Source: Chloroflexota bacterium (lineage in GTDB: Bacteria > Chloroflexota > Limnocylindria > P2-11E). Taken from it: DNA of 40,157 nucleotides. A program made the translations under genes and the position numbers. The notes below the pieces were generated by a model. That model saw nothing but the letters and a program-made list of their open reading frames with translations, did no database searches and was not told where the DNA came from. Below, one piece after another: positions 1 to 40,157 of this stretch; position 1 is the stretch's first letter, and every line of letters starts with the position of its first letter. Location: positions 1 through 40,157 of the forward strand of contig VBEY01000238.1 of NCBI GenBank assembly GCA_005889295.1, written 5' to 3'.

Positions 1-470
1 TGCGCCTCGACGCCCGCGCGGATCGCCTCCTCGAGCTTGTGGGGATGGGCCGACCCGATGAGGACCGGCAGCCCTTTGCGTAGCCGCAGCTGCACGCCCT
101 CGTTGCCGCTTGTCACGTAGGCCCAGCCCTTCGGGCCGAGGCGAACGCCCCAACCGCCGTACTCCAGGAGCGGGTTGTAGCGACGGACCTCGAGGCCGAC
201 GATGTCGTCGAACGCGATCCGGCGAGCCGGCCACACGTACCTGAACGCGATCATCACGCCTACGTCCGTGACATCGACGTCGAGGTGCGAGAGCGACAAG
301 AGCACCGCCACGACCAGGACGACGAGCGGCCCAACGACCACCAGCCAAACCTCGGCGGGCCGCCCCGCGACCACCTCGACAACCGTAACGACCGCGACGA
401 CGACGATGGCCGCGACGAGCACCCCGAGGATCCCACCGTGAAAGTGCTGCTCCTCGTGGTACGGGCTCAC
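1..470 (-). CDS. Membrane protein with two N-terminal TM segments and PH-like domain (partial, C-terminus runs off window)
   Basis: Own translation of minus strand from GTG at 470: MSPYHEEQHFHGGILGVLVAAIVVVAVVTVVEVVAGRPAEVWLVVVGPLVVLVVAVLLSLSHLDVDVTDVGVMIAFRYVWPARRIAFDDIVGLEVRRYNPLLEYGGWGVRLGPKGWAYVTSGNEGVQLRLRKG..., open to position 1. GTGA overlap with the preceding gene stop. Not in ORF track because it is truncated. Confidence 0.8.
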   Translation of the reverse strand, partial: MSPYHEEQHFHGGILGVLVAAIVVVAVVTVVEVVAGRPAEVWLVVVGPLVVLVVAVLLSLSHLDVDVTDVGVMIAFRYVWPARRIAFDDIVGLEVRRYNPLLEYGGWGVRLGPKGWAYVTSGNEGVQLRLRKGLPVLIGSAHPHKLEEAIRAGVEA

Positions 471-1243
471 CGCCCCTTCCACACCGGCTTGCGCCGTTCG
501 AGGAATGCGGCGACTCCCTCGCGGAAATCGGCGCTCGTGTAGCAGAGCGCGACCAGGTCCGAGGCCTCGTCCGGCATCATGCGCGAGCGGATTCGGCGGA
601 CCATCTCTTTCGTCGCGTGGAGGGTGAGTGGTGCGTACGACGTGAGCTCGGCGACGAGCTCGCCGACGCGGGGTTCGAGGGCTTCCTCGCCGGCCACGAC
701 CTCCGAGACGAGCCCGATCGCGCGCGCCTCCTGCGCGTCGATGAGCCGCGCCGTGAGCACGAGCTCCTTCACCCGTCCGAGGCCCACGAGCGCCGCCAGC
801 CGCACGAGGTTCGCCGCGGAGAAGCAGTTTCCAAGCGTGCGGGCGACCGGGACTCCGAATCGCGCGGAGGGGGCCGCAACACGAAGGTCGCAGGCCGCGG
901 CGATCGCGAGGCCGCCGCCCACAACCGGGCCGCGCAGCGCCGCGATCGTCGGGACGCGAACGGCTTCGATCGCGCCGAGCCACGCGTCCATGCGGCGCTC
1001 GTAGTCCAGGGCCTGGGAGGCTTCTTTAAAATCCACGAACTGCGCGATGTCCGTGCCGGCCACGAACGCCTCGCTCGAGCCCGCCAGCACGACCGCCTTT
1101 ACCGTGGCGTCGCCGTTCGCGTCCCGGCAGACCGCGGCGATCCGGTCGTACATCGCGAAGGTCAACGCGTTCCGCGCGGCGGGGCGATCGACGTGGATCC
1201 AGAGAGCGGCCCCACGGCGTTCGGTGCGGATCTCCTCGCTCAT
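467..1243 (-). CDS. Enoyl-CoA hydratase/isomerase (crotonase) family protein
   Basis: MSEEIRTERRGAALWIHVDRPAARNALTFAMYDRI...AFVAGTDIAQF...GPVVGGGLAIAAACDLRVAAPSARFGVP; crotonase motifs. ATG at 1243 overlaps upstream stop (ATGA). The ORF track start at 2059 is an over-extension. Confidence 0.92.
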   Translation of the reverse strand: MSEEIRTERRGAALWIHVDRPAARNALTFAMYDRIAAVCRDANGDATVKAVVLAGSSEAFVAGTDIAQFVDFKEASQALDYERRMDAWLGAIEAVRVPTIAALRGPVVGGGLAIAAACDLRVAAPSARFGVPVARTLGNCFSAANLVRLAALVGLGRVKELVLTARLIDAQEARAIGLVSEVVAGEEALEPRVGELVAELTSYAPLTLHATKEMVRRIRSRMMPDEASDLVALCYTSADFREGVAAFLERRKPVWKGR

Positions 1244-2439
1244 GCCCGCGCGATGATGCCTTCGCTGGCGAGCCGATCGATGTCGTCGTCGCTGCACCCG
1301 ATCTCGCGCAGCACCTCCGCGCTGTGCTCGCCGAGGAGCGGACCCGCGCGTCGGTGCCGCACCGGGGTCCGTTCCAGACGAAGGGGCGAGCCGAGACCAC
1401 GCAGCGCGCCGAGGACCGGGTGCTCGAGGTCGATGAAGAACTTCCGCGCGAGGAGGTGCGGGTCCTCGAAGACATTGCCGTAATCCGCGATCTCGCCACA
1501 GGGAACGCCGGCGTCTCGCAGGAGCGCCAGCCAGTGCGCGGCGGGCCTGGTGCGAGTCACCTGCTCGATCGCCGCGACGAGCTCCGCGCGGTGATGGCGC
1601 CGCGCGTTCGCGTCCCCGTAGCGCGAGTCGGACTCGAGGGCGCCGAGCCCGAGAACGCGACAGAAGGCCGTCCAGTTCGGGGGTGTCGTCGCGCCGACGA
1701 TGAAGTGCCGGTCGGACGCGGCGACCGCCTGGTACGGCGCGACGAGTTTGTGCGCGGACCCGGCGGCCCGTGGGACCTCGCCGCTTCCGAAGTACATGCC
1801 GGCCTCCCAGACGGCGAGCGACACCGCGGACTCGAACATCGAAATGTCCACGAACTGCCCGCGACCGTCGCGGTCGCGGGCGCGGAGCGTCGCGAGTGTG
1901 GCGATGGTCGCGTACAGCGCGGCGGTGAGGTCCGCGATGGACACGCCAACCTTCACCGGCGCGCCGCCCTCCTCGCCGGTGATGCTCATGAGCCCGCTCT
2001 GCCCCTGGACGATGATGTCGAGGGCCGGCCGCGCGGCGTACGGACCGTCGAGGCCCCAACCGGTGACCGCCACGTAGATGAGCCGGGGATTGCTGTCGAG
2101 GAGCGAACGGGGCTCCAGGCCCAGGTCCTCCATTGTTCCCGGACGGAGGTTCTCGACGATCACGTCGGCCTCCTTTGCGAGCCGCCGGAACACCGCCCGG
2201 CCCTCTTCGCGCTTCAGGTCGATGGCGAGGCCGCGTTTGTTCCGGTTGAGGCGCGCGAAGTTGCCGCTCTCGCCCGAGGCGAGCGGCTCGAGGAGGCGAG
2301 CGAAGTCGCCCGCCCGCGGGTGCTCGACTTTCACGACGTCCGCGCCCAGGTCGGCAAGCTGCATCCCGCAGAACGGACCCGCCATGTAGTTGCCGATCTC
2401 GAGGACGCGGATGCCCAAAAGTGGCGGGGCGCCTAGCAC
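1240..2439 (-). CDS. CaiB/BaiF family CoA-transferase
   Basis: GIRVLEIGNYMAGPFCGMQLADLGADVVKVEHPRAGDFAR...NFARLNRNKRGLAIDLKREEGRAVFRRLAKEADVIVENLRPGTMEDLGL; class III CoA-transferase signature. GTG start at 2439 overlapping the stop region of the upstream gene. Confidence 0.92.
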   Translation of the reverse strand: MLGAPPLLGIRVLEIGNYMAGPFCGMQLADLGADVVKVEHPRAGDFARLLEPLASGESGNFARLNRNKRGLAIDLKREEGRAVFRRLAKEADVIVENLRPGTMEDLGLEPRSLLDSNPRLIYVAVTGWGLDGPYAARPALDIIVQGQSGLMSITGEEGGAPVKVGVSIADLTAALYATIATLATLRARDRDGRGQFVDISMFESAVSLAVWEAGMYFGSGEVPRAAGSAHKLVAPYQAVAASDRHFIVGATTPPNWTAFCRVLGLGALESDSRYGDANARRHHRAELVAAIEQVTRTRPAAHWLALLRDAGVPCGEIADYGNVFEDPHLLARKFFIDLEHPVLGALRGLGSPLRLERTPVRHRRAGPLLGEHSAEVLREIGCSDDDIDRLASEGIIARA

Positions 2440-3383
2440 GTGCCCCAGCGGTCGAGCACCCGGTCGCCGCTCCGCCGCCAGACGCCGGCGTGCAGACCCT
2501 CCGATCCGACGAACCACACCTCGACGCCGCGCGAGAACACCCCCGTGACCGTGCACGACGTTTCGAGGTCGACGCGGGTCACATCGCCTCCGGTCACCTT
2601 CAGGACGACACCGTTGTCTCCGGTGATGTAGGTGGCACCGGCGGCGCGGACCGACGCGCGCAACGGGGTCTTCACTCCGCTCTCGAGCGCGCGCCATGCG
2701 CCGTCGAAGCGAAGCAGGACGCCGTCGTCGCCAGCCGCGATCGCGTCGGTCGGAGACGCGCCTGCCACCGTACGCAGTGTGGCGGTCGTGCCGGTTTCGA
2801 TCTGACGCCAGCCCGCTGGCTCGAGGCTGTACGCGACGCCTCCCGATCCGACGGCCCAGGCCGAGGTTCCGGTGAACGCCGCGACCCCGAAAAGATCTTC
2901 TGTGATGCCCTGCGCGTAAACATCCCATCCCGCCGCGCTCTCGCGCTGCACGGTCCCCTTCTCACCAACGACCAACGCGCCGTCCGGAAGGAGCGAAATG
3001 CCGTTGAGATCGGCGATGCCGAGGTCCTCGGCGCGAATTGTCTTCGCCACCGCATCGATGATGAGGACGCGACCCGCCCCGCCGACCGCGAGGACGGTGT
3101 CACGGGTGCACGCCGCATAGACAAGCGACCGGAGCGTGGTGTCGACGAGCTGCCAGCGCTGCCCATCGAAGCGGCCGATGCCGCCACCGTTCGAGACCAC
3201 GAAGACGTCGTCGAGCGTCGCACAGCCCGAGGAGAGCGGCTGTTGAAAGACGGCCGGTCCGGTGTCCGGCTCCGGCGTCGCCGTCCGGCGTGGCGTCGCC
3301 GAGGGCGATGGGAGGACCGGCGTCGGTCGCGTGACAATGCCGACAGCCGCGCCCGCGCCGACCGCGACGACGAGCATGACCAC
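2433..3383 (-). CDS. Predicted membrane-anchored/secreted propeller-like repeat protein, function unknown
   Basis: N-terminal hydrophobic segment MVMLVVAVGAGAAVGIV, Pro/Thr-rich linker, then repeated Gly/Asp-rich strands (VFVVSNGGGIGRFDGQRWQLV, VLAVGGAGRVLIID, ALVVGEKGTVQRES, AWAVGSGGVAYSLE, AIAAGDDGVLLRFDGAW, TYITGDNGVVLKV). Confidence 0.75.
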   Translation of the reverse strand: MVMLVVAVGAGAAVGIVTRPTPVLPSPSATPRRTATPEPDTGPAVFQQPLSSGCATLDDVFVVSNGGGIGRFDGQRWQLVDTTLRSLVYAACTRDTVLAVGGAGRVLIIDAVAKTIRAEDLGIADLNGISLLPDGALVVGEKGTVQRESAAGWDVYAQGITEDLFGVAAFTGTSAWAVGSGGVAYSLEPAGWRQIETGTTATLRTVAGASPTDAIAAGDDGVLLRFDGAWRALESGVKTPLRASVRAAGATYITGDNGVVLKVTGGDVTRVDLETSCTVTGVFSRGVEVWFVGSEGLHAGVWRRSGDRVLDRWGTC

Positions 3384-3427
3384 GGCAGCCGCGAGGGCCG
3401 TGCTCGTGCGGAGCGCTCCGATTGGAA

Positions 3428-4354
3428 TCAGTCCATGGCCTCGAGTCTCTTTATGCGCTCCTCGATAGGCGGATGGGTGTCGAAGAGGTGGTCAAAGAAC
3501 GCTGGGGCGTCCTTCAAAGGATTGGCGATGTAAAGGGCTGCGGTCGCCTTGTTCGCCACCTCGAGCGGCTCCTTGTCTGCCGCGATCTTGCGGAGCGCGG
3601 ACGCGAGGCCCGGCGGGTAACGGGTGAGGAGCGCGCCGGACGCGTCGGCGAGGTACTCGCGCTGCCGCGACACGGCGAGCTGGATGAGCGTCGCGATGAT
3701 CGGCGTCAGTACAGCGAGCGCTATCGCGATGACCGCGATGATCGCGCCCCCGCCCCCACGATCACGATCGCGTCCGCGGCCCCAGAACATCGACCGCCAC
3801 ATCCAGTCGGCGAGGAGCGCGACCGTGCCGACGAGAACGACGACGAGGACCATCACCCGGATATCGCGGTTGCCGACGTGCGACAGCTCGTGCGCGATCA
3901 CCCCCTCGAGCTCCGTTCGATCGAGCTTGTCGAGGAGGCCGCGCGTCACCGCGATCGACGCGTGCTGCGGATCGCGCCCGGTCGCGAACGCGTTCGGGGC
4001 CGAATCGTCGATCACATAGATCTTCGGTGCTGGGATCCCGAGCCCGATGGCCAGCGTCTCCACGATGTTGCGAAGCTGCGGCTCCTCGCTCGGACCGAGC
4101 TCGCGGGCCTGACTCTGCGCGAGGATCAGCTTGTCGCCGGCGAAGTAGGACGCGAGCGCGCCACCGATCGAGAGGGCGAACGCGAACGGCAGCGCCGCGA
4201 TACCGCCTCCCGGTGCGAAGTACTCGCCGACGAAGTAGGCGAGCACCGCGACCAGGCCGGTGAAGACAGCGATCAGCAGCAGCGTGCGCCAGCGGTTCGC
4301 CGCGGCCGCTTCATAGATCGAGAGTCGCGCTGGTGTCGGGTCTGCGGTCACCAA
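3428..4354 (-). CDS. htpX: M48 family zinc metalloprotease, HtpX-like
   Basis: HELSH zinc motif in LEGVIAHELSHVGNRDIRVM, N-terminal TM segments, QREYLADASGALLTRYPPGLASAL, DTHPPIEERI C-terminus typical of HtpX. Confidence 0.92.
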   Translation of the reverse strand: MVTADPTPARLSIYEAAAANRWRTLLLIAVFTGLVAVLAYFVGEYFAPGGGIAALPFAFALSIGGALASYFAGDKLILAQSQARELGPSEEPQLRNIVETLAIGLGIPAPKIYVIDDSAPNAFATGRDPQHASIAVTRGLLDKLDRTELEGVIAHELSHVGNRDIRVMVLVVVLVGTVALLADWMWRSMFWGRGRDRDRGGGGAIIAVIAIALAVLTPIIATLIQLAVSRQREYLADASGALLTRYPPGLASALRKIAADKEPLEVANKATAALYIANPLKDAPAFFDHLFDTHPPIEERIKRLEAMD

Positions 4355-4374
4355 CTCAAAAGGCTAGAGCTTCG

Positions 4375-4935
4375 CTAGAACTTCACCTGCGGCGTCTCGC
4401 GCTCGGCCGCATCGGCGAGCTCGAAGTATTGCTCCGGCTTGAAGCCGAACATGCCGGCGAAGACGTTCGTCGGGAAGGTCTGCAGCGAGGTGTTGTAGTC
4501 GCGCACGTTGCCGTTGTAGAAGCGGCGCGCGAACGCGATCTTGTCCTCGGTCGCGGTCAGGTTCTCGGAGAGATCCTTGAACTCCTGCACGGCCTGCAGC
4601 TGTGGGTAGTTCTCCGCGACCGCGAAGACCGAGCGCAGCGCGGTGGTCAGCATGTTCTCGGCCTGAGCGCGCTCCGCAGGAGACGCCGACGCGCCGGCCG
4701 CGACCGCCGCGGCGCGAGCCTCGGTCACCTTCTGAAAAACCGTGGACTCGTGCGTGGCGTAGCCCTTGACGGTCTCGACGAGGTTCGGGATGAGGTCGTG
4801 ACGCCGCTTCAGCTGGACATCGATGTCTGCCCAGGCCTCCTTCACGCGCTGTCGCAGCGTGATGAGGCGGTTGTAGGTGCCGATGAAGAAGAGGGCGAGC
4901 GCGGCGACGATAACGAGAACGACGACGATCTCCAC
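4375..4935 (-). CDS. lemA: LemA family protein
   Basis: YNRLITLRQRVKEAWADIDVQLKRRHDLIPNLVETVKGYATHE...AENYPQLQAVQEFKDLSENLTATEDKIAFARRFYNGNVRDYNTSLQTFPTNVFAGMFGF; diagnostic LemA motifs. Confidence 0.95.
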   Translation of the reverse strand: MEIVVVLVIVAALALFFIGTYNRLITLRQRVKEAWADIDVQLKRRHDLIPNLVETVKGYATHESTVFQKVTEARAAAVAAGASASPAERAQAENMLTTALRSVFAVAENYPQLQAVQEFKDLSENLTATEDKIAFARRFYNGNVRDYNTSLQTFPTNVFAGMFGFKPEQYFELADAAERETPQVKF

Positions 4936-5010
4936 GAACCCTCCCCTGGGACCCCTGCCCTGCGCCGAGGCTAGCAGAAGGCGGCGCGTCGGGCGCCGCG
5001 ATGGGGATCG

Positions 5011-6873
5011 CTAGCCGAGGAGTGCCTTCACCGCGCGGACGATGTGGACCGTGCTGAGGCCGGCGTCGTCCAGCATCTCGGCCGGTTTCCCGGAGCCCGG
5101 CATCTTGCGTACCGCGAGGTGCTTGTAGCGCAGGTCGCGGAACCCGCGCTCGGCGAGCGCGGCGAGAACGGCGTCTCCGATCCCTCCCTCGGCCCAGTGA
5201 TCCTCCACCACGACGACACGGCCGCCCGTCGCGCGCGCCGCATCGGCAAGCGTGTCGCCGTCGATGGGTTTCACCGTGTAGAGGTCGATGACCCGCACCG
5301 GGATGTCCTCATGGGCGAGCACGTCGACCGCTTTCAGGGCTTCGTGAAGGGTGATGCCGGCGGCGACGATCGTCGCACGATCCTTGTTCGAGCCACCGCG
5401 CACGACCTTGCTGCCGCCAATCGGAAAGCTCTCGCCCTTGTCGTAGATGATCGGCGTCTTCTCTCGCGTCGTCCGGAGATAGGTGATCCCGTCGCGATCG
5501 GCCATCTGCGCGACGAGCTTCGCGGTCTGATTCCCGTCGGATGGGTAGAGCACGGTGCTTCCGTGGACCGCGCGCATCATCGCGAGGTCCTCGAGGCCCA
5601 TCTGCGAGGGGCCGTCCTCGCCGATCGAGACACCCGCGTGCGAGCCAGCGAGGCGGATCTGCGCGCGCGAGATCGCGGCCATGCGGATGAAGTCGTAGGC
5701 GCGCGTGAAGAAGGCTGCAAAGGTCGAGGCGAACGGGACCAGATCCACGACCTGCATGCCGACCGCGGCCGCGACCATCTGCTGTTCGGCGATGTACATC
5801 TCGAAGAACCGTTCGGGCGCCGTCTTCTTGAAGTCCTCGGCGTGCGTCGAGTTCGAGACCTCGGCATCCAGCACGACCACGTCCTTGCGCGCGGCACCGA
5901 GCGCGGCCAGCGCCTCGCCGTACGCCTTTCGGGTCGCGATCGGCTCGGTGTAGGTCCGTAGGGCGAGCGATCCGGTGCGCTGCATCGAGGGCCGCTCCCA
6001 CCGCTCGGGCTTCGCGACAGGGAACGTGCGCGAGCGCGTCTCGCCGCCGAGCTCGGCGATGGCCTGCTTCGCCTGGTCGGGATCGAGGGCTTTGCCATGC
6101 CAGCCTTCCTTGTTCTCGATGAACGAGACGCCCTTCCCCTTCACGGTGCGGGCAAGCACCGCGGTCGGCCGTTCGGCCGCGCGAGCGCGCGCGTAGGCGT
6201 CGTCGATTTCGGCGAGATCATGGCCGTCGATGACGATCGGGTCGATGCCAAAGGCGCGGACCCGCGCGGCATAGGCGCCCATGTCCCATTCGAGCTCGGT
6301 GGGGCCGCGCTGACCCAGCCGATTCACGTCGACGATCGCCGTGAGATTCGAAAGCCCTTCGTGACCGGCGTGATCGAAGGCCTCCCAGACCGAGCCCTCA
6401 GCAGTCTCGCTGTCGCCGACGAGAACCCACACGTGGTAGGGCGCGTCGAGGGGGCGCTTTCCAGCGAGTGCGATGCCGACGCCGATGGGGAGGCCTTGAC
6501 CGAGCGACCCCGTGGCTACGTCCACCCACGGGAGGATCGGCGTGGGGTGTCCCTCGAGGCGGCTTCCGAGCTTCCGGAACGTCATCAGCTCGTCGTCGTT
6601 GATCGCGCCCGCCGCTTTGAACATCGCGTAGACAAGCGGCGACGCGTGGCCTTTCGAAAAGATCAAGTGATCGTTGGCTGGGTTGTCCGGCTGCCCAAAG
6701 TCGTACCGGAGATGTCCCGCCAGGAGGACCGCGATGAGGTCCGCGGCCGAGAGCGAGGAGGTCGGGTGCCCGGATGCCGCCGCGGTGGAGCAGCGAATGC
6801 TGTCGATGCGAAGCTGTCGGGCTAACTCGCGGTACAGGTCGAGTTTGGTGCCGGTTTCGGCCACGGTGGCCAC
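5011..6873 (-). CDS. tkt: Transketolase
   Basis: 620 aa; GHPTSSLSAADLIAVLLAGHLRYD, FSKGHASPLVYAMF, GSLGQGLPIGVGIALAGK, TPP motif GDSETAEGSVWEA...; C-terminal VVVEDHWAEGGIGDAV. GTG start at 6873. Confidence 0.93.
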   Translation of the reverse strand: MATVAETGTKLDLYRELARQLRIDSIRCSTAAASGHPTSSLSAADLIAVLLAGHLRYDFGQPDNPANDHLIFSKGHASPLVYAMFKAAGAINDDELMTFRKLGSRLEGHPTPILPWVDVATGSLGQGLPIGVGIALAGKRPLDAPYHVWVLVGDSETAEGSVWEAFDHAGHEGLSNLTAIVDVNRLGQRGPTELEWDMGAYAARVRAFGIDPIVIDGHDLAEIDDAYARARAAERPTAVLARTVKGKGVSFIENKEGWHGKALDPDQAKQAIAELGGETRSRTFPVAKPERWERPSMQRTGSLALRTYTEPIATRKAYGEALAALGAARKDVVVLDAEVSNSTHAEDFKKTAPERFFEMYIAEQQMVAAAVGMQVVDLVPFASTFAAFFTRAYDFIRMAAISRAQIRLAGSHAGVSIGEDGPSQMGLEDLAMMRAVHGSTVLYPSDGNQTAKLVAQMADRDGITYLRTTREKTPIIYDKGESFPIGGSKVVRGGSNKDRATIVAAGITLHEALKAVDVLAHEDIPVRVIDLYTVKPIDGDTLADAARATGGRVVVVEDHWAEGGIGDAVLAALAERGFRDLRYKHLAVRKMPGSGKPAEMLDDAGLSTVHIVRAVKALLG

Positions 6874-6965
6874 GCGATAACCCTAACGCACAATGCTCAC
6901 GTCGACGCGTGCCATGAACGCGGACCAAAATCCGCCCGAAGGGCGATAGAAGAGGCGCGAAGCGA

Positions 6966-7865
6966 GTGGAGATCGGCCTTTATGGACTCGGGCGCATGGG
7001 CGGAAACATGGTCACGCGACTCGCGCGCGGCGGGCATCGCGTGATCGCCGGGAACCGTAGCCCCGAGCCGGTACAGGAAGCGTCGAAACACGGCGCGGTA
7101 CCGTCGACCTCGGTCGAGGACATGGTCAAGAAGATGAAGCCGCCTCGCGTGCTCTGGGCCATGGTCCCAGCAGGCGATGTCACCGACCACACGCTCGATG
7201 AGTTCGCCCGTTTCGCTTCGCGGGGCGATGTGCTCGTCGATGGCGGCAACAGCTACTTCCGCGATTCGATGCGGCGCGCGGACAAATACTCCGCGATGGG
7301 GTTCCGGTTCATGGACGTCGGCGTGTCCGGGGGAATCTGGGGGCTCGAGAACGGCTACTGCATGATGGTCGGCGGACCCGCGGACGCGGTCGCGATCGCC
7401 AAGCCCGCGCTCGACACGCTCGCGCCTCCGAATGGTTGGGCCCACTTCGGAAAGAACGGCGCCGGCCACTTCGTGAAGATGGTCCACAACGGGATCGAGT
7501 ACGGAATGATGCAGGCGTACGGTGAGGGGTTCGAGCTCCTGCATGCGAGCGAGTTCGCGCTCGACCTCCGCAAGGTCTCCACGGTCTGGCTTCAGGGGAG
7601 CGTCGTGCGCTCGTGGCTGCTCGAGCTTGCCGAACGCGCCTTTGAGCAGGAGGGCAGCGACCTGAAGAACATCAAGGGCTGGGTGGAGGATTCCGGTGAA
7701 GGCCGCTGGACCGTCCTCGAGGCCGTGACCCACGGCGTGCCCATGACCGCCATCGCTCACTCGCTCTTCGCGCGCTTCGTGTCGCGACAGGAAGACAGTT
7801 ACGCGATGAAGGTGGCGGCCGCGCTCCGGAATCAGTTCGGCGGTCACTCCCTGAAGAAAGATTGA
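6966..7865 (+). CDS. gnd: 6-phosphogluconate dehydrogenase (decarboxylating), short form
   Basis: MEIGLYGLGRMGGNMVTRLARGGHRVIAGNRS...DVGVSGGIWGLENGYCMMVGG...HFVKMVHNGIEYGMMQAYGEGFELL; GTG start at 6966. Confidence 0.94.
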   Translation: MEIGLYGLGRMGGNMVTRLARGGHRVIAGNRSPEPVQEASKHGAVPSTSVEDMVKKMKPPRVLWAMVPAGDVTDHTLDEFARFASRGDVLVDGGNSYFRDSMRRADKYSAMGFRFMDVGVSGGIWGLENGYCMMVGGPADAVAIAKPALDTLAPPNGWAHFGKNGAGHFVKMVHNGIEYGMMQAYGEGFELLHASEFALDLRKVSTVWLQGSVVRSWLLELAERAFEQEGSDLKNIKGWVEDSGEGRWTVLEAVTHGVPMTAIAHSLFARFVSRQEDSYAMKVAAALRNQFGGHSLKKD

Positions 7866-7962
7866 GGCCGAGCGAGGAGTGGCTCCGCCACGACGCGCGA
7901 GTCGACCAGCCTTGAGCGAGTCTCCGGCGCGCAGCGCCGAGATTGAGAAGGAATAAGAGAAG

Positions 7963-9486
7963 CTGGCGACCACCACCCTCAACCCGCTGCGCGAGGGGCT
8001 GCGGCTCTCACGCATCCCCGAGCCCTCGACGATCGTCATCTTCGGCGGCTCGGGCGACCTCGCTCAGCGCAAGCTCATCCCCGCGCTCTACAACCTCGCG
8101 TTGCAGCGCCTCCTGCCGGCGACGTTTTCCGTCGTCGGCACCGCGCGCAAGCCGATGAGCCACGAGGAGTATCGCGAGGAGCTCCACGCCGCCGTCGCGC
8201 AGCACAGCCGGACGAGGCCACTGAACGAGGAGGTCTGGCGCAGCTTCGCCGAGCATCTGCATTTCGTCGCGACCCCTGACGACGCCGGATACGAGACGCT
8301 CCGACGCACGCTGGATCAGCTCGACTTCGCGCTGGGCACACACGCGAACCGTCTCTTCTACCTCGCGACGCCGCCCCCCGCTTACGAGCCGATCGTCAAG
8401 GCGATAGCCGAGCACCGTCTGCGAGGTCAGACCGGCTGGGCGCGCATCGTCGTCGAGAAGCCGTTTGGCCACGACCGCGAGTCGGCGCGGGCGCTCAACG
8501 AGGTGGTCCACACCGTCTTCCGCGAGGACGAGGTGTTCCGAATCGATCATTACCTGGGCAAGGAGACCGTTCAGAACATCCTCGTCCTGCGTTTCGCCAA
8601 CGGGATCTTCGAACCGATCTGGAACCGCCAGTACGTCGACCACGTGCAGATCACGGTGGCCGAGACGATCGGGGTCGAGGAGCGGGCCGGCTATTACGAG
8701 CAGGCCGGGGCGATGCGCGACATCGTCCAGAACCATCTCCTTCAGCTCCTGGCGCTCGTCTCGATGGAGCCGCCGGCCGCGTTCGACGACAAGGCGGTCC
8801 GCGACGAGAAGGTGAAGGTGATGCGCGCGCTTCGCCCGATCGCTGGGGAGGACCTTTCGACGAACGCGGTGCGGGGGCAGTACACCCGCGGCTTCATCGA
8901 GGGCGTGCCCGTGCCCGGATATCGCGAAGAACCGGGCGTCGCACCCGACTCGCGGACGGAGACCTACGTCGCGCTGAAGTCGTGGGTCGATAACTGGCGC
9001 TGGGAGGGCACACCCTTCTACCTCCGAACCGGCAAACGGCTCCCGAAGCACTCGACCGAGATCGCGATCCAGTTCCGCGTCGCGCCGCACCAGCTCTTCT
9101 CCCGCGAAGCGTTGGCGGGCCTCGAGCCGAACGCGCTCGTCCTCCGCATCCAGCCGGACGAAGGGATTTCGCTGAAGTTCGGCGCGAAGGTCCCTGTACA
9201 GGGCATCCGCATTCGCGCCGTGAACATGGACTTCGACTACGGCGCGTCCTTCATGGTCGATGCTCCGGACGCGTACGAGACGCTCATCCTCGACGCGCTC
9301 CGCGGCGACGCGACCCTGTTCACACGACACGACGAGGTCGACGAGCAGTGGGCTTTCGTCGATCCGATCATCAAAGGCTGGGGCGAGGCGCCAGGCGGGC
9401 CAGCGCTGTACGAGGCCGGCACCTGGGGTCCGGTCGAGGCGGACAACCTCATCGAACGGGACGGACGAGAGTGGCGCAAGGCGTAG
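7963..9486 (+). CDS. zwf: Glucose-6-phosphate 1-dehydrogenase (probable CTG start)
   Basis: [25 protein letters not shown]...[11 protein letters not shown]...[30 protein letters not shown]. The N-terminal NADP motif lies upstream of the first GTG/TTG/ATG; in-frame TAA at 7954-7956; the first usable codon is CTG 7963 with AAGGA about 10 nt upstream. Confidence 0.93.
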
Positions 9487-10625
9487 TCGTCGACACGATG
9501 TTCTGGGGCGCCCGTCAGGGGGGCGTCGCCGCGCTCGAGCGCGAGCTGACCCGCCTGCGCCGGGCGCAGAGCGCGCACGCCCGTGAGCTGGGGCGTCCGC
9601 TCGCGCGCGCGTCGGTGCTCAACCTCATTGTGTACGCCGACCGCGAGGAGCACGCGCGTCGCGCGGCCCGAAGCATCGCGGACCTGGCGCTCCGCCATCC
9701 ATCTCGCGCGATCGTCGTTCTCGTCGACCGCGGCGCGCGCGAGGGCGTGGACAAGCGCATCGAGATGCATTGCCGGCTGCCGATCGCGGACGGCGCCCGC
9801 CTCGTTTGCTACGAGCAGATCCTCGTCCGCGCGCACGGCGACGTCGAGGATCGCCTCGCGTCCGCGGTGATCCCGCTGCTCGTGCCGGACCTTCCGGTGT
9901 TTCTCTGGTGGACCGGAACGCCGCCTCTCGGTTCGCGGTCGTTCGGCGACTTGCTGCGTCTGACCGACCGGCTTGTCGTCGACTCCGCGGACTTCGCGCG
10001 GCCCGAGCTCACGCTGCCGATCATCGCGCGCATCTCCGAGGCGGCGCGAGGACGGTTCGGGCTCACCGACCTCAATTGGACGCGTCTCACGCCCTGGCGC
10101 GAGATCGCGACAGCGTTCTTCGACGTCCCCTCGTGGCGGCTCTTTCTGGACGGTATCACCGGCCTCCGTGTCGGTTTTGCCGTCGACATGGATGGACGTG
10201 ACATCCATCCGTCGCAGGCGTTGCTGTTCGTGGGATGGCTCGCGTCGCGTCTCGGCTGGCGACCGCTCGAGACACTCGCCCCCTCAGAGGCCGGCGGACT
10301 CCTGTTCGCGATCGCGCGCCCCGACGGCGCGCGCATCATGGTCCGGGTGCGGCCACGCTTCGAACGCGGGCTCGAGGAAGGCGACATCTCCGGAATCCGC
10401 ATCCAAGCCACCAGCACGAGCGAGCTGGCGGAGTTCGTCGTGAAACGCCAGCCCTCGCCACGCCACCAAACCGCCACCGTCCTCCTGAACGGCCAGCCGC
10501 GCTGGGAGCGCACGATGCCGCTCCCGTCACCCGCGATCGTCGAGCTCATCGGTGAGGAGCTCTCGATCCTCGGGAGCGACCGAACCTACGAGGCGGCCCT
10601 CGCCGCCCTCGTCGAGCTCGCCTAG
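9471..10625 (+). CDS. opcA: Glucose-6-phosphate dehydrogenase assembly protein OpcA
   Basis: Follows zwf with overlap (GTG 9471); [75 protein letters not shown]; OpcA-type motifs. Confidence 0.9.
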
Positions 10626-10659
10626 TCCGGTAGCACCCGAGGTGCGGACCAACGACGGT

Positions 10660-11916
10660 ATGGCCAGCGAGAAGAGGGTGCGGCGCGGCGTAGCCGAACC
10701 GGCGCGACAGCTTGCGAAGCGGTATCGCCTGATTGAGCGCATCGATGAGGGCGGGGCCGGCGAGGTGTGGCGCGCGCGCGACGAGAAGCTCGACCGCGAC
10801 GTCGCGATCAAGCTCCTCGGCCCCGATGCGGACGACGCATTCCGAGCGCGTTTCGCGGACGAGGCACGCCGCGCGGCGGCCGTCGTCCACCCCAACGTCG
10901 TCACGGTATTCGACGAGGGCCGCGACGGTGCGGACGCGTTCATGGTCATGGAGCTCGTGCCCGGAAAGACGCTCCGTGAGATCGTGGCCGAGCGCGGTCC
11001 GTTGCCTGCGCACGAGGTGGCCCGTCTCATCAGGCAGGTCGCCGGCGCACTCGACGCCGCTCACGCCGCCGGCGTCGTGCATTGCGATGTGAAGCCGGCG
11101 AACGTGATCGTCGATCGGGAGGGCGTCGCGAAGCTCACCGATTTCGGGATCGCCCGCGCGGCGCGCGACCGTGACGAGCAGGAGCTGCTCGGCACGGCGC
11201 GCTACATCGCGCCCGAGCGAGTCGAAGGTGGACAGGTCACGGCGCGCACCGACGTGTACGGCCTTGGCCTTGTCGCCTACGAGCTCCTGACGGGCCGGCC
11301 CGCGTTCGATGGCGCGACCAGCGAGGAGCTCGTGCGCGAGCGGCTTCTCGGGCCACCTCCGTCGCTCCGACTCGCGCGTGTCGGCATCGACGACCGGCTC
11401 GACGCGATCGTCGGACGCGCGCTCGCGCCAGTGCCGGACCGTCGCTACGCCAGCGCCGGTGCGTTCGCTCGAGCGTTCTCCAACGTGGCGGACGAGGACG
11501 GGGAGCCTACCTCGGCGTTGCGTTCGCTGGGCCGGGCGCGCTCGAGATCCATCAGCTGGTCGTTGCCGCGCTTCGACACCGCGGTCGCGATCCTCGCGGT
11601 GCTCGCGATCCTGCTCGCGCTCTTCCTGTTTTTCTCGTCGTTTCCGAGAGTGGCGGGGCCCGGTCCGAACCCGACCGCGGCATCGAGCGCGCCTGCGGCC
11701 GGCACGCCGAACGTCGTAGGCAAGAGACTCTCGGACGCGATCAGCGCGCTCCAGTCCGCCGGCTACCCGGTCGTCGAGTGGGCTCCCGGGCAGGGTCAGG
11801 GGAGTCAGTGTGCCGTTCTCCGGCAGGACCCGCCGGCAGGCACAGCGCTGGCGCGCGGCGCGAAAACGACCCTCTCGTACGTCCCGGGAAACGACTGCAC
11901 GAAGAAAGGGGACTAG
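10660..11916 (+). CDS. Ser/Thr protein kinase with one TM segment and one PASTA domain
   Basis: RYRLIERIDEGGAGEVWRARDEKLDRDVAIKLL, HCDVKPANVIVD, KLTDFGIAR, GTARYIAPE; TM ILAVLAILLALFLFFSSF; PASTA-like PNVVGKRLSDAISALQSAGYPVVEW...VLRQDPPAGTAL. ATG at 10660. Confidence 0.93.
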   Translation: MASEKRVRRGVAEPARQLAKRYRLIERIDEGGAGEVWRARDEKLDRDVAIKLLGPDADDAFRARFADEARRAAAVVHPNVVTVFDEGRDGADAFMVMELVPGKTLREIVAERGPLPAHEVARLIRQVAGALDAAHAAGVVHCDVKPANVIVDREGVAKLTDFGIARAARDRDEQELLGTARYIAPERVEGGQVTARTDVYGLGLVAYELLTGRPAFDGATSEELVRERLLGPPPSLRLARVGIDDRLDAIVGRALAPVPDRRYASAGAFARAFSNVADEDGEPTSALRSLGRARSRSISWSLPRFDTAVAILAVLAILLALFLFFSSFPRVAGPGPNPTAASSAPAAGTPNVVGKRLSDAISALQSAGYPVVEWAPGQGQGSQCAVLRQDPPAGTALARGAKTTLSYVPGNDCTKKGD

Positions 11917-11918
11917 GG

Positions 11919-12713
11919 CTGGGAGCGCGAACCGCGGCACGCACCGATACCGGACGCGTGCGCGAGAACAACGAAGATCGCTACCTCGTGCGCGATGGAG
12001 GGAACACGACGCTCCTCGCGGTGGCCGACGGGGTCGGCGGCGAAGCCGGCGGGGAGATGGCGAGCGCCGCAGCGATCGACGGGCTCGCCGCGAGCTTCTT
12101 CGGCTCGGGCTCCGAACGCGCGCCCGCGGAAGCGCTGGCGGCCGCGATCCGCGGCGCGAACGACGCGGTGCTCAGCGCGGCCGGCAAGAGCGGTCAGCAG
12201 GGTGCGGCGTCGACACTGGTGGCGGCGGCGATCGCAGGCACAAGCGCGGTGATCGGCAACCTCGGCGACAGCCGCGCCTATCTCCTGCGCGACGGCGATA
12301 TCCGCCTCGTCACCGCCGATCACTCCGGCGAGTTCCAGAGCTCGATCACGAGATTCGTGGGCGATCCCCGCGGTGTGCAGCCCGACGTGTTCGTCGAGAC
12401 TCTCCGCCCTGGCGACCGGCTCCTGCTCTGCTCGGATGGCCTCACGCGACATGTGCCGGACGGGGAGATCGCTTCGACCGTGCGGCGTGCCAATCTCGAG
12501 ATGGCGGCAGCGGCCCTCATCGACCTGGCCAAGTCGCGTGGCGGCGAGGACAACATCACGGTCGTGCTCTACGCGGTTCGCCGCACGTTTGGCTTCGCCG
12601 ACGTGCGCCGGAACCTCGTCAACCTCGTGCTCGCCTTGCTCGCGTTGGTCGTCGTAGCCGGCACGATCGCCGCTCTCGTCTTCGCTAGCGGCGCGTACCC
12701 GACCGCACCGTAG
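11919..12713 (+). CDS. PP2C family Ser/Thr phosphatase with C-terminal TM
   Basis: TDTGRVRENNEDRYLV, LLAVADGVGGEAGGEMAS, VIGNLGDSRAYLLRDGD, LLLCSDGLTRHVPDGE, EDNITVVLY: complete PP2C motif set. Start probably CTG 11919 (AGGGGA upstream) or GTG near 11808 inside the kinase gene. Confidence 0.92.
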   Translation: MGARTAARTDTGRVRENNEDRYLVRDGGNTTLLAVADGVGGEAGGEMASAAAIDGLAASFFGSGSERAPAEALAAAIRGANDAVLSAAGKSGQQGAASTLVAAAIAGTSAVIGNLGDSRAYLLRDGDIRLVTADHSGEFQSSITRFVGDPRGVQPDVFVETLRPGDRLLLCSDGLTRHVPDGEIASTVRRANLEMAAAALIDLAKSRGGEDNITVVLYAVRRTFGFADVRRNLVNLVLALLALVVVAGTIAALVFASGAYPTAP

Positions 12714-15700
12714 CGAGCAGGCGGGAGAACCCCGGCGAGCCGCTCCACATGATGAGCATCGCGACTGTCGCGGCGACCGCCACCGAGAGCGCGAGCCGGC
12801 CGAAGAGCGCGACCACCGAGAAGGACGAGCCGATGGTCGGATTGCAGACGAACGTTGGATAGAACTGGCACTCGTAGGTCCACGTCGGAAGGATGAAGAA
12901 CATCCCCGCTTGTGCGCCTGGGAAGGGTTGCGCCGAGATGAACGGGTAGAAGTACGCGAAAGCCGCGGCGGCGGCTGCGAGGTAGCCGACCACCAAACGG
13001 GCCCGGCCGGTCTCCCACAGGAATGCGAGCCCCGCCGCGAGAGCGAGCAGGTAGAACGGCAGCACCGTGAAGAAGTGATAGAAGAAGAGCACGCGTCCGA
13101 TCGGGATCCACGCGACGTACTGCGCGAGGCCCGCGAATACCACGAACGCGAGCGGCACCGATCGCGCCCGGATCGCGGCGACGGCGCACCAGCAGAACGC
13201 GACCAGCCCGGCCCAGAACAGAACGACGTTGCCCGCGTCGTAGATGTACGCGTTGTCGCCGCCACTCGACGCGCCGAAATACCAGTAGACCGGTTTGAGC
13301 ACCAGTGGCCAGCTCCACCAGGGCGATCCGGCGGGATGCGGGGCGGTCAGGCTGGAGTGGTACCAGTACATCTGCTGCGTCAGCTCGACGAGGTTCCAGC
13401 CATACGGAATCGTCGGACCGCCGAACCAGCGCAGATAGCTCGCGAGGTAGATCGCGGCCGGAACTACGGCGAACGAGACAAAGAGGATGACCGCATTGAG
13501 CCCGCGGCGCGCCAGGAGGTCGAGCGGCCCGCCCGTCCCGGGCCGACCGCGCTCGTACGCTCGGGCGGTGACAGCGATCGACGCGATGAGCAAGCCGACC
13601 AGCGTGTACGCGCCCGCCCATTTCGAGGCGAGCGCCAGGCCGAACAGCACGCCGGCGATCAGCACGTCGACGAGCGCGGAGCGCCTGGGTCTGTACGCGG
13701 CGACGACGAAGTACCAGCCGGCCACGATGAGCGTCGCCACGTAGATGTCGTTCATGCCGATCCGCGCCTGCGCGAACATCGAGCCATCGAGGACGACCGC
13801 GAGACCGACGAGCGCGGGCAGCACCGCCGACGCGAACAGGCGGCGGGCGAGGAGCACAAGCAGGAAGGCGAGGAGCGCCGCGAACAGGACGCCCGGTAGC
13901 CGCCAGGCGAGGGCGTGGCGGCCGGTCTCGATGAGATCGGCTCCGCCCGGGCCCGCGACAACGAGCGTGTCGCCCTCCCCGTCCACGCCGAGCATCGAGC
14001 CGCCGACGGGGATCGACGCGTACGGCGAGGTCCCGTGCGTCTCGACGACCACGACGCGTCCTTCGTCGAGGGCATAGAGGAAATCGGTGCGCGGCACGAC
14101 CGCGAGCGCGCTCGCCCCGCTCGAGAACGTGCCGGTGCGCGGGTTCGCGAGCGGGACCGCGTCGTGTGATCCCGTCTCGAGCTCGTACACATCGAGGGTC
14201 GCGGAGTCGGCACGCGCAACGAAAACACGATTCGGCCCGAGCGCGTACGCGATGGCCGTCCCTGGGCGGCCGCCGGTGAGCGCGCGCGTCTCCTTCGCAG
14301 TCTCCGCGGAGATGACGTGCACGATCCCCTGCGGATCGAGTGCGTAAAACTCGCTGCCGTCGGTCTTGGCGGTGACCGCGACCGTCGCGATCGGGACGAT
14401 CGTGGGGTCCGCATCAAGCGTTGAGTACACGGCGAGGGATCGCGAAGTCCCGACGAGGACCCGACCGACGCTCACGGTGAACGACGTCACCGCCGGCTCT
14501 CCTACGCGCGCCCGTACCCTGCTGAAGCTCAGGTGGCCCGACGGGGTTGCGCGGATCGACGGGGTCAGATCGATCTCATCGATCTCCTGGTCGATCACCG
14601 CGAAGATTCGATCGTCGTCGATCGCGAGTCCCTGGGGCGGCCCGAGCAGCTGCGTGAGCGTCTGCGGGCTCGCTCCGCGTTCGGCGATCTGGATCGTGCC
14701 ATCCGCGAGCGCGTACACCCGCAACCCGTCGTTCGCGACCGCCGACATGACCGTGGTCGCGGGCGCACTCTCGTGTCGGGAGACTCGATCGTCGCCGAAG
14801 GCGAGGATCCCGAGCGCCATGATCTCCTTCGCGAGATGCGGGTGCGTCCACTCGTAGGGCTCACGCTGCGCGAGGAGCTCGAACGCGGTACGCGCGTGGT
14901 AGACCTCGTCGAAGTACATGTCGCGCGGCCAGTCCAGGCGGTAGCCGCGGGTCCCGAGCACCGCGAGCGCGACGAGCGCCGCGACGGTCACGTCGCGGCG
15001 GGTCGGGGCCCGGCCGGTCCCGAGCCCGGCGGGTAGGATCCACCGCCCCTCCCGCGCGGGACCGTCGACCGGGATGCTCCAGCGCGTGTCATTCTCGAGC
15101 CGGGCGTCTCCCCGCAGGAGCCGCCAGACCAAGTACGCGGCCGCGCCCAGCAACACGAGCGCGATGCCGATCTGTCCGGCCCGGCTGAAGAGCGTCGCCT
15201 CGAGGATCTGCGGGACGCGCAGGTCGACGTACTGCTCGTAGCGCGTGAAGGCGTAATAGAGCGACAGCGCGAAGGCGAGAGCGAGCACCACATACGGCGG
15301 CAGCACGCGCTTGCGCGCGGCGGCGAACGGAAGGGCGAGCGCGAACACCGGGAAGAGATACCGCTCGTGCGCGCGTGTCGGCAGGAAGTAGAACGCGAGA
15401 CCGGCCAGGACCGCGCAGGCGAGCAGCGTCGCGGTGTCCCGACGCCACCAGAGCGGAACGACCGACAAAACCAGGCCGACGACGAGCAGGACACCGCCCC
15501 AGTAGACGAGATCGGTATCCGACTTCCAGAAGTCGAAGAAGACGGACCACGCGTTGAACGCGTAGAGCGAGGTGAAGGGGTAGGTCTCGGACGCGCTGCG
15601 CACAAGGCCGACGAGCTCGGCCGCGATGCGCGTCGGGTCGACACCCCAGAACGGAACGCTCAAGGCGTATGCGGTCGCTGCGGCGCCTCCGATCACGAGA

Positions 15701-16311
15701 GCCACCGGCCGCGGGTGCGCCTCGCGGATGAACTCGAACGCCGCGGCCGCCCCGATCACCAGCAGACCGATGCCGAACTGCGGCTTCACCAGGGCCGCGA
15801 GCGCGCCGAGCGCCCCCGCGAGCAGCCAGCGTCGGGATCCGGCGGCGACGAGGGAGCCGAAGAGTGGCAGCGTCCCGACCGCGTCGACCTGCCCCCAGTA
15901 CGGTCCGGCGAAGATCGGTCCGGGCTGGAGCGACCAGAGCGCAGCGGCGGCGATGGCGGCGGTGCGCCCGGCGCTCCGCCACAAGAGGCGCGCCCCGAGC
16001 AGCGCGATGCCGACGTCTGCTGGGATGCTGATCGCTTTGACGGCGAGCCGAAGAAGCTCGCCGTCGAAGAGCGCGCCGAGAAGCCACAGGACGTACAGGA
16101 ACGCGGGTGGGTAGTCGCTGAAATAGCCCGGTTCGTAGAAGCGCCCCGGGCCGATTTCGGCGAGTCGCTCGGCCCACGCCTCGAACGTGCCGACGTCGGT
16201 CGGAAAGCCCTGCGCACGTACCGCGAGGAGACGGACGATCACGCCGATCGCGATGACGCCCACGACGAGCAGTCGCGCGCGGCGGTCGCGGCCGACGACG
16301 TCGTCGTTCAT
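12685..16311 (-). CDS. Giant GT-C protein: N-terminal GT87/ArnT-like module fused to PMT (GT39)-like module containing a propeller-like insertion
   Basis: 1208 aa single ORF. N-terminal half FPTDVGTFEAWAERLAEIGPGRFYEPGYFSDYPPAFLYVLWLL plus many TM; second half GYRLDWPRDMYFDEVYHARTAFELLAQREPYEWTHPHLAKEIMALGILAFGD, then a ~290-aa soluble insert, then multi-TM PMT-like C-terminus. ATGA overlap with 16308..17498. Confidence 0.85.
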   Translation of the reverse strand: MNDDVVGRDRRARLLVVGVIAIGVIVRLLAVRAQGFPTDVGTFEAWAERLAEIGPGRFYEPGYFSDYPPAFLYVLWLLGALFDGELLRLAVKAISIPADVGIALLGARLLWRSAGRTAAIAAAALWSLQPGPIFAGPYWGQVDAVGTLPLFGSLVAAGSRRWLLAGALGALAALVKPQFGIGLLVIGAAAAFEFIREAHPRPVALVIGGAAATAYALSVPFWGVDPTRIAAELVGLVRSASETYPFTSLYAFNAWSVFFDFWKSDTDLVYWGGVLLVVGLVLSVVPLWWRRDTATLLACAVLAGLAFYFLPTRAHERYLFPVFALALPFAAARKRVLPPYVVLALAFALSLYYAFTRYEQYVDLRVPQILEATLFSRAGQIGIALVLLGAAAYLVWRLLRGDARLENDTRWSIPVDGPAREGRWILPAGLGTGRAPTRRDVTVAALVALAVLGTRGYRLDWPRDMYFDEVYHARTAFELLAQREPYEWTHPHLAKEIMALGILAFGDDRVSRHESAPATTVMSAVANDGLRVYALADGTIQIAERGASPQTLTQLLGPPQGLAIDDDRIFAVIDQEIDEIDLTPSIRATPSGHLSFSRVRARVGEPAVTSFTVSVGRVLVGTSRSLAVYSTLDADPTIVPIATVAVTAKTDGSEFYALDPQGIVHVISAETAKETRALTGGRPGTAIAYALGPNRVFVARADSATLDVYELETGSHDAVPLANPRTGTFSSGASALAVVPRTDFLYALDEGRVVVVETHGTSPYASIPVGGSMLGVDGEGDTLVVAGPGGADLIETGRHALAWRLPGVLFAALLAFLLVLLARRLFASAVLPALVGLAVVLDGSMFAQARIGMNDIYVATLIVAGWYFVVAAYRPRRSALVDVLIAGVLFGLALASKWAGAYTLVGLLIASIAVTARAYERGRPGTGGPLDLLARRGLNAVILFVSFAVVPAAIYLASYLRWFGGPTIPYGWNLVELTQQMYWYHSSLTAPHPAGSPWWSWPLVLKPVYWYFGASSGGDNAYIYDAGNVVLFWAGLVAFCWCAVAAIRARSVPLAFVVFAGLAQYVAWIPIGRVLFFYHFFTVLPFYLLALAAGLAFLWETGRARLVVGYLAAAAAAFAYFYPFISAQPFPGAQAGMFFILPTWTYECQFYPTFVCNPTIGSSFSVVALFGRLALSVAVAATVAMLIMWSGSPGFSRLLATVRSGTRR

Positions 16312-17498
16312 TGCCAGTACTCGAAGCGCGTGATCGCGATCGTGGCATAGATGTTGACCGCGAGCGACAGGACGATCGCGACGATGAAGACGATCGTCGG
16401 CCGACGTCTCCAGACCCCACGGAAGAGACCGTCGCCGGTGAGCGCGAGGGCCACGAGGAAGGGCTGCGCGTCGATGCTGAAGCGGTAGCCAAACTGCTGG
16501 AAGCCCACGGTGCCGTGGAACAGATCCGGTAGCAGCGCAAAGAGCGCGGCCGCCGCGGCCGCGGCCACGACGACGTCGCGGCGGACCTGGCGCAGCGCGA
16601 TGAAGATCCAGAGGAAGGCCGGCGTCGTGAGAAAGAGGCTCATCCCGATGAAGTGGGGACGCAGAAAGAACGGCGTTCCCGGAACGATCTCGGGCGCCTG
16701 CAGGAAGATCGCGTAGAGCTGTCGCGGCAGGTAGAGCGGTGAGAAGAGCCCGTGGTTGAAGAACACGTCGCCTTGCGTGAGGCGCGCGTAGCCCTCATCG
16801 AGAGGGGTGCCCCAACGCAACAGGTTGTAACCGAAGTACACCACGGCGAACGGCACGCCGCCCGCGATCACGCCGCCAAGAGACTTTCCGTACGCCGTCC
16901 CGGCGCGCCGAGCGCAGAGCAGCGCGAGCGCCGGGGCGGCGAGCGCGACAGGCAAACGGGCGAGGGCGGAGACACCGATCAGCGCTCCGATCGCGACCGC
17001 GTTGCCGCCGCGCGCTGCGATCGCGAAGGCACCGGACAGAAAAAGCATCGACGCCGCGTGTGCCGCGTACCATGCGCGACCGTCGACGCTCGAAAAGAAG
17101 AGCGTCGTTCCGAAGGCCGAGAGGAGCGCACCCGCAAGCGCGAACGTACGCGGCGCCCCGAACGCACGGAGCCCGTAATAGAGGACACCGGCTGACGCTC
17201 CGCCTGCGATCCGTGACGCCACGACCTGCGCCACAGCCGTCGAAAAGAACGGCACGAGCGGAAGCGAGAGGATCGCGGGGAGAGGCGGATACACGACACA
17301 GAAGCGGCCGTCGCCGCAGGGGAGAAGCTCGTTCAGCCACGGCGGCGCCTCGGTGAGCCACCATCGCCCGTGGAGCAACGCTTCCGCCAATCGGCCGTGG
17401 TAGTCGTAGTCGGTCGAGAGCCCAATGCCGGCGGCGACGTAGATCGCGGCCGCGATCGCCCCGATCCAGATCGCCGCTGCTCGGTCGGACACGGTCAT
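16308..17498 (-). CDS. Multi-pass membrane protein, probable GT-C-type glycosyltransferase
   Basis: About 396 aa with repeated TM segments; IYVAAGIGLSTDYDYHGRLAEALLHGRWWLTEAPPWLNELLPCGDGRFCVVYPPLPAILSLPLVPFF loop reminiscent of GT-C first periplasmic loop; operonic with the next GT-C gene. Confidence 0.75.
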   Translation of the reverse strand: MTVSDRAAAIWIGAIAAAIYVAAGIGLSTDYDYHGRLAEALLHGRWWLTEAPPWLNELLPCGDGRFCVVYPPLPAILSLPLVPFFSTAVAQVVASRIAGGASAGVLYYGLRAFGAPRTFALAGALLSAFGTTLFFSSVDGRAWYAAHAASMLFLSGAFAIAARGGNAVAIGALIGVSALARLPVALAAPALALLCARRAGTAYGKSLGGVIAGGVPFAVVYFGYNLLRWGTPLDEGYARLTQGDVFFNHGLFSPLYLPRQLYAIFLQAPEIVPGTPFFLRPHFIGMSLFLTTPAFLWIFIALRQVRRDVVVAAAAAAALFALLPDLFHGTVGFQQFGYRFSIDAQPFLVALALTGDGLFRGVWRRRPTIVFIVAIVLSLAVNIYATIAITRFEYWQ

Positions 17499-17528
17499 GC
17501 GACACGAACACGCTAACCTTGCCCGCCT

Positions 17529-18251
17529 GTGCCCGCTCGGCTCGACGGCCTCTCCTTCTTCTTCCCCGCCCTGAACGAAGAGGAGAACGTGGCGCCGATC
17601 GTCGAAGAGGCGCTCACGGTGCTACCGCGGTTCGCGGACGATCTCGAGATAACCGTCGTCGACGACGGGAGCACCGACCGCACTGGCGCGATCGCCGACG
17701 AGCTGGCCCTGAAAGACTCGCGCGTCCGGGTCATCCATCACGGGAGCCGCCGTGGCTACGGCGGCGCGGTCCGGTCGGGTCTCGTCGCCGCGACAAAGCC
17801 CTGGGTCTTCTTCACGGACGGGGATCGCCAGTTCGCGCTCGAGGACCTCGGCCGTCTGGTGGAAGCGGCGGACGGCGCGGACGCGGTCGTGGGCTACCGA
17901 ATAAAGCGCGCCGATCCGGCGCGGCGCCTGTTCGTGGCGTGGGTCTACAACCGCCTCATCCGTCTCCTGTTCGGTGGCGGCTGGCGGGATGTCGACTGCG
18001 CGTTCAAGCTCTTCCGCCGGGATGTGTTCGCGCGCGTGCCGCTCGAGCGCGTTCGCTCGAACGGCGCGTTCTTCTCACCGGAGCTTCTCATCACGCTGCG
18101 GCGTGCGGGCCTGCGCGTCCGCCAGGTCGGCGTGCGGCACTTTCCCCGGACGGCGCACGAGCCGAAAGGGGCTTCGCCTCGCGTGATCGTTCGCGCCATC
18201 CGGGATCTCCTACGGTTACGCGCTCGTCTCTGGCTCCGCCCGAACGACTAG
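17529..18251 (+). CDS. Family 2 glycosyltransferase, DPM1/polyprenyl-phosphate-sugar synthase-like
   Basis: LSFFFPALNEEENVAPIVEEAL...LEITVVDDGSTDRTGAIADEL...HHGSRRGYGGAVRSGL...FFTDGDRQFALEDL...DAVVGYRIKRADP; GTG start at 17529. Confidence 0.9.
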   Translation: MPARLDGLSFFFPALNEEENVAPIVEEALTVLPRFADDLEITVVDDGSTDRTGAIADELALKDSRVRVIHHGSRRGYGGAVRSGLVAATKPWVFFTDGDRQFALEDLGRLVEAADGADAVVGYRIKRADPARRLFVAWVYNRLIRLLFGGGWRDVDCAFKLFRRDVFARVPLERVRSNGAFFSPELLITLRRAGLRVRQVGVRHFPRTAHEPKGASPRVIVRAIRDLLRLRARLWLRPND

Positions 18252-19546
18252 CGGCGCTCGAGCCGCCAGATGTCCGCGATACTCTCGCGCTCACGGATGA
18301 CCCGCGCGCGGCCGGCATCGAGAAGGACCACCGCGGGGCGCGGGGTCTCGTTGTAGTTCGATGACATCGCGACGCTGTAGGCGCCAGCCGCCGGGACTGC
18401 GAGGACATCGCCCGCATGTGCCGTCGGCAAACGCACCGAGCGGATCAGCACGTCGCCGGATTCGCAATAGCGTCCGGCCACGGTGACCTCGTCGGTCGCG
18501 GGGTCGTTCGCGCGTGCCGCCAGGACCGCGCTGTACTCGGCGCCGTAGAGCGCCGGACGGATGTTGTCGCCCATCCCGCCATCGACTGCGACGAACGTGC
18601 GGACGTCCGGCACGCGCTTGGTCCCGACCACGCGATACAGGGCAACTCCGGCTCGGCCCACGAGCCCGCGCCCGGGCTCGACGTACACGGTCGCACCCCG
18701 GAGCGTGCGGTCCTTCCGCACGGGCCCGGTCACAGCGCGCGCGTAGTCGTCCAACTCAGGCGCCTCCTCCGTCGAACGGAGGCGCACCGCGACGCCGCCG
18801 CCCATGCCGAGCTCCGAGATCAGAGCACTGGTCGAGGCACGGACCTCGTTCGCGAAAGCAACGAGAGCACGCGCGAGCTCACCGTATGGGCGCGCGTCTC
18901 GTACCTGGGCGCCGAGGTGGGCGTGGATGCCGACGAGCACGAGGCCCTTCGCTCGCGCGATCTCCCGCGCCTGCGCGAGCGCTTCGCCCGTGCTGATCGG
19001 CGCGCCGAACTTGCTATCGATCGTTCCTGTAGCCAGGTGCGGGTGTGTCTCCACCTGGATGCCTGGCGCGACGCGGAGCCACACCGCCTGCGGGCGGCGC
19101 CGGCCGTGCGTGAGCCGGGCGAGCCGCTCGATGTCGTGGGCGCCATCAACGACGAAGCGCCCGACTCGCGCACGTAGCGCCGCATCGACCTCGTCGTCGG
19201 GCTTCGCGTTGCCGTGCAGCTCCATGCGCGAGACGGGGAACCCCGCGCGTCGTGCGGCCTCGAGCTCGCCCCACGACGCCACGCTCGCGTCGACACCCTC
19301 ACGCGCGATGACCGCACCGACACCAATGAGGGCGCACGCCTTCACCGAGTACGCCACTCGCACCGGCCGGTAACGGAAGAACGCGTCCACGTACTCGCGC
19401 AAGCTCGCGCGGATCGTTTCGGCGTCATAAACGTACAGCGGTGTGCCGTACTCCTCGGCGAGTTCTGAGAGGTCGCTCGTCCCAATGCGGACGCGGCCGT
19501 CGCGGCCGACGGCCGTCCGGAGGGGCCAGATCGCGCGTTCGATCAC
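18248..19546 (-). CDS. lysA: Diaminopimelate decarboxylase
   Basis: EEYGTPLYVYDAETIRASLREYVDAF...VAYSVKACALIGVGAVIAREGVDASVASWGELEAARRAGFP...GVYVEPGRGLVGRAGVALYRVVGTK...CESGDVLIRSVRLP. GTG at 19546 preferred over ORF-track start 19621. Confidence 0.93.
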   Translation of the reverse strand: MIERAIWPLRTAVGRDGRVRIGTSDLSELAEEYGTPLYVYDAETIRASLREYVDAFFRYRPVRVAYSVKACALIGVGAVIAREGVDASVASWGELEAARRAGFPVSRMELHGNAKPDDEVDAALRARVGRFVVDGAHDIERLARLTHGRRRPQAVWLRVAPGIQVETHPHLATGTIDSKFGAPISTGEALAQAREIARAKGLVLVGIHAHLGAQVRDARPYGELARALVAFANEVRASTSALISELGMGGGVAVRLRSTEEAPELDDYARAVTGPVRKDRTLRGATVYVEPGRGLVGRAGVALYRVVGTKRVPDVRTFVAVDGGMGDNIRPALYGAEYSAVLAARANDPATDEVTVAGRYCESGDVLIRSVRLPTAHAGDVLAVPAAGAYSVAMSSNYNETPRPAVVLLDAGRARVIRERESIADIWRLERR

Positions 19547-19550
19547 GCTG

Positions 19551-20051
19551 TCAGGAGTTCTGTTGGGGATCGTCCGGCAACGATTCGATGAACTCTTTGA
19601 ACACCGAGAGCTCGTTGTCATCGCTCGACTCAGCGGTGATCGCCGAGCGATCCAGGACCGTCTCGCTCACGAGGATGCGCGCGGAGCAGCGGACGGCGAG
19701 CGCGATGGCGTCGGACGGCCGGCAATCGACCTCGATCTCGCGATCGGCGATCTGGACGAAGACGCTTCCGTGGAAGACCCCACCCCCAGACTCGTCGGCG
19801 ACGAGATCCTTCACCACGACCCGGGTGATCTCGGCGCCGAGTTTTGTCAGCATGTCGAGGATGAGGTCGTGCGTCAGGGGACGCTCACTGGTGATGCCGG
19901 CGATGCGCGTCGCGATGCTGTACGCCTGATCTGGTCCGATCCAGATCGGCAGCAGTCGGCGCACGCCCTCGGCCTGCAGAAGGACGACGTGTTGATTGGT
20001 GAGTACGTGGACGCGCACCGACTCGACCGAACACGGCACGAGCATCGTCAC
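19551..20051 (-). CDS. Bifunctional nuclease (BFN, DUF151) family protein
   Basis: LLPIWIGPDQAYSIATRIAGITSERPLTHDLILDMLTKLGAEITRVVVKDL...GVFHGSVFVQIADREIEVDCRPSDAIALAVRCSARILVSETVLD; DUF151 signature. Confidence 0.93.
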   Translation of the reverse strand: MTMLVPCSVESVRVHVLTNQHVVLLQAEGVRRLLPIWIGPDQAYSIATRIAGITSERPLTHDLILDMLTKLGAEITRVVVKDLVADESGGGVFHGSVFVQIADREIEVDCRPSDAIALAVRCSARILVSETVLDRSAITAESSDDNELSVFKEFIESLPDDPQQNS

Positions 20052-20102
20052 AAGCCTACCCGGTCGAACCGCCGCGCAAGCCTCGCACCGAGCGTACGTG
20101 TG

Positions 20103-20801
20103 CTAGCCGAAACGGAATCGACCCTCTTCGCGCCGCTGCCTGATGAGCAGGAGCAGCAGTATCCCCGCGACAAAGCCGAAGATGTGGGCGAAGTACGCGA
20201 TGTTCGCGGTCGCCTGATGCGCCGTGAGGCGGAGCTCGGCAAGAGCGTCGATCACTTGAAGCACGATGAAGAAGCCGATGACCACGAGGGCGGGCAGCTG
20301 CACGATCGTGATGAAGATCCCTAGGAACACGAGCGTCGAGACCCGCGCCGCGGGGAACAGCACGACGTACGCGCCGAGCACCCCGGCGATCGCTCCCGAG
20401 GCACCGACCATCGGCTCGGGTTGCACGAGCCCCTGTCCGATCGCGGCGACGATCCCGCAGAGCACGTAGAAGACGAGGTACGGCCCGCTTCCCAGACGAT
20501 CCTCGATGTTGTCGCCAAATATCCAGAGATAGACCATGTTGCCGATCACGTGTAGCCAACCGCCGTGCACGAACAGGTGCGTGACGAGCGGCGCGAAAGT
20601 GGCGAGCGTGACCTGCCCCTGCGTGATCTGGGTCGCGAACGGCGTCCAATCGAACGAGTAGCGGTCGTAGAACGCCGCGACCGCGCCCGGCTGGCGCACC
20701 AGAGTGAGAACGTAGATCCACACGAGGATGTTCGCGGCGACAAGGAGTCGGTTGACGATCGGTGTCTTCGTCGTCGGGTTCTGGTCGCGGAGCGGGATCA
20801 C
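20103..20801 (-). CDS. Rhomboid family intramembrane serine protease
   Basis: PLVTHLFVHGGWLHVIGNMVYLWIFGDNIEDRLG, GASGAIAGVLGAYVVLFP (catalytic Ser), NIAYFAHIFGFVAGILLLL (catalytic His region). Confidence 0.93.
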   Translation of the reverse strand: MIPLRDQNPTTKTPIVNRLLVAANILVWIYVLTLVRQPGAVAAFYDRYSFDWTPFATQITQGQVTLATFAPLVTHLFVHGGWLHVIGNMVYLWIFGDNIEDRLGSGPYLVFYVLCGIVAAIGQGLVQPEPMVGASGAIAGVLGAYVVLFPAARVSTLVFLGIFITIVQLPALVVIGFFIVLQVIDALAELRLTAHQATANIAYFAHIFGFVAGILLLLLIRQRREEGRFRFG

Positions 20802-22894
20802 GCGCGGAGCTCCGTCGCCACCACCTTCGATCCGTGGACCGTGAAAATCGTCCTGAGTCCCTCGGACACGTAGAACGCGCTCGGCTCAGGAAGGTTGGGC
20901 GGAAGCGCGAAACGCGCGATCTCGCCGCCGTCGCGGTTCATCTGGACGACCACTTTGTTCGGGGTGTCGAGGAAATAGATCGCACGTTGTACGTCGATGG
21001 CCTGCACGGCCGTCGGCCTTATCGGGGCTCCCCTCCATCGCGGGACGAAGTCGACCCGCGTGGCCGTGAAGGACGTCGTGAGCCGGCGGAAGCGGAGGAT
21101 GTCGCCTTGCGTCGTCACGATCCAGATGTCCTGGTCGACGGCGATCGACCGACCCGTCCCGGTCGGGATCGGATCGGTCAGGTACGCCTGCGCCCGCTGG
21201 AAACCGGTGCCCGGGAAGGACTCGTGTTTCCAGACCTGGCCGCTCGTGGCGTCGAGGACGTAGAGATTCGTGACGAACACCGCAAACGCGTCGGCCGACT
21301 TCCACGTCGACGAATCCTCGGGCGTCACGTCGGCCACGCCGGTGCCTTCGACACGCCAGACGTGTCTCTGGTCGTCGAGCGCATAGATCACTTCGCCGAG
21401 GTTCCCGACGAGGCTCGGCGCGCCGACACCCAGCGCCCCCCGTGTGAGCGCGGGGGCGACCTGCGTCGGGTCGCCGAAGATCTTCCAGAGCCGTCCCGCG
21501 CCCGGATCGGCCGCGTAGAGCCCGCTCACGTTGCCCACGAGCGCCGTCGGCTTCGCGCCAGGCGCGATGGAACGACCGTCGGGGCCAGTAACACGTGCGA
21601 GGTCGACGACCACTCCGGTGATGCGGTCGTCCAGGGCGGCGACCTGTTCGCGGAGCGTCGCGATCCGTGCCGGATCCGCGGTGGGCGAGCGCGCGGCATC
21701 CTCGAGGGCAATGCGGGCGTGATCGATCTTCTGCCGTGCCAGCTCGCTGTCGGGCGGCTTGCGGTCCGCGGCCCGCTGCGCCGCGGAGATGTCGCTCTCG
21801 ATGCCGAGGATGGCGAGCGCGTAGTCCCCGATGACGCGGTTCTGCTGGTAGTCCCGATAGGCGAGGGTGCCGATACCACCGGCCACGAGCAGGAGCAGGA
21901 CCGCGAGCAAAGAGGCGGCGCGCCGCTGACGGCGCGAGCGGTCGCGTGCCGTGTCGGGTCGGCGTGGAAGGGGGGCCGCGCGCCGCGGCATGAGCTCGAA
22001 GCCCACGGCCACGGTCTTCCCCATCGCCTTCGCGGCGGGGGCCGTGGCGGCGCCGATCGCCTGCGTGACCTTCGGACGGCGGCGCCAGATCGATTCGAAC
22101 CGTGTGCGGATGCCCTCCGCGATCACCACCTCCGTCGGCTCCGCCGCCGGCGGCTCTGGGAGGACCCGGCCCGCCGCCGCGGTCGCCGCGGTCACCTCGA
22201 TGAAGATCGCGGCCGTGCTGCCGACGACCCCGTCTGCGACCGCCCGGTTGTTGATGTGTTCGGCCGCCGCGCGCGGGTGCAGCGTGACCGCCGCGTTCTT
22301 CAGCGCCTCTGCGCCGAGGCCATCCACGAGCGCGCCCGATGCGAGGATGAGCGTGTCGCCGGGCTCGATGCTCTGCCGCCACACGTCCGGCAGAAGGTCG
22401 GCCACTCCGCCGAGCGATTCGGCCTCACGAGTCGTGGTGCGATGGACGAAGTCGGCAAGCTCGCCAGGTTCGTCTCCCGGGAGGAAGAGCCGGGCTCGCC
22501 GCACCAAGAAGACCTGCGCGGCACCGATGCGGGCCGCGTAGAGCTCGTTATTCACCACGACGGCGCAAGCGCAGTGGAGAGCAACACGCCCGTGTTGATC
22601 GCGAAGGCGCTGCGCGGCCCGGCGATTCGCTTGCCGCAACGCTTTTCGGAGCGAGACCTCGATCCCGGCCGAGAGGTCGTAGTAGTACTCCTGACGCGCG
22701 AGATCGGCGACCTCCTTCGCGATGTCGCCGCCGGCGTTCCCGTGCTGCCGCGCGACCTCGCACAGGAAGTAGAAGCGCCCCTTCGTTCGTAGCGTGGCGC
22801 CGAGAGTGGGTTCGCTGGCGACGATGACGTCAGCGGTGCCCGGTCGGAGCTCGACCGTCGTCCCGATCTTCGTCGCGAGACTCGCTTGTCGCAT
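20798..22894 (-). CDS. PP2C-like (probably catalytically dead) domain + TM + coiled region + propeller-like extracytoplasmic domain
   Basis: N-terminal PP2C-fold-like segment VVVNNELYAARIGAAQVFLVRRARLFLPG...EPGDTLILASGALVDGLGAEAL; TM ASLLAVLLLLVAGGIGTLAY; C-terminal repeats (VSGLYAADPGAGRLWKIFGD, LGEVIYALDDQRHVWRVEG, FVTNLYVLDATSGQVWKHES, VDQDIWIVTTQGDILRFRR). Confidence 0.8.
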   Translation of the reverse strand: MRQASLATKIGTTVELRPGTADVIVASEPTLGATLRTKGRFYFLCEVARQHGNAGGDIAKEVADLARQEYYYDLSAGIEVSLRKALRQANRRAAQRLRDQHGRVALHCACAVVVNNELYAARIGAAQVFLVRRARLFLPGDEPGELADFVHRTTTREAESLGGVADLLPDVWRQSIEPGDTLILASGALVDGLGAEALKNAAVTLHPRAAAEHINNRAVADGVVGSTAAIFIEVTAATAAAGRVLPEPPAAEPTEVVIAEGIRTRFESIWRRRPKVTQAIGAATAPAAKAMGKTVAVGFELMPRRAAPLPRRPDTARDRSRRQRRAASLLAVLLLLVAGGIGTLAYRDYQQNRVIGDYALAILGIESDISAAQRAADRKPPDSELARQKIDHARIALEDAARSPTADPARIATLREQVAALDDRITGVVVDLARVTGPDGRSIAPGAKPTALVGNVSGLYAADPGAGRLWKIFGDPTQVAPALTRGALGVGAPSLVGNLGEVIYALDDQRHVWRVEGTGVADVTPEDSSTWKSADAFAVFVTNLYVLDATSGQVWKHESFPGTGFQRAQAYLTDPIPTGTGRSIAVDQDIWIVTTQGDILRFRRLTTSFTATRVDFVPRWRGAPIRPTAVQAIDVQRAIYFLDTPNKVVVQMNRDGGEIARFALPPNLPEPSAFYVSEGLRTIFTVHGSKVVATELRA

Positions 22895-22905
22895 CGGTGC
22901 CGAGT

Positions 22906-23220
22906 TTACGGAGCGGAGCGACCGGGCCGGGAAGCCGGCACGGAGCGGATCTTCGCTATCCCGCTCCGTGGCGCGCGAGAGGCAAGCTCAGCGACGAGCT
23001 GTTCTTGGCGAAGCCGGATCTCGGCCGCCCATTGCGCGGTCGGGACCGCCACGACGAGGGTGCCGCCGTCCATGCGGAGGGCGGTCGTGCGTGTCGCGTC
23101 CGGGCCGATGACCGCGCACGCGACCGCGGTCCAGGCGCGCATCGCATCCGCTTTGGCGACGTCGCTATCCAGGCGAAGGGTCCGGAGCGCGCGAGCGATC
23201 GCGGCGGCGAGTGGCCTCAT
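22906..23220 (-). CDS. DUF721 (DciA-like) family protein
   Basis: AMRAWTAVACAVIGPDATRTTALRMDGGTLVVAVPTAQWAAEIRLRQEQLVAEL; position directly after recF with ATGA overlap. Confidence 0.88.
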   Translation of the reverse strand: MRPLAAAIARALRTLRLDSDVAKADAMRAWTAVACAVIGPDATRTTALRMDGGTLVVAVPTAQWAAEIRLRQEQLVAELASRAPRSGIAKIRSVPASRPGRSAP

Positions 23221-24356
23221 CGGGGTCTGACGATCTCCGTGACCGTAGCCACCCGCCGAAGCGCTTCAGGAATGCTCGTCAGGACGGCAGCCGTGAGGAG
23301 CGCCTGCGCGCCATCGGGAAGAGCCTGGCAGAGCGCCTCGCGGTGCGCCGTATCCAGCTCCGAGAGCACGTCGTCGAACAGAAAGATCGGAGGCTCCCCG
23401 ACGTGCGCACGGATCCACTCAGCCTCGGCGAGCTTCAGCGCCAGGACGGCCGAGCGCTGCTCTCCGCGTGAGGCGAAGGTTGGCAGAGGGCGCTCGGCCA
23501 CCGCGACGGCGAGATCCTCGCGGTGTGGGCCGACAAGTGTCGTCGCTTGCCAACGCTCGCGATCCCGCTTCAGGGCGATCAAGCCGCGATAGCCCTCGGC
23601 TCGTTCCGCCGCGGTCGAGCCCTGGACCTGCCCGGCGTACGCGATGTCGGGCGCCGGATCGGCGCCGAGCGCGGCAGCCGCGGCCCGGAACGCGGGACGG
23701 AGGTCGCGCACCGCGGCCTCCCGACGAAGGGAGATCGCGGTCGCGAGCCGCACAAGCTCGGTGTCCCAGAAGGCGATCTCGCTCTCGGAGACCGGCTCCT
23801 CATCGCGTCCCGCGCGAAGCAGGGCGTTCCGTTGCGTCAGGACGTTCGCGTAGGCGCGCGTGTCGGCACGATGCGAGCGATCGACCTGCGCGATCATCGC
23901 ATCCATGTACCGCCGGCGCGCCGACGGGGCCGATGCGAGGAGATCGGTGTCCTCGGGAAAGAACGCGACGACCGCGATCGTGCCGATGACATCATCCGCC
24001 CGCCGTGGCGCCCCATCCGCGGTGTAGCGACGTGGACGACGGCGGGCATCGGCGGCGGCCGGTCCGAAGAGCGTGACCTCGAGTCGGTGCCGGTCCAGAG
24101 GGGCGGGGGCCCCAGACCCCGGAGCGGCCCGGCATGCCTCGACCGTCACTCGCGCGAGCGGAGCGCCCCAGCGGATCATCTCGGTGTCCTCGCCGGCACG
24201 CGAGGATTCCCCGCGCGCGATGACGTGCACGGCCTCGAGGATGTTCGTCTTCCCGGCACCGTTCGGACCCACAAATGCGGTAACCCCCGGGCCGAAATCG
24301 ACCCGTCGGTCTTCGTAGCTGCGGAAGTTCTCTAGTCCGATCGCGGCGACGCGCAA
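23217..24356 (-). CDS. recF: DNA replication/repair protein RecF
   Basis: LENFRSYEDRRVDFGPGVTAFVGPNGAGKTNILEAVHVIARG (Walker A), FASRGEQRSAVLALKLAEAEWI, IFLFDDVLSELD (Walker B). Confidence 0.96.
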   Translation of the reverse strand: MRVAAIGLENFRSYEDRRVDFGPGVTAFVGPNGAGKTNILEAVHVIARGESSRAGEDTEMIRWGAPLARVTVEACRAAPGSGAPAPLDRHRLEVTLFGPAAADARRRPRRYTADGAPRRADDVIGTIAVVAFFPEDTDLLASAPSARRRYMDAMIAQVDRSHRADTRAYANVLTQRNALLRAGRDEEPVSESEIAFWDTELVRLATAISLRREAAVRDLRPAFRAAAAALGADPAPDIAYAGQVQGSTAAERAEGYRGLIALKRDRERWQATTLVGPHREDLAVAVAERPLPTFASRGEQRSAVLALKLAEAEWIRAHVGEPPIFLFDDVLSELDTAHREALCQALPDGAQALLTAAVLTSIPEALRRVATVTEIVRPR

Positions 24357-24372
24357 GCCCGGCGACCTTCGA

Positions 24373-25500
24373 TCAGGCCGGGATGCGAAGCGGCATCACC
24401 ACATGAAGATAACTGTCGTCGCCGACGATCTTGACGACTCCGGGGGCGAGGGGGCCGCCGAGCTCGAGCGCGACCTCCGGCGCCGTGAGGCTCGAGAGCG
24501 CGTCGGATACGAAACGCGAGTTGAACGCGATGGTCGTGGCCTGGCCTTCCACGGTGGCGTCGATTCGTCCCGTGTTGTCGCCGACTTCGGCAGCGTTTGC
24601 CGTGATCACGAGCGGCGGTTCATTGGAGGGATCCACCTGGAAACGCAACATGTTCGCCGCGTCGCGCGCGAAGTACGACGCCAGCCGGGTGGCCTTGAGC
24701 AGCTCTTCGCGTTGCGCCAGCACACGGGTCGAGTGGCTCGTCGGGATGACTTGCCGGTAATTGGGGAATTGACCCTCGATGATCCGCGAGACGAGATCGG
24801 CTTCGTCGGTGTGAAAGATGATCTGACTCTTGTTCGGAGTCACCAGGATATCGACGGTGGCCTCGTCGGTGTCCTCGAGAATCCGCGCTACCTCGAAGAG
24901 ACTCTTTGCGGGGATGATCACTTCGATCGCGGGGTCGACACGGTCGAGCAGACGTGCATGACGCACCGAAAGGCGATATGGGTCAGCGGCCGCCATGGTG
25001 ACGAGATCACCGGAGAACGTAGTGAGGACGCCCGTGAGCACCGGACGGCTGTCGTCAGTCGCCGCGACGAAAGCAACCTCCCCGATCATTCGCCGCAGGG
25101 TCGCCTGGGACATGCGCGTGGTCGGCTTGTCCGGGATCTGGGGGATGATCGGGAACTCCTCAGCGTCCATCCCTTTGATGTTTGCTTCGTACGGACCTGA
25201 TTTCAGGTGCAGGGTCTTCGTTCTCACATTGAGGGAGAGCTCGACGTTACCGGGTGGAAGTGAGTTCACGAAGTCGATGAAGAGCTTCGCCGGTACGGTG
25301 ATGGCGCCTTCGTCCTCGACCTTCGCTGGGACCCAGCAATTGATGCCCACCTCGAGGTTTGTGGCAGTCAGTCGAAGGCGCCCCGCGTCGGTTCGGAGCA
25401 GAACATTGCCGAGTATCGGCAAGCTGCCCCGCGTCGAGACTCCCCTTCCCGCGATTCCGAGCCCGTGCGCCAGGTTCTCTTGGAGACAAACGACCTTCAC
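24373..25500 (-). CDS. dnaN: DNA polymerase III beta subunit (sliding clamp)
   Basis: KVVCLQENLAHGLGIAGRGVSTRGSLPILGNVLLRTDAGRLRLTATNLEVGI...C-terminal SYLHVVMPLRIPA. GTG at 25500 with GGGGAGGG SD preferred over ORF-track start 25539. Confidence 0.96.
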   Translation of the reverse strand: MKVVCLQENLAHGLGIAGRGVSTRGSLPILGNVLLRTDAGRLRLTATNLEVGINCWVPAKVEDEGAITVPAKLFIDFVNSLPPGNVELSLNVRTKTLHLKSGPYEANIKGMDAEEFPIIPQIPDKPTTRMSQATLRRMIGEVAFVAATDDSRPVLTGVLTTFSGDLVTMAAADPYRLSVRHARLLDRVDPAIEVIIPAKSLFEVARILEDTDEATVDILVTPNKSQIIFHTDEADLVSRIIEGQFPNYRQVIPTSHSTRVLAQREELLKATRLASYFARDAANMLRFQVDPSNEPPLVITANAAEVGDNTGRIDATVEGQATTIAFNSRFVSDALSSLTAPEVALELGGPLAPGVVKIVGDDSYLHVVMPLRIPA

Positions 25501-25520
25501 GCGGCCCTCCCCGCTCGTAC

Positions 25521-25790
25521 CCCGGAACAATAGATACAACCAGTAGTAGTGCTAGTAGTGGTGTGGACTATGGGGCTTCCCTCATGGTTTGTGCTCGGGA
25601 TGCTTTGGGACAGGCTGTGGAGGCGCTGGGGAGGTCTGTGGACGGTGCGGGGGAGGACGTCTCTCTAAGCGACACCGGTGGCACAACCGAACAGATGAGC
25701 GGCAGGCCTGTCCACAAAGCGGGGTCCTTATCCACACGGCAGTGCCTCTTATCCACACTGCCCAGCCTTCCGAAGGCGGCCGCAGGAGGC
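25521..25790. other. Chromosomal replication origin (oriC), dnaN-dnaA intergenic
   Basis: Between dnaA and dnaN. Two exact TTATCCACA boxes (25728-25736, 25749-25757), CTGTCCACA (25708-25716), and opposite-strand near-boxes TGTGGACTA (25562-25570), TGTGGAGGC (25616-25624), TGTGGACGG (25637-25645); TAG-trinucleotide tract 25541-25561. Confidence 0.92.
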
Positions 25791-25804
25791 CTCAGCCGCG
25801 GAGG

Positions 25805-27175
25805 TCAATCGGCGTACAGCAGCTCCCGAACCGCCCCGACATCCCGTCGGAAGTCGTCGTTCTCGGCCATCTCGCGCTCGATCTTCTCGCAGCCGTGTAA
25901 CACCGTGGAGTGGTCGCGCCCCCCGAGGGCCTCGCCGATTCGAAGGAGCGGGGCTTCGGTCTCCTCGCGCATGAGGTACATCGCGATCTGGCGTGGCAGG
26001 ACGACCTGCTTGTCGCGCGCCTTGCCTTTGATCTGGTCGAGTGGGACGCCGTAGTAGCGCGCGACCGTCTCGACGATGCGCTCGGGCGAGAGGCTCTTGC
26101 GGTGCGGGTTGTACAGAAGGTTCTGAAGCATCTCCTGCGCGAGCTGGGTCGTCACCGGAACCGCCTGCAGGGTGGCGAACGCGACGATGCGGGTGAGTGC
26201 ACCCTCGAGCTCGCGGATGTTCGAGACGATCCGCTGGGCCAGAAAGTCGATCACGGGTGGGGGCACTGCAACGTTTTGCGCCTCCGCTTTCGCGCGGAGG
26301 ATCGCGATACGCGTCTCGAGATCGGGAGCCGAGATGTCCGCGATGAGGCCCCATTCGAAACGCGAGCGCAGCCGGTCTTCGAGCTGGGTGATGGCCTTTG
26401 GCGGTCGGTCGCTCGACATGACGATCTGCTTGCCCTCTTCGTGGATCGCGTTGAACGTGTGGAAGAACTCCTCTTGCGTGCCCTCCTTGCCGGCGATGAA
26501 CTGGATGTCGTCGATGAGGAGGACATCGATACGGCGGTAGCGTTCGCGGAACTCCTCGCCCTTTTGCGCACGGATCGAGTTGATGAACTCGTTCGTGAAC
26601 TTTTCGCTGGTCGCGTACGCGACGCGCTTCTTCGGGTGGCGCGCGATCACCGCGTGTCCGATCGCGTGCATCAGATGCGTCTTGCCGAGTCCCGAGCCGC
26701 CGTAGACGAAGAGCGGGTTGTAGCTGTGGCCCGGCCGCTCGGCCACGGACAAGGCGGCAGCGTGAGCGAGACGGTTGTTCGAGCCCACCACGAAGGTCGA
26801 GAAGGTGTAGCGCGCGTTCAGCAGGGCGCCGGCCTCGCGCCGCTCTTGCCCGCCTGCCTGCTGGCCCGGCCCAGAGGCCGGCGCCGCCATCCCCGGGGCG
26901 GCGCTCGTGCGTGCGCCCGCCGAGGAAGTGCCGGAAGACGTTACGAACCGGACGTCGACGGTGCGTCCGAGGAGGTGCTGCAGCGCGGCACGTACCTGGG
27001 GTCGGAATTTGCTCTCGAGCCACTCGCGCGCGAACGCATTAGGCACGCCGATGAGGAAGACGTCGTCCTCTTCGGAGACGACCTGTGTGTCCTTGAACCA
27101 GGTGTCGTACTGCGCACGCGAAAGCCCGACCTGCAACTCACCGAGGGCGGCCGTCCAAAGCTGTTTGAGGTTCAA
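25805..27175 (-). CDS. dnaA: Chromosomal replication initiator protein DnaA
   Basis: LNARYTFSTFVVGSNNRLAHAAALSVAERPGHSYNPLFVYGGSGLGKTHLMHAIGH, DVLLIDDIQFIAGKEGTQEEFFHTFN, C-terminal GRDHSTVLHGCEKI. TTG start at 27175 with AGAAGGGGAG SD preferred over ORF-track start 27277. Confidence 0.97.
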   Translation of the reverse strand: MNLKQLWTAALGELQVGLSRAQYDTWFKDTQVVSEEDDVFLIGVPNAFAREWLESKFRPQVRAALQHLLGRTVDVRFVTSSGTSSAGARTSAAPGMAAPASGPGQQAGGQERREAGALLNARYTFSTFVVGSNNRLAHAAALSVAERPGHSYNPLFVYGGSGLGKTHLMHAIGHAVIARHPKKRVAYATSEKFTNEFINSIRAQKGEEFRERYRRIDVLLIDDIQFIAGKEGTQEEFFHTFNAIHEEGKQIVMSSDRPPKAITQLEDRLRSRFEWGLIADISAPDLETRIAILRAKAEAQNVAVPPPVIDFLAQRIVSNIRELEGALTRIVAFATLQAVPVTTQLAQEMLQNLLYNPHRKSLSPERIVETVARYYGVPLDQIKGKARDKQVVLPRQIAMYLMREETEAPLLRIGEALGGRDHSTVLHGCEKIEREMAENDDFRRDVGAVRELLYAD

Positions 27176-27400
27176 CGGCTCCCCTTCTCTTCGCTCGTGC
27201 AACAAAAGCTCCCCACAAACCATCGCGCGATGACCGCCGCCCTGCGCCACACCGAAGGGAAAGACCGAGGGATCCAACGCCCGCTTTCGGAAGCCCGCGA
27301 ACTATACCCCAAGGAGAAGACGCCGCGTCTACTGCTATGCTCATGTGCACACATCGTTGTTTTTTGATCGTTTTGTTTCAGCGGGAGAAGGGACTCGACC

Positions 27401-27538
27401 GTGAAGCGCACCTACCAGCCGAAGACCCGCCGACGTGCGCGCGTACATGGATTTCGCTCGCGCATGAGGACCACCGGCGGTCGTCGAGTGCTCGCCGCGC
27501 GCCGCGCGCGTGGCCGCAAGCGCCTCACCGTCGTCTAG
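27401..27538 (+). CDS. rpmH: 50S ribosomal protein bL34
   Basis: Own translation from GTG 27401: [45 protein letters not shown]. Missing from ORF track (short). Confidence 0.97.
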
Positions 27539-27551
27539 AGCCGCGTCATTC

Positions 27552-27899
27552 GTGGACGCCGCGCGTCTGCGGCGGGATGCGGATATCGCCGCGGTGTGGA
27601 GCGATGGAATGAAGATTCAGCATTCGATGTTCGCCCTGCGCGGTCGTCCGAATGGACTCGGCGTGATTCGCGTCGCGGTCGCGGCACCGCGTTCGCTTGG
27701 CCGCGCGGTCGCGCGCAATCGCTCGCGCCGGCGGCTCCGCGAGGCCTTCCGCGGAGCGATCCGTGACCTCGCGCGCGGGCCCGGCTGCGACCTGGTGATC
27801 GTGGCACGTCCGCAGATCGCGTCCGCCGCGTTCGGCGACATTCGCGAGGCCGCGTCCGGAGCACTGGCAGCGCTCAGCAGGCGCGTGTCTGCAACATGA
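27552..27899 (+). CDS. rnpA: Ribonuclease P protein component
   Basis: [15 protein letters not shown]...[31 protein letters not shown] (RNase P protein signature [14 protein letters not shown]). Start GTG 27552 or GTG 27510. Confidence 0.93.
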
Positions 27900-28120
27900 A
27901 AACCGTCGTTCTCGCCGCCCTGCGTTTCTACAAGTCCGCGGTGAGCCCGATGCTGCCGCCTGCCTGCCGTTACACCCCGACGTGTTCGGAGTACGCGATG
28001 GAGGCCGTCGAGCGATACGGCGTCCTGCGCGGCGGCTGGCTGGCGACGAAGCGCCTCTTCTCCTGCCACCCCTGGAGCCGCGGTGGCTACGATCCGGTGC
28101 CGGACCGGCGGTCGGGCTGA
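27896..28120 (+). CDS. yidD: Membrane protein insertion efficiency factor YidD
   Basis: [62 protein letters not shown]. Confidence 0.97.
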
Positions 28121-29082
28121 TGCCACCGATCGTCACCGAGCTGTGGAACGCGCTGCTCGTCTATCCGCTCATCAACCTGCTCGTCCTCGCGGATTACTTC
28201 GTCCACGACTTCGGACTCGCGGTCGTGATCGTCACGGTGGCGATCCGTCTCGCGCTTTTCCCGGTCTTCCGCGCGCAGGTCCGCTCGTCGCGCGCGATGC
28301 AGGAGCTCGCTCCCGCGATGAACGACATCAAGAAGAAGTACGGGAACGATCGCCAGAAGCTTCAGCAGGAGCAGATGAAGCTCTACCAGGAGCGGGGCAT
28401 CAACCCGGTCGGCGGCTGCCTCCCGATGCTCGTCTTCTTTCCGGTTCTCTTCGCCATGTACGCAGCGTTCCAGCAGGTTGGTGGCCTCTCCGGGGCGCAT
28501 GCGCTGACGGTCGAGCAGCTCAGGGACATGGTGCTGTGGCCCTTCCTCCGCTTCACGGTCTCCGACCTACCAGCGGATTCGGCTATCGATCTGACCGCCC
28601 ACTGGCTGCCGTGGGTCACGAGCCTGGCGCAGCCGGACCACCTGTTCTTCAACTTCATTGGGCCGCTGCCCGTCATCTCGGCGCTCCTGCAGCTGGTCGC
28701 GTCGATCCAGGCACTGCCACGGAACCCGCCGCAAACCGACGACCCGACCCAGCGGACGATGCAGTCGATGACCTACTACCTGCCCCTGATCACGATCGTC
28801 TTCTTCAAGGATCTGGCGGCAGGAGTCTTCATTTACTACATCACGACGACGATCTTCCAGATAATCCAGCAGTACTTCGTCATGGGATGGGGTCAACTGC
28901 CTCGCTGGATTCCGCCGCTCGCGAAGATCCCGACGCCCGCGGATCGGACGATGCGGGCACGCGAACTGGCGGCGATCGAAGAGGCTGAGCACGACATGGA
29001 GGAACCTGAAGCCGTGGCGGTGTCAGGCCAAAGCGGCAACGGCGGCGGACGCCGCCGCGGGAGGAGGAGGAGAAAGCGATGA
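28120..29082 (+). CDS. yidC: YidC/Oxa1 family membrane protein insertase
   Basis: FGLAVVIVTVAIRLALFPVFRAQVRSSRAMQELAPAMNDIKKKYGNDRQKLQQEQMKLYQERGINPVGGCLPMLVFFPVLFAMYAAF; ATG at 28120. Confidence 0.96.
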   Translation: MPPIVTELWNALLVYPLINLLVLADYFVHDFGLAVVIVTVAIRLALFPVFRAQVRSSRAMQELAPAMNDIKKKYGNDRQKLQQEQMKLYQERGINPVGGCLPMLVFFPVLFAMYAAFQQVGGLSGAHALTVEQLRDMVLWPFLRFTVSDLPADSAIDLTAHWLPWVTSLAQPDHLFFNFIGPLPVISALLQLVASIQALPRNPPQTDDPTQRTMQSMTYYLPLITIVFFKDLAAGVFIYYITTTIFQIIQQYFVMGWGQLPRWIPPLAKIPTPADRTMRARELAAIEEAEHDMEEPEAVAVSGQSGNGGGRRRGRRRRKR

Positions 29083-29990
29083 GTCCGCTCCGTGGGGAGG
29101 AGTTCACGGGCCGTTCCGTGGAAGAAGCGATCGAGCGCGGACTGCGGGCACTTGGCAAGAAACGCACGGACGTCGAGTACGAAGTCTTGGAAAAGGGCAA
29201 GCCGGCAAATGTCCTCGGTATAGGCGGCGAGGACGCCCGCGTGCTCATCACCTTCGTCGAGGAGGAAGCGCCGTCCGAGCCTCTGCCCGTGATCGACGAG
29301 GCCGAGGTCCCGCGCCGACCCGACGCGTTGCGCGAGCGGGAGCGGCGCGAGGACACCGAGGCCGAGGAGTCGGCCCCGGCGCTCGCCGAGGAGCTCGCGG
29401 CGGGCGCCGAGGTGCTGCGCGACCTGCTCGCGCTCATGGGCGTCGAGGCGGAAGTCGCCCTGGGCGATGGCTCGGGCCGCGAGGGGGTCGAGGTCCTCGG
29501 CCCGGATCTGGGCGCGCTCATCGGGCGCGGCGGCGAGAACCTCGTCGCGTTGCAGCAGATCACGTCGGCGATCACCTCGCGCCGAGTCGGGCGGACAGTC
29601 CACGTCCCGCTCGACATCGAGGGCTATCGGCACCGCCGCGAGGAGCAGCTTCGCGAGATCGCTCGCCGTGTCGCGTCGCGCGTACGTACGAGCGGCCAGG
29701 CCGTGACGCTCGAGCCGATGCTGGCGTACGAGCGCCGGATCGTGCACCTGGCGGTGCAGGACACGCCCGGTGTGAAGACTGAGTCGGTGGGCGTTGATCC
29801 AAACCGCCGCGTCGTCATCAGCTCGACCGCTCCGGGCGCGCGCGGCCCGTCCGAATACCGCCCGCGAGCTCCCGGCGGATTCCGCGGCAGCGGAGGTGGG
29901 CAGGGCCGCTACGGTCCGCGCCGCGGCTTCGGGCCGAGACCAGGCGGATACCGACCGGGATCGAACTTTGATCCGCGAGATCGACCCTAA
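29079..29990 (+). CDS. jag: Jag/KhpB RNA-binding protein (Jag-N, KH, R3H)
   Basis: FTGRSVEEAIERGLRALGKKRTDVEYEVLEKGKPANVLGIGGEDARVLI (Jag_N); LIGRGGENLVALQQITSAI (KH); EPMLAYERRIVHLAVQDTPGVKTESVGVDPNRRVVI (R3H). Confidence 0.94.
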   Translation: MSPLRGEEFTGRSVEEAIERGLRALGKKRTDVEYEVLEKGKPANVLGIGGEDARVLITFVEEEAPSEPLPVIDEAEVPRRPDALRERERREDTEAEESAPALAEELAAGAEVLRDLLALMGVEAEVALGDGSGREGVEVLGPDLGALIGRGGENLVALQQITSAITSRRVGRTVHVPLDIEGYRHRREEQLREIARRVASRVRTSGQAVTLEPMLAYERRIVHLAVQDTPGVKTESVGVDPNRRVVISSTAPGARGPSEYRPRAPGGFRGSGGGQGRYGPRRGFGPRPGGYRPGSNFDPRDRP

Positions 29991-29993
29991 ATA

Positions 29994-30007
29994 GCCCCCG
30001 CGGGGGC
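29994..30007 (+). terminator. GCCCCCGCGGGGGC palindrome after jag, possible terminator
   Basis: 14-nt perfect palindrome 4 nt after the jag stop followed by cctt; no strong T-tract, so weak call. Confidence 0.4.
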
Positions 30008-30050
30008 CTTCCGGAAGTGCGGCTTGGGGCGGTAGCGTTCGATTCCTCGC

Positions 30051-31274
30051 ATGGATGGCAACTGGGCGCCCGCGCGCGTTCGCCGTAACTTCCGGATCGA
30101 CACATTCAGCGCCATCTGCGGCGGCGTGTACATCGCGGTCCTCATCACGTTCATGCCCATCGTCGTCCGCCGGCTCGGTGGATCCACGACCGATGTGGCC
30201 ATTGTCATTGCGGCTCCGTTTGTCGGGCATCTGTTGTCGCCGATCTCGACGTACCTCCTCATGGGCTTTCCTCTTGTCAGAGTCGTTGCGGGCACCGTGA
30301 CCGTCGCGCGCGCGACGTTCCTGGCCGGCGTCCTGGTTGCGGCGACTCCCCTCATGCTCGCCATGACGACGGTCGTCACCTTTGTCATCAGCGTCGCCAA
30401 CATCAGCGCTTACACCGCGCTCATGCATGGGATCTATCCCGATCGCGAGCGCGCCCAGGCGATGGCCAACGTCCGCATCGGCGGAGCGATCGCCGGCATC
30501 GCTGCCGCCGCCGTGGCTGGCACGTTCATCGACGTCATCCCGGCGTCGTGGGTCTTCGCCGCGGCGGCTCTCGTCGGTCTACCGGGGGCGATCGCGTTCT
30601 TCTGGGTCCGCTACGAAGGCTCGGCGAAGGTCGCGGTGCGCAAGTCTCTCCCGACGATTGCGCGCGACGTCTGGGCCGATCACAAGTACCGGCGGCTTCT
30701 ACTCTCGTTCACGGTTTTCGGGATCGGCAACCTGATGAACGTCGCGGTCTACCCGATCCTGCTGGTCGATCACTTCAACGCGTCGAACGCCTTCGTCGGC
30801 GCGATGATGGCGGTCTCGTCGGCCACGATGATCGTGGCGTATTTCGTGTGGGGCCGGATGATCGACCGGGGATCGTCGATCCGGCTCACGCTTCTCATCA
30901 CCGTCGTGACACTGCTCATCCCGATCGGGTACATCGCGGCGGCCGATGTGTGGCTCCTCATACCCGTCGCGATCGTCGCCGGGATCGTGAATGCGGGCGG
31001 CGAGATCACGTTCTTCACGAACATCGTCCAGATCGCGCCTCGGGACAGGATCGCCGAGTACGCGACCGCGCAGTCGCTCCTCATGGGACTCCGTGGCACC
31101 GCCGCGCCGTTCGTCGCGGCGGCGCTTCTCGGGGTCACCGACCCGCGGGTCGTTCTCCTCATCGGCATCATCTTCATGACCGCGGGATGCGCAATCATGG
31201 CCGGCGCGGTCCGTCTCATCGCGCCGACAATCGTGCCGAGCGCGCGCGTGGTCGTCGAGAGCCCCGCCGACTAA
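30051..31274 (+). CDS. MFS transporter
   Basis: Multiple TM segments across 407 aa; FVISVANISAYTALMHGIYPDRERAQAMANVRIGGAIAGIAAAAVAGTFID (MFS-type loop). Confidence 0.85.
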   Translation: MDGNWAPARVRRNFRIDTFSAICGGVYIAVLITFMPIVVRRLGGSTTDVAIVIAAPFVGHLLSPISTYLLMGFPLVRVVAGTVTVARATFLAGVLVAATPLMLAMTTVVTFVISVANISAYTALMHGIYPDRERAQAMANVRIGGAIAGIAAAAVAGTFIDVIPASWVFAAAALVGLPGAIAFFWVRYEGSAKVAVRKSLPTIARDVWADHKYRRLLLSFTVFGIGNLMNVAVYPILLVDHFNASNAFVGAMMAVSSATMIVAYFVWGRMIDRGSSIRLTLLITVVTLLIPIGYIAAADVWLLIPVAIVAGIVNAGGEITFFTNIVQIAPRDRIAEYATAQSLLMGLRGTAAPFVAAALLGVTDPRVVLLIGIIFMTAGCAIMAGAVRLIAPTIVPSARVVVESPAD

Positions 31275-32032
31275 GCCCGGAGGGCGACCCCGCTCGCGCG
31301 CATGGCGCTCACGAAGCGGTCCGCGATCAGCCGGTACCCCTCGTCGGACGGATGGAAGCCGTCCGGCGACACCGTCCCCGATGAGACGAGCGCGGCGCTG
31401 CCCGTGAAGAGATCGACCACCCTGACGCGGCCTGGGTTCCGAGCCGCGATCCCCGCGATGACGTCGTTGTAGGCCTGTATCCCCGCGAGTAGGCGAGCTT
31501 TGTCGACACCCGCGTAGACCGGTACCGCCCGGAGATCGGGCACGTTCCCGACGAAGATCGTCGCGCCCGTCTTCTGGACGAGGTCGTCGACGATCTGCCC
31601 GAGCGCGTCCGCGAACGACGCGGGCTCGATCGTCGCATTCAGGTCATTCACAGCGAGCCAGACCGAGACGAGGCTGGGCTTCTGCGCGATCGCGCCCGGC
31701 AGCTGTTGGGTGACCGCCTGGAGAGCGAGCGAGCCCGAAACGCCGAGGTTGATGTAGGGAGGCGATCCTGTCGGGAGGCGCGCGGCCACCAGCGCGGGCC
31801 ACGACCCGTTTGTGGGATCGGTCGCGCCCACGCCGACACTGTCCGACGCACCGATGGCCACGTAGCGGATGCCCGAGCCCGCCGTGGGGCTCGCGGTCAC
31901 GCTGACTGGTGCGCTGCTCGGGGAGCTCGTCGCCAGCTGTGTTGGCGAAGGCTGGGCTGCGGGTGCGCCGGAGCACGCGGTCACGAAAGCAGCGGAGATC
32001 ACCATGAGGACGGCGATTTCACCTTTCCCCAT
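31271..32032 (-). CDS. SGNH/GDSL-type hydrolase, predicted lipoprotein
   Basis: Lipobox VTACSG near N-terminus; YVAIGASDSVGVGA (block I), VSVWLAVNDLNA (block III), DGFHPSDEGYRLIA (block V). Start ATG 32032 preferred over ORF-track 32146. Confidence 0.9.
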   Translation of the reverse strand: MGKGEIAVLMVISAAFVTACSGAPAAQPSPTQLATSSPSSAPVSVTASPTAGSGIRYVAIGASDSVGVGATDPTNGSWPALVAARLPTGSPPYINLGVSGSLALQAVTQQLPGAIAQKPSLVSVWLAVNDLNATIEPASFADALGQIVDDLVQKTGATIFVGNVPDLRAVPVYAGVDKARLLAGIQAYNDVIAGIAARNPGRVRVVDLFTGSAALVSSGTVSPDGFHPSDEGYRLIADRFVSAMRASGVALRA

Positions 32033-32279
32033 CACGCAGCTCGTCCCGTCGGCTTCGCCTCCGCCGAGGCAGGGGCCCAGGGGGTTGGGGTCCCCGGACG
32101 CGAAGCGGAGCGCGATAGCGCACGCCACGAGCTCAGGGCTGACCACGCCTCGCTGTGCTCGGCTAACTGGGGGCCCTGCCCCCTCGCTCGTCGCGAACGG
32201 GGGCCCCTGAGCGCGTAGCGAATCGCTCCTCGCTCACTCATCATCTGATCGGTACAATTGTCTTGCCTCAAGGGGCCAC

Positions 32280-32632
32280 GGGGATGCGTGGTTTCGACAG
32301 GGCAGGCAGACGGACCGCCGCGAGCCGAGGAACGCCGTTCCTCCTCGTTAATCCGAACGGCAGGCAGACAACTGCCAACACTTCGTACGCTCTCGCTGCC
32401 TAGTCAGTGAGACGTCCTCCCGGTCTCCGCTCCGCGGGCCGGGAAGGGCGATATAAGCGGAGCTGCGGCCCGCCAATCGGCCGGTAGGCGGGCTCAAGTG
32501 AACCGACCTGGCGAGAACGGGGAGCGTGTCGGTGCGCGCCTCGTTCCGCGAGACCAAAGTTCGCCGACTACGCTCGTAGACGCGATCCGCGCGCAAGCCC
32601 TGGACGGGGAGTTCGACCCTCCCCCATCTCCA
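32280..32632 (+). ncRNA. ssrA: Transfer-messenger RNA (tmRNA)
   Basis: 5' GGGGATGCGTGGTTTCGACAGG; 3' GGGGAGTTCGACCCTCCCCCATCTCCA; 5' GGGGATG pairs with 3' CATCTCC over 7 bp (G-U at pair 3). PK1-like CGAGG...CCTCG with GCCGTT/AACGGC, then tag reading frame GCC AAC ACT TCG TAC GCT CTC GCT GCC TAG (32374-32403) = ANTSYALAA*. CCA end not encoded. Confidence 0.95.
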
Positions 32633-32644
32633 CAGAATCGTCGG

Positions 32645-32668
32645 CCGACGGGAGCTCGCTCCTGTCGG
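32645..32668 (+). terminator. Stem-loop just downstream of tmRNA (CCGACGGGAGC TC GCTCCTGTCGG)
   Basis: About 10-bp stem with one G-T pair, 12 nt after the tmRNA 3' end; no U tract, so terminator or processing element is uncertain. Confidence 0.4.
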
Positions 32669-32798
32669 TCCAACGAGAGGATGGCCATGCCCGGTCCTCT
32701 TCTCGTTGCGGACGACCACGGTCGGGCTTCCAACGTGTGTCGGCATCGCCCCGTCATCCTCTACGGTGCGCCGATCGCAGCGAAGGGGGACCTGCCCG

Positions 32799-33740
32799 AT
32801 GAACGCGCTCGACTGGCTGCTCGATGCGGATCCGGCCATCCGCTGGCAGGCGATGCGCGACCTGACCGATGCGCCGGCCAACCAGATCGCCACGGAGCGT
32901 GCCCGCGTTGCCACGGAAGGTTGGGGAGCGCGGCTGCTGTCGATCCGGCAGGAGGATGGACTGTGGCACACCGACAAGTCGGATTCGGAGTGGCCATCGC
33001 TGCTCGCCCTGGGAATGCTCCGCGACATGGGCCTCGACGCTTCGAACGAGCAGGCGCGGAACGCGATCGGTCTCGTCCGCGATAACGCGACGTGGCACTC
33101 GCGCGGCCCATGGCATGGGACACCGGTATTCGCAGGCGAGGTCGAGCCGTGCATCAACGGGCGCGTCGTTGCGGTCGGCTCGTACTTCGGCCTCGACGTG
33201 AGCGGCATCGTCGAGAGGCTGCTCGGCGAGCAGATGGCGGATGGCGGGTGGAATTGCGAGCAGGAGAACGGCTCGACCCGCGGATCGTTCCACACGACGA
33301 TCAACGTCCTCGAGGGCCTTCTGGAGCACGAGCGTGCGACCGGCGGCTCGGCCGAGGTGACAACGGCGCGTGAGCGAGGACATGAATACCTGCTCGAACG
33401 CCGGATGCTGCGCCGGCTGTCGACTGGGGAGCTGATCGATCCAGCCTTCTCCCTCTTCTCGTTCCCGACCGGCTGGCACTACGACGCGCTGCGCGGGCTC
33501 GACTACCTGCGCGCAGCGGGCGTGACGCCTGATGCGCGAGTCGCCGAGGCCATCGACCTGGTCCGCTCCAAGCGTGATGCCGAAGGCCGATTGCCGCTCG
33601 AGAATCAACACGAGAGCGAAATGGTCAACGCTCGCGTCCGCGATCTCGAGTTCGGCATGGAGGAGCGCGCAGGCCGGCCCAGCTACTGGAACACCCTGCG
33701 CGCCATGCGCGTGCTGGACTGGTACGAACGCGGCCGCTAG
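32799..33740 (+). CDS. Prenyltransferase/squalene-oxidase-like alpha-alpha toroid repeat protein
   Basis: ATG at 32799; repeats such as RLLSIRQEDGLWHTDKSDSEWPSLLALGMLRDMGLD, RLLGEQMADGGWNCEQENGSTRGSFHTTINVLEGLLEH, FSFPTGWHYDALRGLDYLRAAG. Confidence 0.8.
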   Translation: MNALDWLLDADPAIRWQAMRDLTDAPANQIATERARVATEGWGARLLSIRQEDGLWHTDKSDSEWPSLLALGMLRDMGLDASNEQARNAIGLVRDNATWHSRGPWHGTPVFAGEVEPCINGRVVAVGSYFGLDVSGIVERLLGEQMADGGWNCEQENGSTRGSFHTTINVLEGLLEHERATGGSAEVTTARERGHEYLLERRMLRRLSTGELIDPAFSLFSFPTGWHYDALRGLDYLRAAGVTPDARVAEAIDLVRSKRDAEGRLPLENQHESEMVNARVRDLEFGMEERAGRPSYWNTLRAMRVLDWYERGR

Positions 33741-33812
33741 ATCCGTTGCGGCCTGTTACTTCGGTTTCAGCTTCAATCTGGGACCGGCCGCGACGCGGCT
33801 GACGGCCACAGA

Positions 33813-34520
33813 ATGCGATTCATGTCGCTCATCTATCTGGTGTTCGTCGCGGTGGGCGCGGCCATCGCCGCGATCGTCGCGCCCGTCTACCTCGATCTCT
33901 TCCGCCGCGAGCTTTCGCGCGCCCATGAGATCGAGAAGGTCGCGATCGGGCTCGGGCTGCGGTTCTCGCGGATGGACCCTGCGTACCTGGGATCGACCGC
34001 CTACCGCTATCCGTTCGAGCTCTTCTCGCGAGGTGTCGAGCAGACCTGCGAGAACTTCATGGTTGGGACGATCGGCTCGGTCGACCTCGTCGCGTTCGAT
34101 TTTCTCTACCGGCAGCGGGTCGACTCCGACGGCGATCCCGACAACGATGTTCGCTCCGAGCCGATTCGGTTCAGCTGCGCGCTCGCGACCGTAGCCGGTT
34201 CACGTCCACACGTCGTCATCGAACCCGCGTTGGCTCCCTTGCCCGTCCGTGCCGACGGTGAGCCGGTGCGTCTCGAATGGGGTGACTTCAACGCGCGGTA
34301 CCGTGTCATCTCACCGGATCGTGGATTCGCGGCCGCGCTGTGCGACCTCAGGCTTATGGCCTGGCTCGTCGACGAGGCGCCGCCACTTCCGCTCACATGG
34401 GAGATCCAACGCGACCAGGTGCTCTGCCGCGCGCCGAGTCTCGAGCCAAAAGACATTGCCGCGTTCGCCAAGGCAGTGCCGGAGTTCGCGCGCCGGATCA
34501 GCCGAGGCGCCTCGGACTAG
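33813..34520 (+). CDS. Uncharacterised protein with N-terminal TM
   Basis: SLIYLVFVAVGAAIAAIVAPVYLDLF TM then soluble domain; no family recognised. Confidence 0.65.
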   Translation: MRFMSLIYLVFVAVGAAIAAIVAPVYLDLFRRELSRAHEIEKVAIGLGLRFSRMDPAYLGSTAYRYPFELFSRGVEQTCENFMVGTIGSVDLVAFDFLYRQRVDSDGDPDNDVRSEPIRFSCALATVAGSRPHVVIEPALAPLPVRADGEPVRLEWGDFNARYRVISPDRGFAAALCDLRLMAWLVDEAPPLPLTWEIQRDQVLCRAPSLEPKDIAAFAKAVPEFARRISRGASD

Positions 34521-34891
34521 CTCGCATAGGAGATGAGCTCGAGCAACGTCCCGTCTGGGTCGCGGAAGTACACGCTCGTGCCAGGCCCCTTCGCTCCGCC
34601 GCGGGTCATAGGCCCGGCCTCAACGCGGATGCCGCGCGCGCGCAGATGCTCGACCGCTTCCTCGATGGCGCCGGGCCATTCAAAGCAGAGGTCGCTGTTA
34701 CCGGGAGCGACCGGAATCCGCGCGAGCATCGCCGGCCGCGTTCCGGGACCGTGTACGTTGAGCTGCTGCTCGCCAACTCGGTAGGCGACTCGCCCGTCGA
34801 TCGCGACGACCTCTGCGCCGAAGACGTCGCGGTAGAAGGCGTTCGAGCGTTCGAAATCGCTGACCGCGATGACGACGTGATCCAGCCGCAC
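34517..34891 (-). CDS. VOC (glyoxalase/bleomycin resistance) superfamily protein
   Basis: VRLDHVVIAVSDFERSNAFYRDVFGAEVVAI...DLCFEWPGAIEEAVEHLRARGIRVEAGP...SVYFRDPDGTLLELISY. Start GTG 34891; GTG 34963 is the alternative. Confidence 0.9.
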   Translation of the reverse strand: MRLDHVVIAVSDFERSNAFYRDVFGAEVVAIDGRVAYRVGEQQLNVHGPGTRPAMLARIPVAPGNSDLCFEWPGAIEEAVEHLRARGIRVEAGPMTRGGAKGPGTSVYFRDPDGTLLELISYAS

Positions 34892-34983
34892 GCCCGCACG
34901 ATAGAGGCGAGTGTCCGAATCGACACTGGGAATAACCGCGGTCCGGAACGCGCTATGCCACACGGACGAATGGAGGGATCTTC

Positions 34984-35514
34984 ATGATCGTCACATCTGT
35001 CATCAGCACCGATCTGGCAATCGCGCTGGTCCGCGCGGTTGTCGGTCTTGTCATCGCGGCGCACGGAGCGCAAAAAGTCCTCGGAGTCTGGGGCGGGCCG
35101 GGCCTTGAAGGATGGACTCAGGGCATCACCCGGATGGGACTTCGGCCGCCGGTCTTCTGGGCATGGGTCTCGGCGTTCGCGGAGCTTGCCGGCGGGATCG
35201 CTTTCGCGCTCGGGTTCCTCTTGCCGGTGGTCGCGGCGGCCCTGACGATCCAGATGGGTGTGGCCATCGCGCGCGCCCACTGGGGCAAGGGTTTCTGGAA
35301 CACGAAAGGTGGGATCGAGTTCCCATTCACGCTCGGCGCGATCGCCGCGATCAACGGCGTCGCCGATCCGGGCGCGTACTCCCTCGATCGGGCGCTCGGG
35401 CTGCCGGCGATGGGCGTCGGCGTCTACGCGGGCGTGCTCGTCCTGGGCGTGCTCGCTTACCTCGTCGGGTCGAGAACCATGGGTGCGCAAGGGGCGGTCA
35501 AGCGCGCGGCCTGA
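34984..35514 (+). CDS. DoxX family membrane protein
   Basis: ALVRAVVGLVIAAHGAQKVLGVWGGPGLEGWTQGITRMGLRPPVFWAWVSAFAELAGGIAFALGFLLPVVAAALTIQM. Confidence 0.9.
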   Translation: MIVTSVISTDLAIALVRAVVGLVIAAHGAQKVLGVWGGPGLEGWTQGITRMGLRPPVFWAWVSAFAELAGGIAFALGFLLPVVAAALTIQMGVAIARAHWGKGFWNTKGGIEFPFTLGAIAAINGVADPGAYSLDRALGLPAMGVGVYAGVLVLGVLAYLVGSRTMGAQGAVKRAA

Positions 35515-35555
35515 GCCTCGCGCTCCGCAAGACCCGTCTATCCTTTCGTGCGGGG

Positions 35556-35861
35556 ATGCCGTCCGTGAAAGAAGCGCTCGTGCGGCTCGACGCGCTGATG
35601 AATCGCTTGATCGAGGCGGACCAGTCTGGGTCCGGGATCGATCCCCTACCCATCGCGAGCGAGCTCGGCCAGATCCGGCAGCTCCTCGCCGAGGCACCGG
35701 CGGTCGTCCGCGCCAGGGGCGGTCAGAAGCATTTCCGCTGCGAAGCCTGCGGGACGATTTCGCATGGCGAAGCCGAGCCCGAGCGCTGCCCCACCTGTGG
35801 CGGGCGCAAGTTCTTCGCCGCGGATATTGAGCAACCCTTCGTGGAGTCGGGCGCCGGGTAG
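35556..35861 (+). CDS. Small protein with C-terminal zinc-ribbon/rubredoxin-like domain
   Basis: FRCEACGTISHGEAEPERCPTCGGRKFF (CxxC...CxxC); ATG 35556; the ORF track's upstream 148 aa is shadow of doxX. Confidence 0.75.
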   Translation: MPSVKEALVRLDALMNRLIEADQSGSGIDPLPIASELGQIRQLLAEAPAVVRARGGQKHFRCEACGTISHGEAEPERCPTCGGRKFFAADIEQPFVESGAG

Positions 35862-35907
35862 ACCGTCCGCTCGGTTGTTTCTGTGACCGACGATGCACTC
35901 GCGCCCC

Positions 35908-35936
35908 TTGTCCTCTTGCTGCGGAGTCCTTATATT
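35908..35936 (+). promoter_or_regulatory. Putative sigma70-type promoter for marR-MFS operon
   Basis: TTGTCC (35908-35913) - 17 bp - TATATT (35931-35936), about 34 nt before the marR GTG. Confidence 0.5.
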
Positions 35937-35969
35937 TCGGCGACTTAACTATTTGGAGTCCGAACCGCA

Positions 35970-36438
35970 GTGACCACCCTGATCGAGCGTCATGCCCCCG
36001 CGAAGACCGAAGACCTCGAGCTCGCGGGACTTCTCCTGGACACCCTGCGCCTGGTCAAGATGGCCACGGCCGCAAGCCGCGAGCACAGCCACGTGTCGGC
36101 GAACCGCGCCGGGGTGATGTGGCAGCTTCGCGAGCGCGCGATGCGGAGCGGTGATCTCGCACAGCGCTGCGCGATGACGGCGCCCGCGCTCACCGAGCTC
36201 GTCGACTCGCTCACGCGCGAGGGTTTCGTCCGGCGTCTCGAGGATCCGGCTGATCGGCGGGTCGTGCTCGTCGAGCTGACCGCTCAGGGACGCCGCGAGC
36301 TCGACAAGCACCGCGAGATCATGAAGCGGGGCGTGGCCGCCCTGCTCGCACGCGTCCCCGCTGACAAGCGAGTACGTCTGCGCGCCGCGCTGTCGGATCT
36401 CAATGAGTCGATCGATGCCATGGCCAAGGAGACCGCCA

Positions 36439-36449
<11 letters not shown>
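35970..36449 (+). CDS. MarR family transcriptional regulator
   Basis: HVSANRAGVMWQLRERAMRSGDLAQRCAMTAPALTELVDSLTREGFVRRLEDPADRRVVLVELTAQGRRELDKH; winged-helix MarR signature. Confidence 0.93.
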
Positions 36450-37992
<1,543 letters not shown>

Positions 37993-38032
37993 GCGCGGAC
38001 ATCTTCTCGGCCGTCCTGCGAGGTAGCTGCCG

Positions 38033-39763
38033 GTGCTGATTCGCCTGCTTCGGAGGTACCTCGCCCGGTATAGGCGGCAGGTCGCGATCGTCACCGCGCT
38101 CCTGCTTCTCCAGTCGGTCGGGAACCTCTACCTGCCCAATCTCAACGCGGACATCATCAATAACGGTGTCGCCGTAGGCGATACCGACTACATCTGGCGT
38201 ACCGGCGCGGTCATGCTCGGGATCACGCTGCTGCTCGGCCTCTTCGCCGTCGTAGCGGTGTACTTCGCCTCACAGACGTCGATGGGCGTCGGCCGCGACG
38301 TCCGCGGCGCGGTCTTCGATCGCGTGCAGAGCTTCTCAGCGCGCGAGATGAATCGCTTCGGGACGGCATCGCTCATCACCCGCAACACGAACGACGTCCA
38401 GCAGGTGCAGCTCTTCCTGCAGATCGCGCTCACCATCCTCGTGAGCGCTCCGATCCTGGCGATCGGCGGAATCATCATGGCTCTTCGCGAAGACGCGACG
38501 CTGTCCTGGCTCATTGTCGTGATCGTCCCGCTCATGGGCGCGGTGATCGGTGTGTTGCTCTGGAAGGCGGTGCCGCTCTTCCGCCAGGTCCAGGTGAAGA
38601 TCGACCGGATCACGCAGGTGCTCCGCGAGCAGATCACGGGCGTGCGCGTCGTTCGCGCGTTCATCCGCGTTCGATCGGAGCGGGCGCGCTTCGAGGTCGT
38701 GAACGCGGATCTCACCGCGACATCGCTTCGGGTGAACCGGATCTTCGCCCTGGCGTTCCCGGCCCTTCTCGGGATCATGAACCTGTCGACCGTCGCGATC
38801 CTGTGGTTCGGCGCCGGGCTCGTCGACCGCGGCGACATGCCCATCGGCAACCTCACCGCGTTCCTGCAGTACATCATGCAGATCCTCTTCGCTGTGATGA
38901 CCGCCGTGTTCATGGTCATCCTCATCCCGCGCGCGGAGGCAAGCGCGCAGCGGATCGTTGACGTGCTCGGGACGACGTCATCCGTCGCCGAGCCGCTGCG
39001 CCCGGTCGCGCCGCAGCAGCTCTCCGGGCTCGTCGCGTTCGCGGATGTCACATTCGCGTACCCGCACGGCGAGCGTCCGGTGCTGCACGACCTGACTTTC
39101 GCGGCGCGACCCGGTCGCACCACGGCGATCATCGGCGGGACCGGCTCCGGAAAAAGCACGGTCGTGAGCCTCGTGACGCGGAGCTTCGACGTCACCTCCG
39201 GGGTCGTTCTGGTCGACGGTCTCGACGTCCGCGAGCAGTCGCTCGATGGGCTCTGGTCGCGCATCGGGCTCGTGCCGCAGACCGCGTACCTGTTCAAGGG
39301 AACGGTCGCGCAGAACCTCCGCTTCGGCAATGAGAACGCGACCGACGCAGAGCTCTGGCGCGCTCTCGAAGTCGCGCAGGCGCGCGATTTCGTCGCGGCC
39401 ATGGCCGGCCAGCTCGAGGCGCCGATCGACCAGGGCGGTACCAACGTCTCGGGCGGGCAGCGCCAGCGTCTCGCGATCGCGCGCGCGATCGTGAAACGGC
39501 CGGCCATTTACCTCTTCGATGACTGCTTCTCTGCCCTCGACGCCGGGACAGACGCGCGTCTGCGCACCGCCCTCAAGGCCGAGACCGGCGACGCCACCGT
39601 GATCATCGTCGCCCAGCGCGTCAGCACGATCCTCCACGCCGATCACATCGTCGTGCTCGATGAGGGACGCGTCGTGGGAAGCGGCACGCACGACGAGCTC
39701 ATGCAAACCAGCGCCGAGTACCGCGAGATCGTCGAATCGCAGCTCGGGACGGCCGCGGCATGA
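38033..39763 (+). CDS. ABC transporter, fused permease/ATP-binding (multidrug-type), half 1
   Basis: TM domain plus GGTGSGKSTVVSLVTRSFDVTSG (Walker A), NVSGGQRQRLAIARAIVKRPAIYLFDDCFSALD (signature, Walker B). GTG start. Confidence 0.94.
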   Translation: MLIRLLRRYLARYRRQVAIVTALLLLQSVGNLYLPNLNADIINNGVAVGDTDYIWRTGAVMLGITLLLGLFAVVAVYFASQTSMGVGRDVRGAVFDRVQSFSAREMNRFGTASLITRNTNDVQQVQLFLQIALTILVSAPILAIGGIIMALREDATLSWLIVVIVPLMGAVIGVLLWKAVPLFRQVQVKIDRITQVLREQITGVRVVRAFIRVRSERARFEVVNADLTATSLRVNRIFALAFPALLGIMNLSTVAILWFGAGLVDRGDMPIGNLTAFLQYIMQILFAVMTAVFMVILIPRAEASAQRIVDVLGTTSSVAEPLRPVAPQQLSGLVAFADVTFAYPHGERPVLHDLTFAARPGRTTAIIGGTGSGKSTVVSLVTRSFDVTSGVVLVDGLDVREQSLDGLWSRIGLVPQTAYLFKGTVAQNLRFGNENATDAELWRALEVAQARDFVAAMAGQLEAPIDQGGTNVSGGQRQRLAIARAIVKRPAIYLFDDCFSALDAGTDARLRTALKAETGDATVIIVAQRVSTILHADHIVVLDEGRVVGSGTHDELMQTSAEYREIVESQLGTAAA

Positions 39764-40157
39764 TGATGGGCAGGCCGCAGGGTGGCGGTTCGGGGGGTCG
39801 CCCGCAGCCGGGCCGTGGCGGTCCTTTCATGGGCCTCAGCGCGCCGGTCGAGCGATCAAAGGATTTCCGCGGGACACTCGGAAAGCTGCTATCGCGCCTT
39901 CGCTCCGAGCGGCCTGTGCTCGCGGTTGCCGTCGTGTTTGGATCGCTCGGCGTCGTCTTCAGCGTCATCGGCCCGAAGATCACGGGAAACGCGATGAACA
40001 TCATTTTCGACGGTGTTCTCGGCCGGACTCTTCCGGCGGGCGTACCGAAGGAGCAGGTGATCGAGTCGCTCCGGGCTCGAGGCCAAGGCCAGCTCGCGGA
40101 CATGCTCGCCGCGACGAACGCGGTCCCCGGTGTGGGCGTCGACTTCGCTGCGCTCGC
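39760..40157 (+). CDS. ABC transporter half 2, N-terminal part (truncated by window end)
   Basis: Own translation from ATG 39760 (ATGA overlap): MMMGRPQGGGSGGRPQPGRGGPFMGLSAPVERSKDFRGTLGKLLSRLRSERPVLAVAVVFGSLGVVFSVIGPKITGNAMNIIFDGVLG..., open to window end; the Gly-rich N-terminus and DFRGTLGKLL are typical of the partner of a heterodimeric exporter. Confidence 0.88.
   Translation, partial: MMMGRPQGGGSGGRPQPGRGGPFMGLSAPVERSKDFRGTLGKLLSRLRSERPVLAVAVVFGSLGVVFSVIGPKITGNAMNIIFDGVLGRTLPAGVPKEQVIESLRARGQGQLADMLAATNAVPGVGVDFAAL

Follow-up and report, generated by a model that had tools for sequence, protein, structure and literature searches.

A predicted seven-bladed β-propeller within the catalytic loop of a fused GT87-like/PMT glycosyltransferase of Chloroflexota

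Background

How PMTs choose their acceptors is an open question, and bacterial PMTs are thought to manage without a large accessory domain. The stretch of DNA analyzed here (the window; 40,157 nucleotides, contig VBEY01000238.1 of a soil Chloroflexota bacterium, assembly GCA_005889295.1) encodes a PMT-family protein in which the initial annotation had noticed a soluble, propeller-like segment of about 290 amino acids at positions 13915-14795. What is this segment, where does it lie relative to the active site, how widely is it shared, and what might it do there?

Results and discussion

The gene and its membrane enzyme

The segment is encoded within a gene that is present in a single copy in the source genome and whose product consists of two membrane modules, the second of which is split by the insert:

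12688..16311, minus strand: two-module GT-C protein of 1208 aa, a GT87-like module followed by a PMT module with a propeller insert (ORF and translation; stop codon at 12685-12687)
15004..16287, minus strand: N-terminal GT-C module, aa 9-436, GT87/PIG-M-like (Pfam GT87, profile, invariant residues)
14794..15003, minus strand: N-terminal part of the PMT module, aa 437-506, TM1 and the catalytic loop to the HPHLAKE helix (AF2 helices 438-456, 472-480 and 493-505; conserved in all relatives)
14905..14913, minus strand: FDE catalytic motif, F467 D468 E469 (D468 and E469 invariant in 40 sequences)
14824..14844, minus strand: HPHLAKE motif, which opens the helix preceding the insert (H490, P491 and K495 invariant in 40 sequences)
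12862..13917, minus strand: C-terminal part of the PMT module, aa 799-1150, the remaining TM helices with EL4/EL5 (Pfam PMT and PMT_4TMC)
13747..13764, minus strand: RIGMND, R850-D855, second catalytic Asp position (R850, M853, N854 and D855 invariant in 40 sequences)
13075..13095, minus strand: RVLFFYH, R1073-H1079, Rx2Y/F motif (R1073, Y1078 and H1079 invariant in 40 sequences)

The protein scores above the Pfam gathering scores for PMT (PF02366; 50.1 bits against 22.7, residues 798-958) and PMT_4TMC (PF16192; 42.5 bits against 32.4, residues 974-1144), while PMT_2 and GT87 give only below-cut-off scores on the whole protein. The best PMT stretch begins at residue 798, and therefore the insert is largely skipped by the annotation library. 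The NCBIfam protein O-mannosyltransferase equivalog NF058602 gives 40.9 bits against a cut-off of 800; by these profile scores the fusion protein lies outside the narrow curated bacterial PMT equivalog and inside the broader PMT family. An AF2 model of residues 1-1199 has a mean pLDDT of 86.4 and a pTM of 0.76, and in Foldseek it matches the fungal Pmt4 membrane domain (9i5k; E 1e-8, TMt 0.56, 388 columns) as well as propellers.

In Mycobacterium tuberculosis PMT (MtPMT) D74, D176 and R441 (with Y444) are essential, and ScPmt1 has R649/F652 in the parallel position of the last of these (PMC12331936). The FDE of the fusion protein matches the DE motif of PMTs (PMC12331936, PMC12705809), and, as judged by motif, D468/E469, D855 and R1073 (with F1076) correspond to MtPMT D74, D176 and R441 (with Y444). 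Invariant in the 40-sequence alignment, too, are the tryptophans W998, W999 and W1001 of the EL4 region. The arginines of TRRD before TM1 and of ARRLF after TM2 fit cytosolic ends, which would place the loop between them on the extracytoplasmic side. By its sequence the protein is a PMT/GT39-type enzyme with its catalytic residues intact, and a protein-mannosylating role is predicted. The initial annotation's "PMT-family enzyme" thus stands for the PMT half (Pfam, motifs and Pmt4-like fold), but it had missed the GT87-like N-terminal module, the divergent GT2 gene and the class-wide occurrence of the arrangement, all described here. In Chloroflexota class families f3-f5 (L036-L048 and others) a further 100-300 aa or more lie within the C-terminal part of the PMT module, a good part of them near query residues 913-937, probably in a cytoplasmic loop.

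The assignment of the N-terminal module to GT87 (PF09594, cut-off 25.0) is borderline, with 25.2 bits for the module alone and 22.2 when the entire protein is scanned. A profile of the module matches GPI mannosyltransferase 1 (E 7e-6), and the invariant D39, D66, Q141/D143 and H315-Y318 are candidate catalytic residues. Mycobacterium has a GT87 enzyme, PimE, that extends glycans begun by PMT (PMC12757957), so a fused extender may reasonably be supposed; PimE is encoded by a separate gene there, whereas the borderline-GT87 module is in the same chain here.

The insert is a predicted propeller in the catalytic loop

The insert and a conserved motif within it are as follows:

13918..14793, minus strand: inserted seven-bladed β-propeller, aa 507-798, 292 aa, extracytoplasmic (AF2, Foldseek, profile against the PDB)
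14032..14043, minus strand: ETHG motif in blade 6, aa 757-760 (E757 nearly invariant class-wide; distant inserts share E[PT]HG or EPH, in register in profile comparisons)

Residues 507-798 stand between the HPHLAKEIMALGILAFG helix and the TM run HALAWRLPGVLFAALLAFLLVLLARRLF, with HALAWRLPG as the downstream border; these limits are within 3 bases of those first given for the segment. It had been placed in the first extracytoplasmic region beside the DE motif, and it does follow the HPHLAKE helix in the catalytic loop. The statement that the MIR domain of eukaryotic PMTs occupies a different, later loop also holds (it lies between TMD7 and TMD8; PMC12705809). Since the insert lies between the HPHLAKEIMALGILAFG helix and TM2, and MIR between TMD7 and TMD8, the insert is in the catalytic loop itself and not at the MIR position. 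A eukaryote-like MIR is ruled out as its identity by this EL1 location and by the Pfam scan, which found no MIR match in the fusion protein.

AF2 modeling of 310 residues covering the insert gave a pLDDT of 90.8 and a pTM of 0.89, with 28 strands that form seven four-stranded blades, the same number as the β-rich units that had been picked out by eye in the sequence. In the near-full-length model the same propeller lies between helix 493-505 and helix 798-825. The modeled strand order fits a WD40-like 1+3 closure, in which the first strand would complete the last blade. Foldseek with the insert model finds WD40 propellers at TM about 0.7-0.75 (best E 2.8e-12), its best structural neighbours including β'-COP, WDR5 and G-β, and a profile of 23 inserts run against the PDB has as its best match the archaeal S-layer propeller 1l0q (E 5.5e-12), followed by WD40 proteins. 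The predicted fold is therefore backed by three lines, namely sequence profile, AF2 and Foldseek, which agree whether AF2 was given the insert alone or residues 1-1199; the model is confident, and a disordered or non-propeller insert is ruled out by it. No Pfam WD40 repeat model matched the 23 inserts (one member hit WD40_WDHD1_1st at E 0.0077), and the YVTN model TIGR02276 matched 3 of the 23 (best E 2.9e-4). A canonical WD40 or PQQ propeller by family model is ruled out, as there was no consistent Pfam match. A search of the propeller for ligand-binding signatures of known type found none.

The known systems nearest to this protein share its parts. MtPMT (bacterial GT39; PMC12331936) has the same PMT and PMT_4TMC core, D/E in EL1, second Asp, Rx2Y/F in EL5 and extracytoplasmic active site, but enzymes of its type consist of one module (about 550 aa) and lack MIR or other large soluble domains, and their acceptor groove is attributed to EL4; the fusion protein adds the EL1 propeller and the GT87-like module in front. 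The eukaryotic MIR PMTs (Pmt1-Pmt2 and Pmt4; PMC7759382, PMC12705809) likewise combine a PMT core with a β-rich soluble domain near the active site, but theirs is a β-trefoil between TMD7 and TMD8, and ours a seven-bladed propeller between TM1 and TM2. The WD40/YVTN propellers (S-layer 1l0q, PkwA 5yzv, β'-COP) have seven four-stranded blades in an order that fits 1+3 closure; they differ in that the propeller of the fusion protein has no WD40 repeat match and is internal to a membrane enzyme. A full-text search of 5.39 million open-access papers (most subscription journals and the annotation databases being outside its scope) found no described PMT with a propeller. As far as searched, then, the components are known and the arrangement (EL1 propeller plus GT87-PMT fusion) is without a description; the first impression that it is not a described architecture stands in that sense, even though the family has proved to be large.

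Distribution and evolution of the insert

The insert is not unique to the source genome, a possibility ruled out by its relatives: the 42 full-length relatives that were aligned, which belong to five families of a single Chloroflexota class, all have an insert of 276-498 aa here, an occurrence not to be put down to chance, and among 61 relatives each of the 27 genomes that are at least 90% complete has a match to the fusion protein. Identity to the window protein in the insert is 37-62% within the family, 31-62% within the order and 15-20% between families; the parallel values for the C-terminal part of the PMT module are 54-91% within the order and 37-45% between families. Inserts of different families, with flanks stripped, are nevertheless related at 87-99.6% probability in profile comparisons.

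A sample of 151 genomes drawn across the phylum contains 40 with a match. Comparable inserts are absent from the PMTs of this sample that lie outside the class, which have gaps of 0-18 aa where the N-terminal part could be matched and, in the remainder, judged by eye, only a short loop. GTDB-wide matches include the two-module fusion without the insert in Patescibacteria, Bacillota and others (L094, L103, L104, L115, L125, L126), whose module order is identical but which have 1 aa between the two PMT segments where the fusion protein has the propeller, and shorter insert-free PMT genes in several Patescibacteria (2 aa gap). That ordinary PMTs run quickly into the next TM is borne out by these 1-2 aa between the flanking segments. 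With a folded module in the catalytic loop throughout the class, and natural fusions that lack it, this PMT family offers a clean comparison for the function of accessory modules.

A three-genome group labelled Actinomycetes has the insert, the fusion and the GT2 neighbour. In a tree of the PMT core the class forms one well-supported insert-bearing clade, with the 'Actinomycetes' group apart; this tree needs two changes for the insert, though the AU test does not reject one origin (p 0.20). The 'Actinomycetes' propeller aligns in register with that of the window family (94% probability); an E-P-H motif recurs in the penultimate blade of each, and both groups have the GT2 gene as a neighbour. 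These comparisons favour a common origin, or transfer of the unit, as likelier than two independent insertions.

Sequence change in the propeller is several times as fast as in the catalytic core, yet the propeller is under purifying selection. In comparisons with seven close relatives (simple Nei-Gojobori, dS roughly 0.4-1.0), dN/dS was 0.37-0.60 in the insert as against 0.02-0.16 in the PMT parts. Blades 5-7, by which the chain enters and leaves beside the attachment point, are conserved (strand means 0.54-0.87), whereas blades 1-3 are variable (0.14-0.70), a pattern expected of a domain that is fixed to the enzyme along one side and exposes a variable one. The loop faces at top and bottom do not differ in conservation (0.53 for both).

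Several relatives are unusual. Genome G061 has, besides the fused form, a stand-alone and very divergent PMT of 683 aa (L131) with a 245-aa insert at the same point. Two contigs titled Steroidobacteraceae and Gammaproteobacteria (L087 and L093) carry a Chloroflexota-type propeller PMT, L087 also with the GT2 neighbour; these are probably mislabelled or misbinned MAGs. The 323-aa insert of L072 (genome G010) is hit twice by its own profile along an overlapping stretch, which may reflect a partial duplication of blades, and in L069 (genome G006) a break within the insert divides the ORF into two frames.

Gene neighbourhood

The fusion gene is flanked by the following genes:

16308..17498, minus strand: upstream membrane protein of 396 aa (4-base overlap with the fusion gene)
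17529..18251, plus strand: divergent GT2 glycosyltransferase (PF00535, 101.5 bits)
11778-12713: PP2C phosphatase gene, converging on the PMT gene
10552-11916: PASTA-type Ser/Thr kinase gene, converging on the PMT gene

The gene for the 396-aa protein and the fusion gene are likely an operon. The 396-aa protein has no Pfam or NCBIfam match, but a neighbour 53-89% identical to it is present in relatives of families 1 and 2; distant relatives of it occur near PMTs in Patescibacteria. The PDB matches of the GT2 protein are ArnC-type transferases and dolichol-phosphate mannose synthase, and it is likely, by this resemblance, a polyprenyl-phosphate-sugar (donor) synthase. Throughout the class its orthologue adjoins the fusion gene in most relatives (46-89% identity), as it does and in the three-genome 'Actinomycetes' group (50-56%); it is absent beside the insert-free fusions, which have at most weak GT2 matches of about 30%. 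No other neighbour conserved across families was seen, only the GT2 and 396-aa proteins having been compared. The kinase/phosphatase/PMT gene order is kept in relatives.

What might the propeller do?

From the computed anatomy, fold, catalytic motifs, conservation and synteny we infer the sugar, acceptor, elongation and docking role as follows. The GT2 neighbour would make the polyprenyl-phosphate-sugar donor, the PMT half would use D468/E469, D855 and R1073 in putting a first sugar (probably mannose) on Ser/Thr of exported proteins, and the GT87-like half would probably extend it. The propeller should sit over or beside the mouth of the active site because its insertion point is bounded by TM2 and by the helix that follows the catalytic motif (a placement taken from the insertion point only), and there it would most likely dock the acceptor polypeptide or the growing glycan. 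It would thus play from EL1 the part that in eukaryotic PMTs falls to the MIR trefoil, in EL4. Mannose is bound by MIR domains, which also influence processivity (PMC7759382, PMC12705809). This combination of GT2 donor, PMT initiation, GT87-like extension and docking is the best overall explanation, and we put its chances at about even. The GT87-like fusion suggests that bacteria can couple the initiation of O-glycans to their elongation within a single protein. A bolder version is tentative: a single-chain O-glycosylation machine in which the PMT initiates, the fused GT87 elongates and the EL1 propeller clamps acceptor or growing glycan, a bacterial route to processivity or selectivity that is analogous to MIR but independent of it, ancestral to the entire Chloroflexota class and present, along with its donor synthase, in at least one further lineage.

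The same enzyme might instead use its propeller as a scaffold, either for oligomerisation or for holding a partner (proteins of the translocon, cell wall or division), without touching substrate. Propellers are generic protein-interaction platforms, the structural neighbours β'-COP, WDR5 and G-β are interaction propellers, and the PASTA kinase and PP2C phosphatase genes adjoin the fusion gene in family 1; against this, the insertion point adjoins the catalytic loop and the GT2 gene is the one neighbour conserved across families in the comparison above, which makes a scaffold doubtful, if still a serious contender.

PMT-fold enzymes can have other acceptors, and the PMT half could glycosylate a cell-envelope lipid or polysaccharide that the propeller grips. 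We think this unlikely: the low NF058602 score and the likeness of the fused module to PIG-M, which glycosylates a lipid, point that way, but the full set of PMT catalytic motifs, the Pmt4-like fold and the invariant EL4-region tryptophans argue for the protein-directed reading.

It is very improbable that the propeller is a sensor or gate of the active site, responding to a small ligand or to the folding state of the acceptor; it lies beside the catalytic loop and is anchored at both ends, which would allow it, and attached and detached MIR states have been proposed to regulate access in Pmt4 (PMC12705809), but neither loop face is the more conserved. Finally, a chance ORF, an assembly join or disordered filler, for which the split ORF of G006 is the nearest thing to support and nothing of weight speaks, is hardly conceivable and already refuted by the orthologues, in which the insert is conserved, folded and under purifying selection across dozens of independent assemblies.
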